Source: Fodinibius sp. Rm-B-1B1-1 (lineage in GTDB: Bacteria; Bacteroidota; Rhodothermia; Balneolales; Balneolaceae). From it: a DNA stretch of 64,000 nt. The position numbers were made by a program, and so were the translations under genes. Location of the stretch: contig NZ_JBCFYD010000002.1 in NCBI RefSeq assembly GCF_038594945.1, positions 372,001 to 436,000 of the forward strand, given 5' to 3'. A model generated the notes under the pieces. The model was not told where the DNA came from. It saw only the letters and a list, made by a program, of their open reading frames with translations, and did not search any database. The stretch's first letter is position 1, and each line of letters begins with the position of its first letter. Below are positions 1 to 64,000 of this stretch, one piece after another.

Positions 1-1
1 T

Positions 2-649
2 AATATGAATTTGATCAAAGAGGGCATCCCCGAAGAAAAGATTCGTTTCGTAGGGAATATTATGATCGACACGCTCTTTAATATGCGGAAGCGGTCGGAT
101 GAGTCTACTATTTTAGGCGATCTGGGTATCAGCGAAAAAGGATATGTGCTGGTGACTTTGCACCGTCCGTCAAATGTAGATCAGAAGAAAACGCTGAGTA
201 ATTTTGTAGATATTTTGGAGGAAACTTCTAAAGAATTGCCGCTGGTGTGGCCCGTACATCCGCGATCTAAAAGCAATGCTGAAAAATTTGGGCTTTGGGA
301 TGAATTACAGGCCATTGATAACCTCCACTTATTGGAGCCGGTGGGGTATCTGGATAATGTGAACCTAATGAATAATGCCCGATTAGTACTGACCGATTCC
401 GGAGGTATACAGGAAGAAACTACAGCATTAGGTGTACCCTGTCTGACGGCCCGAGAAAACACCGAACGTCCTATTACCATTACTGAAGGGACAAATACCT
501 TGGTGGGCACCGATCCTGAGGTGATTTTAGATCATATTACAAAGCATTTGCAAAATGGTGTGGCCGGTGATAAGGATCTTCCGAAACCGTTGTATTGGGA
601 TGGTAATACGGCGAAGAGGATTGTTAAAGTGATTCTCGAAGTTAATTGA
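2..649 (+). CDS. wecB: UDP-N-acetylglucosamine 2-epimerase, C-terminal part
   Basis: The window opens inside this gene, so roughly the first 160 residues are missing. The visible 215 codons are the C-terminal half of a family that usually has 370-380 residues. The enzyme interconverts UDP-GlcNAc and UDP-ManNAc in the cytosol for surface polysaccharide synthesis. Visible family motifs are TLHRPSNVD, WPVHPR, TDSGGIQEE and the ENTERPITITEGTN block near the nucleotide site. The reading frame is open back to base 2, so the first visible ATG at 5 is not the start. A nucleotide-sugar dehydrogenase follows 526 bp downstream, consistent with a HexNAc/HexNAcA pathway. Its stop codon sits at the first unit of an 8-bp periodic repeat tract. 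The family is sure; the exact sugar is inferred. Confidence 0.93.
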   Translation, partial: NMNLIKEGIPEEKIRFVGNIMIDTLFNMRKRSDESTILGDLGISEKGYVLVTLHRPSNVDQKKTLSNFVDILEETSKELPLVWPVHPRSKSNAEKFGLWDELQAIDNLHLLEPVGYLDNVNLMNNARLVLTDSGGIQEETTALGVPCLTARENTERPITITEGTNTLVGTDPEVILDHITKHLQNGVAGDKDLPKPLYWDGNTAKRIVKVILEVN

Positions 650-690
650 GTTATTAGGTGACTGAGTTACTAAGTCATTGAAGGGCAAAG
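648..690 (+). repeat. 8-bp periodic tract (family A), copy after wecB
   Basis: Consecutive degenerate 8-mers of the form GTGAYTRR/GTKACAAA start at the wecB stop codon. The same tract recurs at many other intergenic sites in the first 15 kb. Confidence 0.75.
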
Positions 691-1175
691 AATGATTGAC
701 GGTTGACGGTGGACCGATGACCGTTTTAATGTTGAAGGTTGAATTAGTTACTTCGCTTTAATCAGGAGTTACTCCTTTTCCTGCTCGCAGGGAAGGGAGA
801 TAGAGGGATGGGTCGAAAGCAATCATTGAGTGATAATGATACAAAGTGTGTTGTTCATTTCTGTAAAGGCGGTAAGAAAATCAGATAGCCAGTAATAAAA
901 GGGTTAATGAAGCTTCTCTTTTAGGATGAAAACATAGCGTAGCGGAATCTCAGAATCTCTGGCTAATTGTTTAAAAATGGTTGTATGATGAATTCCTAAG
1001 ATTCTACGTACACCTACGCCTAAGTTAGTTCTTAGGTGTACTTTGCGAGCTTAATGGTTGGAGATCCCTCCATGCTGGTCGGGATGATACAACGTTTAAT
1101 TAACTCTTTTACTTACAACACGAAGGCCTTATATTCAGCCTTTCCAAAATTTTAGATTGTTAAATAATATCAGAA
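650..1175. other. Intergenic mosaic, wecB to nucleotide-sugar dehydrogenase
   Basis: This 526-bp gap has no credible gene. In order it holds the family A tract, a GACGGTTGACGG-type block (about 699-730), a 30-nt hairpin module (771-800), an inverted repeat with perfect arms GTACACCT (1008-1015) and AGGTGTAC (1034-1041), and a reverse-oriented GGAGATCCC...GGGATGATAC block (about 1060-1090). The promoter of the dehydrogenase should lie in the last 90 bp, but I see no clear TAnnTTTG element. Confidence 0.6.
771..800. repeat. 30-nt hairpin module (family B), copy 1
   Basis: Arms of the ACTCCTTTTCCTGC/GCAGGGAAGGGAGA type fold on each other and are followed by a conserved tail GAGGGATGGGTCGA. Three further copies occur at 2719, 4795 and 6744. 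This is the most divergent copy. Confidence 0.75.
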
Positions 1176-2504
1176 ATGCTTCAAGAGCTTTTGGGTAAAA
1201 TTGAGAACAAAGAATACACCGTCGGCATTGTAGGATTGGGATATGTGGGATTACCCTTGATGTGGACGTTCCATAGCAATAACATGCCGGTGTTGGGTTT
1301 CGATATTGATACCGATAAAATTGAGAGTATCGAGCAGGGTAAGCCCTATATAAAGCATCTCGGGCAAGAGATGATGCAGAAACTTTCTGATAGTGAAAAA
1401 TGTGATGCCACTACAGATTTTAGTCGCATTCCCGAAGTAGATGCCCTGTTGCTCTGTGTGCCAACTCCACTTGATCATCACCGTGAGCCTGATATGCAGT
1501 ATGTGGAAAAAACGTGTCTGACGGTTGGTGAGAATCTACGTAAAGGTCAGCTGGTGGTATTGGAATCGACTACTTATCCGGGTACTACCGAGGAACTGAT
1601 TATTCCCATATTGGAATCAAAGTCAGGGCTTACGGCAGGAGAAGATTTTTATGTGGCCTACAGCCCCGAGCGTGAAGATCCCGGCAATATCAATTTCGAT
1701 ACGGGTAGTATCCCCAAAGTAGTAGGGGGGCATACCCAAGAGGGGATAGATTTGGCCTGTGCCTTATACGATACCTCAATTGTAGAAACGGTTCCGGTAT
1801 CGGATACCAAAACAGCTGAAGCTGTAAAGATTACCGAAAATGTATTTCGGGCCGTTAATATTGCACTCGTCAATGAGCTGAAGGTCGTGTTTTCTGAAAT
1901 GGATATTGATGTCCATGAAGTATTGGATGCGGCAGATACCAAACCTTTTGGTTTCATGAAGTTTGTACCTGGACCGGGTCTCGGTGGGCATTGCATCCCC
2001 ATTGATCCCTTTTACCTGACTTGGAAAGCTCGTGAGTATGAAGAAAATACCCGCTTTATTGAGTTGGCGGGAGAAATTAATACTTCCATGCCGCAATATG
2101 TAATCGATCAAACATTGAAGGCTCTTAATGCGCATAAAAAACCATTAAATGATTCCGATATTCTTGTGTTGGGTTTGGCCTATAAACCCGATGTAGACGA
2201 TATGAGAGAGTCACCAACCTTTAAAATTTTGGATCTATTAGAAGAATATGAGGCCAATGTATCTTACTATGATCCGCATATTCCAGAGATAAAGCCAACT
2301 CGAGAACATGACGAGTGGACGGGAACTAAAAGTATCAGCTGGGATAAAAAAACAGTGGAAGGTTTCGATGCTGTTATCATTTCAACAGATCATTCGTGTG
2401 TTGACTATCAACAGTTAGCCGAGTGGAGCGATTGTATTATTGATAGCCGTAATGCGTTGAAAGGGATAGAGTCACAATCTGATATCCATTTTTGGAAAGC
2501 GTAG
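1176..2504 (+). CDS. Nucleotide-sugar 6-dehydrogenase (WecC/WbpA type)
   Basis: A 442-residue UDP-glucose/GDP-mannose dehydrogenase family enzyme. It oxidises a UDP-HexNAc (UDP-ManNAc or UDP-GlcNAc) to the uronic acid with two NAD+. The N-terminal Rossmann motif GIVGLGYVGLP is at about residues 18-28, the central YSPEREDPGN block is present, and the catalytic cysteine lies in GGHCIPIDPF (Cys273). The C-terminal domain has LGLAYKPDVDDMRESP. The wording YIKHL early in the protein and EREDPGN resemble WbpA (UDP-GlcNAc dehydrogenase) more than classical WecC, while the neighbouring WecB argues for UDP-ManNAc. I therefore leave the substrate open. It is complete with an ATG start; a small GGCAGC-GGA-GCTGCC hairpin lies 3 bp after the stop. 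Confidence 0.92.
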   Translation: MLQELLGKIENKEYTVGIVGLGYVGLPLMWTFHSNNMPVLGFDIDTDKIESIEQGKPYIKHLGQEMMQKLSDSEKCDATTDFSRIPEVDALLLCVPTPLDHHREPDMQYVEKTCLTVGENLRKGQLVVLESTTYPGTTEELIIPILESKSGLTAGEDFYVAYSPEREDPGNINFDTGSIPKVVGGHTQEGIDLACALYDTSIVETVPVSDTKTAEAVKITENVFRAVNIALVNELKVVFSEMDIDVHEVLDAADTKPFGFMKFVPGPGLGGHCIPIDPFYLTWKAREYEENTRFIELAGEINTSMPQYVIDQTLKALNAHKKPLNDSDILVLGLAYKPDVDDMRESPTFKILDLLEEYEANVSYYDPHIPEIKPTREHDEWTGTKSISWDKKTVEGFDAVIISTDHSCVDYQQLAEWSDCIIDSRNALKGIESQSDIHFWKA

Positions 2505-2591
2505 GAGGCAGCGGAGCTGCCGACGGATGACGGTTTAATTTTGAGTGTTGAATTGTGAATGATGAATTAAGCTCTTTTGGGCTTTTTATCT

Positions 2592-2616
2592 CGTTACGAC
2601 GCTTTGCGTTGTAACG
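2592..2616. repeat. 25-nt CGTTAC hairpin (family H), copy 1
   Basis: CGTTAC and GTAACG ends enclose ACGC...GCGT inner arms, giving a near-perfect 25-nt hairpin followed by AATG. Other copies lie at 10345 and 12146, with a degraded copy at 14824. Confidence 0.75.
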
Positions 2617-2718
2617 AATGTATCTAACACTGTGTAGTCGACGGGAGACGGAGGACGGCTTGGTGTTGAAGGTTAAATGCTAAATGTTGAATTAGTTACG
2701 TCGCTTTAATAAAGAGTT

Positions 2719-2748
2719 TCTCCTTTCCCTGTTTGTAGGGAAGGGAGA
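2719..2748. repeat. 30-nt hairpin module (family B), copy 2
   Basis: TCTCCTTTCCCT pairs with AGGGAAGGGAGA around a GTTTGT-type loop. It is followed by TCAAGAGGGATGGGTCGAGAG, preceded by AATAAAGAGTT, and directly followed by a family A tract. Confidence 0.8.
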
Positions 2749-2770
2749 TCAAGAGGGATGGGTCGAGAGC

Positions 2771-2895
2771 TGTGATTAGGTAATTAAGTTACTGAGTGAC
2801 AGAGAACAAAGAGTTAATTTTTAGGTATACAGTGTTAGGGTGTCGGCAGAGGACTATAAGCGGTGATTAGGTGACTAAGTGACAAGGAAATTAAG
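2771..2895 (+). repeat. Two family A tracts
   Basis: Two runs of the 8-bp period (2771-2813 and 2861-2895), each starting GTGATTAGGT and ending with ACAAAG/ACAAGG-like units, are separated by about 50 bp of unrelated sequence. Confidence 0.7.
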
Positions 2896-3130
2896 TTTTT
2901 CAGGCATTGACCGATAAGAGATGACGAAGTGCGGTTCAATAATGTGAGAAATTGGGGCAGTTTATAGGTAGGTTTTTAATTGCAATACTGGAAAAGGATT
3001 TTAGTAATTAATACGTAAATTTACATATATTGGGACGCTTTAGAATTGTAATTGTAATAATTCATTAAAACCATTACTTTTTCGAACAAAGCAAGTAGAG
3101 GCGTCATATGTCGAGAAAAATTAATAGTGT

Positions 3131-4369
3131 ATGGAACAAACGTTACTGTTGAATCACGGGATGAGCATAGGGCTGGTTGTTATTCTTTCTTATGTGATTT
3201 CCTACATTGCAATACCGATAATTACCCGGGCGGCAGAGGCCAAGCACCTTTTTGATCATCCGGATGAGGATCGGAAGTTACATTTGGAAGCGATTCCAAC
3301 GCTTGGTGGCATTGCTATATTTTTGGCTTTTTTACTAAGTTTTTCGGTAAGTCCATGGGCTGAAGGTTTTGAGGGCTATTCCTACCTGGTGGGCGCGTTG
3401 CTTATTTTATTTTTTACCGGACTGAAAGATGATTTGGTCGTTTTGTCGGCTAAGAAGAAATTGGCGGCCCAGCTTACGGCTGCCGGTTTGGTGATCTTTG
3501 GCAGCGGGGTCATTATTGACAATTTTCATGGAGTGTTTGGCTTGGCAGAAATCTCTTATTGGGTAGCGGTGCCAGTTACGTTTTTCACGGTGATTGTGGT
3601 TATTAATGCGGTGAATCTTATCGACGGTATTGATGGACTGGCGGGAGGCATTGGAGTTTTAGCTTCTGTAATATTCGGTTCTGCCTTTTTATATGCTGGT
3701 CAGGTGCCGATGGCGATGTTTTCGTTTTGCCTGGCAGGGGCGCTGTTAGGGTTTTTATACTACAACTTTAGTCCGGCTTCTATCTTTATGGGAGATACCG
3801 GCTCGATGTTGTTAGGGTTCCTGTTATCCATACAGGCTATAGAGTTTATTGCCCTTAGCGATATCCCCGCTTTTGCTAATGTCTTTGGCAGTTCTTCGGC
3901 CATACTTCCGGTGGCTATTTTAGCATTTCCTTTGTTTGATACAATCAGAGTTATTGTAAAACGCATGCGCAGGGGCAAGTCTATTTTTGAGCCGGGACAG
4001 GATCATGTGCATCATGAGTTGCTTCGTATGGGGTTTTCGCACAGGGATGCTACGTTATTGTTATACGGTAAAAGTTTGCTTTTAATAGGCATTGTTGGGC
4101 CGTTGGCGTGGTTGGGTGTTAATCCCAATGTTCTGCTTGGTGCGGTGCTTTTTTCGAGCCTGTTGATATTCCCTACAAATGGTTGGAAGCGGGCATTGAT
4201 TTCCCGTGTTTTTGGGTACAACTGGGTGGCCTTTCGCAGTCGAAAGTGGGGCATTGAGTTTGATCAGGATAAAATTAAGCCGCTTAATGGCAATGAGTCT
4301 GAGGAATCTTTTGAGCATGTGGATAAAGGAGAAGAGGCCCGGGAAGAAGCTGATAGTGTAGCGGTCTGA
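3131..4369 (+). CDS. Undecaprenyl-phosphate sugar-1-phosphate transferase (WecA/TagO/MraY family)
   Basis: A polytopic membrane enzyme of 412 residues that would load the first sugar-1-phosphate (commonly GlcNAc-1-P) onto undecaprenyl phosphate at the cytoplasmic face. Family landmarks are in order: GLKDDL (Asp100-101), NAVNLIDGIDGLAGG (from about residue 159), FMGDTGSM (about 219-226) and the HVHH cluster (292-295). About ten hydrophobic segments are visible, followed by a soluble acidic tail of about 45 residues, longer than in WecA of E. coli. The genomic setting among wecB-, Wzi- and SLBB-type genes supports a polysaccharide initiation role rather than peptidoglycan MraY. It is followed by a hairpin with a T run. 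Confidence 0.9.
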   Translation: MEQTLLLNHGMSIGLVVILSYVISYIAIPIITRAAEAKHLFDHPDEDRKLHLEAIPTLGGIAIFLAFLLSFSVSPWAEGFEGYSYLVGALLILFFTGLKDDLVVLSAKKKLAAQLTAAGLVIFGSGVIIDNFHGVFGLAEISYWVAVPVTFFTVIVVINAVNLIDGIDGLAGGIGVLASVIFGSAFLYAGQVPMAMFSFCLAGALLGFLYYNFSPASIFMGDTGSMLLGFLLSIQAIEFIALSDIPAFANVFGSSSAILPVAILAFPLFDTIRVIVKRMRRGKSIFEPGQDHVHHELLRMGFSHRDATLLLYGKSLLLIGIVGPLAWLGVNPNVLLGAVLFSSLLIFPTNGWKRALISRVFGYNWVAFRSRKWGIEFDQDKIKPLNGNESEESFEHVDKGEEAREEADSVAV

Positions 4370-4412
4370 TTTAGTATTAAGTAGAAGGTGTTAAGTATTA
4401 AGTTTAGTTTTG

Positions 4413-4440
4413 AGGCATGTCCGGCAGGGCGTGCCTTTTT
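4413..4440 (+). terminator. Probable rho-independent terminator
   Basis: AGGCATG pairs with CGTGCCT (one G-U) around a CCGGC-containing loop and is followed by TTTTT, 44 bp after the stop of the WecA-like gene. Confidence 0.65.
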
Positions 4441-4633
4441 AGTTTAGGGCAGTTACTGAGTAACAAAGATACAGAGCTTCAAAGCGAAGCTGACGGAGGA
4501 CCGATGACGGTTTAAAAGCAGTGAATGGTGATTAGGTGATTAAGTGACAAAGTTGCAAAGAGACAGGGTAACAAAGGACTGAGGACGGGTGACCGATGAC
4601 CGTCGGGAAGGTTGTAGGTTAACTTAAAAGCAG

Positions 4634-4684
4634 TGTCATCCTGCTGTGCCCCGTCATTCGGGGAACGGAGTGAAGGATCTCCAT
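4634..4684 (+). repeat. GTCATCC...GGATCTCC block (family D), copy 1
   Basis: GTCATCCTGC, an inner CCCCG..CGGGG hairpin and AAGGATCTCC, then a GGTTCGCGTAGG tail. The same head and tail recur at 12240, and a reverse copy of the head at about 1060. It resembles the widespread REP-like GTCATCCCGAGC...GGATCT intergenic repeats. Confidence 0.65.
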
Positions 4685-4794
4685 ATAGAGGTTCGCGTAG
4701 GGTTAAATGACTGACGACTGTTGACGGTTTGGTGTTATAGGTTGAAGGTTAGGTGTTGAATGTTTGTTGAGTCACGCGTTTGTAATAAAGAGTT

Positions 4795-4824
4795 TCTCCT
4801 TTCCCTACTTGTAGGGAAGGGAGA
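4795..4824. repeat. 30-nt hairpin module (family B), copy 3
   Basis: Same TCTCCTTTCCCT/AGGGAAGGGAGA stem as copies 2 and 4, followed by the GGGATGGGTCGAGA tail and then a family A tract. Confidence 0.8.
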
Positions 4825-4846
4825 TCAAGTGGGATGGGTCGAGAAC

Positions 4847-5060
4847 GGTGAATGGTGATTAGGTGATGAAGTGAATTAAGCAGGGTCGAATGTTTGATGA
4901 CTGGGGGTGTAAGCTTCCCCATTTTTCGGACCACTCAAAACCAGTGCTTCCTATGAAAGGCTCTGTGATTCAGAAAAGGCAGGTGAAAAACTTTGTCACT
5001 CTGCTACTTTGTAACTCTGTCACTCTTCAACCTCATTACCTAATAACTGAATTACTAGGC
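4847..5060. repeat. Inverted pair of family A tracts around about 105 bp
   Basis: A forward tract (4847-4882) and a long reverse tract (4987-5060, CTTTGTCACTCTGCTACTTT and on) face each other. The spacer has no recognisable gene. The layout matches that around the four-helix-bundle gene at 13.6 kb, with a different, shorter content. Confidence 0.65.
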
Positions 5061-5135
5061 TTTAAATTTATGTACTGCTGATTGATATCATTATATTTCT
5101 GTCCAAATATTTAATTATTAGATATTATCAAATAA

Positions 5136-6584
5136 GTGGGCGTATTCAAAAAGGGTTTTATTAGTTTTATTATTACAATAGGTTGTTTAGCTTGGATGCA
5201 AGTTCCGGGTTATGGGCAATCAAATTGGCAGTTGAATGGGCGGACAGTTGGGGCCGTAACCACCTCTGAAGATTTGCCATTTTGGTTTCATTCTAATAGA
5301 GCAGGGGAATATGATCCGTCCGGTTCAAATCTATTACTTGGTTTACGACTAGACAAAAAGTTAAGGAATTCCCGGTTTTTTGATTACGGAATCGGAACTA
5401 ATTTTGTGGGACGGGGATCTTTAAATTCTGATGTATTCTTTAATGAATTATATGCAGAGGCTAAAATTGGTATTCTTCATCTATACTCTGGTAAAAAAAA
5501 TTGGCAGGATGGCATATGGTCTTCTGAATTATCTCTAGGGTCAATGATATGGAGTGGTAATAGTGCGACCATGCCAAAAGTAATGGCTTTTATTCCGGAG
5601 TATACCTCGGTTCCCTTTACGAATGGTTGGATTGCTTTTCGGGGATACTGGGGACATGGTTGGTTTGGAAAAAACCGTTATGTAGAAGATACCTATCTAC
5701 ATGAAAAAGCATTATATGTACGGCTATTACAGGATAAATTTCCGGTCAATGGTCACCTTGGATTAATTCATAATGTACAGTGGGGAGGTACACATCCCAG
5801 ATTAGGAGATCTGCCAGATGGTACTGGAGACTATTGGCGTATTGTAACTGGTCGTGCTGGAGAATCAGGTACTTCGCCTGAGGGGGAAGTTCTTAATGCT
5901 CTTGGCAATACCTTAGGAGCTTATGAAGCTCGTTTAGACATATACCTGAATAACGTTGATCTTAAAGCATATCGGCAGTTTTTTATTGAGACAGGACCTA
6001 ATGTAAGATTTCGAAGTCCCTGGGATGGGCAGTGGGGTTTACAGGTTAATATTAAAGGGAAGACTTCAGGTTGGTTAAAAACATTTCTATGGGAGCATCT
6101 TAATACTAAGCGACAGAATGCCAAAAGTGGTGAAGCAATTGGGGCTGATAATTATTACAATAATTTTATTTATCAAAATGGTTGGACTTACAAAGATCGT
6201 ATTATAGGATCACCGTTAATTGGGTTGGGAACTGTTAATGAAAGAAAAAAAATTGTTAACAATATTATTGTAGCTCATCATTTTGGGTTTGAAGGAACCC
6301 CTCCAATCGGATTCGGTAACAATCTTATTGAATATCAACTTAAAGTAACTTACAGTCGAAATTATGGGTTAACGACCGATTGTAGTGGTGACTTTTGTGA
6401 TGAGGATGATCCAAATCCGTATAGAACCCCTCGCAGAGATCAGTGGTATTATCAGCTAGAGCTGGGACAACAGATAACACCGCGGTTCAAGGTAACGACG
6501 ACTTTTGGGCTGGATGTGGGAGAACTATCAGATGAATTTGGGGTGATGATTGGAGCTTCCTACTCGATTTATGGAAGTGATTAA
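5136..6584 (+). CDS. Capsule assembly Wzi-like outer-membrane protein
   Basis: A 482-residue exported protein. A GTG start at 5136 gives a good signal peptide (hydrophobic core about residues 7-22, probable cut after GYGQ). The rest is rich in aromatic, alternating strands such as LPFWFHSNRAGEYD, GIGTNFVGRG and WYYQLELGQQI, ending in a strand with a terminal aromatic region, as expected of an outer-membrane barrel. The pattern matches the Wzi-like capsule assembly family common in Bacteroidota, whose Proteobacterial member anchors capsule at the cell surface. Downstream on the other strand is the SLBB export protein, so both probably serve the same polysaccharide. No Shine-Dalgarno is obvious. 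The family call is from recognition of pattern, not from a search. Confidence 0.75.
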   Translation: MGVFKKGFISFIITIGCLAWMQVPGYGQSNWQLNGRTVGAVTTSEDLPFWFHSNRAGEYDPSGSNLLLGLRLDKKLRNSRFFDYGIGTNFVGRGSLNSDVFFNELYAEAKIGILHLYSGKKNWQDGIWSSELSLGSMIWSGNSATMPKVMAFIPEYTSVPFTNGWIAFRGYWGHGWFGKNRYVEDTYLHEKALYVRLLQDKFPVNGHLGLIHNVQWGGTHPRLGDLPDGTGDYWRIVTGRAGESGTSPEGEVLNALGNTLGAYEARLDIYLNNVDLKAYRQFFIETGPNVRFRSPWDGQWGLQVNIKGKTSGWLKTFLWEHLNTKRQNAKSGEAIGADNYYNNFIYQNGWTYKDRIIGSPLIGLGTVNERKKIVNNIIVAHHFGFEGTPPIGFGNNLIEYQLKVTYSRNYGLTTDCSGDFCDEDDPNPYRTPRRDQWYYQLELGQQITPRFKVTTTFGLDVGELSDEFGVMIGASYSIYGSD

Positions 6585-6857
6585 CAGTAGGGATAAGTCT
6601 TGATGAAGGAAGTTATTTCGATCTCAATGAGAGGTTTCGGATGTAATTTAAGATGGTTGATGGCGGTGGACAGTTAGGGATGTTAAAGTTTTAAGTGTTG
6701 GATCGTCAATGTTGAATTAGATACGATAACTTAACCAAGAGTTTCTCCTTTCCCTGCTTGTAGGGAAGGGAGATCAAGAGGGATGGGTTGAAAGAAAACC
6801 CACTGGAGAACAAACCAGATACTCTCCAATAGATTCATTAATGTCTTTGACCTGCGC
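6585..6857. other. Convergent gap with repeat modules
   Basis: This 273-bp gap lies between converging genes. It holds a GATGGCGGTGGACAG block, a GTTAAAGTTTTAAGTGTTGGAT block and the fourth 30-nt hairpin (6744-6773). No clear terminator with a T run is seen. Confidence 0.55.
6744..6773. repeat. 30-nt hairpin module (family B), copy 4
   Basis: TCTCCTTTCCCT...AGGGAAGGGAGA stem with loop GCTTGT, followed by TCAAGAGGGATGGGT. Nearly identical to copies 2 and 3. Confidence 0.8.
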
Positions 6858-9410
6858 TTATCGGTTTACTTGAACAATAGTGGTTACGATAAGGGCAGCG
6901 GTAGAGGTTATGGCCGACAGGATACTAATACGTTCCTGGGGTGAGAGCTTCGCTGATTCTGGTTTTTCAGGTACAACCAGCTTTGCTCCCGGTTTTACCT
7001 CGGGATAGTTTTTGAAAAAGAGGAATCGTTTCACTTTTTCAACATCCCCGTTGGCATAAATGACATACGATCGTCCTTTTCGAGCCAGATTGGTAAAGCC
7101 TCCGGCCGAGGCAATGTAGTCCTTGTAGTTCATGCCTTCCTGGTAGCGGACGCTGCGAGGGTAAAAGACACCGCCATCAACGGTAACAGTCTGCAACTCT
7201 TTGGGGATAACGATAGAATCGGCCTCCTGAACAAAGAGATCATATTTTGACCCCGGATTTTTCATGATGTGGGGTAAGCTGATGCCAATTTTAGAGATCG
7301 TTCTTGTTTCTTTCTGATCTTTGGCTCTTGATTGTAGAGTATCTTCGCCGGCAACGTAAAACCCCTGAGGTTCTTCGTCAGAGTCTGAGGCTAATTGGTC
7401 ATCATCAAGTTCTCGGTATAACGTAGCGCCCTCAGGGTAGGCATTGGCAGAGAGTCCACCGGCACGTTGAACAATATCAGAAATACGATCGTTCTTACTC
7501 TGCATTGAATAGGTGCCGGGATACTTCACCTCACCGCTAATAACAATATTTTGCTGTTCGCTATAATTGGGGATGCTTCGAACGTACACCTTATCAAAGG
7601 GATTGAGTACAAAATTGCTTGCCTCAGCATCCAGACTCAGATCTTCATTAAGATCAAAGCGATGGATCTGGGCGATCTGTGAGGTATTGTATTCGTCTTG
7701 GTTTGCCCGTGTCTTACGTCGTGCAACTTCTACATGATTAGGGGTCGCTCCTTGTTTGAAGCCTCCGGCCTGCAGGATGAGGTCTTCAAGCGTCATCTCC
7801 TCGGCAAACTTATACTTATTCGGATTTTGTACCGGACCTTCGATCTCAACAAAGTAATTTAGCTTCATATCAAGAATGGATGAGATCATCACCAAGTCGT
7901 TTTTTTCAAGGGGGATGTCTTTGGTGGAGTCGGTCATGACTTCTGCAACATTGAAGGGAATGCTTTTTAGGGTATAGTCATCTTGCTCACGATATATGAG
8001 TCCCCGGTTTTGAAAGGCATCACCGCGAAGGCCTTCGGCTCGTTTAATCAGGGAGGCAACGGTACTGGTATCGGTAAGGGCATATTTCCCTTCTCTGAAA
8101 ACAGCGCCTTCAATTTCAACGAGGTTTTTAAATCGGTCTAAGACTTTACCGACCGTAACACTGTCACCGTTTGTGATTTCATAGTTGTCAAAATTCGATT
8201 TGGTAACGTCATCAATAGTACGCTGTCGAGAGTCGTTGCCGGTAATTCTGATGCGGTGACTGTAGGCATCACCGGTGAAACCACCTGCGTATTCTATCAG
8301 GTTGGAGAGTCGATCGCCTTCCTTTGTTTCATAAAGGCCTTCTCTTTTTACTTCGCCGGCGACTTCAACACGGTTGATATAGGGACTTATTTTGATGATA
8401 TCCTGACTGCGAAGACGAATATTATCGGATTGATCACTATTTATTATGAGATCGTAAAGATCAAACGTAGCGGCTACTGAATCCCCCCGTAGTACCTGTA
8501 TGTCACGAAAACTTCCGGTTACGGTAGGTCCGCCTGCTGAATATAAGGCATTAAAAACGGTTGCTAACGAAGGCAGAGAATAGCTGCCTGGCTGACGGAC
8601 TTCTCCAATCACTGATACGTTAATACTTCGTACTTGTCCCAGGCTTACCTGCATGTAGGTATCTTTCTGGGAATCGTCAGCTGGGTTAAGTCCCGAGTAT
8701 ATTTCTCCGAGACGTTCTTGAAGTTTAGCTGATGCTTCTTCGATGGTGAGGCCATTGAGCGAAATAGGCCCTATATTGGTGATATTAATCGTTCCTTCGG
8801 GAGTTATTTGTGGCTGATAGGTCGTTTCAGCAGCCCCCCAAATATCGATCATAAGTTGGTCACCGGGGCCAAGCTGATAATCTTTTGGAGTGGGAATATT
8901 TAAAGCCGGTTGAAAAGAGGTGGATGTATTTTGGAATAGTTCAAATCCAAAAATTTTATCCTGAAGTTTCTTGCGTTCAAGTTCGAGTGAATCTTGCTGT
9001 ACCTGGTATTGCAGAAATCGGATATCTTGATAAAAGCGGAGAGAGTCGCGTCGGGTATCAGCTCCAAAAAAGGAATCAAATTCATTGGCTCGTGCGGTGT
9101 CGGGGGCAGTGTATCGCATGCGATCTGATCCCCCACCTGCACCTTGGTTACCTCCACCGCTTACTTGTCCGAGCCTGCGCTGCAGTTTCTGGGCTTCGGT
9201 TTGCGGCATGCCTCGTGCTACAGCTAACTGTACAATTTCATTCGTAGATAAGCCTCGGCTTTCAGCTTCGGCTTTCAGCTGTTGAATTTGTTGCTCGGAT
9301 AGGTTATCAACTTTGATTTTTTCAAAATCAATGTCTGTAATACTTTGTCCCGAGGCAGCAATAGTAAGTACTGTTAAAAATGCTATAGTTAACAGGCTTT
9401 TGAGGCGCAT
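6858..9410 (-). CDS. SLBB-domain polysaccharide export protein (Wza-like)
   Basis: An 850-residue envelope protein. A signal peptide (about 1-21, ending AASGQ) is followed by a helical, Gln/Glu-rich stretch, then the polysaccharide export domain with DYQLGPGDQLMIDIWG at about residues 177-190. Several SLBB repeats follow, recognisable by recurring V.G.V..PG.Y and LI..AGG motifs (for example GEVRQPGSYSL, GAVFREGKYAL, GPVQNPNKYKF, GEVKYPGTYSM). A hydrophobic helix lies at the extreme C-terminus (about 830-845). It is much longer than E. coli Wza (379 residues), as is usual for Bacteroidota members. It should form or line the outer-membrane exit for a polysaccharide. It is transcribed away from the exosortase-like gene. 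Confidence 0.88.
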   Translation of the reverse strand: MRLKSLLTIAFLTVLTIAASGQSITDIDFEKIKVDNLSEQQIQQLKAEAESRGLSTNEIVQLAVARGMPQTEAQKLQRRLGQVSGGGNQGAGGGSDRMRYTAPDTARANEFDSFFGADTRRDSLRFYQDIRFLQYQVQQDSLELERKKLQDKIFGFELFQNTSTSFQPALNIPTPKDYQLGPGDQLMIDIWGAAETTYQPQITPEGTINITNIGPISLNGLTIEEASAKLQERLGEIYSGLNPADDSQKDTYMQVSLGQVRSINVSVIGEVRQPGSYSLPSLATVFNALYSAGGPTVTGSFRDIQVLRGDSVAATFDLYDLIINSDQSDNIRLRSQDIIKISPYINRVEVAGEVKREGLYETKEGDRLSNLIEYAGGFTGDAYSHRIRITGNDSRQRTIDDVTKSNFDNYEITNGDSVTVGKVLDRFKNLVEIEGAVFREGKYALTDTSTVASLIKRAEGLRGDAFQNRGLIYREQDDYTLKSIPFNVAEVMTDSTKDIPLEKNDLVMISSILDMKLNYFVEIEGPVQNPNKYKFAEEMTLEDLILQAGGFKQGATPNHVEVARRKTRANQDEYNTSQIAQIHRFDLNEDLSLDAEASNFVLNPFDKVYVRSIPNYSEQQNIVISGEVKYPGTYSMQSKNDRISDIVQRAGGLSANAYPEGATLYRELDDDQLASDSDEEPQGFYVAGEDTLQSRAKDQKETRTISKIGISLPHIMKNPGSKYDLFVQEADSIVIPKELQTVTVDGGVFYPRSVRYQEGMNYKDYIASAGGFTNLARKGRSYVIYANGDVEKVKRFLFFKNYPEVKPGAKLVVPEKPESAKLSPQERISILSAITSTAALIVTTIVQVNR

Positions 9411-9728
9411 ACCGTTTTTGTTTTTTTTGATTGGTTTAAAAGGAGGGTAAATATAAAGAAATGCACCGAAAAAATAATGTTTGTTTCAGGAGAGAGTAAG
9501 GTTGAAAGTTAATGGGTGAATGTTGGATAGAGACCGCGGACGGTGGACTGATGACGGATGACCGAAAAGCAGTTAATTTCGACCAGAGGCTGTGGGTTTC
9601 AGTCAGAGTGGAGAAATCTTGGTATTCCTTGACGGGCGGATTGTTGATAGGTAGGGATATATAAAATCCATTTCGAAGGTTATGCCGAAACTTATATATT
9701 GGCCTCAAAATAAGGACTGACAGCTTAT
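9411..9728. other. Divergent intergenic region
   Basis: 318 bp between the SLBB gene (minus) and the exosortase-like gene (plus). The centre holds a GACGGTGGACTGATGACGG block (about 9530-9570). Both promoters must be here; TTATATATTGG just before the exosortase-like gene is a weak -7 candidate. No other structure is seen. Confidence 0.5.
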
Positions 9729-10217
9729 ATGCGATGGATCAAATCTGATGTAGGGCTTTTCTTGCTCAAAGCAGCCGGGATATACTTGTTATGGTATTGT
9801 ATCTATGAACTGTGGTTATTACCCGAGGGAAGTTTAGATCAATGGCTAACGACGAATATTGTTTCCGTTTCGGGAGGCATTTTACAATCATTCAATTATG
9901 ATGTGTATGCCACGGGGCGGTTAATTGGAGTTGGAGAGTCGGCCGGTATCTACCTGGCTGATGGTTGTAGTGGTATTGCAGCCATTGGACTTTTCATCGG
10001 CTTTGTGATTGCATATCCAGGGGCATGGGTTCCTCGCATTGCGTTTATCCTGTTCGGAATTGGCGTTATTTATATTATCAATATCATACGAATCATGGTG
10101 CTTGCAATTACTCAAGTACAGGCGCCTGATATCTTTACCGTAACTCAGGATTATTCAACTGCTGCCATATTCTATCTGGTGATTTTTGGTCTCTGTATTG
10201 TTTGGGGTAAGAAGTGA
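9729..10217 (+). CDS. Exosortase/archaeosortase-like membrane protein
   Basis: A 162-residue polytopic protein with about five hydrophobic segments. Its pattern follows the exosortase/archaeosortase family: a cysteine in DGCSGIAAIGLF (Cys80), then NIIRIMVLA with Arg121 in the next helix pair. Family members are transpeptidases that cut C-terminal sorting signals and attach the protein to an exopolysaccharide or lipid carrier, and they usually sit in polysaccharide loci, as here beside the SLBB gene. Oddity: the protein contains no histidine at all, so the His usually counted with Cys and Arg is absent; the place where it would be expected reads QDYSTAAIFY. No PEP-CTERM-like target is visible in the window. 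Family fairly sure, activity open. Confidence 0.72.
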   Translation: MRWIKSDVGLFLLKAAGIYLLWYCIYELWLLPEGSLDQWLTTNIVSVSGGILQSFNYDVYATGRLIGVGESAGIYLADGCSGIAAIGLFIGFVIAYPGAWVPRIAFILFGIGVIYIINIIRIMVLAITQVQAPDIFTVTQDYSTAAIFYLVIFGLCIVWGKK

Positions 10218-10344
10218 TTGGGTGATTAAGTTATGGAGTGAGAAAGAAACAAAGTTGCGAAGGGACAAAGGACTAGTGTTAAGTTTTAAGTGTTGGATAG
10301 GGACCGATGACGGAGGGCGGACGACCGTTATATTATCTATATCT

Positions 10345-10369
10345 CGTTACTACGCTCTGCGTTGTAACG
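10345..10369. repeat. 25-nt CGTTAC hairpin (family H), copy 2
   Basis: CGTTAC-T-ACGC-TCT-GCGT-T-GTAACG hairpin. The identity with the copy at 12146 extends about 25 bp upstream (ACCGTTATATTATC) and through AATGGA downstream. Confidence 0.8.
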
Positions 10370-10607
10370 AATGGAGAAGCATTAGCTATGTAGGTTGTTA
10401 CTTTTAAGTGCTGATCGGGGGCAGGGACGGAGGGCGGACGACAAATGACGGTTTTAATGTTGAAGGTGCGCAAACAACGTATTCCTATAGAGTAACCGGC
10501 ATTCATATTTAGCAATTGGTTGATCCACCCCAAACCCCTCCCAATAAATATGGAGGGGGCTTAAAATTGTGAAGCTGGCAAGAAAATGTCTCCCGCTGTT
10601 AAATTCT

Positions 10608-10635
10608 ATTGCTTGAATGGAATTGGTTATCTTTG
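10608..10635 (+). promoter_or_regulatory. Candidate Bacteroidota-type promoter, glycerate kinase
   Basis: A -7-type TATCTTTG at 10628-10635 with ATTG at 10608-10611, spacing 16, shorter than the 20 seen before nuoJ and rpsF. It argues for the ATG at 10666 as the start. Confidence 0.45.
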
Positions 10636-10665
10636 ATAAGTAATAATTCCTACAAATATGTTGTT

Positions 10666-11982
10666 ATGGATTTTGGAAATCCCCATACATTGCTGAAAGA
10701 TCTTTTTTTGCAAGGACTTGAAGCGTGTTCCCCACAGCGGGCATTGGAGGTGTCGGTACAATTTTCGGAAGATTCTATCACTGTTGATGGCAAAAAAATT
10801 GCTTGTGATGGGCGCCCAATTTACGTCTGGGCAACGGGAAAAGCGGCCGTTCCGATGTATCAACAAGTTGCGGAATTGTTTGGCGATCGAGTTACTAAAA
10901 GCCTTGTTATTACGGGTGATGCTGGACAAGCCAAAAATTGCAGCGCTGATGAAGTTATCGTTGGGAGCCATCCTGTGCCCGATGAGTCGAGCGTACAAGC
11001 AGGTAAACAGACCGTTTCGTTTTTTAAGCAAATTCCCTCCAATGCTATTGTGCTTATCCTGATATCTGGTGGGACGTCGTCGTTGTTGGCATTTCCTGCT
11101 CACGGGATCACAGTCCGGGCATTATCAAAGTTGTTTGGGTTGCTAAACAATTCAGGGGCGACTATTCAAGAGATCAATACCGTTCGGAAGCATTGTTCAC
11201 AGATTAAAGGGGGGCAGTTATTACGGTATCTGAATAGGACCGTAACACTTATAGATTTAGCTATTTCTGATGTGCCTGGAGATGATTTATCGATTATTGG
11301 TAGTGGTCCAACAGTTCCGGATGCGTCGACCTATCAAGAAGCACATGACATTTTGTTAAGGTATGAACTTTGGGATCAGGTGTCGAAATCTATCCGAGAA
11401 CATATTAGTAAAGGTGTAGCGGGCAAGATTGATGAAACTGTAAAGCTGGGTAAAGATCCAGTAACTGAGCATAGTTCTACCATAATTAGTTCGGGCAGGA
11501 AGCTTATCCAAAAAATAGGGGATTTGGCCAAACAGAAGGGACTTTCTGTCAAGTTGTTTGATGAGCCATTCAATGCTGATGTTGAAACGGTGGTTACTAT
11601 AATTGCGGATCAGATAATGAGATTGGAAGAAGGACCGATGCTGTTTCTATTTTATGGGGAAAGTACGGTGCAGGTTACAGGTGGTGGAAAAGGGGGGCGG
11701 AATCAAGAGTTGGCACTTCGGGGAGCTATCGAAATAGAGGGACACGAAAAAATTACTTGGTTGAGTGCTGGTACTGATGGTATTGATGGACCCACGGATG
11801 CGGCGGGGGCTGTTGTTGATGGCACAACAATCATTAAGGCCAGGGAGCAAGACGTAGATCCGGAAACTTTTTTAAGAGACAATGATTCATATCGCTTTCA
11901 TCAAAAAATGGGGACGCTTTTAAAAACGGGTCCCACCGGCAATAATTTGATGGATGTGGTGATGGTTTTTGTGGATAGGTGA
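10666..11982 (+). CDS. Glycerate 2-kinase (MOFRL family)
   Basis: A 438-residue enzyme with the DUF4147 plus MOFRL layout of glycerate kinases (GckA/TtuD type), which phosphorylate D-glycerate to 2-phosphoglycerate with ATP. Visible motifs are WATGKAAVPM, the ISGGTSSLLAFP phosphate-binding loop, EINTVRKHCSQIKGG, SDVPGDDLSIIGSGPTVPD and, in the MOFRL domain, GGGKGGRNQELAL and LSAGTDGIDGPTDAAGA. I chose the ATG at 10666 over an upstream in-frame TTG at 10609 because a TATCTTTG promoter element lies between them and family homology begins at the later start. The stop is followed at once by a family A tract. It has no pathway neighbours here. Confidence 0.9.
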   Translation: MDFGNPHTLLKDLFLQGLEACSPQRALEVSVQFSEDSITVDGKKIACDGRPIYVWATGKAAVPMYQQVAELFGDRVTKSLVITGDAGQAKNCSADEVIVGSHPVPDESSVQAGKQTVSFFKQIPSNAIVLILISGGTSSLLAFPAHGITVRALSKLFGLLNNSGATIQEINTVRKHCSQIKGGQLLRYLNRTVTLIDLAISDVPGDDLSIIGSGPTVPDASTYQEAHDILLRYELWDQVSKSIREHISKGVAGKIDETVKLGKDPVTEHSSTIISSGRKLIQKIGDLAKQKGLSVKLFDEPFNADVETVVTIIADQIMRLEEGPMLFLFYGESTVQVTGGGKGGRNQELALRGAIEIEGHEKITWLSAGTDGIDGPTDAAGAVVDGTTIIKAREQDVDPETFLRDNDSYRFHQKMGTLLKTGPTGNNLMDVVMVFVDR

Positions 11983-12145
11983 TGAGGTGATTAAGTGATG
12001 AAGAAAGGCAGTTACTGAGTAGCAAAGTGACAGAGTGACAAAGTTGGAAGTGTTAAGTTTTAAGTGTTGAATGTGGGTGGTGAGTGAGGACGGAGGAGTG
12101 AGGACGGAGGAGTGAGGACGGGTGACCGTTATATTATCAATATCT

Positions 12146-12170
12146 CGTTACTACGCTCTGCGTTGTAACG
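12146..12170. repeat. 25-nt CGTTAC hairpin (family H), copy 3
   Basis: Identical core to the copy at 10345, including the flanking ACCGTTATATTATC upstream and AATGGA downstream. Confidence 0.8.
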
Positions 12171-12239
12171 AATGGAATTATTGTGATTTTGAATGTTGGA
12201 TGGAGACCGGGGATGGAGGACGGATGACCGGAAAAGCAA

Positions 12240-12272
12240 TGTCATCCCGAGCGAAGCCGAGGGATCTCCTGC
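12240..12272 (+). repeat. GTCATCC...GGATCTCC block (family D), copy 2
   Basis: GTCATCCCGAGCGAAGCCGA then GGGATCTCC, followed by GGTTCGCGTAGG and CAAATGACTGA as in the copy at 4634. A classical REP-like intergenic element. Confidence 0.7.
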
Positions 12273-12332
12273 CATTGGGTTCGCGTAGGATCAAATGACT
12301 GATAGTATTGACGGATGACGGATTTAAATGCA

Positions 12333-12435
12333 GTGAATGGTGATTAAGTGACTGAGTGCAAAGTGACATAGTAACGGAGTAAATGTTATATTGGACTTTG
12401 TTACTTTGTAGCTCTGTGTCTCTGTCACTGCCCTA
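12333..12435. repeat. Empty inverted pair of family A tracts
   Basis: A forward tract (12333-12379, GTGATTAAGTGACTGAGTGC and on) faces a reverse tract (12394-12435, CTTTGTTACTTTGTAGCTCT and on) with only 14 bp between. It could fold into one long imperfect hairpin. It looks like the flanks of the four-helix-bundle element without cargo. Confidence 0.7.
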
Positions 12436-12507
12436 AACACAATTTGGTTTATTTTTGGTAGTTATTTATCCTCAAAGCTTATTTTAGTCACCTAATGTAG
12501 ATTATTT

Positions 12508-13542
12508 ATGATTTGGCAGGACGGTATTTATTTGTGGTTTTTACTGGTCATTCCCCTTCTGTTAGCGGCCACTTGGTGGTATAACAAGAAGCTGGCCAAG
12601 AAACGGGAGAATTACTTTGGTTCGGAGCTTTTTGAAAAGTTGCGACAGGGATTTTGGCCCAGTGGTAAGCGCATCCGTATGGGGAGTTTATATCTGGGTA
12701 TTGCTTTACTCATTATTGCAGCTGCCGGTCCTAAGATTGGGACAGAGGTCCGTGAAGTGAAACGCCAAGGGGTCGACCTGCTTATTGGTTTGGACCTTTC
12801 TGACAGTATGAATGCTGAGGATGTAAAACCAAGTCGGCTCGAAAAGGCTAAGTACGAAATTTCAAGACTTGTTGATCGCCTTAATGGTGATCGGGTTGGT
12901 TTGGTGGTATTTACTGGAGAATCATACCTGCAAGCACCGATGACATTGGATTATTCGGCTATGAGATTGTTTTTGAATATCGCTGAGACTGACCAAATGC
13001 CTTCGTCATCAACGAACTTTAGTGCGGCGATGAAAACGGCTTTTGAGGCCTTTGAATCAAATGAGCAAGATCAACAGGAGGGAGACGCGTCAAAAGTGTT
13101 TATGATTATTTCTGATGGTGAAAATCACGGGGAAAGTTATGAGGAGGAACTTAATCAATTGTTGGCGCAAAATGTGTCGGTATATACGTTGGGAATCGGA
13201 ACGGAATCGGGCAGTACTATTCCACTCTATGATAACAGCGGTTCGATGTTTGGGTATAAGCGTGATCAGGATGGGAAGGTGGTCACGACGAAGTTGCAAT
13301 CCAATGTGTTGCGTTCTATTGCTGAGCAGGGGAATGGTGAATATTATGAGATTCGAAATGGGGGTTCGGGTATTGATCGTTTCTTAGGTCGACTGGATGA
13401 GCTGCAACAGGGAGAGTTTTCGAGCCAAGAGTATGCTGATTTCAAAAATCAGTACCAGTGGCTGGCTGGTATCGGATTGTTGTTTGTTTTTATGGGAATG
13501 GTATTTCCGGAGTTTAAAATTGGTGAGAGTAATAGAAAGTAA
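12508..13542 (+). CDS. VWA-domain membrane protein, BatA/BatB-like
   Basis: A 344-residue inner-membrane protein: N-terminal helices at about 8-25 and 57-74, a von Willebrand factor A domain, and a C-terminal helix at about 316-332. The MIDAS metal site is intact: DLSDS (Asp96, Ser98, Ser100), a Thr in the SSSTNFSAAM loop and SDGEN. This matches BatA/BatB of the Bacteroidota aerotolerance operon, where such proteins pair with a MoxR ATPase and a DUF58 protein. Here it is alone; the MoxR gene of the window is 21 kb away. ATG start at 12508. The reading frame ends 4 bp before the left arm of the inverted repeat that encloses the next gene. Confidence 0.85.
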   Translation: MIWQDGIYLWFLLVIPLLLAATWWYNKKLAKKRENYFGSELFEKLRQGFWPSGKRIRMGSLYLGIALLIIAAAGPKIGTEVREVKRQGVDLLIGLDLSDSMNAEDVKPSRLEKAKYEISRLVDRLNGDRVGLVVFTGESYLQAPMTLDYSAMRLFLNIAETDQMPSSSTNFSAAMKTAFEAFESNEQDQQEGDASKVFMIISDGENHGESYEEELNQLLAQNVSVYTLGIGTESGSTIPLYDNSGSMFGYKRDQDGKVVTTKLQSNVLRSIAEQGNGEYYEIRNGGSGIDRFLGRLDELQQGEFSSQEYADFKNQYQWLAGIGLLFVFMGMVFPEFKIGESNRK

Positions 13543-13574
13543 CTGAGTTGCAAAGTGACAAAGTAACAGAGCAG
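13539..13574 (+). repeat. Left arm of the four-helix-bundle element
   Basis: A family A tract. AGTTGCAAAGTGACAAAGT at 13546-13564 is a perfect 19-nt reverse complement of 13982-14000. Confidence 0.85.
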
Positions 13575-13604
13575 AAAAACAATATATATCTAATTAGGAG
13601 AGTT

Positions 13605-13955
13605 ATGAGTACTTTCAGAGATTTGAAAATTTGGCAGAAATCGATGGATCTGGTTACTGATATTTACCAAAAAACAGAAGGATTTCCTGATTCGGAGAAA
13701 TATGGTTTGGTTTCACAAATCAGGAGATCAGCTATTTCGATACCTTCAAACATTGCAGAAGGGTATGGCCGAAATTCGAATGGAGAGTTTCAGCGTTATT
13801 TAAATATTTCAATGGGATCTTTATTTGAGCTTCAAACCCAGATTGAAATTGCGCAGAACTTGGAATATTTCAATGATAATGAGGGAGGAAAGATGTACGA
13901 ATTGAGTCGTGAAATAGAACGAATGTTAAGTAGTTTTATAAGAAGTATAGAATAG
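13605..13955 (+). CDS. Four-helix-bundle protein (S23/IVS type, Avd-like fold)
   Basis: A 116-residue protein of the family found as the ORF of 23S rRNA intervening sequences and as stand-alone genes (TIGR02436). It shares its fold with Avd, the accessory protein of diversity-generating retroelements. The signature pieces are FRDLKIWQKSMDL, SIPSNIAEGYGR and FQRYLNISMGSLFELQTQI. I start it at the ATG at 13605, which has GGAG 5 bp upstream; an earlier in-frame TTG at 13548 lies inside the repeat arm. Perfect 19-bp inverted repeats flank the gene. The function of stand-alone members is unknown; nucleic-acid binding is suggested for the family. No reverse transcriptase is seen nearby. Confidence 0.85.
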   Translation: MSTFRDLKIWQKSMDLVTDIYQKTEGFPDSEKYGLVSQIRRSAISIPSNIAEGYGRNSNGEFQRYLNISMGSLFELQTQIEIAQNLEYFNDNEGGKMYELSREIERMLSSFIRSIE

Positions 13956-13960
13956 TATTA

Positions 13961-14000
13961 CTGTTAACTTTGTTACTTTCAACTTTGTCACTTTGCAACT
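13961..14000 (-). repeat. Right arm of the four-helix-bundle element
   Basis: Reverse-oriented family A tract of five 8-bp units (GTTAACTT, TGTTACTT, TCAACTTT, GTCACTTT, GCAACT). Its last 19 nt mirror the left arm exactly. Confidence 0.85.
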
Positions 14001-14006
14001 AATGCC

Positions 14007-14765
14007 ATGATAAAACTTTTTATTACTGATCTCGATGGGTGTATTTCGACCCCTTTTAAAACGCCAGAGTGGGATTTGCTTTCCCAAATTCGTCGGCTGA
14101 ATGAGCAAAGTTCTCATGATATGGCCGTGCCTTCACTCTCGATCTGCTCGGGACGTCCATTTCCCTATGTAGAAGCCGTTGCACAATGGCTGGGAATAAC
14201 GAATCACGTGGTGTTCGAAAGTGCAGGGGTTTTTGAGCTTGCATCCAATACTATAAAGCTGCACCCTTCATTTGATGACGAAGCGGAATTGCAGGTCCGT
14301 GAGCTTAAGCAGTGGCTGAATAATGAGATTGTTCCCCTTGATGATAATTTCATTATTGAATTTACCAAGAAAATGGATGCCGGAATTATTCATTTGGATA
14401 CCGAGGTTATCCAAGAAATTTATCCACGTATTAAAGAGTATGTAAGTGACAATTATCCCCGGTTTGAAGTGCACGACACGGATGTCTCGATCAATATTGT
14501 GTTATCAGAAAATAATAAGCGTACAGGTATTCACCAGCTTTGTGAAATTATGGACCTATCACCTGACGAGGTAGCTTATATAGGGGATAGTAGTGGGGAT
14601 ATTCCCGGGCTGAAATTTGTGGGAAAACCCTTTGCGCCGAAAAATGCGGCAGAGTCTGTCAAACGAGAAGCAGAAGTGCTTGATGGGGAAGTTACGAAAG
14701 CAGTTTTGGAAGCCTATCGTCAAATTATACGTGAGAATAGAAAGAAGCTGGCAGCGGCGGGATAG
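14007..14765 (+). CDS. HAD-superfamily sugar phosphatase (IIB type)
   Basis: A 252-residue cytosolic hydrolase. The nucleophile motif is at the N-terminus (ITDLDGC, Asp8 and Asp10), followed by a Ser-containing SICSGRP motif, a type IIB cap, a Lys in SENNKRTG, and IGDSSGDIPGLKFVGKPFAPKNA as the metal-binding motif near the C-terminus. It resembles Cof-like and phosphoglycolate phosphatase-like members that remove phosphate from small metabolites. The substrate cannot be read from sequence. Its start lies 6 bp after the right arm of the four-helix-bundle element, so that insertion may separate it from a former promoter or from the VWA gene. A family A tract follows its stop. Confidence 0.82.
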   Translation: MIKLFITDLDGCISTPFKTPEWDLLSQIRRLNEQSSHDMAVPSLSICSGRPFPYVEAVAQWLGITNHVVFESAGVFELASNTIKLHPSFDDEAELQVRELKQWLNNEIVPLDDNFIIEFTKKMDAGIIHLDTEVIQEIYPRIKEYVSDNYPRFEVHDTDVSINIVLSENNKRTGIHQLCEIMDLSPDEVAYIGDSSGDIPGLKFVGKPFAPKNAAESVKREAEVLDGEVTKAVLEAYRQIIRENRKKLAAAG

Positions 14766-15362
14766 GCAGTAGATGGTGATTAGGAGATCAGGTTATTAAG
14801 TGATTGAGAAACTCCGTTTATCTCGTTTCTACGCTCTGCGTTGAAATGGTACGTTTGTCGGGAGTACAACTCCCTCTAAACTTCATTATATTAGTTACGA
14901 GAGGGTTATACCTTCGAGTAATTGTAGAAATTGGGCAAATATCCCTTCTTCTGGAAAGGACCTATGTAGTTTGTGTCTAATTTTATTGGTGATATGTCTA
15001 TTTTTTGTCAGCAAAAAATAGACGAGAAAACTGTTGGGAGAATCGTAGATTTTGTTCTATCAAAAATTGAGAGAATAAAGATTGCTCTAATTCGCTTATT
15101 GCTTTTATGATTATATTTTCCGCGATTCCCCCAAACCCCCTGTGGTTTAAAACCGTGAAGTTATGAAAAAAACTCCACTGACTGGTTCAAGTCTATAATT
15201 TGGACCAGTTACCAAAGAAAGCCTAAATCTCTGTGATATGACATAGGAATTTGTCATTTCGAACGTAACATGGTGGAGAGGCAAAAAAAGGTGAAAGGTA
15301 AACGAATAGGGGGATGAGACACATCCCATAGCAGAGCAATGGAATGAGAAAGAGACAATTTT
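14766..15362. other. Convergent gap, 597 bp
   Basis: It holds a family A tract (14768-14809), a degraded CGTTAC-type hairpin (14824-14848), about 350 bp of AT-rich DNA without recognisable structure, a CCCCCAAACCCCC...GTGAAG block (about 15126-15165) like that at about 10530, and a GGGATG...CATCCC hairpin (15313-15329) that could terminate the DUF4175 gene on the minus strand. No gene is seen. This is the right edge of the repeat-rich region. Confidence 0.55.
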
Positions 15363-18300
15363 TCAATTGTCGTATTCCTGTAGCAGTTCAAAATACTGTT
15401 CAATAAGCCGTTGATAATCCTCAGTAAACTTGGTGTAATCAGGGTCATTAATCATTTTACGGACTTGTTTCTGGAGTTCCTCAAGTGTTACATCAGGTGA
15501 TGCCTGTTTCTCTCGTTCTTCGGCCGTGGTAGCCTCGCGGCGTTCTTCTTTTCCGCGTTCCTGAATAGCTTTTTCAGCGTTAAGCATGCGGGATAGAATA
15601 TTTTCTTGTCGCTGTACCATACTTTCATCAAGTTGTCCGCCGCGCAAATCATTAATTGCATCTTCCATCTGTTCCGACATTCGTTCCAGTTCGCTTAACA
15701 CACGGTCACCCGGCTCCAACTCACCACGTCGCTGCAGTTCGCGCATTTGTTTCCGGATACGATTTTGCTGTTTCGACAGCTGATTAAGCCGTTCCATCTG
15801 ATCTTGCGACAACCGATTGCCCTGCATGTCATTAATCATCTCCTGAATCTGTTGATTGATTTGCTGCTGCTCCCCCGACATTTTTTTGATCTGCTCCATC
15901 AGTTGCTGCATGCTCATGGCGCCCCCCGAACCACCACCTTGTTGGTTATTAAGCTGATCCAATAGTGAAGCTACCATAGTAGCCAGCTTGTTAAGCCCGC
16001 CAAGTGATTGCCGTTGTGCCGAGGTAGCATTCGAACGGTCACGCTCTGCCAGCATTTCTACCGAACGGTTGAGGTGTCCTTCAATTTCTGCTTTCTTTTT
16101 ATTGATTTGATTTGAAAAGCTGGGTATTTCGGACGAAACCTTGTAAAGAGAATCAGAAAGCATCCGAAATTGATCAGAAATATTACGCTCTCGTTGCGCT
16201 TTACCGACAAATGCATTACTTCGCGGAGGAAGCTCTTCCGTTTCTTTTGTTAACTTTTCTTGATTCAAGGAGAGATTAAGCAACGAATGTAACACGTATT
16301 CGAGGGCAGTGATATTGACATTGCGCTGTTGTTGATTGAGTTGCTGTTTAGCGGCCCGCATCTGTTGTGCTTGTTGCTCAAGCTGTTGTCGGATTTGCTG
16401 TTGCTGCTCATTGATTTCAGAGCCACTATCGGGCGATTCCTGCTGCAACTTATCAATATTTTCTTGCAGTTGTTTTTTGATCTCTTTTAACTGCTGTTGG
16501 CTCTGTTCTTGTAGCTCATTGATTTTCGATTTAGCTTTGTCTGGCGCATTTTCATTAATCTCTTGCAACTGCTCTTCCAAGTCAGAGAGGTCATTTTCAA
16601 TAGCTTTTTGCTGGCTAATTTCTTCTTTTGATGGAGCATTTGACTCACTCAGCGTTTTTTCTTGTTCTGCTAAATCTTCCAGGGAACGGGCTGCTTTCTC
16701 CAGGTCGCTATTCAGTTTCAGCGACTTAAAGAGATTAAGTGTACGGTTAATGCGTTGCCGGTATTGCTCTTCATTAAATTCATAATTCTGCAGGGCTTCG
16801 CGCATTTCATCCGGACTCATTTCTCCCAATGAATTTCGCAGCTCATCCAGCGCTTTTTCAAGCTCTGGATCGTTAATCTCTTTCATTAGTTTTTGCAGTT
16901 CATCATAAGATTCCATCGTTTCGGGAGATAACGACTGATTTTGTTCGATGTCCTTTTTGATTTGCTCAAACTTTTTATTCAGGTCGTCAACCTTTTTATC
17001 AATTTCCTGCCGCTCGCGTTCAACATCTTCAAGTTGTTGTTTTTGTTCCCAATCAGTTTCCGGATTTTGCTGCAGCTTTTTTCTGAACTCATCATATTCC
17101 TGCTGCATTTGGTCGAACGATTTTGAAACATCCTCTAACGATTCCGAAACCTCTCGTTCCCGTGAATCCAGCTCATCCATATATTCCGTTGCAGAGGGAA
17201 AGGTAATATCCATTTTTTGTGATTCCCCTTTCTTGGCTCCGCTGTAGCGATCATTATCGTAAACTCTTACCCAGTAGGTGATCTGGTCTCGGGCTTTAGG
17301 ATTTAATTCAGATAGTTGCCAAGTGTAGGATTGTTGGTCATTGATGGATGGAGTTTGTAGCTCTATCGAGCCTATTTCGGGTTCAGAAGTAAAGGCCCGC
17401 TGATGCTCGTAGTGAAGCTCTGCCCGGGTAAGTCCAAAGTCATCACCTGCTTCATATTCAATATTAACGGGTTCGGGATTTTGCATCGTAATATTTTCGG
17501 TGGGAGCAATAAGATCTACAAAAGGAGGTTGATCGGTTCGGGGATCAATAACAACCTGGAAATTATTTTTATTCGTCAGATTGGTCTCGTCCTGCATCCG
17601 AAAAGAGAGCGTATCAAGGGCTTCAACTTTCGTTTTAATCGTATATCGATTAGCCTGGGTGGTATCTTGATAGACTTCCAGCGTATCGTCTAAATTTGAG
17701 CTAATGTATAACAGCTCGGATAACGACTTGTTGGGAACGCCCGTAATCTCAATCGTTGATCCCTGGTAGGCTTGCACTTTTGAGAGAGGGTAGGAGTAGG
17801 TTGTAGAATCGAGTTGGGTATAGTCTGGTGGAATAACATTGAACGTCAAACTTTCGAACCGGGGACGTAACTGGACATTGATTTCATAGGCTTCCGATTT
17901 AAATCCATCCATCGTAAGATAGTAGGTGCCGTTGGTGGATATGGAAATGGGCGTAAATGAGGCTGCAGCATCATCGACAGATTCGGGACGACGTTCGCGG
18001 TATTGGTTTTCAATATTTGACTTAAAGGAAAGTGAGATGTCATTTGGAACTTCATCTGTAAATCGGATAGTGGGGGCAAAAGATTCGCCTTGTTCAACGG
18101 TAACTGATCCGGGTTCTACTACGAAATTATAGGGGTTTGGGGGATTGAACGTTGCCCAAAAGGTAGCTAAGCGTTCGGTAGCCATGGGATTAGAAAAGAT
18201 GAATAGAACCAGTGTCCCCATCCCGAATAGTACAACCCCAAGAGCTTTTCTGTATAATTTTTTTAGCGGATGACTATCGGAAAAGTCGCGAAGCTCTTCA

Positions 18301-18716
18301 TGTATTTTGCGAGGGTTGAGCTTGGAGATGTTCTGTTTTATGGCTGCTTCTTTCAGTGAATTATTCCGATTGTTTTCAAGATGAAGGTCAAAAGCATCAG
18401 CCAGTTGAGAGCGGTTTTTCTGTCTGCTAAATTGTTGATATAAATGCCTAAAGGTAGGAGAGGAATAGTGGGAATAGGTGTAAACTCCGGCCGAAATAGC
18501 GGCGACAATAACGGATAGCAGTCCAATTGTTTTTACACTTGATGATAGATAGTAGCCTGTTTCAACCAAGCCGAGTAAGGCAAAGCCGAAAATGAGAATA
18601 GCAATAATGATGGCAACAATGGCCAAGTAATAATTTCGTGTCAACCTCTGATGTGTAGTATGGACAGCATCGAGAAAAGGTTGAATGAGTTTTTCTGTTG
18701 ATGGATCGAGACTCAT
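15363..18716 (-). CDS. DUF4175-type large membrane coiled-coil protein
   Basis: A 1117-residue protein. Three hydrophobic helices near the N-terminus (about residues 28-50, 58-78, 158-176) anchor it. A beta-rich stretch (about 190-520) follows with recurrent P.Y..L and S.TY.Y patterns. The second half (about 520-1100) is an almost uninterrupted Gln/Glu-rich coiled coil with many QMR.L...GEL-type heptads. The layout matches the DUF4175 family of Bacteroidota and relatives; I know of no established function. It is monocistronic, with no obvious partner. The low-complexity Gln stretches create long open frames on the opposite strand that are not genes. Confidence 0.8.
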   Translation of the reverse strand: MSLDPSTEKLIQPFLDAVHTTHQRLTRNYYLAIVAIIIAILIFGFALLGLVETGYYLSSSVKTIGLLSVIVAAISAGVYTYSHYSSPTFRHLYQQFSRQKNRSQLADAFDLHLENNRNNSLKEAAIKQNISKLNPRKIHEELRDFSDSHPLKKLYRKALGVVLFGMGTLVLFIFSNPMATERLATFWATFNPPNPYNFVVEPGSVTVEQGESFAPTIRFTDEVPNDISLSFKSNIENQYRERRPESVDDAAASFTPISISTNGTYYLTMDGFKSEAYEINVQLRPRFESLTFNVIPPDYTQLDSTTYSYPLSKVQAYQGSTIEITGVPNKSLSELLYISSNLDDTLEVYQDTTQANRYTIKTKVEALDTLSFRMQDETNLTNKNNFQVVIDPRTDQPPFVDLIAPTENITMQNPEPVNIEYEAGDDFGLTRAELHYEHQRAFTSEPEIGSIELQTPSINDQQSYTWQLSELNPKARDQITYWVRVYDNDRYSGAKKGESQKMDITFPSATEYMDELDSREREVSESLEDVSKSFDQMQQEYDEFRKKLQQNPETDWEQKQQLEDVERERQEIDKKVDDLNKKFEQIKKDIEQNQSLSPETMESYDELQKLMKEINDPELEKALDELRNSLGEMSPDEMREALQNYEFNEEQYRQRINRTLNLFKSLKLNSDLEKAARSLEDLAEQEKTLSESNAPSKEEISQQKAIENDLSDLEEQLQEINENAPDKAKSKINELQEQSQQQLKEIKKQLQENIDKLQQESPDSGSEINEQQQQIRQQLEQQAQQMRAAKQQLNQQQRNVNITALEYVLHSLLNLSLNQEKLTKETEELPPRSNAFVGKAQRERNISDQFRMLSDSLYKVSSEIPSFSNQINKKKAEIEGHLNRSVEMLAERDRSNATSAQRQSLGGLNKLATMVASLLDQLNNQQGGGSGGAMSMQQLMEQIKKMSGEQQQINQQIQEMINDMQGNRLSQDQMERLNQLSKQQNRIRKQMRELQRRGELEPGDRVLSELERMSEQMEDAINDLRGGQLDESMVQRQENILSRMLNAEKAIQERGKEERREATTAEEREKQASPDVTLEELQKQVRKMINDPDYTKFTEDYQRLIEQYFELLQEYDN

Positions 18717-18841
18717 TGGAAAAAAATTAAACGACTATACGGACACGAACATTATAATACGTTTAAATAAGTGAAAATATTGGATACTCCAACACTGTAG
18801 TTGTTAAAGTATTTGTAAACAAGGAATGAGTTATTATAAGC

Positions 18842-19723
18842 CTAATTAGTTAGCTGCGATAACGTTAGCTTTTGGTCAACAGAAAACTTCCCCTTTTCTT
18901 TCTTAACTGTTACCATTTCCTGGTCAGCATCGTGTTCCAAAAAGAGGTGCCAGTTATTTTCAACAGCCTGATCTAAATAGTTCTCTTTTTCTTCGAGTGT
19001 GGTTACGGGATACATGTCGTAACCCATCACCCAGGGCAGGGGAAGATGTACATGGGTTGGAATAAGGTCAGCAGCAAAAACAATAGCTTTTTCATCTCCT
19101 GTAATTCTTGGTAGTTGTTGGCCCAATGTATGTCCGTTAACCGGCAGGGCGTCCAAGCCTTCTTCGTACTGATGATTGGGACCAACAATATTTAGCTTAT
19201 CCCAGTTTTTAATGGGATCGATATTATCGGCCAAAAAGCTTGCCTTCTCCCGTGCATTGGGATTGGTAGCCGTTTCAAGTTGCTTCTCAGTCACATGATA
19301 GGTGGCATTGGGGAAAGTGTGCCGCAGGTTCCCATCGTCATCATAATACGTAGTGCCGCCACAATGGTCGAAATGGAGGTGAGAAAAAATGATGTCGGTA
19401 ATATCCTCGGGACTAAATCCATGTTCTTCGAGAGAGCTCAGCAAATCGTAGTCGGAATAATCCAGCTGATAAATATTCTCAAACTTTTCGTCAAATTTGG
19501 TGCCCGAGCCATTATCGACTAAGTAAAGTTTGCCAGTGTTGTGAGACTCAATAAGCAGGCAACGCATGGCCATGTGGATCCGGTTTTTGTCATCAACATC
19601 CATTTGTCGTCCCCACAGCGTTTTAGGTACTACACCAAACATAGCACCGCCATCGAGGCGAAATCTGCCGGCTTCGATGCTATACAAGGTAAATGGTCCA
19701 ATAGTCGTTTGGGATAGCTTCAT
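18842..19723 (-). CDS. MBL-fold metallo-hydrolase
   Basis: A 293-residue cytosolic metallo-beta-lactamase-fold enzyme. The metal motif HLHFDHCGG (HxHxDH) is at about residues 115-123. Further ligands are likely His of PVNGHTLGQ, Asp of FAADLIPTHVH and a late His in LFLEHDAD. It opens with the substrate-side sequence GRFRLDGGAMFG. Family members range from lactonases to general hydrolases; the GGAMFG/VPKTLW opening is common in quorum-lactonase-like relatives, but no substrate can be assigned. It lies 55 bp downstream of a MerR-type regulator on the same strand and may be co-transcribed with it. Confidence 0.85.
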   Translation of the reverse strand: MKLSQTTIGPFTLYSIEAGRFRLDGGAMFGVVPKTLWGRQMDVDDKNRIHMAMRCLLIESHNTGKLYLVDNGSGTKFDEKFENIYQLDYSDYDLLSSLEEHGFSPEDITDIIFSHLHFDHCGGTTYYDDDGNLRHTFPNATYHVTEKQLETATNPNAREKASFLADNIDPIKNWDKLNIVGPNHQYEEGLDALPVNGHTLGQQLPRITGDEKAIVFAADLIPTHVHLPLPWVMGYDMYPVTTLEEKENYLDQAVENNWHLFLEHDADQEMVTVKKEKGKFSVDQKLTLSQLTN

Positions 19724-19778
19724 TGTCGTAATTACTGATGTTAGAGTATTAAAATTCAGTTTTGCCGGGCAGCAGAGC

Positions 19779-20099
19779 CTATAGTTTTTCTAAGAGTTTA
19801 TTAAGAAAGAGGCGAATTTCTTTCAAATCTTTCTTAACACTTACAGGAATTTTCTCGGAGTCTTCCTCTCCGCCTTCTGCCAAGACCTGTTGAGCACCCT
19901 CCGTGCTGTATTTTTTCTCTTGAATTAGCTCCTTGAGTTTTAAAATTGTCTCAATATCATTTTCTTTGTAAACGCGATTACCGGCTTTATTTTTCTTGGG
20001 ATTCAATTCGTCAAATACCGTTTCCCAATAGCGCAGTACATGCGCTTCTACGTCGGTAATATCGCTGACTTCACCTATGGAGTAATAAAGTTTTTTCAT
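19779..20099 (-). CDS. MerR-family transcriptional regulator
   Basis: A short MerR protein of 106 residues: a winged HTH at the N-terminus (YSIGEVSDITDVEAHVLRYWE, shown in pieces: SIGEVSDI, HVLRYWE), the wing GNRVYKENDIETIL, and a short dimerisation helix with KKYSTEGAQQVL. There is no cysteine sensor, so it is not a metal or redox type of the SoxR/CueR kind; it resembles the small HTH-type MerR proteins of Bacteroidota. It precedes the MBL hydrolase by 55 bp and is divergent from the glycosyltransferase, with 88 bp between. Targets are unknown. Confidence 0.85.
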   Translation of the reverse strand: MKKLYYSIGEVSDITDVEAHVLRYWETVFDELNPKKNKAGNRVYKENDIETILKLKELIQEKKYSTEGAQQVLAEGGEEDSEKIPVSVKKDLKEIRLFLNKLLEKL

Positions 20100-20187
20100 A
20101 AGAAGACTAAAAGCGTATCTTTATTGCTAATTATACATGTTCTGGTGGATTATTTCTAACTCATTGCTACAAAATATTTAAAAAACA

Positions 20188-21144
20188 TTGCCTGAAAAAG
20201 ATATAAGCAAATCCGATTTAGAGCTTAGTGTCGTGGTTCCTTTGCTCGATGAAGAGGAATCTATCCAAGAGTTGACCAGCCAGCTCCACGAAGTGCTTGA
20301 TGGAACGTATGCATATGAGATTATTTTTGTTGATGACGGGTCAACCGATCAGTCTTGGGAAAAGATAAAGAAAGTTAGTAAGCAAAATACGCTTGTTTCG
20401 GGAATTCGCTTGCAGCGCAACTATGGAAAGAGTTCGGCGCTACAAGCAGGTTTTGAAGAGGCCCAGGGTGAGTTTATAGCTACCATGGATGCCGATTTGC
20501 AGGACGATCCTTGTGAGATCCCGGAAATGGTTGCGCAGCTTAAAGAAAATGATTTACACTTGGTAAGCGGTTGGAAGAAGAAACGTCACGATCCCATTTC
20601 TAAAACAGTGCCGTCCCGTTTCTTTAACAAAGTGACGTCGTTGGTAACAGGTATCAAACTCAACGACTTCAACTGTGGACTAAAAGTGTATCGGCGCGAG
20701 GTTATTGACCATATTTATCTGTATGGAGAGCTGCATCGATATATTCCTTTTCTGGCAAAACTTGAAGGGTATGATCGGATTGGAGAGAAAGTGGTCAAAC
20801 ATCATCCCCGAAAATATGGAGAAACCAAGTTTGGGATTTCGCGCTTTATGCATGGTTTTTTAGATCTGTTGACCCTCTTGTTTGTCAATCGGTACTTGCA
20901 GCGACCCATGCACTTTTTTGGGACGCTCGGCTTTCTCTTTTTGATTTTAGGCGGTGCTATAAACACCTATTTGTCTATTGACAAAATATTTTTTGGTCAT
21001 CCCATTGGAGATCGTCCACTGCTTTTGCTGGGGGTGATGTTAATGGTGCTGGGAGCACAGATATTTTCGATCGGGTTTTTGGGTGAACTCATTCAAAAGC
21101 GAAATGAGAAGCAGCAAAAGCCAAACATACGCGAGCAGGTTTAG
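20188..21144 (+). CDS. Polyprenyl-phosphate glycosyltransferase (DPM1/GtrB-like)
   Basis: A 318-residue family 2 glycosyltransferase with a GT-A domain followed by two C-terminal membrane helices (about 245-265 and 280-305). Motifs are VVPLLDEEESI, FVDDGSTD, ATMDADLQDDP and FNCGLKVYRREV. This layout is typical of enzymes that move a sugar from a nucleotide donor to polyprenyl phosphate on the inner face of the membrane. The start codon is TTG at 20188; no ATG fits before the GT-A motif. A membrane-tailed methyltransferase follows 44 bp later in the same direction, probably in one operon. Confidence 0.87.
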   Translation: MPEKDISKSDLELSVVVPLLDEEESIQELTSQLHEVLDGTYAYEIIFVDDGSTDQSWEKIKKVSKQNTLVSGIRLQRNYGKSSALQAGFEEAQGEFIATMDADLQDDPCEIPEMVAQLKENDLHLVSGWKKKRHDPISKTVPSRFFNKVTSLVTGIKLNDFNCGLKVYRREVIDHIYLYGELHRYIPFLAKLEGYDRIGEKVVKHHPRKYGETKFGISRFMHGFLDLLTLLFVNRYLQRPMHFFGTLGFLFLILGGAINTYLSIDKIFFGHPIGDRPLLLLGVMLMVLGAQIFSIGFLGELIQKRNEKQQKPNIREQV

Positions 21145-21188
21145 CAGCTTACAACTTATAATATCATAAAAGCATAAGAAGTTTTTTC

Positions 21189-22010
21189 ATGAGTCGCATT
21201 GCCTACGATCCGGTGAAAGATCGGTTTGCTAAGATTATCCGCAATTCTAAAATACTGCGAACGCTTTTTTATAAAGTGCTGGACCTGTTCTTTTTAAGGA
21301 GCTGGTATATCCGGAAAATATTACGCCGATTTGGTGGCAATATGGATACTAAGGGGAAGTGGAAGTTGTTGGATGCCGGATCTGGTTTTGGGCAATACGA
21401 CCGTTTTATACTTCGCGAATTCCAAAACGTACAAGTAAAAGCCATTGATGTGAAAAAAGATTACCTGGCTGATTCCCGGCAGTACTTTGAAAGAGAAATT
21501 GCAGAGGGACGTGTTGAGTTTGAGCAAGAAGATCTCCTGCAAATTGATTACAGTGAGCAGTTCGATTTTGCAATATGTGTAGATGTGTTAGAGCATATTG
21601 AGGAGGACACAACGGTGATGAAAAATATTCATCAAGCCTTACAGCCGGGCGGCTATTTTCTGATGCATTCTCCCTCTATTTATTCCGAAGAAGATGCCGA
21701 CGGCGATGAAAGTTTTGTAGATGAGCATGCCCGATCGGGTTATTCTAAGGAAGATATTAAGACTAAATTAGAAAGCTCTGGGTTTTCAGTGACAGATGTG
21801 GCGTATACGTACGGTTCAAAAGGGCACTTGGCTTGGGAACTGATGATCAAATATCCGATGCTGTGGCTCAACAAGATAAAGCTATGGGCACTACCACTGA
21901 TGGCGGTGTATTATGTGTTTACCTTACCGGTGGGCTTGGTATTAATGTATTTTGATATGAGAGTGGATAATAATGTAGGAAACGGCATTTATGCATTAGC
22001 CCGAAAGTAA
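21189..22010 (+). CDS. Class I SAM-dependent methyltransferase with membrane tail
   Basis: A 273-residue protein. Motif I is LLDAGSGFGQ (about 58-67), the acidic loop AIDVKKDY, then CVDVLEHIEED and LQPGGYFLMHSPS, all standard for class I methyltransferases. Unusual for a soluble enzyme, a hydrophobic helix near the C-terminus (ALPLMAVYYVFTLPVGLVLM, about 235-254) would tie it to the membrane. Together with the upstream polyprenyl-phosphate glycosyltransferase this suggests methylation of a lipid-linked sugar or lipid, but the substrate is not evident. Confidence 0.83.
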   Translation: MSRIAYDPVKDRFAKIIRNSKILRTLFYKVLDLFFLRSWYIRKILRRFGGNMDTKGKWKLLDAGSGFGQYDRFILREFQNVQVKAIDVKKDYLADSRQYFEREIAEGRVEFEQEDLLQIDYSEQFDFAICVDVLEHIEEDTTVMKNIHQALQPGGYFLMHSPSIYSEEDADGDESFVDEHARSGYSKEDIKTKLESSGFSVTDVAYTYGSKGHLAWELMIKYPMLWLNKIKLWALPLMAVYYVFTLPVGLVLMYFDMRVDNNVGNGIYALARK

Positions 22011-22050
22011 ATTGGGTTAGCCAGGAATTAAATTATATTATATTCCTGCT

Positions 22051-23007
22051 ATGAATCGAATTGACCGTTTAACAGCTATCATTATTTATCTTCAGGGACG
22101 CCAGAGAGTAACTGTAGATGAACTGGCGAACCGGTACAATATTAGTAATCGTACGGTTTATCGTGACCTTCGAGCGCTGCAGGAAGTGGGCGTTCCTATC
22201 GGATCTGAGAAAGGGAAGGGATATTTTATCGTCAAGGGATATCACTTACCGCCGGTCATGTTTGATAAAGATGAAGCAGCGGCCCTGTTGGCCGGGGAAC
22301 GGCTGATGGAAAAATGGAGCGAAACCAAGCTAAGTCAATCTTATTCCGCTGCCCTGGATAAAATACGAGCCGTCCTCCGAAGCCGGGAAAAGGAATACCT
22401 CGATACTTTAGACCAACATACCAAAACATTTACCTATTCGGATGAAAGACAGGTTGAAATTGATAAGCGAGTATTTGGCTTTCTTCAGGATGCCGTAGTT
22501 AATGGCACAGTTATTTCAATAGAGTATTATTCGCCTTACAAAGATCAACACACCCAGCGGGACTTGGAACCGCTCGGCCTTCTTATTCGTGGAAACTACT
22601 GGTATCTGGCAGCTTGGTGTCGGCTGCGTACCGATTACCGGATGTTTCGAGTTGATCGGATAGAAAGCTATAAAAAAACCGGAGAACAACTGGCCGAATC
22701 ACCGGAGCATAGCCTGCAAGAGTTTTCGGAACAGAGTCTGCGCGAAGAACAAGACCTGGAGGAAGTAACTGTGCAGTTTGATAAAGAGATGGTTCGTTAT
22801 CTTGGTGACCAAAAATATTATCGAGGCTGGGTCTCAGAAGAAAAAGTAGATGGTGGAATTAAAATGACCTTTCTTACCTCATCGCTTGAATACTTTGCCC
22901 GCTGGCTGCTGATGTGGGGCAAAGGGGTGACGGTCCACCAACCTGAACAGCTTAAAGAACGGATACGAGAGCTGAGTAACGAGTTGTACCGACACCACAG
23001 CAGTTAA
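22051..23007 (+). CDS. HTH plus WYL-domain transcriptional regulator
   Basis: A 318-residue regulator of the YafY type: an N-terminal HTH_11 domain (about 1-60, RYNISNRTVYRDLRALQ), a linker, the WYL domain (about 140-225, with YWYLAAWCRLR and MFRVDRIES) and a WCX-like C-terminal part. WYL proteins sense ligands, often nucleic acids or nucleotides, and in Bacteroidota often neighbour small DinB-like or GyrI-like genes. A DinB gene lies 103 bp downstream with two palindromes in the gap, which are plausible operators. Cis control of that gene is an inference. Confidence 0.9.
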   Translation: MNRIDRLTAIIIYLQGRQRVTVDELANRYNISNRTVYRDLRALQEVGVPIGSEKGKGYFIVKGYHLPPVMFDKDEAAALLAGERLMEKWSETKLSQSYSAALDKIRAVLRSREKEYLDTLDQHTKTFTYSDERQVEIDKRVFGFLQDAVVNGTVISIEYYSPYKDQHTQRDLEPLGLLIRGNYWYLAAWCRLRTDYRMFRVDRIESYKKTGEQLAESPEHSLQEFSEQSLREEQDLEEVTVQFDKEMVRYLGDQKYYRGWVSEEKVDGGIKMTFLTSSLEYFARWLLMWGKGVTVHQPEQLKERIRELSNELYRHHSS

Positions 23008-23037
23008 TTTTACTACTACAGAAAATTACTCTTCCAT

Positions 23038-23053
23038 TGACATAGGGTTGTCA
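23038..23053. promoter_or_regulatory. Operator candidate TGACA-N6-TGTCA
   Basis: Perfect inverted 5-mers TGACA and TGTCA around TAGGGT, 58 bp before the DinB start. The left half also forms a TTGACA -35-like hexamer. A likely site for the upstream WYL regulator, by position only. Confidence 0.5.
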
Positions 23054-23068
23054 TAAGCCGGTGTTACC

Positions 23069-23098
23069 TTAAGATTGAATTAATACCTTCAATCTTAA
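23069..23098. promoter_or_regulatory. Perfect 11-bp inverted repeat before the DinB gene
   Basis: TTAAGATTGAA, 8-nt loop, TTCAATCTTAA, ending 12 bp before the ATG. It could be an operator or an mRNA hairpin that limits ribosome access. Confidence 0.55.
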
Positions 23099-23110
23099 AT
23101 AAGCATTAAA

Positions 23111-23605
23111 ATGGAATTAATTCCTTTGTTTACCACCGAACTGGATCAGGAAGCAAAAACAACCCGCAAGTTTTTGAAGCTTGTGCCAGATGACAAATTC
23201 GACTGGAAACCTCATGAAAAGAGTATGTCGCTGAAAGAGCTGACCGTTCACATTGCCGAAATCCCCAGTTGGATAGAAACGGCCCTTAATAAGGATGTGC
23301 TGGATTTTGCTGACGGCTACAAGCCCACGCCTGTGGAAAGTACCGACGACTTATTGGAGCTGTTGGAGCAATCGGTAACAAAGTCAAACGCAGCGTTGGA
23401 TGAGGCTGATGAAGACGATCTGCTGCCCGATTGGACCATGCGCAATGGTGACCAAGTGCTGATGGTGATGCCTAAGCACGAAGTTATTCGTCATTCATTA
23501 AATCAGCTTACTCACCACCGGGCGCAATTAGGTGTGTATCTACGCCTGTTGGATATTCCCATTCCCGGTAGTTATGGTCCTAGTGCTGATGAGCAAAGCT
23601 TTTAG
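23111..23605 (+). CDS. DinB-family protein
   Basis: A 164-residue DinB/YfiT-like four-helix bundle. The expected metal-ligand histidines are visible: His48-type in LKELTVHIAEIPSW and a pair in NQLTHHRAQLGVYLR near the C-terminus. Members are often thiol-dependent transferases or of unknown activity; the DNA-damage name is historical. Its promoter region carries two palindromes and follows a WYL regulator gene. It ends in a hairpin with a T run. The ATG at 23111 sits 12 bp after the 11-bp inverted repeat, with no strong Shine-Dalgarno. Confidence 0.85.
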   Translation: MELIPLFTTELDQEAKTTRKFLKLVPDDKFDWKPHEKSMSLKELTVHIAEIPSWIETALNKDVLDFADGYKPTPVESTDDLLELLEQSVTKSNAALDEADEDDLLPDWTMRNGDQVLMVMPKHEVIRHSLNQLTHHRAQLGVYLRLLDIPIPGSYGPSADEQSF

Positions 23606-23611
23606 TATTAG

Positions 23612-23647
23612 GTGCCTGCCAAAGGGGGAATGGGGCAGGTACTTTTT
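23612..23647 (+). terminator. Terminator of the DinB gene
   Basis: GTGCCTGCC pairs with GGCAGGTAC (one G-U), followed by TTTTT. Confidence 0.75.
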
Positions 23648-23657
23648 CTAAAATAAT

Positions 23658-23693
23658 AAAAGCCTCCACAAGTGATGAACCTGTAGAGGCTTT
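23658..23693 (-). terminator. Terminator of the tRNA operon
   Basis: On the minus strand AAAGCCTC...GAGGCTTTT follows the last tRNA-Glu by 4 nt and ends in TTTTATTATT. Confidence 0.7.
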
Positions 23694-23697
23694 AGAG

Positions 23698-23770
23698 TAC
23701 CGCGTACGGGATTCGAACCCGTGCTACCGCCGTGAAAGGGCGGCGTCCTAAACCCCTAGACGAACGCGGC
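23698..23770 (-). tRNA. tRNA-Glu (UUC), copy 1
   Basis: Cloverleaf with acceptor GCCGCGT/ACGCGGT, T arm GGGTTCGAATCCC, and anticodon loop CTTTCAC giving UUC for GAA/GAG. The 3' CCA is not encoded. Last gene of a six-tRNA minus-strand cluster; identical to copy 2. Confidence 0.96.
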
Positions 23771-23879
23771 ATAAAATCAGTAAAAAAGCCTTGCTGAAAA
23801 TTATTCAGCAAAGCTGAAATGAGGCATCAAGGATACGTTTTTGTATGGTTTTTTACAACCATTAATGCCGAAAAAAATG

Positions 23880-23954
23880 GGAGCCCGATGGGATTTGAAC
23901 CCACGGCCTCCAGGGCCACAACCTGGCGCTCTAACCAACTGAGCTACGAGCTCC
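23880..23954 (-). tRNA. tRNA-His (GUG)
   Basis: Anticodon loop TTGTGGC reads GUG. The acceptor is GAGCTCG/CGGGCTC with an extra 5' G opposite discriminator C, as required for tRNA-His. Confidence 0.95.
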
Positions 23955-24029
23955 ATTTAGTAGTTCAATAATATTGATTTTAGGCAGTGTATTACTACCA
24001 AACAAAATAATCAATACAAAGAACGAGAG

Positions 24030-24102
24030 TACCGCGTACGGGATTCGAACCCGTGCTACCGCCGTGAAAGGGCGGCGTCCTAAACCCCTAGACGAACGCG
24101 GC
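24030..24102 (-). tRNA. tRNA-Glu (UUC), copy 2
   Basis: Same 73 nt as copy 1. The identity extends a few bases into both flanks (AGAG on one side, ATAAAATCAGTAAA on the other), pointing to a recent local duplication. Confidence 0.96.
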
Positions 24103-24133
24103 ATAAAATCAGTAAATCAAACAACTTCTTCTG

Positions 24134-24204
24134 AGGCGACGGGCGGGATCGAACCGCCGTAGGAGGTTTTGCAGACCTCTGCCTGACCACTCGGCCACGT
24201 CGCC
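24134..24204 (-). tRNA. tRNA-Cys (GCA)
   Basis: Anticodon loop CTGCAAA reads GCA; acceptor GGCGACG/CGTCGCC with discriminator U, typical of tRNA-Cys. Confidence 0.95.
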
Positions 24205-24221
24205 TTACAAAGCTTTTCTTG

Positions 24222-24296
24222 TACGCCCGACAGGACTCGAACCTGTAACCTACTCCTTAGAAGGGAGTTGCTCTAATCCAGTTGAGCTACGGGCGC
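24222..24296 (-). tRNA. tRNA-Arg (UCU)
   Basis: Anticodon stem ACTCC/GGAGT with loop CTTCTAA gives UCU for AGA/AGG; T arm AGGTTCGAGTCCT. Confidence 0.94.
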
Positions 24297-24381
24297 GCTA
24301 ACTCAAAGGCAAATTACTAAATCAATACGTCAATCGTTGCAATTTCGGCATACGATTTATGTAATTTGAAACTGCTAATTG

Positions 24382-24455
24382 TCGGGGAGACAGGATTTGA
24401 ACCTGCGACCCTTCGCTCCCAAAGCGAATGCGCTACCGGACTGCGCTACTCCCCG
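24382..24455 (-). tRNA. tRNA-Pro (UGG)
   Basis: Acceptor CGGGGAG/CTCCCCG; anticodon stem TTCGC/GCGAA with loop TTTGGGA gives UGG. First gene of the cluster, 64 bp after the stop of the glycosyltransferase on the same strand. Confidence 0.95.
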
Positions 24456-24519
24456 TTTCAGAAAGATGTCAAATATAAGGGACTTTACTTCTGGAATCAA
24501 TCAGAATTCTAAATGAATT

Positions 24520-25479
24520 TTATTCTTGTTGCTCGTCCCACCATTCCCTTAAAAAGCCTATTCCATAGCCAGAGAGTTGAATCAATGCTGCAGCGGTACT
24601 GAGTATACCAATATAAAGGCTGGAATTTTTTACGGATGCATGTGCAAAGATGAGCGAAAAGAAGAATAAAAACGGAATAAGGAGAATATTAAACAATTCC
24701 ATATCCCAAAAGGGGAGACTCAAAAAGAAGATCATACCCAGTACAAATATTGCCGGAAGGGTATGGATAAATTTTATTTCTCCGGGATGAAAGCGATTGA
24801 TATTTATTCGTGCCCGCCCAAAGAAGTGGAGCTGGTTGAAAAATTTACGTAAGCTTGTGCGCCGTTTATGATAGACATAGGCATTGGGAATTAATCCAGT
24901 GGTAAATCCCTGTTTAATGATACGTATACTAAACTCAATATCTTCGCCCATGCGCGTGATTTTATAGCCCCCTGTTTCTTCATAGACGTCTCGGGATATT
25001 CCCATATTAAAGCTCCGGGGATGAAAAGTGCCGGCATGGTTTTTATTACCACGAATACCACCGGTTGTAAAAGGGGAAGTCATGGTATAGCTAATAGCTT
25101 TTTGAATGGGTGAAAAGCTTTCGTGTTCACGATCAGGTCCACCAAAAGCATCTAACTTATGTTTTTGAAGATGATCTTTGACTGTTTCGAAATAGTGTGG
25201 TGGAATGAGGCAATCTGAATCAAAAACAACAAAATAGTCGCCCTTCGCACGTTCGAAACCAAAATTCCTGCTAAAACCCTGTCCCGAGTTTTCTTTGTAA
25301 TAGTAACGGATGTCGAGTTGTTCTTCATATCTTTTCACAACATCTTCACACCGATCTTCGGAACCATCTTCGATAATTAATGTTTCAAAGTTTTGATACG
25401 ATTGCTCGGTAAGCGTTTGGAGCAATTCGTCCACTTCTTCAGGGCGGTTATACACTGGAATGATGACAGAGAAAAACAT
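24520..25479 (-). CDS. Family 2 glycosyltransferase with membrane tail
   Basis: A 319-residue GT-A enzyme. Motifs are VIIPVYNRPEE, IIEDGSED, VFDSDCLIPP (DxD-like) and RMGEDIEFSIRI near the acceptor site. At least two, probably three, hydrophobic segments follow from about residue 243 to 312, so it sits at the inner membrane. It resembles glycosyltransferases that build lipid-linked or surface glycans; donor and acceptor are unknown. It is upstream of the tRNA cluster on the same strand without an obvious terminator between. Confidence 0.86.
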   Translation of the reverse strand: MFFSVIIPVYNRPEEVDELLQTLTEQSYQNFETLIIEDGSEDRCEDVVKRYEEQLDIRYYYKENSGQGFSRNFGFERAKGDYFVVFDSDCLIPPHYFETVKDHLQKHKLDAFGGPDREHESFSPIQKAISYTMTSPFTTGGIRGNKNHAGTFHPRSFNMGISRDVYEETGGYKITRMGEDIEFSIRIIKQGFTTGLIPNAYVYHKRRTSLRKFFNQLHFFGRARININRFHPGEIKFIHTLPAIFVLGMIFFLSLPFWDMELFNILLIPFLFFFSLIFAHASVKNSSLYIGILSTAAALIQLSGYGIGFLREWWDEQQE

Positions 25480-25505
25480 AGCTACGAATAAAATTTAAGA
25501 TAGGC

Positions 25506-25513
25506 CAAATGTA
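25506..25513 (-). promoter_or_regulatory. Candidate -7 element of the glycosyltransferase
   Basis: TACATTTG (TAnnTTTG) on the minus strand, 27 bp before the start. No clear -33 partner was found. Confidence 0.35.
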
Positions 25514-25610
25514 CAAATAAATAGATAGAATTTTGGTTTATAGCAGATGAAACTCTGATAAATAATTCCGTTCTTAAGCCTTCAATTTCAATCTTGCTAA
25601 TAATGTATTT

Positions 25611-26729
25611 ATGGTTGCTAAGTTTCTAAAATTCGTTCTAATTTTCTGTTTTCCAGTTGTAACGGCAGGTCAATCGCTTGACTTGTCTATCGATTCTGAA
25701 ACGAATGGGAATAATACGTCAACGTTTTTACTTAAAGAAGGTAACGTTTCTTTTAATTCACAAAGTGTTCGTTTTCTAAATAACGGTGCCGAAGAATATT
25801 ATGATGCTGTAGGAGTTTCCTCTGATAAATCTCTTGTAAGTATTTTATCATGGAATGGAGAAGAGGGAGAGATATTACTTTATGACTCGGAGGGAAATAA
25901 GCTTTTTGATTTTGAGTCCATAATGTTGGCAGATGAGGCATCTTTTGGGATGTATACCCTTGGTAATGGTAATACGATACTGCGCGATAAGATTGCCAAT
26001 TTTACATTCTATGACACCTTTGGTGAAATTACTACGAGTGTTTCTAATAGCAGTCAAAGTAAAGGGGGGGAGGCAATTTCTGAAGTGGCAATTAATGAGT
26101 CAGGAAAAACAGTGGTGCTTTATAACCCGCAAATTAAGCGTGATGGGACATTGGGTTCGAAGGCGCAAGTACGGACTGGTGTAGAAGAGTTTAAAGATAT
26201 TTATTTCTCCAGCGATCGTTACCTGAAAGATGTAACTGTTTCTGACGATGGGAGCTTCATTGCATTAATTACGGCCCGGGATGGCACGAGTGATCAAGTT
26301 CTGATTATGGATAAATATGGAAACGAGCTAAATACTATCTCTGCCGATGAGGATTTGAAAGGGATTAATTTTACTAATAATCTCGAGCAGGTAACTATTT
26401 ATTCCGGTGGACGCGTGATGGTTCATAATACACTGACAGGAGAAAGTTTAGGAGCAACAAGCCTACGATCACCGGTTATCGTAGCAGATTATTTTCCTGA
26501 AGATAATTTGATTTTAGCATTAACAGGTAATTATTCTGACCAATCAGGCCTGTTGAACAGCGTTAATTTTAGAGCTATTAATTTAGAACAGCGATCTATA
26601 GCGAGTCAGCAACTTTCCGGGGCGCTTGGTATGTCGGATATTATTGACGTTGAATTTAAGCGGAATGCTTCGAATAATTTTATGTTAGAAGGGGCAAATA
26701 AAAGAGTGAATATTCGAGCTAACTTTTAA
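25611..26729 (+). CDS. Secreted repeat protein of unknown function
   Basis: A 372-residue protein with a signal peptide (about 1-20, ending VVTAGQ). I do not recognise a family. The mature part has repeated strand patterns with small turns, such as SLVSILSWNGEEGEILLYDSEG, cut here to ILLYDSEGNK, ALITARDG, QVLIMDKYGNEL and RVMVHNTLTGES. These spaced about 40-60 residues apart look like blades of a beta-propeller similar to WD40/PQQ-type proteins. No cysteine, metal site or catalytic motif stands out. It is probably periplasmic or surface-exposed. It is divergent from the glycosyltransferase and ends before a shared bidirectional terminator. Confidence 0.65.
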   Translation: MVAKFLKFVLIFCFPVVTAGQSLDLSIDSETNGNNTSTFLLKEGNVSFNSQSVRFLNNGAEEYYDAVGVSSDKSLVSILSWNGEEGEILLYDSEGNKLFDFESIMLADEASFGMYTLGNGNTILRDKIANFTFYDTFGEITTSVSNSSQSKGGEAISEVAINESGKTVVLYNPQIKRDGTLGSKAQVRTGVEEFKDIYFSSDRYLKDVTVSDDGSFIALITARDGTSDQVLIMDKYGNELNTISADEDLKGINFTNNLEQVTIYSGGRVMVHNTLTGESLGATSLRSPVIVADYFPEDNLILALTGNYSDQSGLLNSVNFRAINLEQRSIASQQLSGALGMSDIIDVEFKRNASNNFMLEGANKRVNIRANF

Positions 26730-26780
26730 CGGTATAATTTGTTCTCTTTTTAGATTCCAATCGAAATTAGCAATAAAAAA

Positions 26781-26807
26781 AGCCTGACAGCTTATCACTG
26801 TCAGGCT
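26781..26807. terminator. Bidirectional terminator
   Basis: AGCCTGACAG, loop CTTATCA, CTGTCAGGCT with A and T runs on both sides, between two converging genes. Confidence 0.9.
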
Positions 26808-26836
26808 TTTTGTTTTATGACATTTATTGCTGAGAG

Positions 26837-29458
26837 TTAAGCCTTAGCCTCAGACTTTGATTTTTCGTCTTCGGAGCCATTATCTGACTCTTTTTCTTTA
26901 TCAGCTTTAATTTCATCGTCACTGGTTTCGATTTGTGTAGTGTCGTCGGTATCTGACCAGTCAAAGAGGAGGCCATCACGAGATTTATTCATCTTAATTT
27001 TGATCTGAGCTCCTTCTTCGTGTTCAGATTCGAGCAGTTCTTCAGCCAGTGGTTCCTCTACATATTTTTGTATCGCACGCTTAAGCGGACGAGCTCCATA
27101 TTTCTGATCAAACCCTTTATCACTTAAGAAGTCTTTAGCACCTTTGGTAACTTCAACTTCGTAGCCGAGATCTCGAATACGTTTGAACAGATCATCAGAA
27201 AGAATATCAATAATCTTGAATATATCTTCTTTTTCGAGTGCTCGGAAGGTGATAACATCGTCGATACGGTTTAGGAACTCAGGGTTAAATACCTTTTTAA
27301 GGGCATCCTGAATGGTTGACTTCATCTTCTCATAGTCGAAGCTTTTTGCTCCACTTGAAAATCCAATACCTTCACCCAAGCTACGGATGTCACGTGCTCC
27401 TATATTTGATGTCATGATAATGATAGTATTTCGAAAGTCAACCTTACGGCCAAGACTATCCGTTAGAATTCCATCATCAAGTACCTGCAGTAAAATATTA
27501 AATACATCAGGGTGTGCTTTTTCGATTTCATCTAACAGAACAACACTGTAGGGCTTTCGACGAACTTTCTCTGTAAGCATACCACCTTCTTCATATCCGA
27601 CATATCCTGGAGGAGCACCTACAAGTCGAGAGACAGAAAATTTCTCCATATACTCACTCATATCAATGCGGATAAGTGCATCTTCTTTATCAAACAAATA
27701 CTGAGCAAGCACTTTAGCCATTTCTGTTTTACCGACTCCCGTTGGTCCAAGGAAAATAAACGATCCAATAGGTCGGGTAGGATCTTTGAGTCCGGCCCGA
27801 GTACGTTTGATAGCTTTTGTAAGTTTTACAATAGCCTCATTTTGTCCAATGACCTGCTTGGAGAGTTCTTCCTTCATCTTAACCAGTTTCTTGCTTTCAC
27901 TCTGGTTAATTTTGCTAACAGGAACGCCACTCATCATGCCTACGACCTGTGCTACGTCTTCTTCCTCAACATCGTAGACGATTTCTTCAGATTCTTTTTC
28001 CCACTCTTTCTGGGCTTGTTCAAGTTCTTCCGTTAAGCGTTTTTCTTTATCACGTAGACGAGCAGCTTCTTCGAAACGCTGCTTTTTGACCATACCATTT
28101 TTCTCATTGCTGGTTTTTTCAATTTGCTCTTCCAAGTCAATGATATGTTGCGGCACGTGGATATTAGACAAGTGAACACGAGCACCAGCTTCGTCGAGCG
28201 CATCAATCGCTTTATCTGGCAAAAAGTGGTCGGTTACATAGCGGTCGGTAAGTTTCACACAGGCTTCGATAGCTTCTTCAGAATATCGAACGCTGTGATG
28301 CTTTTCGTACTTGTCTTTAATTTGAGATAAAATTTCAGTGGTTTCTTCCGGCGTAGTCGGATCAACCATTATTTTTTGGAAGCGGCGTTCAAGAGCACCG
28401 TCTTTTTCGATGTGTTGACGGTATTCATTAAGCGTAGTAGCACCGATCGCTTGAACTTCGCCACGGGCAAGAGCAGGTTTTAACATGTTAGAAGCATCGA
28501 GTGAGCCGCTTGCTCCGCCAGCACCTACAATAGTGTGAAGCTCATCAATAAAGAGAATTACATTTTGAGTTTTTTCCAGTTCGCCCATTACTGCTTTAAT
28601 ACGTTCTTCAAATTGTCCGCGGTATTTGGTTCCTGCAACCAGGGCAGCCAGATCCAGGGCAACAACGCGTTTGTCGTATAGTACCCGCGAAACTTTTCGT
28701 TCAATAATGCGGGTAGCCAATCCTTCAGCAATAGCAGTTTTCCCAACCCCTGGTTCACCAATTAATACCGGGTTGTTTTTCTTGCGACGGCTTAAGACCT
28801 GAGCAACACGCTCAATCTCTTTTTCGCGACCAATAATAGGGTCGAGCTTTCCATCTTCAGCCAGCTGTGTTAAATCGCGGCCAAAATTGTCGAGTACAGG
28901 TGTCTTTGATTTTTCCATTTTCTTTTCTCGTGAGCTTCCAGACGATTTTGAACTTCCACCTTTAGAGGATGATAAACTTGCTGACACAGAACCTGAATCT
29001 TGTCGATCCTTGTCAGATGATTTACCTGAGATAATAAGATCTAACTCTTCGCGAACTGCATCATATGAAACATTAAACTGTTGAAGAATTTGTGCGGCAA
29101 TATTCTCATCGTCGCGCAACAATGACAGTAGTAAATGTTCTGTACCAATGGTATCACTTTTATACAATTTAGCTTCGAGATAGGTGATACGCAGTACTTT
29201 TTCAGCTTGTTTTGTTAGGGGGATATTACCCACTTTTACTGATCCGCCAGTGCCGCGTACGGTATCTTCAACTGTTTTTTTAAGCTTGAAAAGGTCACAA
29301 TTTAGATTCTTTAGAATTTTTACTGCTACACCTTCGCCCAGCCGAACAATGCCAAGAATCAAGTGTTCGGTTCCTATATAGTCGTGACCCAGGCGAAGTG
29401 CTTCTTCACGGCTAAATTGAATTACATCTCGGACTTTACTTGAGAAATTGCCCTCCAT
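26837..29458 (-). CDS. clpC: ATP-dependent Clp protease ATPase subunit ClpC
   Basis: A Hsp100 unfoldase of 873 residues that feeds substrates to ClpP. The order is: double Clp_N repeat (about 1-145, with GTEHLILGI and GTEHLLLSL), a Ser-rich linker, AAA-1 with Walker A GEPGVGKT (about 231-238), a UVR-containing middle domain (about 440-480, [18 protein letters not shown] in pieces), AAA-2 with GPTGVGKT (about 567-574) and a D2-small domain. The middle UVR domain makes it ClpC rather than ClpB or ClpA. The tail after about residue 835 is very acidic and longer than in Bacillus ClpC. It is monocistronic, and no CtsR-like operator is obvious upstream. Confidence 0.95.
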
Positions 29459-29807
29459 AAAAAACGAACCTTCAAATTGATTAAAAGTTATCTGTCATTC
29501 GCATTAACGAGTGAACAGAAAATTTAGTTCATATTCTTTAACGAAAGTAGTATTGGCGTTGTGCAAAAGCAAACTGAATAAGTTATCGGGATATTAAAAA
29601 ACTTCTTAACAAATGATAAAAAAATACTCTTGTAGTTAAATCACATAGCTTTATGCAAATCAAGGGTGTAGCACAAAACATGGTTTAAGAAATGCCCCTA
29701 CTTTATTGGTTCGGGATTCTTATTTTCATATTTCTATCTACACCAATAAAATCAGATACTTCAATCGTTTGTTCTTAAAAATAGTAAGAAGGGAACGTGA
29801 TTTCTAA
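29459..29807. other. 349-bp gap before clpC
   Basis: AT-rich region that must carry the clpC promoter (minus strand) and the 3' end of the rpsT-gpmI transcript. I found no TAnnTTTG element and no strong hairpin. A 28-codon hydrophobic frame on the plus strand near 29691 is too short to claim. Confidence 0.45.
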
Positions 29808-31331
29808 TTAGAATAGTGGTGATCCCGTCATTTCTTCGGGTTGTTCTATTCCCATCAATTTTAGGAGGGTAGGGGCTACATCGGCAAGAATGCCATCGTT
29901 CATATCTGTAGCATTTGGTTCATTAACAATAAGCGCTGGAACCAAAGCAGAAGTATGTGCTGTGTGGGGACTCCCATCTTCATTTTTTAAACAATCGGCA
30001 TTACCGTGGTCAGCAATAATGAGCATTTTGTAGTCATGTTCCGTAGCAGTATCAACTACTTTTTGCAACTGCTGATCAATTGTTTCAACTGCTTTTATTG
30101 TAGCATCCATATCGCCGGTATGTCCAACCATGTCAGGATTGGCATAATTCAAAATTCCGAGATGGTGTTTTTCGGTAATCAGCTGAGCACAAAGAGCATC
30201 CGTAACTTCAACAGCACTCATTTCTGGTTGAAGGTCATATGTTGCTACTTTAGGACTGGGGATTAAGATACGTTCTTCATTCTCAAAGGGCTCTTCTTCA
30301 CCACCGTTAAAAAAGTAGGTTACATGAGGATATTTTTCCGTTTCAGCGATTCTCAGTTGTTTCAAGTGGTGTTTGCTAACGACTTCGCCCAGTGTATTGT
30401 GCAAATTCACCGGTGGATAAGCTACCTGAACGTGTTCAAAGGTATCATCATACGAAGTAAAGGTGACGTAATGAAGGTTGAGATTTTTCTCTACTTCAAA
30501 CTCACTGAAGTTATCTTCCGTTAGTGCGCGGGTGATTTGCCGAGCGCGGTCACCGCGAATATTATAAAAGATGATAACATCATCTTCTTGAATTCGGGAG
30601 TCGGGTGAATTGTTAATAAGCTTTGGTTTTACAAACTCATCCGTAACATCTTCATTATATGATGATTGAAGAGCTTCTGTAGCATTTGAGAACTGCTCAC
30701 CTTCTCCATGTACTAAAAGATCATACGCAAGTTTTGTACGCTCCCAACGATTATCGCGATCCATAGCATAATAGCGTCCCACGATAGATGCAATTTCTCC
30801 ACTGCCAATTTCCCCGGCTTTGTTTTCAAACTCTTTTAAGTAATTAAGTCCGCCGTGGGGAGAAGTGTCGCGTCCATCCGTAAAAGCATGAACATAGGTA
30901 TTATCAATACCAGTTTTTTGGGCAAAATCGAGAAGCGCAAATAAATGGTTATTATGGCTGTGTACGCCTCCATCAGAAAATAGCCCCATAATATGGATAC
31001 GCCCATTCGTCTTTGCCTTTTCAAAGGCTTGCTTTAATACTCTATTTTCAAAAAAGCTTCCATCCTCGATGGAGGTATTTACACGCGTTAGTTCTTGGGG
31101 AACGATACGGCCCGCACCAATATTAAGGTGTCCAACCTCAGAGTTGCCAAACTGCCCGTCGGGAAGCCCTACATCATGACCACTGGCCGAGAGTTTAGAA
31201 TGGGGATTACTCCCAAAAAGGGAATCGATAAACGGCTTATGCGCCTTGTCAATAGCACTTACTTCGGGATTTTGGGCTAACCCGAAGCCGTCTAAAATAA
31301 TCAGAAGTGCCTTGGAATATGGGTTAGCCAC
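29808..31331 (-). CDS. gpmI: 2,3-bisphosphoglycerate-independent phosphoglycerate mutase
   Basis: A 507-residue glycolytic enzyme that interconverts 3- and 2-phosphoglycerate with two Mn2+. It belongs to the alkaline phosphatase superfamily. The metal site and phosphoserine motif are seen: LIILDGFGL at the start, GNSEVGHLNIGAGR with the catalytic serine (about residue 62), HAFTDGRDT, GRYYAMDRDNRWER, NPDMVGHTG and ADHGNAD. Its length is normal. It follows rpsT by only 11 bp on the same strand, so a ribosomal-protein promoter probably drives it. Confidence 0.96.
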   Translation of the reverse strand: MANPYSKALLIILDGFGLAQNPEVSAIDKAHKPFIDSLFGSNPHSKLSASGHDVGLPDGQFGNSEVGHLNIGAGRIVPQELTRVNTSIEDGSFFENRVLKQAFEKAKTNGRIHIMGLFSDGGVHSHNNHLFALLDFAQKTGIDNTYVHAFTDGRDTSPHGGLNYLKEFENKAGEIGSGEIASIVGRYYAMDRDNRWERTKLAYDLLVHGEGEQFSNATEALQSSYNEDVTDEFVKPKLINNSPDSRIQEDDVIIFYNIRGDRARQITRALTEDNFSEFEVEKNLNLHYVTFTSYDDTFEHVQVAYPPVNLHNTLGEVVSKHHLKQLRIAETEKYPHVTYFFNGGEEEPFENEERILIPSPKVATYDLQPEMSAVEVTDALCAQLITEKHHLGILNYANPDMVGHTGDMDATIKAVETIDQQLQKVVDTATEHDYKMLIIADHGNADCLKNEDGSPHTAHTSALVPALIVNEPNATDMNDGILADVAPTLLKLMGIEQPEEMTGSPLF

Positions 31332-31342
31332 TACTTTTTTGC

Positions 31343-31594
31343 TTAAAGGCTGTTTACGTGGTTAGCAATTTTGGACTTTTTGCGCGCAGCAAAATTTTCG
31401 TGGATTAAGTCCTTGGCAGCTAATTTATCGAGCAAAGAGCTGGTTTCTTTAAACAGCTTTTCGGCTTCTTCTTTATCGGTAGACTCAAGCGCTTTTTTGA
31501 TCAAAGTCTTCATTTTAGAACGCTTAGCCTGATTTCTAACGCGACGTTTTTCGTTTTGTCGCACTCGTTTTACTGCAGATTGATGTTGTGGCAT
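31343..31594 (-). CDS. rpsT: 30S ribosomal protein S20
   Basis: An 83-residue, basic, helical protein of the 30S subunit body that binds 16S rRNA. The opening PQHQSAVKRVRQNEKRRVRN is the S20 N-terminus, and the C-terminal half has LLDKLAAKDLIHENFAARKKSKIA. Its length is standard. It is the first gene of a two-gene unit with gpmI. A Bacteroidota-type promoter (CTTG-N20-TAACTTTG) lies about 70 bp upstream, leaving a 60-nt leader. Confidence 0.96.
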   Translation of the reverse strand: MPQHQSAVKRVRQNEKRRVRNQAKRSKMKTLIKKALESTDKEEAEKLFKETSSLLDKLAAKDLIHENFAARKKSKIANHVNSL

Positions 31595-31662
31595 AGTTTT
31601 TTAGAGTTTCTTATCAGTTCTTCAAATTTATTTGTATTTTCTGCGCCAATTCAGAAAGACGT

Positions 31663-31694
31663 CAAAGTTAAAATTTCTGAAAGTGTTAAACAAG
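31663..31694 (-). promoter_or_regulatory. Candidate promoter of rpsT-gpmI
   Basis: On the minus strand CTTG (31691-31694), 20-nt spacer, TAACTTTG (31663-31670). Same geometry as the nuoJ and rpsF promoters. A second TAAATTTG lies at 31623-31630. Confidence 0.55.
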
Positions 31695-31744
31695 AAATCA
31701 TTGAAAAATTACATAATTAAAGGTAAGTTAGGAGACTTTCGTTT

Positions 31745-32407
31745 ATGATCATAGTGATCGATGGTCCGGCCGGATCGGGTAAGAGTTCGACAGCCCGGGC
31801 AGTGGCAGACCGATTAAATATTGAGTATCTCGATTCTGGTGCGCTGTACAGAGCCGTTACCCTTATATATATAGAGGCAAATCGAGATAAGGAAGTGTTC
31901 TTTGAGTTATTGAATCAAAAAGAGATCTCGTTCTATTACGAAGATCAGACATTCTATGTGGCAATTGATGGGCAGTCTGTTACTAATGAGTTGCGAACGG
32001 CCAAGGTTGCTGAATTTGTAAGCGAAGTGGCTGCTTTGCCGCGTGTACGATCATTTGTTAATAACCTGATGCGAGAAGCAGTTATTGATGGTTTATATAT
32101 CGCTGAAGGTCGCGACTTGGGGACAGCAGTATTTCCTGATGCAGAATTGAAGTTTTTTATGTCTGCGGATTTAGAAGAGCGTGCAAAGCGACGTTATAAA
32201 GAGCGAAAGTCAAAAAATCCGGAGATAACTTTAGAAGAAGTGAAACAAAATATTGCAGAACGAGATTTAAAAGATTCTAAACGTAAAGCAGATCCACTGA
32301 AAAAAGCGGATGATGCTATTGAGTTTGATACCACAGATGTGACTTTTGAACAGCAAGTTGATAAAATTTGTTCTAAAGTTTCGGAAGTGATCGAAGTACA
32401 GAACTAA
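31745..32407 (+). CDS. cmk: Cytidylate kinase
   Basis: A 220-residue P-loop kinase that converts (d)CMP to (d)CDP. The P-loop GPAGSGKS is at residues 7-14, then YLDSGALYRA, the NMP-binding region, IAEGRDLGTAVFP and the lid RYKERKSKN. The call is supported by rpsA 74 bp downstream, an ancient cmk-rpsA pairing also found in E. coli. It is probably co-transcribed with rpsA; a weak CATTCC...GGAATG inverted repeat (32437-32457) lies in the gap. Confidence 0.95.
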   Translation: MIIVIDGPAGSGKSSTARAVADRLNIEYLDSGALYRAVTLIYIEANRDKEVFFELLNQKEISFYYEDQTFYVAIDGQSVTNELRTAKVAEFVSEVAALPRVRSFVNNLMREAVIDGLYIAEGRDLGTAVFPDAELKFFMSADLEERAKRRYKERKSKNPEITLEEVKQNIAERDLKDSKRKADPLKKADDAIEFDTTDVTFEQQVDKICSKVSEVIEVQN

Positions 32408-32481
32408 GAATATTAATTATAACACTAACTTAATCCCATTCCGAACTATTTGGAATGCGGTAATTTTAACTAAAACCAATA

Positions 32482-34470
32482 ATGACCGAAGAAGTTAAAC
32501 AAGAACAAAATAACGAAAACCAAGAGCAGGACACAGCTACCGACGAGGTAACTGAAGAAACTGCAGTAGAAACAACTACCGAAGAAGAAGTAAGGGTAGA
32601 GCCGGAAGAAGAGGATATTGCCGTATTTTCTGGCGATTTAGATGACGAAGAAACATTTACATATGAACAATTGCAGGCTGCATCGGAAGATTATACCGAT
32701 GAGGAGTTTCATGAGCTTGCAGATATGTATGAAGACACGCTCAACGAGATTGAGGAAAAAGAAATTGTCACCGGGCGTGTTGTTTCTGTTGATGAAGATT
32801 ATGTTGTCGTTGATATCGGGTTCAAATCCGAAGGGATGGTGCAAACCAATGAGTTTCCTAATGAGGTAGTAGAGGAACTGGAGCCCGGCGATGAAGTTGA
32901 TGTATTTTTAGATCAGGTTGAAGACCAGGAAGGTCAGTTAATTTTATCTCGTCGCAAAGCAGATATTCTGCATGCATGGGAGACGATTGAACGTGCAGCT
33001 GAAACTGGAGAAATTGTTGAAGGTAAGATCCAGCGCCGCATTAAAGGTGGTATGGTTGCCGATATTATGGGTATTGACGCATTCTTGCCTGGGTCACAGA
33101 TTGATGTACGACCTGTTCGCGATTTCGATGCCTATGTTGGCAAGACGATGGAATTCCAGGTTGTTAAGCTGAATATGTCAGCTGAGAACGTGGTTGTTTC
33201 TCACCGTGCACTCATTGAGTCTGATCTCGAAGAACAGCGCGAAGAAATTCTCGAATCTATCGAAGAAGGTCAGGTGCTTGAAGGTATCGTCAAAAATATT
33301 ACTGATTTCGGTGTGTTTATCGATCTTGGTGGTGTCGACGGTCTCTTGCACATTACCGATCTTTCTTGGGGACGTGTTGAACATCCCGAAGAAATCGTTT
33401 CGCTCGATCAGCGACTTAATGTTGCGGTTATCGACTTTGATGAGGAAAGTAAGCGTGTTTCTCTTGGACTTAAGCAGCTACAGCCGCATCCATGGGATGA
33501 AATTGATCTTAAGTATCCTGAAAATATTCAGGTGCAAGGTCGGGTTGTTTCTATCGCTGATTACGGTGCCTTTATTGAGCTCGAAAAAGGTGTTGAAGGA
33601 CTTATCCACATTAGTGAGATGTCATGGACACAGCATATCAAGCACCCATCGCAGTTGGTCAGCAAGGATGATATCATCGACTGTGTTGTGCTAAATGTGA
33701 ACGAGCCCGAGAAGAAAATTTCACTTGGCGTCAAGCAGCTTGAGAAAGATCCTTGGGAAGATATCGATGAGCGTTACCCCGTTGGATCTAAGCACAAGGG
33801 AACAGTTCGCAACCTCACCAACTTTGGTGTGTTTGTTGAGCTCGAGCCCGGTATTGACGGACTCATCCACATTTCTGACTTAAGTTGGACCGAAAAGATC
33901 AACCATCCAAACGAGGTTATTGACAAGGATGAGGAGATCGAAGTAGTTATTCTGGCGATCGATTTCGAAAATCGTCGAATCACACTTGGTCATAAGCAGA
34001 TTGAAGAGAATCCATGGGAGAAATTCGCTGAAGAGTACAGTGGTTCTACCAAGGTTGAAGGTGAAGTATCCAAGACCACCGAAAAGGGTGTGTTTGTGAA
34101 GTTGCCTTATGATCTTGAAGGATTCTTGCCGGCCAGCAAAACAGATACAGATGGTGACCCCGAAGAGAACTTCGAAGAGGGTGATACTATTGAAACGTTT
34201 GTTATTGAGCTGGATGAAACCAATAAGAACATTACGCTCAGCGAACGTGAGCAGGATGTTAAGAAGGCCAAGGAAGCGAAAAAACGTGGAAGTAGTAGTC
34301 AGCAAAAAGAAGAGTCTACTCCTCAAACAGGTACACCTACATTAGGTGAAATGTCTGGTCTTGCCGATCTGAAAAAAGAGATGGCAGATAAAGAGAAAGC
34401 AGCTCGGAACCTTCAAAAGAAAGCCGAAGAGGTTGAAGAGGAAGAAGGTGATGCTGATGAAGAAGAGTAA
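32482..34470 (+). CDS. rpsA: 30S ribosomal protein S1
   Basis: A 662-residue S1 with six S1/OB repeats. Domain starts are near IVTGRVVSVDED (about 96), IVEGKIQRRIKGG (about 180), VLEGIVKNITDFG (about 267), VQGRVVSIADYG (about 352), HKGTVRNLTNFG (about 437) and VEGEVSKTTEKG (about 524). The first 90 residues are a Glu/Thr-rich acidic extension and the tail is also charged, both typical of Bacteroidota S1 and longer than E. coli S1 (557). S1 helps load mRNAs with weak Shine-Dalgarno signals. It ends in a strong terminator. Upstream is cmk. Confidence 0.96.
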   Translation: MTEEVKQEQNNENQEQDTATDEVTEETAVETTTEEEVRVEPEEEDIAVFSGDLDDEETFTYEQLQAASEDYTDEEFHELADMYEDTLNEIEEKEIVTGRVVSVDEDYVVVDIGFKSEGMVQTNEFPNEVVEELEPGDEVDVFLDQVEDQEGQLILSRRKADILHAWETIERAAETGEIVEGKIQRRIKGGMVADIMGIDAFLPGSQIDVRPVRDFDAYVGKTMEFQVVKLNMSAENVVVSHRALIESDLEEQREEILESIEEGQVLEGIVKNITDFGVFIDLGGVDGLLHITDLSWGRVEHPEEIVSLDQRLNVAVIDFDEESKRVSLGLKQLQPHPWDEIDLKYPENIQVQGRVVSIADYGAFIELEKGVEGLIHISEMSWTQHIKHPSQLVSKDDIIDCVVLNVNEPEKKISLGVKQLEKDPWEDIDERYPVGSKHKGTVRNLTNFGVFVELEPGIDGLIHISDLSWTEKINHPNEVIDKDEEIEVVILAIDFENRRITLGHKQIEENPWEKFAEEYSGSTKVEGEVSKTTEKGVFVKLPYDLEGFLPASKTDTDGDPEENFEEGDTIETFVIELDETNKNITLSEREQDVKKAKEAKKRGSSSQQKEESTPQTGTPTLGEMSGLADLKKEMADKEKAARNLQKKAEEVEEEEGDADEEE

Positions 34471-34500
34471 TAACTAAGCTCTTTTACAGTACTTTATAAG

Positions 34501-34530
34501 AAAAGGCTCAGAGGAAACTCTGAGCCTTTT
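34501..34530 (+). terminator. Strong terminator after rpsA
   Basis: Perfect 13-bp stem AAAAGGCTCAGAG/CTCTGAGCCTTTT with a GAAA tetraloop, then CTATTTTTT. Confidence 0.92.
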
Positions 34531-34565
34531 CTATTTTTTATATCCTTTTTTTAAAGTTGTGCGAA

Positions 34566-34820
34566 TTACTTTTCACCCTTGAAGAAAAAGACAACATTTT
34601 TTTCGGGATGCTTACTGCTTTTTACCTTTTCGCCAGTCTCTTTGTTGTAGCTATAAACAACATTTCGCATAGAGTTCAGTTCTGCCTTATCTTCAAAAGA
34701 TACCTCTAATGCTTTGCCACCTGGATTTAGTTGCTGAACGGCCTCAATAAGTGGCTTGTACTTTGAGGAACTTTTTTGGGCGATATCGATATCGGTTCTT
34801 GAGACAAAATTGATGTCCAT
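34566..34820 (-). CDS. Small conserved-looking protein of unknown function
   Basis: An 84-residue, Lys- and Ser-rich soluble protein, not recognised. The frame opens with MDINFVSRTDID, has ALEVSFEDKAELNSMRNVVYSY in the middle (given as ALEVSFED and MRNVVYSYN) and ends KNVVFFFKGEK. There is no signal peptide, cysteine or membrane segment. It is considered real because it has an ATG start, good coding composition, and sits alone between the rpsA terminator and the MoxR gene, 67 bp downstream of the MoxR start side gap on the same strand. Its pattern of alternating strands and short helices suggests a small alpha/beta fold. Confidence 0.6.
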   Translation of the reverse strand: MDINFVSRTDIDIAQKSSSKYKPLIEAVQQLNPGGKALEVSFEDKAELNSMRNVVYSYNKETGEKVKSSKHPEKNVVFFFKGEK

Positions 34821-34887
34821 AAAATCGTTTATTTTTCAAATTACTACTCACTCATGAAAGCTTGGAAGTGATAACTGATAGAGGTCA

Positions 34888-35904
34888 TTATGGAACTTGA
34901 ACAGTTGACATAATTTTGTCGATGATATCTTCTGAAGTGATGTTTTCGGCTTCGGCTTCAAATGTTGGAATAATACGATGGCGTAAAACATCCATAGCAA
35001 TAATTCGAACATCCTCGGGTGTAACATAGGCCCGGTGTTCCATAAAGGCATGTGCTCGAGCTGCTAAATTTAGGTTGATAGATGCTCGGGGAGAGGCTCC
35101 GAAGTTAATCAACTCAGAAAGATCATTAAGATTATATTTTGCAGGGTTTCGTGTGGCAAAAACTAAATCTATAATATATTGCTCAACCTTTTCATCAATA
35201 TAGATATCGTTAATTACATTGCGAGCCTCCAAGACTTTTTGGGTAGTAATCACCGGCTTTAACTCTTCTTTAGCTCCGGTCTTAGCCATACGCCGCATGA
35301 TTTCGAGCTCTTCTTCTTCATTGGGATAATCAATTTTAATTTTCATCATAAATCGATCGACCTGTGCTTCTGGCAGGGGATAGGTACCTTCCTGTTCGAC
35401 AGGATTTTGGGTAGCCAGGGCTAAGAAGGGGTCATCAAGGGAGAAGGTCTCCTCACCAATTGTTACTTGTTGTTCCTGCATAGCTTCTAAAAGGGCACTT
35501 TGTACCTTGGCAGGCGATCGATTTATTTCATCAGCCAAGATAATATTTGCAAAAATAGGTCCTTTTTTTACTGTAAACTCTGCTTCTTTTTGATTGTAAA
35601 TTAATGTACCAATCAAATCCGCAGGTAATAAATCGGGGGTAAACTGGAGACGCTGAAACTTGGTATCAATAACTTTTGCCAATGAAGAGACGGTGAGTGT
35701 TTTGGCAAGTCCGGGCACTCCTTCCAACAATACATGACCATCTGCCAGTAAGCCAATCAGAAGTCGATCAATCATATAGCGCTGACCAACAATTACTTTA
35801 TCTAACTCCGAATAAATATCGTCAATAAACGCACTGGCTTCTTCAATTTCTGTGCTTAACTTTTCCATATCCACAGAATCTACCGAGGAGGTATTGTTGC
35901 TCAT
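34888..35904 (-). CDS. MoxR-family AAA ATPase
   Basis: A 338-residue AAA+ ATPase of the MoxR group, chaperones that assemble or activate partner complexes, often together with VWA-domain proteins. Walker A is GVPGLAKT (about residues 60-67), Walker B is ILADEINRSPAK, and sensor sequences ATQNPVEQEGTYPLPEAQ and GASPRA follow. In Bacteroidota the usual downstream genes are a DUF58 protein and BatA/BatB; none is present here, but a lone BatA-like VWA gene is at 12.5 kb. A TAACTTTG element lies 70 bp upstream. The genes may still act together across the distance. Confidence 0.92.
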   Translation of the reverse strand: MSNNTSSVDSVDMEKLSTEIEEASAFIDDIYSELDKVIVGQRYMIDRLLIGLLADGHVLLEGVPGLAKTLTVSSLAKVIDTKFQRLQFTPDLLPADLIGTLIYNQKEAEFTVKKGPIFANIILADEINRSPAKVQSALLEAMQEQQVTIGEETFSLDDPFLALATQNPVEQEGTYPLPEAQVDRFMMKIKIDYPNEEEELEIMRRMAKTGAKEELKPVITTQKVLEARNVINDIYIDEKVEQYIIDLVFATRNPAKYNLNDLSELINFGASPRASINLNLAARAHAFMEHRAYVTPEDVRIIAMDVLRHRIIPTFEAEAENITSEDIIDKIMSTVQVP

Positions 35905-35973
35905 ATCTAAATAATTATTACAAATTGAAGTTTAGTTTGAATAAGCCTTGGTAAAGACTCGGTTTTGAATGAA

Positions 35974-35981
35974 CAAAGTTA
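35974..35981 (-). promoter_or_regulatory. Candidate -7 element of the MoxR gene
   Basis: TAACTTTG on the minus strand, 70 bp before the start; no good -33 element was identified. Confidence 0.4.
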
Positions 35982-36120
35982 ATAAATGGAAATTACAGAT
36001 TCTTTTCTATTTGATTTCAAATAAAAAATAGTGAGCGCCTATTTAAAGACAGGCAAAGATACCAAGGTTATGTTAACCAAATTTACAACCATACGGCAAT
36101 GGTATATTTCCACAATTTTA

Positions 36121-36152
36121 GTTGATGAGGTTTTTAAATTTATCTACCTTTG
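36121..36152 (+). promoter_or_regulatory. Promoter of the nuoJ operon
   Basis: GTTG (36121-36124), 20-nt spacer, TACCTTTG (36145-36152), a close match to the Bacteroidota -33/-7 consensus, 26 bp before the nuoJ ATG. It shows that the operon begins with nuoJ. Confidence 0.65.
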
Positions 36153-36177
36153 AAGCCACAAAAATAAACAGATCGAT

Positions 36178-36699
36178 ATGATAACTTATTTCTTTATTTT
36201 CTTAGCGGTGTTAGCAGTTGCATCTGCTTTAGCAATGGTAATTAGTAAGAATACTGTTAACAGTGCTCTTTTCTTAGTCTTAAATATGGTGTCTTTAGCA
36301 GGATTGTTTTTGCTGTTAAAAGCACAATTTTTAGCTGTTATTCAGATTCTGGTTTATGCCGGGGCTATAATGGTACTGTTTTTATTTGTGATTATGCTTT
36401 TAAACGTGCAGGATGAAGAAAGCTTGTTTAACAAGTTTCGACTGAAGTATTTTGTGGCTTTTCTACTCGGAGTAGGAGTATTTTCACAAATCTTGTATAG
36501 CTTGGGAAGTTTTACCGATACGCTACCTACCGTTTCATCTGATATGGCCTATGTAGGTACGGTTGAGGCCGTAGGTGATGTACTCTTTACCGAATATCTT
36601 TTACCATTTGAATTAACCGCAATTTTATTGACAGCTGCTGTCGTTGGAGCATTAATTGTGGCACAACACAAAGTTAAATCTGGGGCAACGAATGATTAG
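36178..36699 (+). CDS. nuoJ: NADH-quinone oxidoreductase subunit J
   Basis: A 173-residue membrane subunit of complex I with five predicted helices, in the proton-translocating arm. The family pattern [20 protein letters not shown] followed by [18 protein letters not shown] (shown as LNMVSLAGL and [10 protein letters not shown]) is clear, and it ends with a last helix [13 protein letters not shown]. The stop codon overlaps the nuoK start by 8 bp. nuoA to nuoI are not upstream; a promoter and a divergent MoxR gene are there instead. Confidence 0.95.
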
Positions 36700-36994
36700 T
36701 ATTGATTGGTTTTTAGCGCTAAGCGCTCTGCTTTTTTGTATTGGGATTATAGGCGTGCTAATTCGGAAGAATGCCATTGTGATTTTTATGTGCGTTGAAC
36801 TTATGTTGAATGCCGTAAATCTTTCACTTATTTCTTTTAGTAGTCACTATGGTAATATTGACGGGCAAATATTGGTTTTTTTCTCACTTGCCGTAGCCGC
36901 TGCCGAAGCGGTAGTTGGCTTAGCAATTATTATTGCCATATTCCGTAATAATCTATCGGTAGATATTAATAAAGTAAGTTTATTACGTTGGTAG
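36692..36994 (+). CDS. nuoK: NADH-quinone oxidoreductase subunit K
   Basis: A 100-residue, three-helix membrane subunit of complex I. The conserved glutamate motif is in [15 protein letters not shown] and the second in [11 protein letters not shown], both needed for proton transfer in the family. I start at the ATG at 36692, which gives the standard length and overlaps the end of nuoJ (ATGATTAG), with GGGG 7 bp upstream. A longer frame from TTG at 36656 would add 12 polar residues without homology. Confidence 0.95.
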
Positions 36995-37017
36995 AAGCTG
37001 CTTGTCTTATTAAGTAG

Positions 37018-37050
37018 AAAAAAGGCTCTCTATTTGGGAGTCTTTTTCTA
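37018..37050 (+). terminator. Possible partial terminator between nuoK and nuoL
   Basis: AAAAAGGCTC and GGAGTCTTTTT form an imperfect stem followed by CTATTTAT, then a new promoter. It may reduce read-through into nuoL. Confidence 0.5.
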
Positions 37051-37083
37051 TTTATATAATGGGTCTAAACAGCAATTCTACCC

Positions 37084-37113
37084 TTTACCTTCACTTACTT
37101 TTTTGTATCTTTG
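37084..37113 (+). promoter_or_regulatory. Candidate internal promoter before nuoL
   Basis: TTTA (37084-37087), 18-nt spacer, TATCTTTG (37106-37113). With the hairpin upstream it suggests that nuoLM-PCD-nuoN can be transcribed separately. Confidence 0.5.
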
Positions 37114-37206
37114 CCACTTGTGAATTTACCCTTGTTAATGCATGGGGTGTTGGCTACATTTGGGCCGAAAAATTTATATGGATACAAATCTGAAATATCT
37201 TTTTTA

Positions 37207-39228
37207 ATGGATTCTGCTACTACGCTTACAAGTCTGATTATACTTTTGCCCCTGTTGGGTTTTCTTGTTAATGGACTTTGGGGATTAAGCTCAAAATCCT
37301 TTCGTCAGCGCAAGTCACTTATAGGAAGTATTGCCAATCTTACGGTTTTTATTCCTTTTGCTATTGCGGTCTACTTTTTTATGAATATGGGACAGAATGC
37401 TGAGCCTATTATTGCTGAGTTATTTACCTGGATTGAGGTTGGTAGCTTTAGCGTTGATATTGCGTATCAGATTGACCAGTTATCGATTTTGATGACTCTC
37501 GTGGTTACCGGGGTCGGATTTTTAATCCACATGTATTCAATCGGATATATGTGGCATGATGAAGGATACTGGAAGTTTTTTGCGTATCTAAACCTCTTCA
37601 TCTTCGCAATGCTCAACCTCGTGTTGGCCGATAACCTGTTGCTACTCTTTTTAGGATGGGAGGGAGTAGGTCTTTGTTCTTATCTCTTGATCGGTTTTTG
37701 GTATACCGACATGGCGAATTCCGCAGCCGGTAGTAAAGCATTTTGGTATAATCGAGTGGGTGACTTTGCCTTTTTAGTTGCGATGTTTTTGACTTTCCAG
37801 CACGTGGGCAGTTTGGATTTTGATAACATCCTTTCGAGTCTTGATGCCATTCCCGCTGATGACAAGTTTTGGATTGGGTTGCTGGTCTTTATTGGCGCTA
37901 CCGGGAAAAGTGCGCAGATTCCATTATTTGTATGGTTACCTGATGCGATGGCTGGCCCCACTTCTGTATCCGCATTAATTCACGCGGCTACCATGGTAAC
38001 ATCGGGTATTTATTTGATTTCCCGTTTGTCGCCGATGTTTGTGATGTCGCCGGAAGTAATGATGATTATTGCAGTAATTGGTGCGTTAACAGCAATTGTT
38101 GCTGCAACTATTGCTCTCACGCAAAATGATATTAAGCGCGTTCTTGCGTATTCAACGGTATCGCAGTTGGGATATATGTTTCTTGCGTTGGGATCGGGTG
38201 CTTTTACGGCTGCGATGTTCCATGTTGTTACGCACGCATTTTTTAAGGCGCTGCTTTTTCTTGGTTCCGGATCGGTTATTCATGCGATGGAACATGTTGA
38301 GCATGACTTGCAGGAAGAGGGAAAGGATGTGCATTTCGATCCGCAGGATATGCGATTTATGGGCGGGCTCAAGGAGTATATGCCCTCAACCTATAAGACT
38401 TTTTTAATAGCGACTATTGCTATTGCCGGTATCCCACCTCTGGCTGGATTCTTTTCCAAGGATGAGATTTTAGCCTTTACCTTCAATGCCGGCATGGGAG
38501 AATTTGCTGGATCTCTTTATATCTTCTTGTGGGTTATTGGGATTATCACAGCATTTTTGACGGCTTTTTATATGTTCCGTCTAACATTTGGAACATTTAA
38601 TGGTAGTTTTAAGCTGCCTGAGAAAATTAGTGAAGCAGCGGGCGCTGAAAAACATCTACATGAAAGCCCTAAGTCAATGACTATCCCACTCTGGACATTA
38701 GGAGGACTATCGGTTGTAGGTGGATTTTTAGGAGTACCCAATTTCTTGTTATCGACCTTTACACACCAAGAAGAACATATTAACCTGCTGCATAACTGGT
38801 TGTATAATGTGACGGCCGATTATGAATTGGCATTATCTCATTCTATAGAATGGATTTTAATGACCGTTTCAATAATAGTAGCTGTGGGTGGTGTATATAT
38901 CGCTTATCGCATGTACGGGAGCGGGGCTACAGAAGAATCTGATGCTAAACTGTCCGATCGATTTGGTGCACTCTACGAGACTTGGAGTGAAAAGTATAAT
39001 CTGGATGAATTCTACGAAGGTATCGTGGTGCATCCGATAGTACGTGGGTCAGAAAAAGGACTTGCGAAATTTGATATGAAAATTGTAGATGGCGTCGTCA
39101 ATACGGTTGGCGGGGTTGTCCGGCTTTTCGGAAGTGTTTTCCGATATATTCAAACCGGCGTTACCAGTAGCTATGCATTGGCATTGGTGTTAGGTGTTAT
39201 TCTTGTACTAAGTATGTTGATCCTGTAA
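37207..39228 (+). CDS. nuoL: NADH-quinone oxidoreductase subunit L
   Basis: A 673-residue antiporter-like subunit of complex I, the distal one with the long lateral helix. Motifs are LLPLLGFLVNGLWG at the start, WEGVGLCSYLLIGFW (key Glu), the LPDAMAGPTSVSALIHAATMV region, and QNDIKRVLAYSTVSQLGYM (key Lys). The C-terminal helix FRYIQTGVTSSYALALVLG is the anchor of the lateral arm. I chose the ATG at 37207 because the longer frame starts with TTG at 37111, inside a -7 promoter element, and its extra residues have no homology. It is followed by nuoM 13 bp later. Confidence 0.93.
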   Translation: MDSATTLTSLIILLPLLGFLVNGLWGLSSKSFRQRKSLIGSIANLTVFIPFAIAVYFFMNMGQNAEPIIAELFTWIEVGSFSVDIAYQIDQLSILMTLVVTGVGFLIHMYSIGYMWHDEGYWKFFAYLNLFIFAMLNLVLADNLLLLFLGWEGVGLCSYLLIGFWYTDMANSAAGSKAFWYNRVGDFAFLVAMFLTFQHVGSLDFDNILSSLDAIPADDKFWIGLLVFIGATGKSAQIPLFVWLPDAMAGPTSVSALIHAATMVTSGIYLISRLSPMFVMSPEVMMIIAVIGALTAIVAATIALTQNDIKRVLAYSTVSQLGYMFLALGSGAFTAAMFHVVTHAFFKALLFLGSGSVIHAMEHVEHDLQEEGKDVHFDPQDMRFMGGLKEYMPSTYKTFLIATIAIAGIPPLAGFFSKDEILAFTFNAGMGEFAGSLYIFLWVIGIITAFLTAFYMFRLTFGTFNGSFKLPEKISEAAGAEKHLHESPKSMTIPLWTLGGLSVVGGFLGVPNFLLSTFTHQEEHINLLHNWLYNVTADYELALSHSIEWILMTVSIIVAVGGVYIAYRMYGSGATEESDAKLSDRFGALYETWSEKYNLDEFYEGIVVHPIVRGSEKGLAKFDMKIVDGVVNTVGGVVRLFGSVFRYIQTGVTSSYALALVLGVILVLSMLIL

Positions 39229-39241
39229 AAAAGAATTAATA

Positions 39242-40855
39242 ATGGAGTTACTTTTAAATTTAGTTATATATTTACCGCTTTTAGGAATCGCTGGAATTCT
39301 GGCGGTCCGTAATGATCAAGCTACAAAATGGATTAGCCTTATCATTACTGGGGCTACCTTTGTGTTATCATTACCACTACTGTTTAATTTTGATGTTGCC
39401 AATTCTGGGACCGTACAATATTTGACTGAGGGTAGTAGCATTATTGCAGGCTATGATATAAAGTACCTCCTTGGTCTCGATGGTTTGAGTTTGCTACTAT
39501 TTATGCTCACCACTCTGATGGGACCCATTGTTATTCTATCATCCTGGGATTCTGTTAAGAAGCACTTGGCAGGATACTATTCCATGCTCTTGCTTCTGCA
39601 AACGGCCTCAATGGGGGTTTTTGCTTCCTTAGATCTAATCGTTTTCTATGTTTTCTTTGAGCTCTCACTCATTCCCATGTATTTTCTCATCGGAATTTGG
39701 GGTGGAAAGAACCGTATTCACGCAACGGTTAAGTTTTTTGTTTACACTCTTGTTGGTTCTCTTATCATGTTGGTGGGATTAATTTATACGGGATACGATG
39801 CCGGGGCAGTAATCGACGGGTTCCGATTTACAACAGATTGGAGGTTTTTATCCAGCGAAGCCTATCAAATTGGATTGGTTGAACAAACGTATCTGTTTTT
39901 GTCATTTGCGTTAGCATTCTGTATTAAGGTGCCATTATTTCCATTCCACACTTGGTTGCCTTATGCACACACCGAAGCACCGACAGCTGGGTCGGTAGTA
40001 TTAGCAGCAATTATGCTTAAAATGGGTACCTATGGATTGCTTCGCATTTGTCTGCCGCTTTTCCCTAATGCCTTTACTGAGTTTGCACCATATTTTGCCA
40101 CATTAGCTGTAATAGGTATTATTTACGGTGCGCTTGTGGCGATGGTGCAGAAGGATATTAAAAAGCTTGTTGCCTATTCTTCCGTTAGTCACTTGGGTTT
40201 TGTGGTATTGGGATTGTTTGCCTTCAATACCATTGCAGTTCAGGGAGCCCTAATTCAGATGGTAAATCACGGACTCTCAACAGGGGCGTTATTTTTAATT
40301 GTTGGGATGATTTACGACCGTACGCATACCCGCCAGATTAAAGATTACGGTGGAATTGCTAAAGTAGTACCGGTGTTTGCCGTTATGTTTATGATTGCTA
40401 CACTGGCGTCTATTGGCTTGCCGGGGTTAAACGGTTTTATTGGAGAATTTTTGATTTTAAATGGAACATTCAGCTCTGAAATTTTACCCGAAAATGCATT
40501 TGTAGTATTTGCTGCACTGGGGGTTATCTTGGCAGCTGTTTATATGTTATGGATGTACCAACGGGTGATGTTTGGACCGATGAAGCATGAGAAGAATGAA
40601 AAGCTGGTAGACCTAAATGCTCGTGAAATTGGGCTGTTGGTTCCGCTGGTAATTTTTATGATTTGGATTGGTATCCGTCCCACTGACTTCACCCAATATT
40701 CTGAAGTGCAAGTGCAGGAACTCTTGGAATCATCAAATGAAAAGCGGATGGCAATTAAACAATCAGCAAATACCGAAGACTTGCCACAATGGGCTTCAAC
40801 CTTGTATGATGTTGATGTTACCGATGAATTAGCATCGCAAATTAAAAACAATTAG
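39242..40855 (+). CDS. nuoM: NADH-quinone oxidoreductase subunit M
   Basis: A 537-residue antiporter-like proton pump subunit of complex I. The conserved glutamate is in VFYVFFELSLIPMYFLIGIWGG (given as FFELSLIP), lysines in the LKMGTYGLLRICLP and VQKDIKKLVAYSSVSHLG regions, and GLPGLNGFIGEFLIL later on. The length is slightly above average because of a polar C-terminal tail of about 50 residues with the SNEKRMAIKQSANTED stretch. A pterin carbinolamine dehydratase gene starts 4 bp after the stop. Confidence 0.95.
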   Translation: MELLLNLVIYLPLLGIAGILAVRNDQATKWISLIITGATFVLSLPLLFNFDVANSGTVQYLTEGSSIIAGYDIKYLLGLDGLSLLLFMLTTLMGPIVILSSWDSVKKHLAGYYSMLLLLQTASMGVFASLDLIVFYVFFELSLIPMYFLIGIWGGKNRIHATVKFFVYTLVGSLIMLVGLIYTGYDAGAVIDGFRFTTDWRFLSSEAYQIGLVEQTYLFLSFALAFCIKVPLFPFHTWLPYAHTEAPTAGSVVLAAIMLKMGTYGLLRICLPLFPNAFTEFAPYFATLAVIGIIYGALVAMVQKDIKKLVAYSSVSHLGFVVLGLFAFNTIAVQGALIQMVNHGLSTGALFLIVGMIYDRTHTRQIKDYGGIAKVVPVFAVMFMIATLASIGLPGLNGFIGEFLILNGTFSSEILPENAFVVFAALGVILAAVYMLWMYQRVMFGPMKHEKNEKLVDLNAREIGLLVPLVIFMIWIGIRPTDFTQYSEVQVQELLESSNEKRMAIKQSANTEDLPQWASTLYDVDVTDELASQIKNN

Positions 40856-40859
40856 TACA

Positions 40860-41150
40860 ATGGCTGAACCACTCTCAGATAGTAAAATTTCTGAATTACT
40901 TTCCGATCTACCTGGTTGGGAACACGAGGATGATAAGCTGAGCAAAGAGTTTGGATTCGATAATTTTCGTGATGCCATAGCTTTTATTAATCGGATTGCC
41001 TTTGAAGCTGAAGAACAGGTTCATCATCCCGAGATTTTTAATGTCTACAATACGGTCAATATTTCGCTAAGCACGCATGATGCAGGTGGAAAAGTGACCG
41101 AAAAAGATGTTAAGCTTGCTAAGAAAATTGAGACACTGTATAACAATTAA
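40860..41150 (+). CDS. 4a-hydroxytetrahydrobiopterin dehydratase (PCD/DCoH)
   Basis: A 96-residue pterin-4a-carbinolamine dehydratase, which removes water from 4a-hydroxytetrahydropterin made by aromatic amino acid hydroxylases so that the cofactor can be reduced again. The full family motif is present: Glu51-x3-His55-His56-Pro57, Tyr63, His73, Asp83 (EEQVHHPEIFNVYN, STHDAGG). The gene sits inside the complex I operon, 4 bp after nuoM and 5 bp before nuoN, so it is translated from the same mRNA. No hydroxylase gene is in the window. Family assignment is firm; the link to complex I may be only regulatory. Confidence 0.93.
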   Translation: MAEPLSDSKISELLSDLPGWEHEDDKLSKEFGFDNFRDAIAFINRIAFEAEEQVHHPEIFNVYNTVNISLSTHDAGGKVTEKDVKLAKKIETLYNN

Positions 41151-41155
41151 GTTGC

Positions 41156-42607
41156 ATGGATTACTTACACGACCTTAACGCGTTCTTACCCGGAGTTATA
41201 ATAGCTTTAGCTGGCATTATAGGTATTGTTATTGATGCCTATAAAAATGATCATGGGGCTATTTTTGGAGTTACTGTATTTTCGTTGATTGCAGCATTGG
41301 CTGTCTCTATTATGGATATGTTTGGCCCGGTAGGAGAAGCTTTTTCCGGGATGATTACTTATGGAGGAGTCTCGGCATTTGGGAATAGTGTAATATTATT
41401 TGGTACACTGTTTTGTGTATTGATTTCCCGAGAGTATTTAAATGCCATCGATCATGAGTATGGCGAAGTATATGCCCTTATTCTTTTTGCAACATCGGGG
41501 ATGTTGGGACTTGCAAGTGCCAATAATTTGATTATGATATTCATTGGCATAGAAACAATGTCGATCTGCCTATATGTATTGGCAGGCCTCATAAAAGATC
41601 GGAAAACCAGTGCAGAAGCTTCACTTAAATATTTCTTATTAGGAGCATTCTCTACCGGTTTCTTACTTTATGGAATGGCCCTCTTATATGGAGCTACCGG
41701 ATCGTTATATTTAGGTGAGATTGCATCAGCTGCAAGTTCAGATTTGATTTTTATTGCTGGCGCTGCACTCTTGTTAGTTGGATTCTTTTTTAAGATATCT
41801 GTTGTTCCTTTCCATATGTGGACGCCGGATGTATACCAGGGTACCCCTACAACTATTACGGCTTATATGGCAACAGCTTCGAAGTCAGCAGCATTTATAG
41901 CGTTGTTGGTAGTTTTATCGAAGATGATCCCCTCTGAAACAGGAAACTGGGTCGACGTTATAGAAGTTATTGCTATCATCACAATGATATTAGGGAACCT
42001 GATTGCGATTGTTCAAGATGATATTAAGCGTATGCTTGCGTACTCAAGTATTGCGCACGCTGGTTATCTATTGGTAGGGTTAGCAGTAGGTACGCCCGAA
42101 GGATATAGTGCTGTGCTGTTTTACTTGTTGGCTTATACTATTATGAATATTGGAGCTTTTGGGGTAGTTGCTTATTACGAACGTCAACAGGGATTGGATT
42201 TTACGGACGTTAATAACTATGCTGGCCTTGGTTTTAAAAAGCCGCTGATGGGAGTACTACTTTCATTCTTTCTGTTTTCACTGGCTGGCATTCCTCCCTT
42301 TGTAGGATTCATTGGGAAATGGTTGATATTTGCTGCTGCTATTGAAACCGGATTTATTTCACTGGCTGTTATATTAGCGTTAGCAAGTGCAGCCAGCGTG
42401 TATTACTACTTGCGTCCCATGGTGTATATGTATTTCAGGGAGGCTCATAAAGATGTTCCTTTGGTTCGTTCTGGAATTATTTTCAAATCTTCGCTCATCA
42501 TTTTAGCGATTATGACACTTTATTTTGGAATCGCCTTTGGTGACTTGCACAACTTACTTTCTTCTTACTATGCTGGTGATTGGGTTACTCACTTTATCGG
42601 ACAATAA
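41156..42607 (+). CDS. nuoN: NADH-quinone oxidoreductase subunit N
   Basis: A 483-residue antiporter-like subunit of complex I with about 14 helices. Motifs are IFIGIETMSICLYVLAGL (key Glu), FKISVVPFHMWTPDVYQGTPT, VQDDIKRMLAYSSIAHAGYLL (key Lys) and FSLAGIPPFVGFIGKW, typical of NuoN. It closes the nuoJKLM-PCD-nuoN unit. There is no obvious terminator in the 84 bp before the rpsF promoter element. Confidence 0.95.
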   Translation: MDYLHDLNAFLPGVIIALAGIIGIVIDAYKNDHGAIFGVTVFSLIAALAVSIMDMFGPVGEAFSGMITYGGVSAFGNSVILFGTLFCVLISREYLNAIDHEYGEVYALILFATSGMLGLASANNLIMIFIGIETMSICLYVLAGLIKDRKTSAEASLKYFLLGAFSTGFLLYGMALLYGATGSLYLGEIASAASSDLIFIAGAALLLVGFFFKISVVPFHMWTPDVYQGTPTTITAYMATASKSAAFIALLVVLSKMIPSETGNWVDVIEVIAIITMILGNLIAIVQDDIKRMLAYSSIAHAGYLLVGLAVGTPEGYSAVLFYLLAYTIMNIGAFGVVAYYERQQGLDFTDVNNYAGLGFKKPLMGVLLSFFLFSLAGIPPFVGFIGKWLIFAAAIETGFISLAVILALASAASVYYYLRPMVYMYFREAHKDVPLVRSGIIFKSSLIILAIMTLYFGIAFGDLHNLLSSYYAGDWVTHFIGQ

Positions 42608-42666
42608 CCAGTTATTAGTTAGCCAGAAGACAGTTAGAGAAGTCTCAGAATATTATTTGTCAGGGG

Positions 42667-42698
42667 ATTGGAATTAATCGCAAAAAAGCCTATTTTTG
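42667..42698 (+). promoter_or_regulatory. Promoter of the rpsF operon
   Basis: ATTG (42667-42670), 20-nt spacer, TATTTTTG (42691-42698). It places the start of transcription about 60 nt before the rpsF ATG. Confidence 0.6.
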
Positions 42699-42705
42699 CG
42701 TGCCT

Positions 42706-42749
42706 GCTGACGAGTGAAAGTCACCACGTCGGCTGTTTCAATCGAAACA
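42706..42749 (+). promoter_or_regulatory. rpsF leader with two hairpins
   Basis: GCTGACG (42706-42712) pairs with CGTCGGC (42727-42733) and encloses GTGA/TCAC. A second hairpin TGTTTC-AATC-GAAACA (42734-42749) follows directly before AAAGGA. A candidate autogenous leader for S6 or S6:S18; the CCG of the described S6:S18 motif is not evident. Confidence 0.45.
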
Positions 42750-42767
42750 ACCAAAGGAACATATCAC

Positions 42768-43151
42768 ATGAGTAGAAATTATTACGAGTTAACATATATT
42801 CTTAATCCTGTCTTAGAAGACGATCAATATGATGAGATCGTCGACAAATTCACTGACTTTATCCGAGATAACGAGGGTGAGGTTGATGAAGTTGATAAAT
42901 GGGGTATCCGCAAGTTTGAGTACGAGATGGACAACAAATCAAGCGGATACTATGTAAATGCTTATTTTACAGCGCCCGGAGAATTAATAGAGAAGTTGGA
43001 ACGTGCTCTCCGGATTGACGATCAGGTAATGCGCTATCTTACCTTGAAGTATGATGCTAAAATGATGCGTCATCGTGATCTACAACGCAAAAACGCTGTA
43101 CCGCAAGTTTTCGTCGAGGATAACGAGGGCGAAGAGGACGACGACGAATAA
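42768..43151 (+). CDS. rpsF: 30S ribosomal protein S6
   Basis: A 127-residue S6 protein, partner of S18 in the 30S platform. The start SRNYYELTYILNP and the core WGIRKFEYEMDNKSSGYYVNAYF (in pieces: WGIRKFEYEM, GYYVNAYF) are typical. The C-terminus is a long acidic tail (EDNEGEEDDDE). I use the ATG at 42768 with AAAGGA 10 bp upstream; a frame from GTG at 42714 would begin inside the leader hairpin. It is first in the rpsF-rpsR-rplI operon. Confidence 0.95.
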   Translation: MSRNYYELTYILNPVLEDDQYDEIVDKFTDFIRDNEGEVDEVDKWGIRKFEYEMDNKSSGYYVNAYFTAPGELIEKLERALRIDDQVMRYLTLKYDAKMMRHRDLQRKNAVPQVFVEDNEGEEDDDE

Positions 43152-43185
43152 GTCTATTATAATACACTAAAAGAAATTTAAGATT

Positions 43186-43437
43186 ATGATTAAGAATCCA
43201 TCACATCCTAAAAAAGGACATATTAAAACCCGCGAATGCAAATTTACCAAGGCGGGTATTGAATATATTGATTACAAAGATACCGACTTGTTAGAGCGGT
43301 TTATGAATGATCAGGGAAAGATTCTTCCCCGACGCGTAACCGGAACGAGTGCCAAGTTTCAACGTCAGCTTTCTCGAGCTATTAAACGTGCTCGTTTTCT
43401 TGGATTACTACCATACGTAGCAGATAACCTTCGATAA
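43186..43437 (+). CDS. rpsR: 30S ribosomal protein S18
   Basis: An 83-residue, basic protein that binds S6 and 16S rRNA. Recognised by [19 protein letters not shown] (given as [10 protein letters not shown]), [15 protein letters not shown] and the C-terminal [18 protein letters not shown]. There is a single cysteine in the N-terminal region and no complete zinc motif. It lies 34 bp after rpsF and 17 bp before rplI. Confidence 0.96.
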
Positions 43438-43454
43438 AAAAAGATTTTATTCCA

Positions 43455-43913
43455 ATGGCTAATAAGTACATGAAATTAATTTTACGAGAAGATGTCGACA
43501 AGCTTGGTGATTCGGGCGACATCGTTGAAGTGCGTGCCGGTTACGGGCGCAATTATCTTATTCCTCAGGGAAAAGCTATGATGGCTACTGAGGGTGCTCT
43601 TAAGCAAGTTGAGCGCATGAAAGAACAGGCAGAACGTCGTGCGGAACTTACGGTTGAGCGCGCACAAAAAATGGCTGACAGACTTGAAACGACGTCGGTT
43701 ACTATTCCTGTTGAGGTAGGTGAAGATGAACGTATTCACGGTTCAGTAACTACCCAAGATATTGCTGATGCATTAGCTGATCGTGATATTGAAATCGACA
43801 AGCGCAAGATTACAATAGATCAGGATATCAAAACGTTGGGTGAATACACTGCAACAATAAACCTGATTAGTGAAATTAAAGCACAAATTAAGGTTTGGGT
43901 AGTGAAAGAATAA
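43455..43913 (+). CDS. rplI: 50S ribosomal protein L9
   Basis: A 152-residue L9: an N-terminal globular domain (MKLILREDVDKLGDSGDIVEVRAGYGRNYLIPQGKA, seen as KLGDSGDIVEV and GYGRNYLIP), a central helix rich in Glu and Arg, and a C-terminal domain with RIHGSVTTQDIADAL. Length and order are standard. Last gene of the rpsF operon; the dsbD gene starts 31 bp downstream and may be partly read through. Confidence 0.96.
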   Translation: MANKYMKLILREDVDKLGDSGDIVEVRAGYGRNYLIPQGKAMMATEGALKQVERMKEQAERRAELTVERAQKMADRLETTSVTIPVEVGEDERIHGSVTTQDIADALADRDIEIDKRKITIDQDIKTLGEYTATINLISEIKAQIKVWVVKE

Positions 43914-43944
43914 ACGATGCTGCGCGAACTGATGATTTATTAAC

Positions 43945-45957
43945 ATGAATTTCACTTATTCTATTAAAGTTTTGATGGGGAGCATCGTTATGATGTTATC
44001 CCCTTTTTTAGTTCAGGGACAGATGTTAGATCCTGTCTCTTATGAGGTGGTTGATGCACCTAACCAAGTGCAGGCTGGGGAAGTCTTTGAAATAACCATA
44101 GAATCTACGATTGAGGGTGACTGGCATCTTTATTCTATAGCTAATGATCCCGATGCTGGTCCTTATCCCACACAATTTTCTTCTGCTGATCAAAAGTTAG
44201 CTATCGCCGGAAGTATTGAAGAGAGTGAGCCTTCTATTGAGATGGACCCGAACTTTAATGCTGAACTGGGATGGCATACCGGTAGTGCAACCTTTACTAT
44301 TCCTCTTGCATTTCAAAAAGAGTTAGTTGGCTCTCAGGAAATATCGTTGGAGGTTTTATACCAGGTATGTGATGATAAATCATGCTTGCCGCCAAAAACA
44401 AAATCTATTACTCACACTATTAGTGTATCGGGGGTAGCTACTGATCCTTACACCGATTTTGAGGAAGGAGGATCAGAAGGGAGTAGCGAAACAGCAATAC
44501 TTTCCGAAACAGGTGCAGACCCTGAAACCAATACGGATAATCAACAAGCTGAACAAGGACAGGTAGCAGCAAGCAATTATAATTCTGGTGGTATCTTTTC
44601 TTTTCTATGGATTGCTTTAGCAGCGGGATTTGCAGCATTATTGACTCCTTGTGTATTTCCAATGATTCCATTGACGGTTTCGTTTTTCTCCAAACAAAAA
44701 GAAGGGCAGGGGGCGGCCGCAATTGGTCAGGCTTTTGGGTTTGGATTAGCAATTGTGGTTACGTTTACAATACTGGGGGCTTTATTGGCTCTTTTTGTGG
44801 GAGCTTCTGGTGCGAACAATTTTGCTGCTAATCCGTGGGTCAACCTTTTTATAGCTCTTGTACTTATTGTTTTTGCAGTCAGCTTATTAGGGGCATTTGA
44901 GTTACGCTTGCCTCATCAGCTTACCAATTGGCTGAATAGAAAAAGTAATGAAAGTTCAGGAATCGTTGGTATTCTTTTTATGGCGTTGACCATAAGTGCT
45001 GTTTCATTTTCATGTACAGCCCCGTTTGTAGGTGGTGTATTAGCTGCTACCGCAGGGGGAGAATGGTTCTATCCAATTATTGGTATGGCTGGATTTTCAG
45101 CGGCATTTGCCAGCCCCTTTGTTCTATTGGCATTATTTCCCCGTTGGCTTGAAAGTTTGCCACAAAGTGGTTCATGGATGAATATTGTAAAAGTATTATT
45201 GGGATTTATAGAACTTGCAGCAGCAATTAAGTTTTTATCTAATGCCGATCTTGTGTGGGAGTGGGGATTGGTATCTCGACCATTCGCTATAGCAACTTGG
45301 ATTGCTATTTTCTTAATGGCCGGCTTGTATCTGCTGGGTACGTATACTCTTCATAATGATGAGAGATCGTCGCAGATTAGTACCGGACGCTTGATGTTGG
45401 CCATGCCTTTCTTACTATTTAGTTTTTATTTAATCCCCGGGCTGATGGGAGCATCGCTTGGTATTTGGGATGCATGGTTGCCTCCCAAGCAAGCTACGGA
45501 TGTCAGCGTAGTGAGTTCGCTCGCACAGCGAGGAGGTATATCGGATAGTTCTGTTGATAGCGAAAACTGGACGAGTAACTATGAGGAAGGACGAAAAAAG
45601 GCTCTTGAGGAAAATAAACCTTTATTTATAGATTTCACAGGGTATACTTGTACAAATTGCCGGGCTATGGAAGCCAATGTATTTCCCTTAAAAGAGGTGC
45701 AAAATCGATTTGCAAAAATGCAGCAAGTGCGTTTATATACTGACGACGGTTCTGATGGTCCGGAAAATCAAAAATTTCAATTTGAATTAACCGGAACAGT
45801 TGCGCTTCCTACGTATGTGATTCTTGATCCGTCAAACGAAAAAATAATGGATCAACTTGTGGGGTATGCAGACCAAAATAAATTTAAAGGATTTTTGGAT
45901 TCAGGACTTCAACGGTTCAATCAGCAAAACAGTAAAGAAAGTGTTGGGAACCTGTAA
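43945..45957 (+). CDS. dsbD: Thiol:disulfide interchange protein DsbD
   Basis: A 670-residue protein that carries electrons from cytosolic thioredoxin to the periplasm. The three modules are complete: a signal peptide and N-terminal immunoglobulin-like DsbD-alpha domain with CDDKSC, an eight-helix core with CTPC-like LLTPCVFPMIPL (Cys236) and FSCTAPFVGG (Cys357), and a C-terminal thioredoxin domain with CTNC (Cys569 and Cys572). All six redox cysteines are therefore present. Length is slightly above E. coli DsbD (565) because of a Ser/Glu-rich linker at about 170-205. The exbB operon follows 154 bp downstream. Confidence 0.93.
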   Translation: MNFTYSIKVLMGSIVMMLSPFLVQGQMLDPVSYEVVDAPNQVQAGEVFEITIESTIEGDWHLYSIANDPDAGPYPTQFSSADQKLAIAGSIEESEPSIEMDPNFNAELGWHTGSATFTIPLAFQKELVGSQEISLEVLYQVCDDKSCLPPKTKSITHTISVSGVATDPYTDFEEGGSEGSSETAILSETGADPETNTDNQQAEQGQVAASNYNSGGIFSFLWIALAAGFAALLTPCVFPMIPLTVSFFSKQKEGQGAAAIGQAFGFGLAIVVTFTILGALLALFVGASGANNFAANPWVNLFIALVLIVFAVSLLGAFELRLPHQLTNWLNRKSNESSGIVGILFMALTISAVSFSCTAPFVGGVLAATAGGEWFYPIIGMAGFSAAFASPFVLLALFPRWLESLPQSGSWMNIVKVLLGFIELAAAIKFLSNADLVWEWGLVSRPFAIATWIAIFLMAGLYLLGTYTLHNDERSSQISTGRLMLAMPFLLFSFYLIPGLMGASLGIWDAWLPPKQATDVSVVSSLAQRGGISDSSVDSENWTSNYEEGRKKALEENKPLFIDFTGYTCTNCRAMEANVFPLKEVQNRFAKMQQVRLYTDDGSDGPENQKFQFELTGTVALPTYVILDPSNEKIMDQLVGYADQNKFKGFLDSGLQRFNQQNSKESVGNL

Positions 45958-46034
45958 TTAGAGTGCTATTTTGTTAAATAGGTTTAAAAATCTCATTTAA
46001 TAAAAAATGTGGTTCCCACTCTTTGACATTTTAG

Positions 46035-46056
46035 TCAAAATGATCTATCATTTTGA
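46035..46056. promoter_or_regulatory. 22-bp palindrome before exbB
   Basis: TCAAAATGAT-CT-ATCATTTTGA, perfect in both arms, 55 bp before the exbB start, overlapping TTTGAC-N6-GTCAAA (46022-46039). Operator candidate; the AATGAT/ATCATT core recalls Fur-type sites. Confidence 0.55.
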
Positions 46057-46111
46057 ATCTTTATAAGCCCTTATTAACAGTTAACAAATATAATTTAATC
46101 GGAGTAATCGT

Positions 46112-46831
46112 ATGACATCGTCTATAGCTCTCTTTTTCCTTCAAGCAGGAGTAGACCAAGGATTTTTTAATGTTCTCGTAGAAAAGTTTAACGAAGGTAA
46201 TGAGGGTGGGTTTATGTGGCCGGTCCTCGTCGCTCTGATTCTTGGATTGGCAATCTTCCTGGAGCGAATTATTACCTTAAACTTGGCTGATATTGACACA
46301 CGTAAGTTTATTGTTGATGTGCAAGAAGCACTTCAAGAAGGCGGCGTACCGGCGGCAAAAGAACTTTGTGCTGAAACACGCGGTCCGGTAGCTTCAGTTT
46401 TTCAGGCTGGATTAATGCGGGTTGATGAAGGCATCGAAGCTGCTGAAAAAGCTATTTCATCTTACGGTTCTATTGAGATGAGCTTTCTTGAACGTGGTCT
46501 CGTTTGGCTATCACTGTTTATTGCCATTGCGCCAATGCTTGGTTTCCTCGGAACAGTAGTAGGTATGATTCAGGCATTCGACGCCATTGAACAGGCTGGA
46601 GATATTTCACCTACTCTTGTAGCAGGTGGTATTAAGGTTGCGCTTCTAACTACGGCAGCTGGTTTGCTTGCAGGTATTATCCTTCAGGTAGGTTACAACT
46701 ACTGCGTTTCTAAAATTGATCGTTTGATTTCTGAGATGGAAGAAAGTTCAATCACCCTGATCGATTCTATTGTAATGCTTAAAGAAGGTGAGCAAATTGT
46801 TGATACTTCAGGAAGTGATTCTGCTGAATAA
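46112..46831 (+). CDS. exbB: ExbB/TolQ/MotA-family proton channel protein
   Basis: A 239-residue inner-membrane protein with three helices (about 35-50, 125-145, 165-190). The proton channel hallmark is in APMLGFLGTVVGMIQAFDAIEQAGDISPTLVAGGIKVALLTTAAGLLAG (pieces: LGFLGTVVGMI, GGIKVALLTTAAGL). With ExbD it forms the motor that energises TonB-dependent receptors. It is the first gene of an operon with a small membrane protein and two ExbD genes. Unlike Proteobacterial ExbB, it has an extra N-terminal segment with a short hydrophobic stretch. A TonB gene itself is not in the window. Confidence 0.9.
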   Translation: MTSSIALFFLQAGVDQGFFNVLVEKFNEGNEGGFMWPVLVALILGLAIFLERIITLNLADIDTRKFIVDVQEALQEGGVPAAKELCAETRGPVASVFQAGLMRVDEGIEAAEKAISSYGSIEMSFLERGLVWLSLFIAIAPMLGFLGTVVGMIQAFDAIEQAGDISPTLVAGGIKVALLTTAAGLLAGIILQVGYNYCVSKIDRLISEMEESSITLIDSIVMLKEGEQIVDTSGSDSAE

Positions 46832-46888
46832 TTCTTGATGCAACAAAATATTCTCATCACACAATAGTTTAATATTTAGTTTAACGAT

Positions 46889-47158
46889 ATGATAGTAAAT
46901 ATAGCATTAGGATTAGGATTAGGACTCGTGGGGCTGGGAGTACTGGGAATGTTAATTTCCGGTATTCGCAGCGTAATGAAAGGCAAGCAAGATGTTAAAA
47001 AGATTATTACAATGCTTGTCCCATTCATTGTGTTTGGTGTCGCATATGGTATTGCAGGAACAGTTACTGAAGCTGCAATTGGAACAATGTTGTTTATGAT
47101 GGCAGCCATGGTATTGTTGATAGCTCTTACTGGAATGCGTACCACATTTAATCTATAA
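46889..47158 (+). CDS. Small membrane protein between exbB and exbD
   Basis: An 89-residue protein with three hydrophobic segments (about 3-24, 41-58, 66-82) separated by a basic loop MKGKQDVKKI. There is no recognised domain. It lies 57 bp after exbB and 21 bp before exbD in the same direction, a position often filled by a similar small protein in Bacteroidota ExbBD operons. It may be an accessory part of the motor. No catalytic motif is visible. Confidence 0.7.
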   Translation: MIVNIALGLGLGLVGLGVLGMLISGIRSVMKGKQDVKKIITMLVPFIVFGVAYGIAGTVTEAAIGTMLFMMAAMVLLIALTGMRTTFNL

Positions 47159-47179
47159 AATTTTTAAACAGGCTAAGCG

Positions 47180-47722
47180 ATGTTTGATAATAAAAGAGAT
47201 AGAGAAGATCCGGAAGTAGGCGGTGCGGGAATGGCCGATATTGCCTTCCTTCTGTTGATTTTCTTCTTGCTTGTAACTACGATTGATGTCGATACTGGTA
47301 TAGGGCTTCAATTACCTCCGGCTCCTGAAGAAAATCAAGAGCCCCCTCCCATTAAAGAGCGTAACTTGCTTAATATTCTGGTTAACTCTCAGGGAATGGT
47401 ATTGATAGATGAAGAACCCACTCCTGTTAGTCAAGTTAAGCAAACGGTGAAGGAGTTTATTACAAATCGGGGACAAAATCCGGAACTCTCAGATTCGCCT
47501 GATAAAGCTATTGTATCTATAAAAACTGATAGGGCAACCCCCTATAATGTATATATAGATATGCTTGATGAGGTGATGGGAGCTTATGCTGAATTACGTA
47601 ATCAAGAAGCACAGCAACGTTTCGGTGTAAGATACAGCCAGCTCGAAGATGAAAGTGACGAGCAAAAAGCTGTTAAGGATGAATATCCAAAGAAAATTTC
47701 AATCGCAGAGCCCAATCAATAA
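47180..47722 (+). CDS. exbD: ExbD/TolR-family protein, first copy
   Basis: A 180-residue protein with one N-terminal membrane helix. The proton-carrying Asp is in GMADIAFLLLIFFLLVTTI (about residue 22), followed by DVDTGIGLQLPP, the Bacteroidota ExbD signature, and a periplasmic domain with AIVSIKTDRATPYNVYIDMLDEVM. The C-terminus is extended and charged compared with E. coli ExbD (141 residues). A second, shorter ExbD follows 12 bp later, so the complex could be a heteromer. Confidence 0.9.
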   Translation: MFDNKRDREDPEVGGAGMADIAFLLLIFFLLVTTIDVDTGIGLQLPPAPEENQEPPPIKERNLLNILVNSQGMVLIDEEPTPVSQVKQTVKEFITNRGQNPELSDSPDKAIVSIKTDRATPYNVYIDMLDEVMGAYAELRNQEAQQRFGVRYSQLEDESDEQKAVKDEYPKKISIAEPNQ

Positions 47723-47734
47723 AAGAGTATAACT

Positions 47735-48181
47735 ATGGGACATTTTGAAAAGAAATCTGCCGACACACAGCAGGATATCCCTACATCAGCAATGCCTGAT
47801 GTTGTGTTTATGTTGCTCATCTTCTTTATGGTGACAACAGTGTTGCGCGAAGTTACCTTACAGGTACAAATTGATTATGCACGTGCAGAAAATATCGAAA
47901 AGATCGAACAAAAACGGTTAGTAAGTTATATTTACGTCGGTCCTGAAAAATTACAGGGAAACCAATTAGGTTCTACTAAAATTCAGATTGACGATTCTAT
48001 AATTGAAGATGTAGGAGCCGTTCAACAGTTGATGTATGATAAGTTAAAAGAAGAACCTCGTTTAATTGTGTCATTACGTGTACACGACGAAACTGAATTT
48101 GGTATCGTTACAGATATCCAGGAAGAACTTAGGGACGCAGGAACTCTTCGTATCAATTACTCTACAAATCAAGAACAGTAA
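47735..48181 (+). CDS. exbD: ExbD/TolR-family protein, second copy
   Basis: A 148-residue ExbD with the membrane Asp in SAMPDVVFMLLIFFMVTTVLREV (given as AMPDVVFMLLIFFM). The periplasmic part is shorter and differs clearly from the first copy, so they are old paralogs rather than a recent duplication. Last gene of the exbB operon; followed by a terminator with perfect T run. Bacteroidota often carry two ExbDs in tandem in this arrangement. Confidence 0.9.
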   Translation: MGHFEKKSADTQQDIPTSAMPDVVFMLLIFFMVTTVLREVTLQVQIDYARAENIEKIEQKRLVSYIYVGPEKLQGNQLGSTKIQIDDSIIEDVGAVQQLMYDKLKEEPRLIVSLRVHDETEFGIVTDIQEELRDAGTLRINYSTNQEQ

Positions 48182-48202
48182 TTTTTAGATAAAATTTACC
48201 AG

Positions 48203-48238
48203 AAAAGGCATGTACACGTTTGTGTACCTGCCTTTTTT
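48203..48238 (+). terminator. Terminator of the exbB operon
   Basis: AAAAGGCA-GTACAC/GTGTAC-TGCCTTTT stem with one mismatch and a GTTT loop, then TTTATTTTTT. Confidence 0.88.
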
Positions 48239-48253
48239 ATTTTTTGATATATT

Positions 48254-49294
48254 ATGGACAAAGACTCATTTCGCACAATACAATCGATAGGACGTACTGA
48301 ACTTATTGATGAACTGATGGAGCATGCAACCTTTAAAAAGGATTGCGTTACACAGTCATACGGTGATGATACTGCAGTGTTAGATAATGGAGAAAATTAT
48401 CAGCTGCTGAGCTCTGAAACTTTTATGGAGGGCGTTGATTTTGATCTCACCTATGTTCCACTTCATCATTTAGGTTATAAAATTGCTGTTGCTGCAGTAA
48501 GTGACATTTATGCAATGAATGGCACGCCTGATGTAGTATTGGTAAACTTTGCCGTGCCTAATAAAATATCTGTAGATATGTTGAAAGAAATATATCGGGG
48601 TATTGGTAGGGCATCAGAAGATTTTGAATTTGAAATTGTAGGGGGAGATTTAACGGCTTCTCATCAAATTTTAAGTGCCAGTATTAGCTGTTATGGTAAG
48701 GTATCCCAAGAAAAAATTGCCTATCGCAAGGGGGCTCATAAAGATGATGCTATTTGTGTTACAGGCGACCTTGGAGGGGCTATTGCAGGTCTCCGTATTC
48801 TGATGCGTGAGAAAGAATATTGGGAGGAGCAGGGGGCTGAGCAGGCATTTCAACCTGAATTGGATGACTATGAATATGTGGTAAAGCGGCAATTGGTTCC
48901 GATTGGACGAAAGGATTTTATTGAAAAAATAGATGAATTAAATATTGTCCCCTCTTCAATGATTGATATTACTCAGGGATTAGTATCAGAACTCAAACAT
49001 CTGGCAGATGCTTCAGAAGTTGGTGCACATATCTATGGAGCGACTATTCCAATTTCTTTAAAGACACGGCATGTTGCCGACGAGATGAAGGAAGATGTCG
49101 ACAAGTATGCGCTATATGGTGGAGAAGATTTTGAACTTATGTTTACCCTACCAGAAAAAGATGTCGAAAAACTGACGGATGAATTTTCTGACTTTGCTGT
49201 AATTGGTAAGATTACTGAGCAAGAAGAAGGGGTTAAGATGCAACAGGCAGAAGGAGATATGATTCTGTTTGATGAGCCTGAAGAAGAGAATTAA
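48254..49294 (+). CDS. thiL: Thiamine-monophosphate kinase
   Basis: A 346-residue PurM-like kinase that phosphorylates thiamine monophosphate to the diphosphate. Motifs are GDDTAVLD near the N-terminus (metal and ATP), ETFMEGVDFDL, GYKIAVAAVSDIYAMNG (Asp for metal), EIVGGDLT and the late GGEDFELMFTLP. It is typical in length and order. It is a lone gene between terminators and needs no partner here; the product is the cofactor used by SucA at the right edge. Confidence 0.93.
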   Translation: MDKDSFRTIQSIGRTELIDELMEHATFKKDCVTQSYGDDTAVLDNGENYQLLSSETFMEGVDFDLTYVPLHHLGYKIAVAAVSDIYAMNGTPDVVLVNFAVPNKISVDMLKEIYRGIGRASEDFEFEIVGGDLTASHQILSASISCYGKVSQEKIAYRKGAHKDDAICVTGDLGGAIAGLRILMREKEYWEEQGAEQAFQPELDDYEYVVKRQLVPIGRKDFIEKIDELNIVPSSMIDITQGLVSELKHLADASEVGAHIYGATIPISLKTRHVADEMKEDVDKYALYGGEDFELMFTLPEKDVEKLTDEFSDFAVIGKITEQEEGVKMQQAEGDMILFDEPEEEN

Positions 49295-49318
49295 TACCAT
49301 CCCGCATCCAATAATTTT

Positions 49319-49350
49319 AAAAGCCGACCGTTTTAAGGTCGGCTTTTTTA
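49319..49350 (+). terminator. Terminator after thiL
   Basis: AAAAGCCGACC, short loop, GGTCGGCTTTT, then TTTATTTTAT. Confidence 0.9.
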
Positions 49351-49462
49351 TTTTATATAATACCAATCACAGATTATTCTAATATAAATACAAGAGTACG
49401 CACCGAATCAATATTTGCCGTATATTTATCTATTTGATTGAATAGTAAATCCGTATTTCGAT

Positions 49463-51508
49463 ATGCCTGAAAAGAAACAACAGCCTGAGAAAGGCCACTC
49501 AAAATCTCCGTTGAAAGGGAATGACAGTTCTCCCAAGTTTCCTATTTGGATTTATGTAATACTTTTATTGGTATTGCTTGGTATTCAATTTTATTTCATG
49601 AATCCTGATGCAGGAAATAAAATAAAATACAGCACTTTTCTTGAATATGTAGAAAAAGGTTATGTCGAGGAAATTACGATCAAAAACGGTCTACATATAA
49701 GCGGAGCATACACCGATAAGGCTATAAAGGATGGGATAATTAGCCCTCCAAAGGAAGAAGAAAATCAGTGGGCACTCTCATCATCTCCACAAGGTAATCG
49801 TTTTACTACAACCAGGCTTGAAGGGGATGAAATTCGTCCTATCTTGGATGAATATGATGTCGCTTATGATGTGCAAATTGAAGAGGATTGGTTTAGTGGA
49901 ATTCTTATCTGGCTGATACCCATAGGATTGGCAATTATTTTTTGGATTTACATATTTCGTAGAATGAATCCGGGCCAGCAGGTATTAAGTATTGGTAAAA
50001 ACAAAGCTTCACTATACGATAAACAAGCTGAAAACCAGATTTCTTTTAAAGATGTTGCCGGACTGGAAGAAGCCAAAGCAGAAGTGGAGGAGGTTGTAGA
50101 GTTTCTCCGTAATCCCCAAAAGTTTACCAGGCTTGGCGGTACCCTACCCAAGGGCGTATTACTTGTGGGGCCTCCGGGAACTGGTAAAACATTATTGGCG
50201 AAAGCGACAGCGGGTGAAGCTGATGTACCTTTCTTTAGCCTTAGCGGTTCTGATTTTGTGGAAATGTTTGTAGGGGTAGGAGCTGCTCGAGTTCGTGATC
50301 TTTTTAAGCAAGCCAAAGAAAAAGCACCTTGTATCATTTTTATTGATGAAATTGATGCCATAGGTCGTAGTCGCGGTAAAGGCATGCAGATGGGATCAAA
50401 CGATGAGCGGGAGAATACACTAAATCAGTTACTCAGCGAAATGGATGGTTTTAATACCGATAAAGGGGTAATCATTATGGCTGCTACCAACCGGCCTGAT
50501 GTATTGGATTCTGCTCTATTGCGTCCGGGAAGGTTTGACCGACAGATTCTCATTGATAAGCCAGATTTAAGAGGACGTGTTGAAGTGCTCAAAGTGCATA
50601 CGCGAAACCTTAAGCTCTCTGATGACATTGATTTAAAGCTTCTTGCTTCTCAAACCCCTGGATTTGCCGGAGCTGAGCTTGCTAACCTCTGTAATGAAGC
50701 AGCACTGATGGCAGCACGGCGTGGAAAAGATGCCGTTGAGATGGAAGACTTCCAGGATTCCATCGAGCGCGTTATTGCCGGGCTTGAAAAGAAAAACAAG
50801 CTGATTAGTCCTAAAGAGCGAGAAATTGTGGCTTATCACGAATCGGGTCATGCTATTGTTGGTTGGTACCTTGAGCATACCGATCCGGTACTGAAAGTAA
50901 GCATCGTCCCTCGCGGTTTGGCTGCTTTGGGATATACCCTGCAAACGCCTCTTGAAGATCGCTTCTTAATGACAACCGAAGAACTCAATGATAAAATTTG
51001 TGCATTGTTGGGCGGACGAATTGCTGAAGAAATCATATTTGGCCGTATTTCTACGGGAGCGCAAAATGATCTGGAGCGCATAACGAATATGGCATTTGCC
51101 ATGGTGGCAGAATATGGGATGAGTGAAGAGTTGGGCTATCTATCTCTTAAGGACTCTCAAAATCCCGAAAATAGTTATGGGTTTAATAAAAAGTATTCTG
51201 AACAAACCGCTCAACAAATTGATGCTGCGGTTCGGGAAATTATCCGCCAGAATTACGAGCGTACCAAAGCATTGATTAACAAGCATAAAGACAAGCTTGA
51301 AAAGATGGCTAAAACACTGTTGGATAAGGAAGTGCTTGATCATAATGATCTGAAAGAACTGCTTGGCGATCATCCCGAGGGGAAATATCCGGAGGGGATC
51401 TTCAGTAATGAAGTAGTGTCTGACAAATCAAATGGCACAAACGATAAAAAATTTAAGGAAGAGATCGAGCAATCCGGAGAAGAAAACACTTCATCAGACT
51501 CAAATTAA
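49463..51508 (+). CDS. ftsH: ATP-dependent zinc metalloprotease FtsH
   Basis: A 681-residue membrane protease for quality control. Two membrane helices (about 29-47 and 146-167) bracket a periplasmic domain. The AAA module has Walker A GPPGTGKT (about 236-243), Walker [10 protein letters not shown] and SRH residues in RPGRFDRQ. The zinc site is HESGH (459-463) with a later Asp ligand in the ENDLERIT-like stretch, here QNDLERIT. The tail after about residue 640 is hydrophilic and variable. The ATG at 49463 is preceded by an AT-rich region. It is monocistronic. Confidence 0.96.
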
Positions 51509-51592
51509 AAGTACTTTCTATTGTTATTTAGATAGCACATTGAATAACAAGAGGGAGAGTAAAACCTATCTTTATTTACTCTAAACGTACTT

Positions 51593-51622
51593 GTTAACAT
51601 TCTCTTAAAATTAGAATAACAG
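51593..51622 (+). promoter_or_regulatory. 11-bp periodic GTTAACAT/CTTAAAAT/AATAACAG repeats
   Basis: Three degenerate 8-mers each followed by a 3-bp spacer. The spacing and the TTAA core resemble Pho-box type response-regulator sites. Confidence 0.4.
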
Positions 51623-51626
51623 AGGT

Positions 51627-51650
51627 ATAACTGTGGCATAACAGTTATGC
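51627..51650. promoter_or_regulatory. Overlapping palindromes in the lipoprotein leader
   Basis: ATAACTGT-N6-ACAGTTAT (51627-51648) overlaps GCATAA-CAG-TTATGC (51636-51650). Both are perfect. Confidence 0.55.
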
Positions 51651-51758
51651 AATCTTAGTATGCTATTATTGATCTATCGAGTTGAAGATACTGCTTCAAT
51701 TAAAATCAGCATATTTAAGAATGAAATTGTCCCATCATATTACCAAGAAATCTCTTAA

Positions 51759-51774
51759 TACCATCAAGATGGTA
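51759..51774. promoter_or_regulatory. Perfect 16-bp palindrome
   Basis: TACCATC-AA-GATGGTA, about 130 bp before the lipoprotein gene. Operator candidate. Confidence 0.5.
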
Positions 51775-51906
51775 GGTCTTCTATATACCACTATGCAGAA
51801 GGTAATAGTATGGTAATACTGATTTTAAGTAATGCTAATTTCAGTGTTATAAATTCTTCACCTCAAACAAATCCGCAAACCAAATATAATCATATAAAGA
51901 TAAGTT

Positions 51907-53436
51907 ATGAAGATACTAAAACATACAGCTAGCCTTTTATTGGTGTTGGCTCTATTTATTTCATGTGATGATAATGAAAATGATCCGAATCCGCCAAGTG
52001 CAACTGCTCCTGAAACTCAAAGTGTACTTGTAGGTAAATCTGTTGACGTGACATTCAGTGTTTCTGTAGATGCTGGATATGAGTCCGCCAGTATATCTTC
52101 TTCGAATGGAGAAGCTTCTATCTCTTCAGAACCTGAAGCTGGTGCTACAAGTGGTGATATAGTGGTAAATTATACTGGTAATACTGCTGGCGCTGGTTCT
52201 ATCGAACTGACAGTAACTGATACAGATGGATTGACTGCTGAGGCAACGGCTGTTATAAATGTCGGTGAAGAGCAGAAAGAATTCGTGATTACTGAAAACA
52301 TTACTGAAGATACTACTTGGGAAGATGGCAAAACGTATGTCCTTGGAGGTCGAATTATTGTTGAACCAAATGTTACGCTTACCATCGAAGGTGGAGCAGT
52401 AGTAAAAGGAGAAGCTGGAAGTGGTTCTAATGCTACTACACTTCTTGTTGCCCGAGATGCAACATTAAACGCTAATGGTACTGCACAGGCTCCTATTATC
52501 TTTACGTCTGTAGCAGACGAAATTACACCTGAAGACATTGATAACGGGAACTTTGGAAGCCCGAACTTGGACGAAACACAGAGTGGTCTCTGGGGTGGTG
52601 TAATTGTGCTTGGAAATGCTCCAATTTCATACAGTGATGATGATGGGAATGATCAAACAGAAGCCCAGATTGAAGGTATCCCAACTTCTGAGACGCTTGC
52701 TCTATACGGTGGTAATGATCCAAGTGATAGCTCAGGATCACTCACATATGTTACTATTCGTCACGGTGGGACAAATATTGGACAAGGAAACGAAATAAAC
52801 GGTTTGTCGCTCGGTGGTGTAGGTAATGGTACAACAATTGAGAATATCGAGGTTGTTGCTAACCAAGATGACGGCGTCGAATGGTTTGGTGGTACGGTAA
52901 ATGTAACCAATGTGTTGGTTTGGAATAATGGAGACGATGCTCTTGATACCGACCAAGACTGGCAAGGAACAGTAGATAATGTTGTTACGATGAGCCCAGA
53001 TGGTTCTACTATGGAGCTTGATGGTCCTGAAGGATCAAGTGCTACGGTAAGTGGTAATGCTCATACCATTCAAAACGTATCTTCTTACGTAGAAACTAAT
53101 GGTTCTGAACTAATTGATGTTGATGCCAACACCAACGTCAATGTGAGTAATGTTGTGTTCTTTGGCTTAGCTACTGATGACAATGGAAATGCTGACAACA
53201 TGTTCTCAAGCGATTATGCAGACTATGCCAGTAACTCAAATGGCTATGCAGTGACATCCATTGATGCTGTTCTGCCATCTGGTACGGCACTCGCTGACTA
53301 CTTCCCACAGTCTTTAGTGGATGACGGTGAAGTTGAAGAAGTGGCTGATGCCCAAAGCGGTACAGGAGCTGATACGTCTGTCTTCGATTGGACATGGGCC
53401 AGCCAGGCAGGTGCTTTGTCAAATGTTGGACTTTAA
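51907..53436 (+). CDS. Surface lipoprotein with Ig-like and beta-helix regions
   Basis: A 509-residue lipoprotein. The lipobox is LFISC (Cys20), followed by an Asp/Asn-rich linker. Residues about 35-115 form an Ig-like (cadherin or Big-type) domain, recognised by the GSIELTVTDTDGLTAEATAVI pattern. From about 125 to the end there are repeated short strands and turns (NVTLTIEGGAVVKGEAG, GTTIENIEVVANQDDGVEW, NVTNVLVWNNGDDALD), as in right-handed beta-helices. It is anchored in the outer membrane, probably facing out. A TonB receptor gene follows 108 bp later with a hairpin between. Such pairs exist in Bacteroidota, where the lipoprotein captures substrate; the substrate here is unknown. Confidence 0.75.
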   Translation: MKILKHTASLLLVLALFISCDDNENDPNPPSATAPETQSVLVGKSVDVTFSVSVDAGYESASISSSNGEASISSEPEAGATSGDIVVNYTGNTAGAGSIELTVTDTDGLTAEATAVINVGEEQKEFVITENITEDTTWEDGKTYVLGGRIIVEPNVTLTIEGGAVVKGEAGSGSNATTLLVARDATLNANGTAQAPIIFTSVADEITPEDIDNGNFGSPNLDETQSGLWGGVIVLGNAPISYSDDDGNDQTEAQIEGIPTSETLALYGGNDPSDSSGSLTYVTIRHGGTNIGQGNEINGLSLGGVGNGTTIENIEVVANQDDGVEWFGGTVNVTNVLVWNNGDDALDTDQDWQGTVDNVVTMSPDGSTMELDGPEGSSATVSGNAHTIQNVSSYVETNGSELIDVDANTNVNVSNVVFFGLATDDNGNADNMFSSDYADYASNSNGYAVTSIDAVLPSGTALADYFPQSLVDDGEVEEVADAQSGTGADTSVFDWTWASQAGALSNVGL

Positions 53437-53459
53437 TTAGCAGCAATACATTTCGATTT

Positions 53460-53487
53460 GACTTGCCCTCACAATTGAGGGCAAGTC
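53460..53487 (+). terminator. Hairpin after the lipoprotein gene
   Basis: GACTTGCCCTCA-CAAT-TGAGGGCAAGTC, perfect 12-bp stem, followed by ATTATTTAT (weak T run). Possible attenuator between lipoprotein and receptor. Confidence 0.7.
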
Positions 53488-53544
53488 ATTATTTATAAAC
53501 AGCACATCTTTTGTAATAGTTAAATAATTGTGATCAGTCATCTT

Positions 53545-56445
53545 ATGAAATTCGCTAAATACATTTTTTTAATTCTATTTGTTGGTTTTGGCCAATTAGT
53601 TTATGGTCAAAGTCAGGAAGGCACCATTAGAGGTAAGGTCATTGATGCCTCAAGCGGAGAACCGCTTATTGGAGTAAACGTTTTGATTCTTGGTACATCG
53701 GATGGCGCAAGTACCGATGTTGATGGCGCATTTAGCTTGGAAGTACCCGAAGGCACATACAACCTTCGTCTTTCCTATGTCTCTTATCAAAACAAAACAA
53801 TTGAAGGTATAGAGGTAAAGGCCGGAGAGATTACGGTATTGAATGACATCGGGCTTTCATCAGCTACGACCGAAATGGAAGAAGTTGTTGTGACAGCAGG
53901 AGCGGTAAGGAATTCTGAAGCAGCCATGCTGACAATGAAGAGAACATCTCCCCAAATGTTAGATGGAATATCTTCGGAGAAATTCAATAAAATAGGGGTT
54001 TCTGATGCAGCGCAAGCTCTTAAAAAAGTAACAGGGGTATCGGTAGAAGGTGGTAAATATGTATACGTTCGTGGTTTGGGAGACCGATATACTAATACCA
54101 TGCTGAATTCAGTTGAGATTCCCAGTTTAGATCCAAACCGTAATAGTTTACAGGTTGATATTTTTCCATCTAACCTGATTGAAAATATGGTTATAAACAA
54201 AACAGCATCTGCAGAATTGCCTGCGGATTTCACTGGGGGAATTGTGGATATTGAAACGATTGATTTTCCGGAACGTCCTATTTTAGATATTTCTACCAGT
54301 TTTACTTACAACCCTGAGATGCACTTCAATAGCAATTATTTAACTTATGAGGGTAGTGATACTGATTTTCTTGGCTTTGATAATGGGACTCGGGATTTAC
54401 CTAATGAGGCAAAAGGAGAGAGTATTCCCTCACCTCTTAGTGGTGCATCTGATAGCAACGTCTATGAATTCGTAAATAGCTTTAATCCAACGCTTGGTTC
54501 CAAACAGAAAAGAAATAATATGGATTACAGTCTTGGACTTAGCTTGGGAGATCAATATGCGGTAGGACAAGGTAACACCCTCGGATACATTTTGTCAGGA
54601 AAATATAGTAACAAAACAAAATATTATAACAATTTTCAATACGGGGAGTGGCAAAATGCGTTGGATGAGGAAAACTATGATTTAGTTCGATCAACTACTC
54701 AGAATGGTACGGTGGCAGAAAACGACGTGTTTTTCGGAGGATTAGCCGGATTGGCATTTAAAACTGGCCAATCAAAATTTAAGCTAACAGGTATGCATTT
54801 GCAGAACGGTGAAAGCAAATCGGCCAATTTCTTAGTAGATAATAGTGAAAGTGCACCGGGACAATCAGGTTATATTGGAGACTCTTATAATTTGGAATAT
54901 AGTGAGCGCAGCATTACAAACTTTTTGTTGAATGGAACTCATTATTTTAATAAAACCAATTGGGAGATTGATTGGAGGCTTTCTCCAACCTTCTCATCGA
55001 TGGATGATCCTGATCTGAGAAAAACCACTTATACTATAAGACCTAATGGCGACTATACGTTTAATGCTGGAGCCGGAGGATTCCCAAGTAGAACCTGGCG
55101 CTACATGGATGAGGTTAATATGGTAGGTCGCGTTAATATTTCAGGGGATTATGAATTGTTTGGGAATCCTGCCACAGTAAAGTTTGGAGGAAGTCACGTA
55201 TATAAAGAGCGTGATTATGAGATTTTATCATATACGGCTTCTTTCTTTGGCAATCAGTTTGACTGGCAGGGTGATCCTTCAGAGATACTGATAGATGATC
55301 ATATATATGGTAATGGAAATGGCGGCACGATATATTATCAATCAGGAAATCCGGATCCCAATCCAAATGCCTACAATTCCAATTCTTCTAATACGGCCGT
55401 TTACTTGTCTAATGAGTTTAGTTTGATTCCCAATGTTAAAACAAACATTGGTCTGAGGGTCGAAAAATATGTGTTACGTCACACCGGTCGGGATATTTCA
55501 TATGCGCAGGGTAGTACGGAAGCAGGCATTAATTTTGACGATGAAAAAGTACTTGATGCACTTGATTTTTTTCCTTCTGCAAATGTGATTTATAACGTCA
55601 CAGATCGTATGAATGTGAGGCTCTCGTATTCAAAAACCATTGCACGCCCTTCCTTTAAGGAAATGTCTTTTGCTCAGATTTTGGATCCTATATCAAATCG
55701 GATCTTTAATGGCGGCTTATATCCCATAGGAAGCTGGGATGGCAATTTGCATGAAACTCGGATCAATAATTTTGACTTTCGCTTTGAATCATTTTTAAAC
55801 GGTAATCAGCTGATATCGGTAAGTGGATTCTATAAAATATTTGATGATCCTATTGAACTTGTCAGACTTCGAGCTTCTGCAACATCCAGTGAGTTTCAAC
55901 CACGGAATGTTGGTAATGGGAAAGTATATGGAGCTGAATTTGAGTTTCGGAAGTCATTTAACTTCTTATCAGAATCCTTAACTAATTTTGGGTTTAGCAC
56001 GAACATAACGGCCGTGAAATCTTTAATTGATATGACCGATGAGGAATACAATGCCCGTAAGAACAGGGAAAAAGAAGGACAAGATATTGATGACCAGCGT
56101 CAAATGGCTGGTCAGGCTCCCTACATTATCAATGCAGGTATCACTTATGATAATGCTAATATAAATATGGATGCAGGATTATTCTATAATCTAAAAGGTG
56201 AAACCTTAGTATTAGTGGGGGGAGGGACATACCCTGATGTCTATTCAGAACCATTTCATAACCTCAGTTTCAATCTGAATAAATCTTTTGGTCAAGAAAG
56301 TCAGTATTCATTTAGCTTAAATATCTCTAACATTCTGAATGATCGAAGAGAAGAGTTTTATGACGGATATAATACTGCAGATAAAATATATGAGGCTTAT
56401 AGTCCTGCAAGAACCTATAGCGTTGGCTTTAAATATTCATTCTAA
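53545..56445 (+). CDS. TonB-dependent outer-membrane receptor
   Basis: A 966-residue receptor. The signal peptide (MKFAKYIFLILFVGFGQLVYGQ in pieces: FAKYIFLILFVG, cut near VYGQ) is followed by a carboxypeptidase-regulatory-like domain (about 25-105), a TonB box region, the plug (about 115-230, with VRGLGDRYTNTMLNS and PADFTGGIVDIET) and a 22-strand-type barrel ending in an aromatic strand (SVGFKYSF). The ATG at 53545 gives a better signal peptide than the GTG at 53530. It pairs with the upstream lipoprotein. The nearby arsenic operon and Pho-like repeats suggest a phosphate-type substrate as a hypothesis only. Confidence 0.88.
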   Translation: MKFAKYIFLILFVGFGQLVYGQSQEGTIRGKVIDASSGEPLIGVNVLILGTSDGASTDVDGAFSLEVPEGTYNLRLSYVSYQNKTIEGIEVKAGEITVLNDIGLSSATTEMEEVVVTAGAVRNSEAAMLTMKRTSPQMLDGISSEKFNKIGVSDAAQALKKVTGVSVEGGKYVYVRGLGDRYTNTMLNSVEIPSLDPNRNSLQVDIFPSNLIENMVINKTASAELPADFTGGIVDIETIDFPERPILDISTSFTYNPEMHFNSNYLTYEGSDTDFLGFDNGTRDLPNEAKGESIPSPLSGASDSNVYEFVNSFNPTLGSKQKRNNMDYSLGLSLGDQYAVGQGNTLGYILSGKYSNKTKYYNNFQYGEWQNALDEENYDLVRSTTQNGTVAENDVFFGGLAGLAFKTGQSKFKLTGMHLQNGESKSANFLVDNSESAPGQSGYIGDSYNLEYSERSITNFLLNGTHYFNKTNWEIDWRLSPTFSSMDDPDLRKTTYTIRPNGDYTFNAGAGGFPSRTWRYMDEVNMVGRVNISGDYELFGNPATVKFGGSHVYKERDYEILSYTASFFGNQFDWQGDPSEILIDDHIYGNGNGGTIYYQSGNPDPNPNAYNSNSSNTAVYLSNEFSLIPNVKTNIGLRVEKYVLRHTGRDISYAQGSTEAGINFDDEKVLDALDFFPSANVIYNVTDRMNVRLSYSKTIARPSFKEMSFAQILDPISNRIFNGGLYPIGSWDGNLHETRINNFDFRFESFLNGNQLISVSGFYKIFDDPIELVRLRASATSSEFQPRNVGNGKVYGAEFEFRKSFNFLSESLTNFGFSTNITAVKSLIDMTDEEYNARKNREKEGQDIDDQRQMAGQAPYIINAGITYDNANINMDAGLFYNLKGETLVLVGGGTYPDVYSEPFHNLSFNLNKSFGQESQYSFSLNISNILNDRREEFYDGYNTADKIYEAYSPARTYSVGFKYSF

Positions 56446-56491
56446 CACTTAAGAATCTCTCACATCCTATATGTGAGGTGTGCTGATCACA

Positions 56492-56528
56492 GGGGAGGTC
56501 CGTTGATTCGGGCCTTCCTTCTTTATTT
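56492..56528 (+). terminator. Terminator after the TonB receptor
   Basis: GGGAGGTCCG pairs with CGGGCCTTCC (two G-U), followed by TTCTTTATTTTT. Confidence 0.7.
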
Positions 56529-56544
56529 TTAATGGATAATATTC

Positions 56545-56575
56545 TTGACAAAAGAACCCATAAAGGATACCTTTA
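56545..56575 (+). promoter_or_regulatory. Promoter of the ars operon
   Basis: TTGACA (56545-56550), 17-nt spacer, TACCTTTA (56568-56575), close to both the sigma70 and Bacteroidota styles. The palindrome at 56576 lies directly downstream. Confidence 0.6.
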
Positions 56576-56591
56576 ATCGTAAATTTACGAT
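56576..56591. promoter_or_regulatory. ArsR operator candidate
   Basis: ATCGTAAATTTACGAT, a perfect 16-bp palindrome abutting the promoter and 16 bp before the arsR ATG. Classic position for autoregulation by ArsR. Confidence 0.8.
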
Positions 56592-56607
56592 AACCGATAA
56601 AGGGGAT

Positions 56608-56943
56608 ATGGCAATTACAAAAGCAAAACTTTTCAACATTTCTCAAAAGCGGGCTGCCGAGTTGATGAAAGCACTTGGACATCCTGCACGTATTGCAATT
56701 ATCGAATTGCTCGCCGAACGTGAGACCTGTATTTGTGGTGATATCACACAGGAACTGCCATTGGCTCAATCGACGGTTTCACAACATTTGAAAGCCTTAA
56801 AAAAAGCGGGGATTATCAAAGGTGAAATTGATGGCGTGCGGACGTGCTACTGTCTGGATGAAGAGGGTATCGCAGAAATGGAAAAGCTATTCAAACCCCT
56901 TTTAACGAATCTTACAACTGCAACTCAAGAAAACTGTTGCTAA
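56608..56943 (+). CDS. arsR: ArsR-family arsenic-responsive repressor
   Basis: A 111-residue winged-helix repressor. The As(III)-sensing cysteines are in RETCICGDI (Cys41 and Cys43), and the recognition helix in LAQSTVSQHLKALKKAG. I chose the ATG at 56608, with GGGGAT just upstream, over a TTG at 56545: that TTG is part of the -35 hexamer, and the longer frame would run through the operator. The arsM gene begins 1 bp after the stop, so they share a transcript. It controls arsenic detoxification in the operon. Confidence 0.92.
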   Translation: MAITKAKLFNISQKRAAELMKALGHPARIAIIELLAERETCICGDITQELPLAQSTVSQHLKALKKAGIIKGEIDGVRTCYCLDEEGIAEMEKLFKPLLTNLTTATQENCC

Positions 56944-56944
56944 T

Positions 56945-57844
56945 ATGAGTAATACCAAAAAGTCTGCTGAAGAATTAAAACAAACTGTTAAAGAAAAGTA
57001 CAGCCAAATTAGTGAGCAATCATCTGACTATAACGCCAGTTCGTGTTGTGGGGCAGGAGAGGCCTCCCAAGAAGTTTATAACATTATGACCGACGATTAT
57101 AGCGAGGTGGAAGGATATAATGCTGATGCTGATTTGGGGCTCGGATGCGGTTTGCCTACGCAATTTGCAAAAATAAAGGAAGGGGACACCGTTATTGATT
57201 TGGGCTCAGGAGCCGGCAACGACTGCTTCGTAGCCCGACACGAAACGGGAGATGAAGGGAAAGTTATTGGTATCGATTTTGCAGAGCCAATGATTGCTAA
57301 AGCTCGTAAGAACGCTGATAAGCTTGGGTTTAATAATGTTGAATTTCGGTATGGGGATATTGAAGACATGCCCGTTTCGGATAACGTAGCAGATGTTATT
57401 GTAAGTAATTGTGTACTTAACCTGGTGCCGAATAAACCCAACGTTTTTGCAGAAATTTACCGTACGCTAAAACCGGGAGCACACTTTAGTATTTCTGATA
57501 TTGTACTGGTGGGTGATTTGCCTGATGCTTTGCGGGAAGACGCCGAGATGTATGCCGGTTGCGTGGCTGGGGCAATTCAGAAAGATGAATATCTGCGCCA
57601 CATCAAAGAGGTGGGGTTTGAAAACATCACTATTCAAAAAGAAAAGACTATCACTATTCCTGATGATATTTTGAATAAATATTTATCAGAAGAGGAAATT
57701 GATGAGTTTAAGAATGGTGATACGGGTATTTACAGTATTACCGTGTTTGCTCAAAAACTCGGCGGTAATGACAAAGTTGACGAACAGGAAATCGAAATGA
57801 TAGAAGATGGTCCGGTTTGCAAGCCTGGATCAGGTTGTTGCTAA
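56945..57844 (+). CDS. arsM: Arsenite S-adenosylmethionine methyltransferase
   Basis: A 299-residue enzyme that methylates As(III) to volatile or less bound forms. Conserved cysteines are seen: Cys34-Cys35 in SSCCGAGE, one in LGLGCGLPT (about 68-70), one in YAGCVAGA, plus one in SNCVLNLVP. The SAM site is VIDLGSGAGNDCFVA. The C-terminal CKPGSGCC is an extra metal-binding tail common in ArsM. It is directly linked to arsR (1-bp gap). It is followed 128 bp later by the arsenate-reductase-like phosphatase. Confidence 0.93.
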   Translation: MSNTKKSAEELKQTVKEKYSQISEQSSDYNASSCCGAGEASQEVYNIMTDDYSEVEGYNADADLGLGCGLPTQFAKIKEGDTVIDLGSGAGNDCFVARHETGDEGKVIGIDFAEPMIAKARKNADKLGFNNVEFRYGDIEDMPVSDNVADVIVSNCVLNLVPNKPNVFAEIYRTLKPGAHFSISDIVLVGDLPDALREDAEMYAGCVAGAIQKDEYLRHIKEVGFENITIQKEKTITIPDDILNKYLSEEEIDEFKNGDTGIYSITVFAQKLGGNDKVDEQEIEMIEDGPVCKPGSGCC

Positions 57845-57938
57845 GATCAATCTTTTTGTCTCCGAGAAAGCAGGGGACCACCAAGGGTTGCATTCTACAG
57901 GTTTGCCAAAGGGAACTTCTAACTCCTATTATGACTCT

Positions 57939-57963
57939 CGTTCCGTAGTTCTGCTGGGGAACG
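57939..57963. repeat. CGTTCC...GGAACG hairpin
   Basis: A CGTTCC/GGAACG hairpin in the gap after arsM, with CTCG before it. It is a distant relative of the 25-nt CGTTAC hairpins in the first 15 kb. Confidence 0.45.
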
Positions 57964-57980
57964 TCTAATATTTGCATAAC

Positions 57981-58577
57981 ATGAATTCAGAGTTAAAGTT
58001 ATACATCCAAAATATTGAGAGCGGAACATCAGAAATCTCTGAACACCGAAAAGGCCAGCTAAAACAAATAGCTGATTATATCAGAGAAAAAGATGATGCA
58101 AAACTTATTTTCATTTGCACCCACAATAGCAGGCGCAGTCACCTGTGCCAGATCTGGGCAGCCACGATGGCTGAACACTTTGGAATAGAAAATGTGGAAA
58201 CGTATTCTGGAGGAACCGAAGTTACAGCTTTTAATCCACGTGCCGTAGCAGCAATTGAACGAGCTGGTTTTAAGGTAGAAAATCCCGGTGGAGAAAATCC
58301 AAAGTACGAAGTTTATTTTAATGGTGAATCTGAGCCGATAATCTGTTTTTCCAAAACATTCGATGACTCCTACAATCCCGAAAAAGGATTTGCTGCTATA
58401 ATGACCTGCTCGGATGCCGACGAAAATTGTCCGGTGGTACGGGGAGCTGAAAGACGATTTTCTATTCCGTATATCGATCCCAAAGAATCAGACGGTACGC
58501 CCCAAGAAACCAATACCTATGATGAGCGTTGTCGCCAAATAGCATCAGAAATGTATTATATGATTTCGCAAGTCTAA
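57981..58577 (+). CDS. Low-molecular-weight tyrosine phosphatase/arsenate reductase-like
   Basis: A 198-residue protein with the CX5R signature of the LMW-PTP/ArsC fold: FICTHNSRRSH (Cys46 to Arg52). It is somewhat longer than ArsC of Bacillus (139) because of an N-terminal helix and an insert, as in the protein-tyrosine-phosphatases next to ACR3 in Bacteroidota. A C-terminal CSDADENCP block supplies two more cysteines that could shuttle disulfides. The ATG at 57981 is chosen over TTG at 57972. It sits in the ars operon between arsM and ACR3, supporting arsenate reduction. Confidence 0.85.
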   Translation: MNSELKLYIQNIESGTSEISEHRKGQLKQIADYIREKDDAKLIFICTHNSRRSHLCQIWAATMAEHFGIENVETYSGGTEVTAFNPRAVAAIERAGFKVENPGGENPKYEVYFNGESEPIICFSKTFDDSYNPEKGFAAIMTCSDADENCPVVRGAERRFSIPYIDPKESDGTPQETNTYDERCRQIASEMYYMISQV

Positions 58578-58659
58578 AATTATATGTCACCCTGTCCCGA
58601 ATGTATTCGGATAGGATCTTAGAAACCTAACTTCAAAAAAATATAGAAAGTAATTACAA

Positions 58660-59742
58660 ATGAGTAATTCCCCTGCGCCAACGAAAAAAATGAGTTTCCT
58701 TGATCGCTACCTAACGCTGTGGATTTTCGTTGCCATGGCCATAGGAGTAGCAATCGGTTTTTTTATTCCATCCACGTCTGAATTCATCAATTCTTTCAGC
58801 AGCGGATCGACCAATATTCCCATCGCCATAGGGTTGATATTAATGATGTATCCGCCGTTGGCCAAAGTAGACTACAAGCTACTGCCTAAGGTTTTTAAGG
58901 ACGTCAAAGTACTCAGTATTTCGCTGGTGCTTAACTGGATTATTGGTCCGGTGCTGATGTTTGCCCTGGCTATTATTTTTCTGCACGATTATCCCGAGTA
59001 TATGGTGGGACTTATCCTAATTGGGTTAGCACGCTGTATTGCTATGGTACTGGTGTGGAATGATTTGGCCGAGGGAAGCAGTGAGTATGGAGCTGGGTTA
59101 GTTGCCCTTAACAGTGTATTCCAGGTATTTGCCTATAGTTTTTACGCGTGGATATTTATTACAAAATTACCTCCGTTGCTGGGTTTCGAGGGAGCTATAG
59201 TTGATATTTCGATTTATACTGTAGCCGAAAGTGTGGCCATCTATCTTGGCATTCCTTTTTTGGCCGGTATGTTGAGTCGTTTTGGATTGGTACGCCTAAA
59301 AAGTAAGGAGTGGTACGAGGAGAAGTTTTTACCGGCGATTTCACCCATGACACTCATTGCGTTACTGTTTACTATTGTTGTTATGTTTAGCCTCAAGGGA
59401 GAGCTTATCGTTCAAATTCCACTGGATGTTGCCCGAATTGCTGTACCATTGTTAATCTATTTTGTGGTTATGTTTTTTATAGGTTTTGCTGTGAGTAAAA
59501 TGATGGGAGCAGAGTATGATAAAAATGCTTCGATTTCGTTTACGGCGGCTGGCAATAATTTCGAGTTAGCTATAGCTGTTGCCATTGCAGTATTTGGGCT
59601 CAACAGCGGACAAGCATTTGCCGGGGTTGTGGGACCGTTAATTGAAGTTCCTGCACTTATTGCACTGGTTAATGTGGCATTTTGGTTAAAGGATAAATAT
59701 TACCAAAATTCGTTGGATCTTAGCTATCAAAAGGGAGAATAA
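58660..59742 (+). CDS. acr3: ACR3-family arsenite efflux transporter
   Basis: A 360-residue, ten-helix membrane carrier that extrudes As(III) (or antimonite). The key cysteine is in [13 protein letters not shown] (Cys126), and [18 protein letters not shown] (given as [11 protein letters not shown]) is the second family motif. The first helix starts after a polar [18 protein letters not shown] region. It completes arsR-arsM-arsC-acr3, so cells can both export and methylate arsenic. There is no arsA or arsD. An 82-bp gap before it carries a CCGAAT/ATTCGG hairpin. Confidence 0.93.
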
Positions 59743-59890
59743 TTACGAAATAGCTCCCCACGATGAATAAAGTTATATTTGATAAAAATCGCCCTACCTG
59801 ATAACTTTATTTGATATTTTAAAAGCGGGAACCCTGTAAATTTTAGAATCGTTACTAAGGGTCAATATAAAATGATAAAAACGGCAAACT

Positions 59891-60343
59891 TTGGTCTTTG
59901 TAACTCGAAAATCACATTTTAATGCAGCTCATCGGTTGCACAATCCCCAAAAGTCTGATGAATGGAATAAAAAGACATTTGGGAAGTGCAACCATGAACA
60001 TTGGCATGGACACAATTATATCTTAAAGGTAACCGTTGCTGGTAAACAGGATGAAGATACTGGCTACGTTATTGATTTATCAGAATTAAAGGAGATTGTT
60101 GAGTCGCGCATTGTTGAGAAATGTGATCATAAAAACCTAAATTTAGATGTTCCTTTTTTAGATGGGATTATGCCATCAACGGAAAATTTAGTTGAAGCTT
60201 TTTTTAAAGAGCTTGAAAATCCTATCCGTGAAGCTACGAATAAGCGAGGATTTTTGTATGAGGTTGAGTTACAAGAAACTGAACGAAATTCGGCCAAATA
60301 TTGTCCGTATCTCTTAGAAAAAGAGATGCCCGCTATTAAGTAA
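59891..60343 (+). CDS. 6-pyruvoyltetrahydropterin synthase, CX5HGH type
   Basis: A 150-residue enzyme of the T-fold. The zinc histidines are His14 (FNAAHRL), His39 and His41, and the catalytic cysteine is Cys33 with exactly five residues to HGH (CNHEHWHGH). This spacing is that of PTPS proper, which makes 6-pyruvoyltetrahydropterin for tetrahydrobiopterin, whereas QueD has CX3HGH. The start codon must be TTG at 59891 because a stop lies five codons upstream and the family sequence begins there. It is followed by folE2 24 bp later, so the pair supplies pterins from GTP. Family sure, pathway branch inferred from the motif. Confidence 0.88.
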   Translation: MVFVTRKSHFNAAHRLHNPQKSDEWNKKTFGKCNHEHWHGHNYILKVTVAGKQDEDTGYVIDLSELKEIVESRIVEKCDHKNLNLDVPFLDGIMPSTENLVEAFFKELENPIREATNKRGFLYEVELQETERNSAKYCPYLLEKEMPAIK

Positions 60344-60367
60344 TTTAACAACTGTATTTTTTAACGC

Positions 60368-61267
60368 ATGATTACGACAGAATTGAAACGACATTACGAT
60401 CCAACATTTACAGTTTCAGATGACTATAAGGCCAGTTTACCCGATTTGCAAAATGGTCCGGCGTCATTGATTGAAGGCGCTGATGTACCTATTCAGCAGG
60501 TTGGGATATCAGGATTTAAGCTCCCGCTTAAATATCCACGGCCCAATGGCGAATTGTTAACGCTGGAAACGTCGGTTGATGGCTATGTAGGATTAGAGGC
60601 TGGTAAAAAAGGCATCAACATGAGTCGCATTATGCGATCTTTTTATGATTTTGAAGATGATGTCTTTCATCCAGATAAATTAGAAGAAGTTCTTGAAACA
60701 TATCGCAAAGAGCTTGATACGAAAACGGCATATCTGCGGCTGTCGTTTAATTACCCGATCAAGCAAGAAAGTTTGCGATCGGGTTTGGAAGGATATCAAT
60801 ATTATACGGTTTCTATCGAGGGTACGATGGATGCTGAGGGACACTTTCGCAAGTTTATGCATTTGGATTTTGAATATAGCAGTGCATGTCCCTGTTCATA
60901 CGAACTTTCAGAGCATGCGCGCGAAACTCGGGAAGTAGCAAGTATTCCTCACAGCCAGCGAAGTATCGCAAATTTGACGGTTGAGCTGAATGAGGAGATC
61001 TTTATTGAAGATTTAGTGGGCCATTGCCAAGAGGCATTAATGACTGAAACGCAGGTGATGGTGAAGCGTGAAGATGAGCAGGCTTTTGCCGAGATGAATG
61101 GGGCTTACCAGAAATTTGTGGAAGATGCTGCGCGCCTGTTATACGAAGAGTTAAATGACGAAGAACGTATCCACGATTTTGTGATTCGATGTACGCATAT
61201 GGAAAGTCTCCACAGCCACGATGCTGTAAGCCGCATTTGTAAAGGCGTAAAAAACGGTCTGCGGTAG
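60368..61267 (+). CDS. folE2: GTP cyclohydrolase FolE2 (type IB)
   Basis: A 299-residue metal-dependent enzyme that opens GTP to 7,8-dihydroneopterin triphosphate, the first step for folate, queuosine or biopterin. The active-site block [13 protein letters not shown] (Cys174, Cys176) and the late [15 protein letters not shown] (His pair) are family hallmarks; the early [12 protein letters not shown] is typical as well. The type IB enzyme works with several metals and often replaces FolE under zinc shortage. It lies directly after PTPS and ends in a terminator. Confidence 0.93.
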
Positions 61268-61289
61268 TTATAAAAATTTATAGAGAATT

Positions 61290-61328
61290 AACCCTGGTAG
61301 CGTTCCGAACGCTGTCAGGGTTTTTTGT
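61290..61328 (+). terminator. Terminator after folE2
   Basis: AACCCTG-N2-AGCGTT/AACGCT-N2-CAGGGTT stem, followed by TTTTTTGTTTT. Confidence 0.88.
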
Positions 61329-61672
61329 TTTACCTCCTTCTGAAGGGGCACCGTTATTGCCGACTTTGATAAACTCGTTTCTAATTTGAGGAGGGTCATC
61401 CCCCGGAACCCTCTTTTCTAAAAAGGACTTTGGTTTAATTGCTCTGAAATAGTATCAAAGAGTTAGCCTACAATTATATAAAGAACAAAATCTACGATTC
61501 CCCAGAGTAGTGAAGTAAGCTGTTTTTGTAGAGGGTTATCGGATAATCCTACTGTGTAGTATTTATTCGAATACGGTATTGGTTTTGGGCAGGAAACTCA
61601 TCGAATAGTTCATCGCGAAAACAAATAAAGCATCACAACGGAGCTACGATACCAGAGATAGTTTTAAAAATA

Positions 61673-61704
61673 AAAAGGGGGCGTATCGGAATACGCCCCC
61701 TTTT
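61673..61704. terminator. Bidirectional terminator, mainly for sucA
   Basis: AAAAGGGGGCGTAT-CGGA-ATACGCCCCCTTTT, perfect stem, 28 bp after the sucA stop on the minus strand. Confidence 0.9.
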
Positions 61705-61731
61705 GGTAATCGTTTTAACTTTTCTTAGAAA

Positions 61732-64000
61732 TTAATTTAACGCCTCGTTAACTAATTTCTCTTGCTCAGCCTTATGGACTTTCTTCTGTCCGGCAGCGGG
61801 AGAGGCAGAAGCTTGACGACCGACATAACGCAAGTTTTGTCCGTCTTTCAGCTGCTGCATAATACGGGTTGAGACAAATGTCCACGCACCCATATTTTGT
61901 GGTTCTTCCTGACACCAGACGATATCATCTACATGACTGTATTCATCCAAAATATCACTGATGTCTTTATTCGGGAAGGGGTAATATTGCTCTAAACGTG
62001 CAATGGCAACATTATCAACTTCCTCATCCTGACGCTGCTTGTAGAGATCATAATAGACCTTTCCTGAGCAGATCACCAGTCGATCAATTTTACTTTTATC
62101 TTCCACTTCCTGATCGGGAATAAATGGCTGATATTGTCCCTTAGCTAAATCATCCGTTTTAGATGTTGCCAATGGATGACGAAGCAGGCTTTTTGGAGAC
62201 ATAATGATGAGAGGCTTTTTGTCATCCTGCTTAGCTTGTTTACGTAAGATATGGAAATATTGAGCCGGCGTTGTCAAGTTGACGACTTGCATGTTGTCCT
62301 CGGCACAGAGTTGGAGATAACGCTCCAGTCGTGCAGAAGAGTGTTCAGGCCCCTGACCTTCATAGCCGTGGGGTAGAGTCATTACCAACGATGATTTTTG
62401 TCCCCATTTTGCCTCACTGGCCGAAATGTATTGGTCCATCATCACCTGGGCACCATTCGCAAAGTCGCCAAACTGTGCTTCCCAAATGACCAGCGCATCG
62501 AGCTTTGCGGCACTATATCCAAATTCAAAACCAACAGCAGCAAATTCACTAAGCAAACTGTTGTACGGATAGAAGGGCGCTTGATCATCTCCGAGATTAT
62601 TAAGTGGAATAAATTGCTGATCGGTTTCTGTTCCATGTAGGATAGCATGACGATGCGAGAACGTACCCCGCTCGGCATCCTGACCTGTTAGGCGAACAGT
62701 GGTACCGTCTTTGAGAAGTGATCCGAAAGCCAGCGCTTCGGCAAAGCCCCAGTCAATTTTCTTCTCATTCTCTTCAACAATTTCGGCGCGTTTAGCAAGC
62801 TGACGAAGCAACTTGGGATTCGCATCAAAATCTTTAGGAACGGTGTTGAGCTTAACGGCAATATCTTTGAGTTCATCCTCGGGATACGTCGTATCAGGAA
62901 ATTCATCCCAATCTTCTTGCGTCATTTCATGACGGTCAATCATATCCTCGGTAACTTCAAGGGGAGAGGCATTCTTTGCATCCTCAAAAGCCTCGCGTAG
63001 CAATTCATCAAACTCATCGAAGATTTCCTGCATTTCTTCTTCCGTAAATTCACCGCGCCCCAAGAGAGTTTCCGTATAAATGTCGCGTACTGTCGGATGG
63101 TTTTCGATCTCTTTATACATGCCGGGCTGCGTAAATGCTGGCTCGTCGCCTTCATTGTGGCCGTGCTTGCGGAAACCAATCAGATCAATAACCACATCCT
63201 TGCCAAACTTCTGGCGATATTCGAAGGCCATCTGCATAGCATGTACGGCTTCTTCGGGATTGTCACCATTGACGTGGAAGATCGGCGCTAAAATAGCTTT
63301 TGCAAGATCAGAAGCATATTCGGTTGAACGTCCATCTTCGGGTAGGGTCGTAAATCCAATTTGATTATTAATAATCAGATGGATGGTTCCGCCCGTTTTG
63401 TAGGCATCCAGCTGCGACATATTCAAGGTCTCAGCTACGACGCCCTGACCAGAAAAGGCCGCATCACCGTGGATAAGAAGTGGCACATTTTTCTTTTCAG
63501 CATTCTCACCATCGTGATCTTGGGTTGCACGTGTTGCTCCCTCAACAACCGGATTTACCGATTCAAGATGGCTGGGATTTGGCATCAATTCAATTTCAAC
63601 TTCTTTACCGTCTTGTGATTTGAATGTGCCATGAGAACCCAGGTGATACTTTACATCCCCGGAACCTTGAATACTTTCCGGATCCAGGTTGCCCTCAAAA
63701 TCGGCAAACACTTTGCGATACGGTTTATTCATAATATTAACGAGGATATTTAAACGTCCCCGGTGGGCCATACCCATAAATATTTTTTCAACTTCATCCT
63801 CAGCGGCCTTTTCAAGCATGTGATTCATCATTGGAATCAGCGTGTCAGCGCCTTCAAGCGAGAAGCGTTTATGGCCGATATATTTTTTATGAAGAAATTG
63901 TTCAAAAGCCATCGCCTGATTTAAACGATGTAGAATTTCCTCTTTTTGATCCTTGTCTAATTCGGGCGTATTAGTTGTTGATTCCATACGCTCGCGCAGC
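61732..64000 (-). CDS. sucA: 2-oxoglutarate dehydrogenase E1 (SucA/KGD-like), N-terminus missing
   Basis: The frame continues past the right edge of the window, so the start is not seen; the visible 756 codons are the E1 part. This thiamine diphosphate enzyme decarboxylates 2-oxoglutarate in the TCA cycle. Motifs are HKRFSLEGADTLIPMM, MAHRGRLNILVN, EFEGNLDP-like FEGNLDPES, GSGDVKYHLG, HGDAAFSGQGVVAETLN, INNQIGFTT and GHNEGDEPAFTQP. The wording is closer to Actinobacterial KGD (multifunctional 2-oxoglutarate decarboxylase) than to E. coli SucA; if so, an E2-like domain may lie in the unseen N-terminus. The ATG at 63987 is internal, since LRER precedes it in frame. Confidence 0.92.
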   Translation of the reverse strand, partial: LRERMESTTNTPELDKDQKEEILHRLNQAMAFEQFLHKKYIGHKRFSLEGADTLIPMMNHMLEKAAEDEVEKIFMGMAHRGRLNILVNIMNKPYRKVFADFEGNLDPESIQGSGDVKYHLGSHGTFKSQDGKEVEIELMPNPSHLESVNPVVEGATRATQDHDGENAEKKNVPLLIHGDAAFSGQGVVAETLNMSQLDAYKTGGTIHLIINNQIGFTTLPEDGRSTEYASDLAKAILAPIFHVNGDNPEEAVHAMQMAFEYRQKFGKDVVIDLIGFRKHGHNEGDEPAFTQPGMYKEIENHPTVRDIYTETLLGRGEFTEEEMQEIFDEFDELLREAFEDAKNASPLEVTEDMIDRHEMTQEDWDEFPDTTYPEDELKDIAVKLNTVPKDFDANPKLLRQLAKRAEIVEENEKKIDWGFAEALAFGSLLKDGTTVRLTGQDAERGTFSHRHAILHGTETDQQFIPLNNLGDDQAPFYPYNSLLSEFAAVGFEFGYSAAKLDALVIWEAQFGDFANGAQVMMDQYISASEAKWGQKSSLVMTLPHGYEGQGPEHSSARLERYLQLCAEDNMQVVNLTTPAQYFHILRKQAKQDDKKPLIIMSPKSLLRHPLATSKTDDLAKGQYQPFIPDQEVEDKSKIDRLVICSGKVYYDLYKQRQDEEVDNVAIARLEQYYPFPNKDISDILDEYSHVDDIVWCQEEPQNMGAWTFVSTRIMQQLKDGQNLRYVGRQASASPAAGQKKVHKAEQEKLVNEALN

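Follow-up and report, generated by a model that had tools for sequence, protein, structure and literature searches.

In the DNA analysed here, a 64,000-nt stretch of Fodinibius sp. Rm-B-1B1-1 (referred to below as the window), an S23 gene and its flanking repeats are likely to be a full copy of a tiny mobile element. The element runs from an arm through the S23 gene to an inverted arm, and it is best read as an element of the 23S rRNA intervening-sequence type that lives mostly outside rRNA. Comparisons between genomes indicate that units of this build recur, that they are present, absent or replaced at orthologous sites, that identity can be raised across them, that their arms covary with their protein, and that purifying selection acts on that protein. 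The initial annotation had described a “candidate new mobile unit.” Swaps and replacements at orthologous sites support the word “mobile”; the word “new” does not stand, given that the same anatomy is found in a 23S rRNA intervening sequence. The window unit and its neighbors are laid out as follows.

12508 to 13542, + strand: VWA-domain host gene, left of the site
13536 to 13571, + strand: left arm, degenerate 8-nt AAAGTAAC-type units, AG strand pointing at the S23 gene
13546 to 13564, + strand: left-arm core, perfect 19 nt (inverted-repeat search)
13605 to 13955, + strand: S23 / 23S rRNA-intervening-sequence-protein gene (PF05635, TIGR02436; 116 aa)
13965 to 14000, − strand: right arm, 8-nt units inverted (inverted-repeat search, TRF)
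13982 to 14000, − strand: right-arm core, perfect 19 nt (inverted-repeat search)
14007 to 14765, + strand: HAD-family host gene, right of the site

The S23 gene begins with an ATG at 13605, its stop codon ends at 13955, and inspection by eye finds an AGGAGAG-like ribosome-binding site upstream. Profile searches match the protein to PF05635 (E 8e-41) and TIGR02436 (E 6.4e-39), and the PDB structure 2gsc is a solved homologue. Perfect 19-bp inverted arms of 8-nt units had been claimed around this gene, and they are confirmed: 13546–13564 and 13982–14000 are 100% complementary over 19 nt and lie 417 nt apart. In shifted registers the arms also pair over 15 nt (87%) and over 12 nt (92%), and TRF detects the 8-nt period at 13536–13568 and 13965–14000. 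The window unit therefore has terminal inverted repeats, as in a MITE or an insertion sequence. The VWA gene ends at 13542, inside the left arm, which runs over its last codons and stop codon; the HAD gene starts at 14007, 6 bp past the right arm. In the predicted fold of the 477-nt RNA of the unit, the arms pair on either strand (z −3.9 and −4.6). The unit has two features of the ORF-bearing class of intervening sequences, namely, an S23p/PF05635 protein and complementary ends that are predicted to close a stem. Intervening sequences are also cut out of the transcript by RNase III and not religated.

How widespread is this arrangement? Five PF05635 matches are found in the window's own genome; one is partial and another contains a stop. 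At least one match is present in 77 of 92 genomes of the window's family, with up to 16 per genome, and PF05635 proteins occur in 193 of 247 sampled genomes of its phylum, Bacteroidota. Loci were taken as the best-scoring PF05635 matches rather than as a random sample; 182 copies in the phylum set were reduced to 167 by dropping short flanks and duplicates, and to 124 representatives that are <80% identical. Strong inverted arms (score of at least 25) flank 65 of these 124 copies and none of 61 other genes (p 2.9e-15, with control spacer lengths unmatched), leaving 59 copies with no arm pair above the cut-off. A second measure sets the upstream flank of each gene against the reverse complement of the flank downstream of that gene and takes its 95% level from mismatched flanks. 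By this measure, 47 of 93 S23 copies in a first family set (94 copies, with L065 dropped for a short flank) are above the level, compared with 1 of 93 for regions 250–400 bp farther out. In the phylum set, inverted arms exceed it in 33 of 63 copies from the family and in 33 of 61 from elsewhere, against 4 of 63 and 10 of 61 in the direct-orientation control. Hence, the flanks of homologues carry arms beyond background.

The arms share an anatomy more than a sequence. The best period is 7 in 101 of 118 arms and 8 in 14, and self-match of the arms at lag 7 is 0.618, versus 0.23–0.30 at other lags from 3 to 12. AG-type left arms are found in 61 of the 65 pairs and a CT-type one in 1, with ties in the other 3. 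The unit itself varies (AGTNNTG, AGCTNTC, AGATNTA, AGAATTC, AAAGTNAC, GTGATTAA and others). The earlier proposal that arm, gene and arm make up a complete element is supported insofar as the unit recurs, but the usual period is 7 rather than 8 and the arms are of many types, not one family. Arm type nonetheless tracks protein type between genera: for 71 loci with an arm score of at least 24 (2356 between-genus pairs, with shared orthologous sites included), the Spearman correlation is 0.255, a value reached by 0 of 2000 permutations. Arms have a median of 4.7 units on the left (67 arms) and 4.6 on the right (59 arms) in the phylum set, with corresponding values of 5.1 and 5.4 in a multi-phylum set and 4.4 and 4.9 in Vibrio. 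The possibility was also considered that selection acts on the arms as a hairpin in the RNA of the gene strand. In that case, G-U-compatible mismatches in the arms should exceed the opposite kind; there is no such asymmetry (82 versus 90, p 0.59), so this selected form is unsupported.

S23 protein has been described as a homopentameric torus, and PF05635 proteins are said to “have no known function,” in the available text of PMC4990558. The homologues 2gsc and 2rld each have five chains in the PDB. The pentameric S23 protein probably reads the arm array. With a median of ~4.6–4.7 units per arm and a pentamer, one subunit per unit is arithmetically possible, although this is only a suggestion. 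The proposed element would consist of an arm of ~4–5 tandem 7- or 8-nt units with the AG strand inwards, the S23 gene and the inverted arm. The S23 pentamer would read the heptad array with about one subunit per unit (5 subunits; median 4.6–4.7 units), probably on the hairpin or on a single-stranded arm, and could thereby mark the ends of the unit for movement by a host enzyme or another enzyme acting in trans. Insertion may be tolerated between operon genes or in rRNA loops, with the transcript hairpin being cut out or ignored.

The same numbers could be explained by autoregulation. TRAP binds GAG repeats, and an S23 ring could similarly bind an AG-repeat leader of its own mRNA; the right arm would merely close a hairpin or terminator, and the gene would spread by ordinary horizontal transfer. 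The left arm does lie just upstream of the S23 gene with its AG units in phase, and ~4.7 units per arm suits a pentamer here too. Of 124 representatives, 74 have the S23 gene in the same orientation as its two neighbors and 18 have it running against both, which also fits expression by read-through. Nevertheless, arms also occur without an S23 gene and around non-coding cargo, and unit-sized replacement and presence at several sites need more than regulation. Autoregulation is therefore an improbable account.

What is the evidence that the unit moves? First, the S23 gene is not fixed at the VWA-HAD site. Among 12 congeners, it is intact in five and 5′-truncated in one (G009), and is thus present in six; by eye, two others have a tract without the gene and four are bare. 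Inspection by eye of empty sites here, in Microcystis and in Vibrio reveals no clear target duplication, with the arms blurring the edges. Two types of S23 protein occupy the site, 43–53% identical over their matched part. The window-type protein comes with AAAGTNAC arms, and in G017 and G012 the second type comes with GTGATTAA arms. In G013, the GTGATTAA type is plain in the right arm alone, and AAAGTAAC units make the left flank a mosaic. The closest species on the VWA tree, G019, G018 and G013, have the window type, a tract only and the second type, respectively, the fork within this trio being weakly supported. Second, units are replaced at sites in another genus. Between flanks that are ~91% identical, L013 has a different arm-gene-arm unit from L024, L069, L070 and L082. 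At a second site in that genus, arms of a single kind enclose different S23 genes (L091 versus L034, L074, L075 and L076).

Third, identity can be raised across the unit. Eight of nine chosen pairs were compared in bins, and only L108/L112 shows a contrast over the whole unit: the two are 99%–100% identical over the S23 gene, 100 bp before it and ~50 bp after it, and their flanks are 85%–98% identical in 16 of 17 100-bp bins and 58% in one gapped bin. L034, L074 and L075 are 98%–100% identical across the S23 gene, with flank bins of 87%–100% and arm bins that are not raised. The other four pairs lack a clear unit contrast, with a mild rise in the gene for L106/L113 and higher identity upstream for L093/L117. 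Synonymous divergence of the S23 gene at one site spans 0 (L108/L112) to 0.49 (L108/L115), which indicates that raised identity reflects exchange rather than constraint. A dN/dS of the S23 protein was obtained for 21 of 22 pairs and is 0–0.28, under 0.17 in 20 of those 21 (one of six groups gave no pair). These ratios indicate that the protein is under purifying selection; selection this strong could also mean that S23 has a function for the host.

Similar exchanges are seen in Microcystis. At one site, compared in 12 species-level genomes with flanks that are ~94%–98% identical, an S23 gene lies between conserved arms in six genomes. In four, the same arms enclose non-coding cargo, one kind in two genomes and another kind in the other two; one genome has the right arm only, and one has a left-arm stub followed by other sequence. 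At a second site, a unit that is 92%–97% identical is found in at least 8 of the 12 genomes (with 25 candidates per genome scored), and the flanks align among these eight. Arm copy number at this site ranges from 2–3 to over 20, and the arms in G431 have drifted.

These comparisons caught no transposition event. Swaps at orthologous sites could be homologous recombination, and some of the unit exchange can be put down to arms recombining with one another. Taken further, the arms could be passive, slippage-prone tandem repeats that act as tolerant recombination hot spots. After DNA uptake, S23 cassettes with a host function would then be swapped through homologous recombination from one short repeat to another, and the protein would not recognize the arms at all. 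The wide variation in arm copy number among close strains, the different cargo between the same arms in Microcystis, the replacement boundaries in or near arms and the low dN/dS of S23 speak for this account. Passive arms would not be expected to covary with protein clade across genera, however, or to be complementary with inward AG polarity around S23 (61 of 65 pairs). We therefore consider this account unlikely, although it merits serious attention.

The mobile-element reading also has to accommodate arms that lack a gene. A period threshold of 19/24 missed degenerate arms; every lag was therefore scored at 16/24, and low-complexity sequence was filtered more tightly. Intergenic tracts then occur in the window at 0.73 per kb for each of lag 7 and lag 8 (7 and 7 tracts in 9.6 kb), compared with 0 to 0.10 per kb for other lags from 5 to 13 in the spacers and 0.018 per kb for lags 7 and 8 in coding sequence. 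Lag-7 and lag-8 tracts in the window spacers thus exceed chance. Tracts of 7 nt are as common as those of 8 nt, whereas the initial annotation had only the latter. The main octad family has 14 overlapping copies in seven places in the first 15 kb, with the S23 unit counted. Further octad families and inverted copies (4448, 4833, 4989, 12318, 12391 and 14754) add to these, so the earlier estimate of eight or more other tracts in this region is fair. The following tracts are the most relevant here.

4522 to 4565, + strand: octad tract of GTGATTAA and AAAGTGAC types, no S23 gene
4989 to 5031, − strand: octad tract of opposite sense, ~420 bp beyond the 4522–4565 tract
11967 to 12050, + strand: octad tract without an S23 gene
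12038 to 12130, + strand: several types of heptad tract (AAGTGTT, GAGGACG/GACCGNT), adjoining octads
12391 to 12430, − strand: octad tract of opposite sense, possible partner of 11967–12050

By eye, arms without an S23 gene bracket other, non-coding cargo at 4350–5060 and 11967–12430; more tracts and a dispersed sequence lie between the octad tracts at 4522–4565 and 4989–5031. The suggestion that arms lacking the gene are found alone needs correction to this extent.

Do the arms depend on S23 in trans? RAYT is a Y1 transposase, whereas no catalysis or catalytic motif is known for the S23 four-helix-bundle fold. No Y1/HUH tyrosine transposase was found in the window gene, for which Pfam gives PF05635 and bAvd only. 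REP/RAYT systems and REPINs (PMC3733652, available text; see also PMC3116915) likewise pair short inverted repeats by a small gene with many gene-less copies, but a REP is a palindrome and an S23 arm is a tandem array of 7- or 8-nt units. Across genomes, AGCT arrays occur in 10 of 13 genomes with an AGCT-type S23 (at least 60% identity to L033, with a 56-residue fragment in G012 left out) and in 17 of 76 others (p 2.5e-4). The AGTNNTG pattern also follows AGCT-type S23 (13 of 13 versus 44 of 76, p 0.003), so the association is not type-specific. AGTNNTG arrays occur in 1 of 15 S23-less genomes of the family versus 56 of 74, with 11 of the 15 coming from two genera and thus not being independent. 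A reversed-pattern control was uninformative because a periodic pattern is nearly identical when read backwards. The analogy to REP/RAYT that had been drawn for this locus is consequently sound for inverted repeats, which occur gene-less within the window as well as around its S23 gene, and conjectural for dispersal in trans.

It has to be asked, then, whether S23 is itself the enzyme that mobilizes arms in trans, as in a REP/RAYT-like system. S23 is multi-copy, many arms are alone, and by eye three arm types of S23 units in the same genome (AAAGTNAC, AAGTGTT and GACCGNT) recur as lone tracts in the window. On the other hand, the GTGATTAA tracts of the window have no matching S23 among the five matches of the genome, and the lack of both a known catalytic motif and type-specific association across genomes further argues against such a role. 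We regard it as very improbable. An element with ends that are read by S23 and moved by another enzyme remains the preferred reading.

Units of the same build occur well beyond Bacteroidota. A scan of genome contigs for TAACTGA x4 gave at least 111 stretches; in three of those listed, an S23 gene lies ~30–200 bp from the array. These are in a Nostocales genome (arrays on both sides), in Microcystis (array downstream, with an upstream arm of a variant unit) and in Vibrio salinus (array upstream). S23 is present in 23 of 24 searched genomes with TAACTGA arrays, a figure that has no phylum-matched baseline, the exception being a Parabeggiatoa MAG. Among 27 usable loci of 30 listed from these genomes (the multi-phylum set), 25 have inverted arms above the 95% level, versus 1 in the direct control. 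The left arm is AG-type in 23 of these 25 pairs, CT-type in 1 and tied in 1. Going by record titles, the 27 loci include cyanobacteria, Chloroflexi, Verrucomicrobia, an acidobacterial MAG, Gracilibacter, Bacteroidetes and Vibrio.

S23 occurs in 27 of 99 Vibrio genomes, and 18 of 28 usable Vibrio loci (of 30) have inverted arms, compared with 5 of 28 in the direct control. Vibrio arms lack AG polarity (9 AG, 6 CT). TAACTGA x3 is found in a single one of the 99 genomes, that of V. salinus, where it is confined to the left arm of the unit, another observation that is hard to reconcile with passive arms. This unit is located between radC and the L28 gene, where all 14 relatives that could be bracketed on both sides have a short spacer without the unit (5 of 19 were not bracketed). 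Judged by coordinates, this spacer also has an S23 gene next to it in five other Vibrio species, so the spacer may be a hot spot and the gain in V. salinus is not clearly a single event. Inverted arms also flank 11 of 12 S23 loci on named plasmids (score 28–60), taken from 42 matching plasmid records and including two pairs of near-copies; the arms of the remaining locus (L427) are direct. The plasmid units separate cas6 from cas4 or Cmr2 from Cmr3, or follow a TraM-domain gene, and in the records seen the PF05635 protein is mostly annotated as “four helix bundle protein” or “S23 ribosomal protein.” The phages searched for S23 gave no match, nor did the E. coli genomes searched with V. salinus S23 DNA.

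The closest link to rRNA is a Gracilibacter MAG (L332) with an S23 gene inside its 23S rRNA gene, in the rRNA sense. The rRNA gives one Rfam match, of 3098 bases to 2675 model positions. The extra sequence has arms of AGAAGTC-type heptads. Its start, at model position 1218, falls within a hairpin loop that we take to be helix 45, the classical intervening-sequence site. At least one rRNA intervening sequence therefore shares the build of the unit; no second S23 unit in rRNA was found among the S23 loci collected. 23S rRNA intervening sequences, as presented in the available text of PMC4990558, have the same protein family, complementary ends and the gene in the loop. They differ in place, being in rRNA, whereas most units here are between protein genes and the window copy lies between VWA and HAD rather than in a 16S or 23S rRNA helix. 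Periodic 7- or 8-nt arms and the exchange of units between sites are not described for them in that text. A more distant relative is Avd of diversity-generating retroelements. The window protein matches two Avd profiles, Pfam bAvd (E 6.9e-6) and NCBIfam Avd (E 2e-5), in both cases below cut-off (NF033474 gives 24.8 bits against a cut-off of 80), and PF05635 and Avd are structurally homologous in the available text of PMC10053308. The direct neighbors of the window unit are VWA and HAD, and no reverse transcriptase gene lies beside it.

Several heptad repeats have a literature of their own, including work on cyanobacterial STRR, small mobile repeats and a tRNA-Leu intron. A 2015 paper on heptamer repeats of cyanobacteria, Beggiatoaceae and Bacteroidetes reports no evident transfer mechanism and proposes a regulatory role for TAACTGA repeats (PMC4679880, available text); the words “four helix” and “S23” are absent from its main text. 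Here, S23 units of Microcystis, V. salinus and a Nostocales genome have TAACTGA repeats in their arms. The GGGNATC repeats of Xanthomonas and Nostoc also have a heptad period, are intergenic, lie between aligned ORFs and prefer four units, with inverted pairs in Xanthomonas and few in Nostoc (PMC4692102, available text). They are read there as G-quadruplex repeats, and “four helix,” “intervening” and “S23” are absent from that text. A literature search, chiefly of open-access papers, found no printed link between S23 and heptad repeats. A broader proposal is that heptad and octad spacer arrays are the ends of one pan-bacterial family of minimal mobile elements, comprising TAACTGA, some cyanobacterial heptamers, probably GGGNATC, and the stems of rRNA intervening sequences. 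The pentameric S23 ring, as the sole protein, would recognize its own array with about one subunit per repeat, and would move, or be moved, with any cargo between the arms. We hold this proposal tentatively, as an idea that is plausible but still somewhat doubtful.

What would a link between S23 and heptamer repeats mean? First, it gives both a testable role, as parts of a ~0.5-kb mobile unit without a transposase, the end sequences of which diverge together with the S23 protein. Second, it would make rRNA intervening sequences one branch of a wider element. Third, pairs of S23 and arm would be a natural protein/repeat set for how a ring protein reads a repeat. Fourth, the S23 unit may account for some of the heptamer repeats that have long been unexplained.

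Arms, the tandem arrays of 7-nt (heptad) or 8-nt (octad) units that usually frame an S23 gene (the four-helix-bundle gene, PF05635/TIGR02436) in inverted orientation, also occur in combination, as in these stretches of the window:

4350-5060, mosaic of several arm types around dispersed sequences
10205-10470, mosaic of several arm types around dispersed sequences
11967-12430, mosaic of several arm types around dispersed sequences

The arm types are octads, AAGTGTT heptads and GACCGNT heptads, and the dispersed sequences inside, TATCTCGTTACTACGC... and GGTTCGCGTAGG..., are repeated two to four times within the first 15 kb. These mosaics look like nested units that lack the gene and hold non-coding cargo. 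AGCTNTC arrays are present in seven compared genomes, some of them incomplete, from which a close S23 gene of the AGCTNTC type is absent (G066, G045, G072, G061, G046, G010 and G071).

What else can occupy a unit site? In two Microcystis genomes (G432 and G433; loci L378 and L369), the arms enclose an alternative cargo that includes a GTAGGATGGGTTAGC...AACCCAACCTACG palindrome, which may itself be a dispersed repeat. At the VWA-HAD spacer of L050-L053 and L064 (another genus of the family), inspection by eye placed an ORF of ~500 bp, apparently unrelated to the S23 unit, where that unit would lie.

On a Pseudanabaena galeata plasmid (NZ_CP112875.1; L427), an S23 gene is flanked by cas6 and cas4, and the AAAGCTA-type heptads to its left and right run in direct rather than inverted orientation. 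S23 units lie between cas6 and cas4 on an Anabaena sp. 90 plasmid (L429) and between Cmr2 and Cmr3 on a Picosynechococcus PCC 7003 plasmid (L433), each in the same sense as these CRISPR genes. For Flavobacterium columnare, one study tabulates a four helix bundle protein whose neighbors are the genes for guanylate kinase and NMN/NaMN adenylyltransferase, and terms the regions containing it phage elements (PMC5524665); the locus may be an S23 unit of the window's kind. Finally, coordinates place an S23 gene next to the radC-rpmB spacer in six Vibrio species (G425, G373, G402, G346, G405 and G331), making this spacer a possible insertion hot spot.
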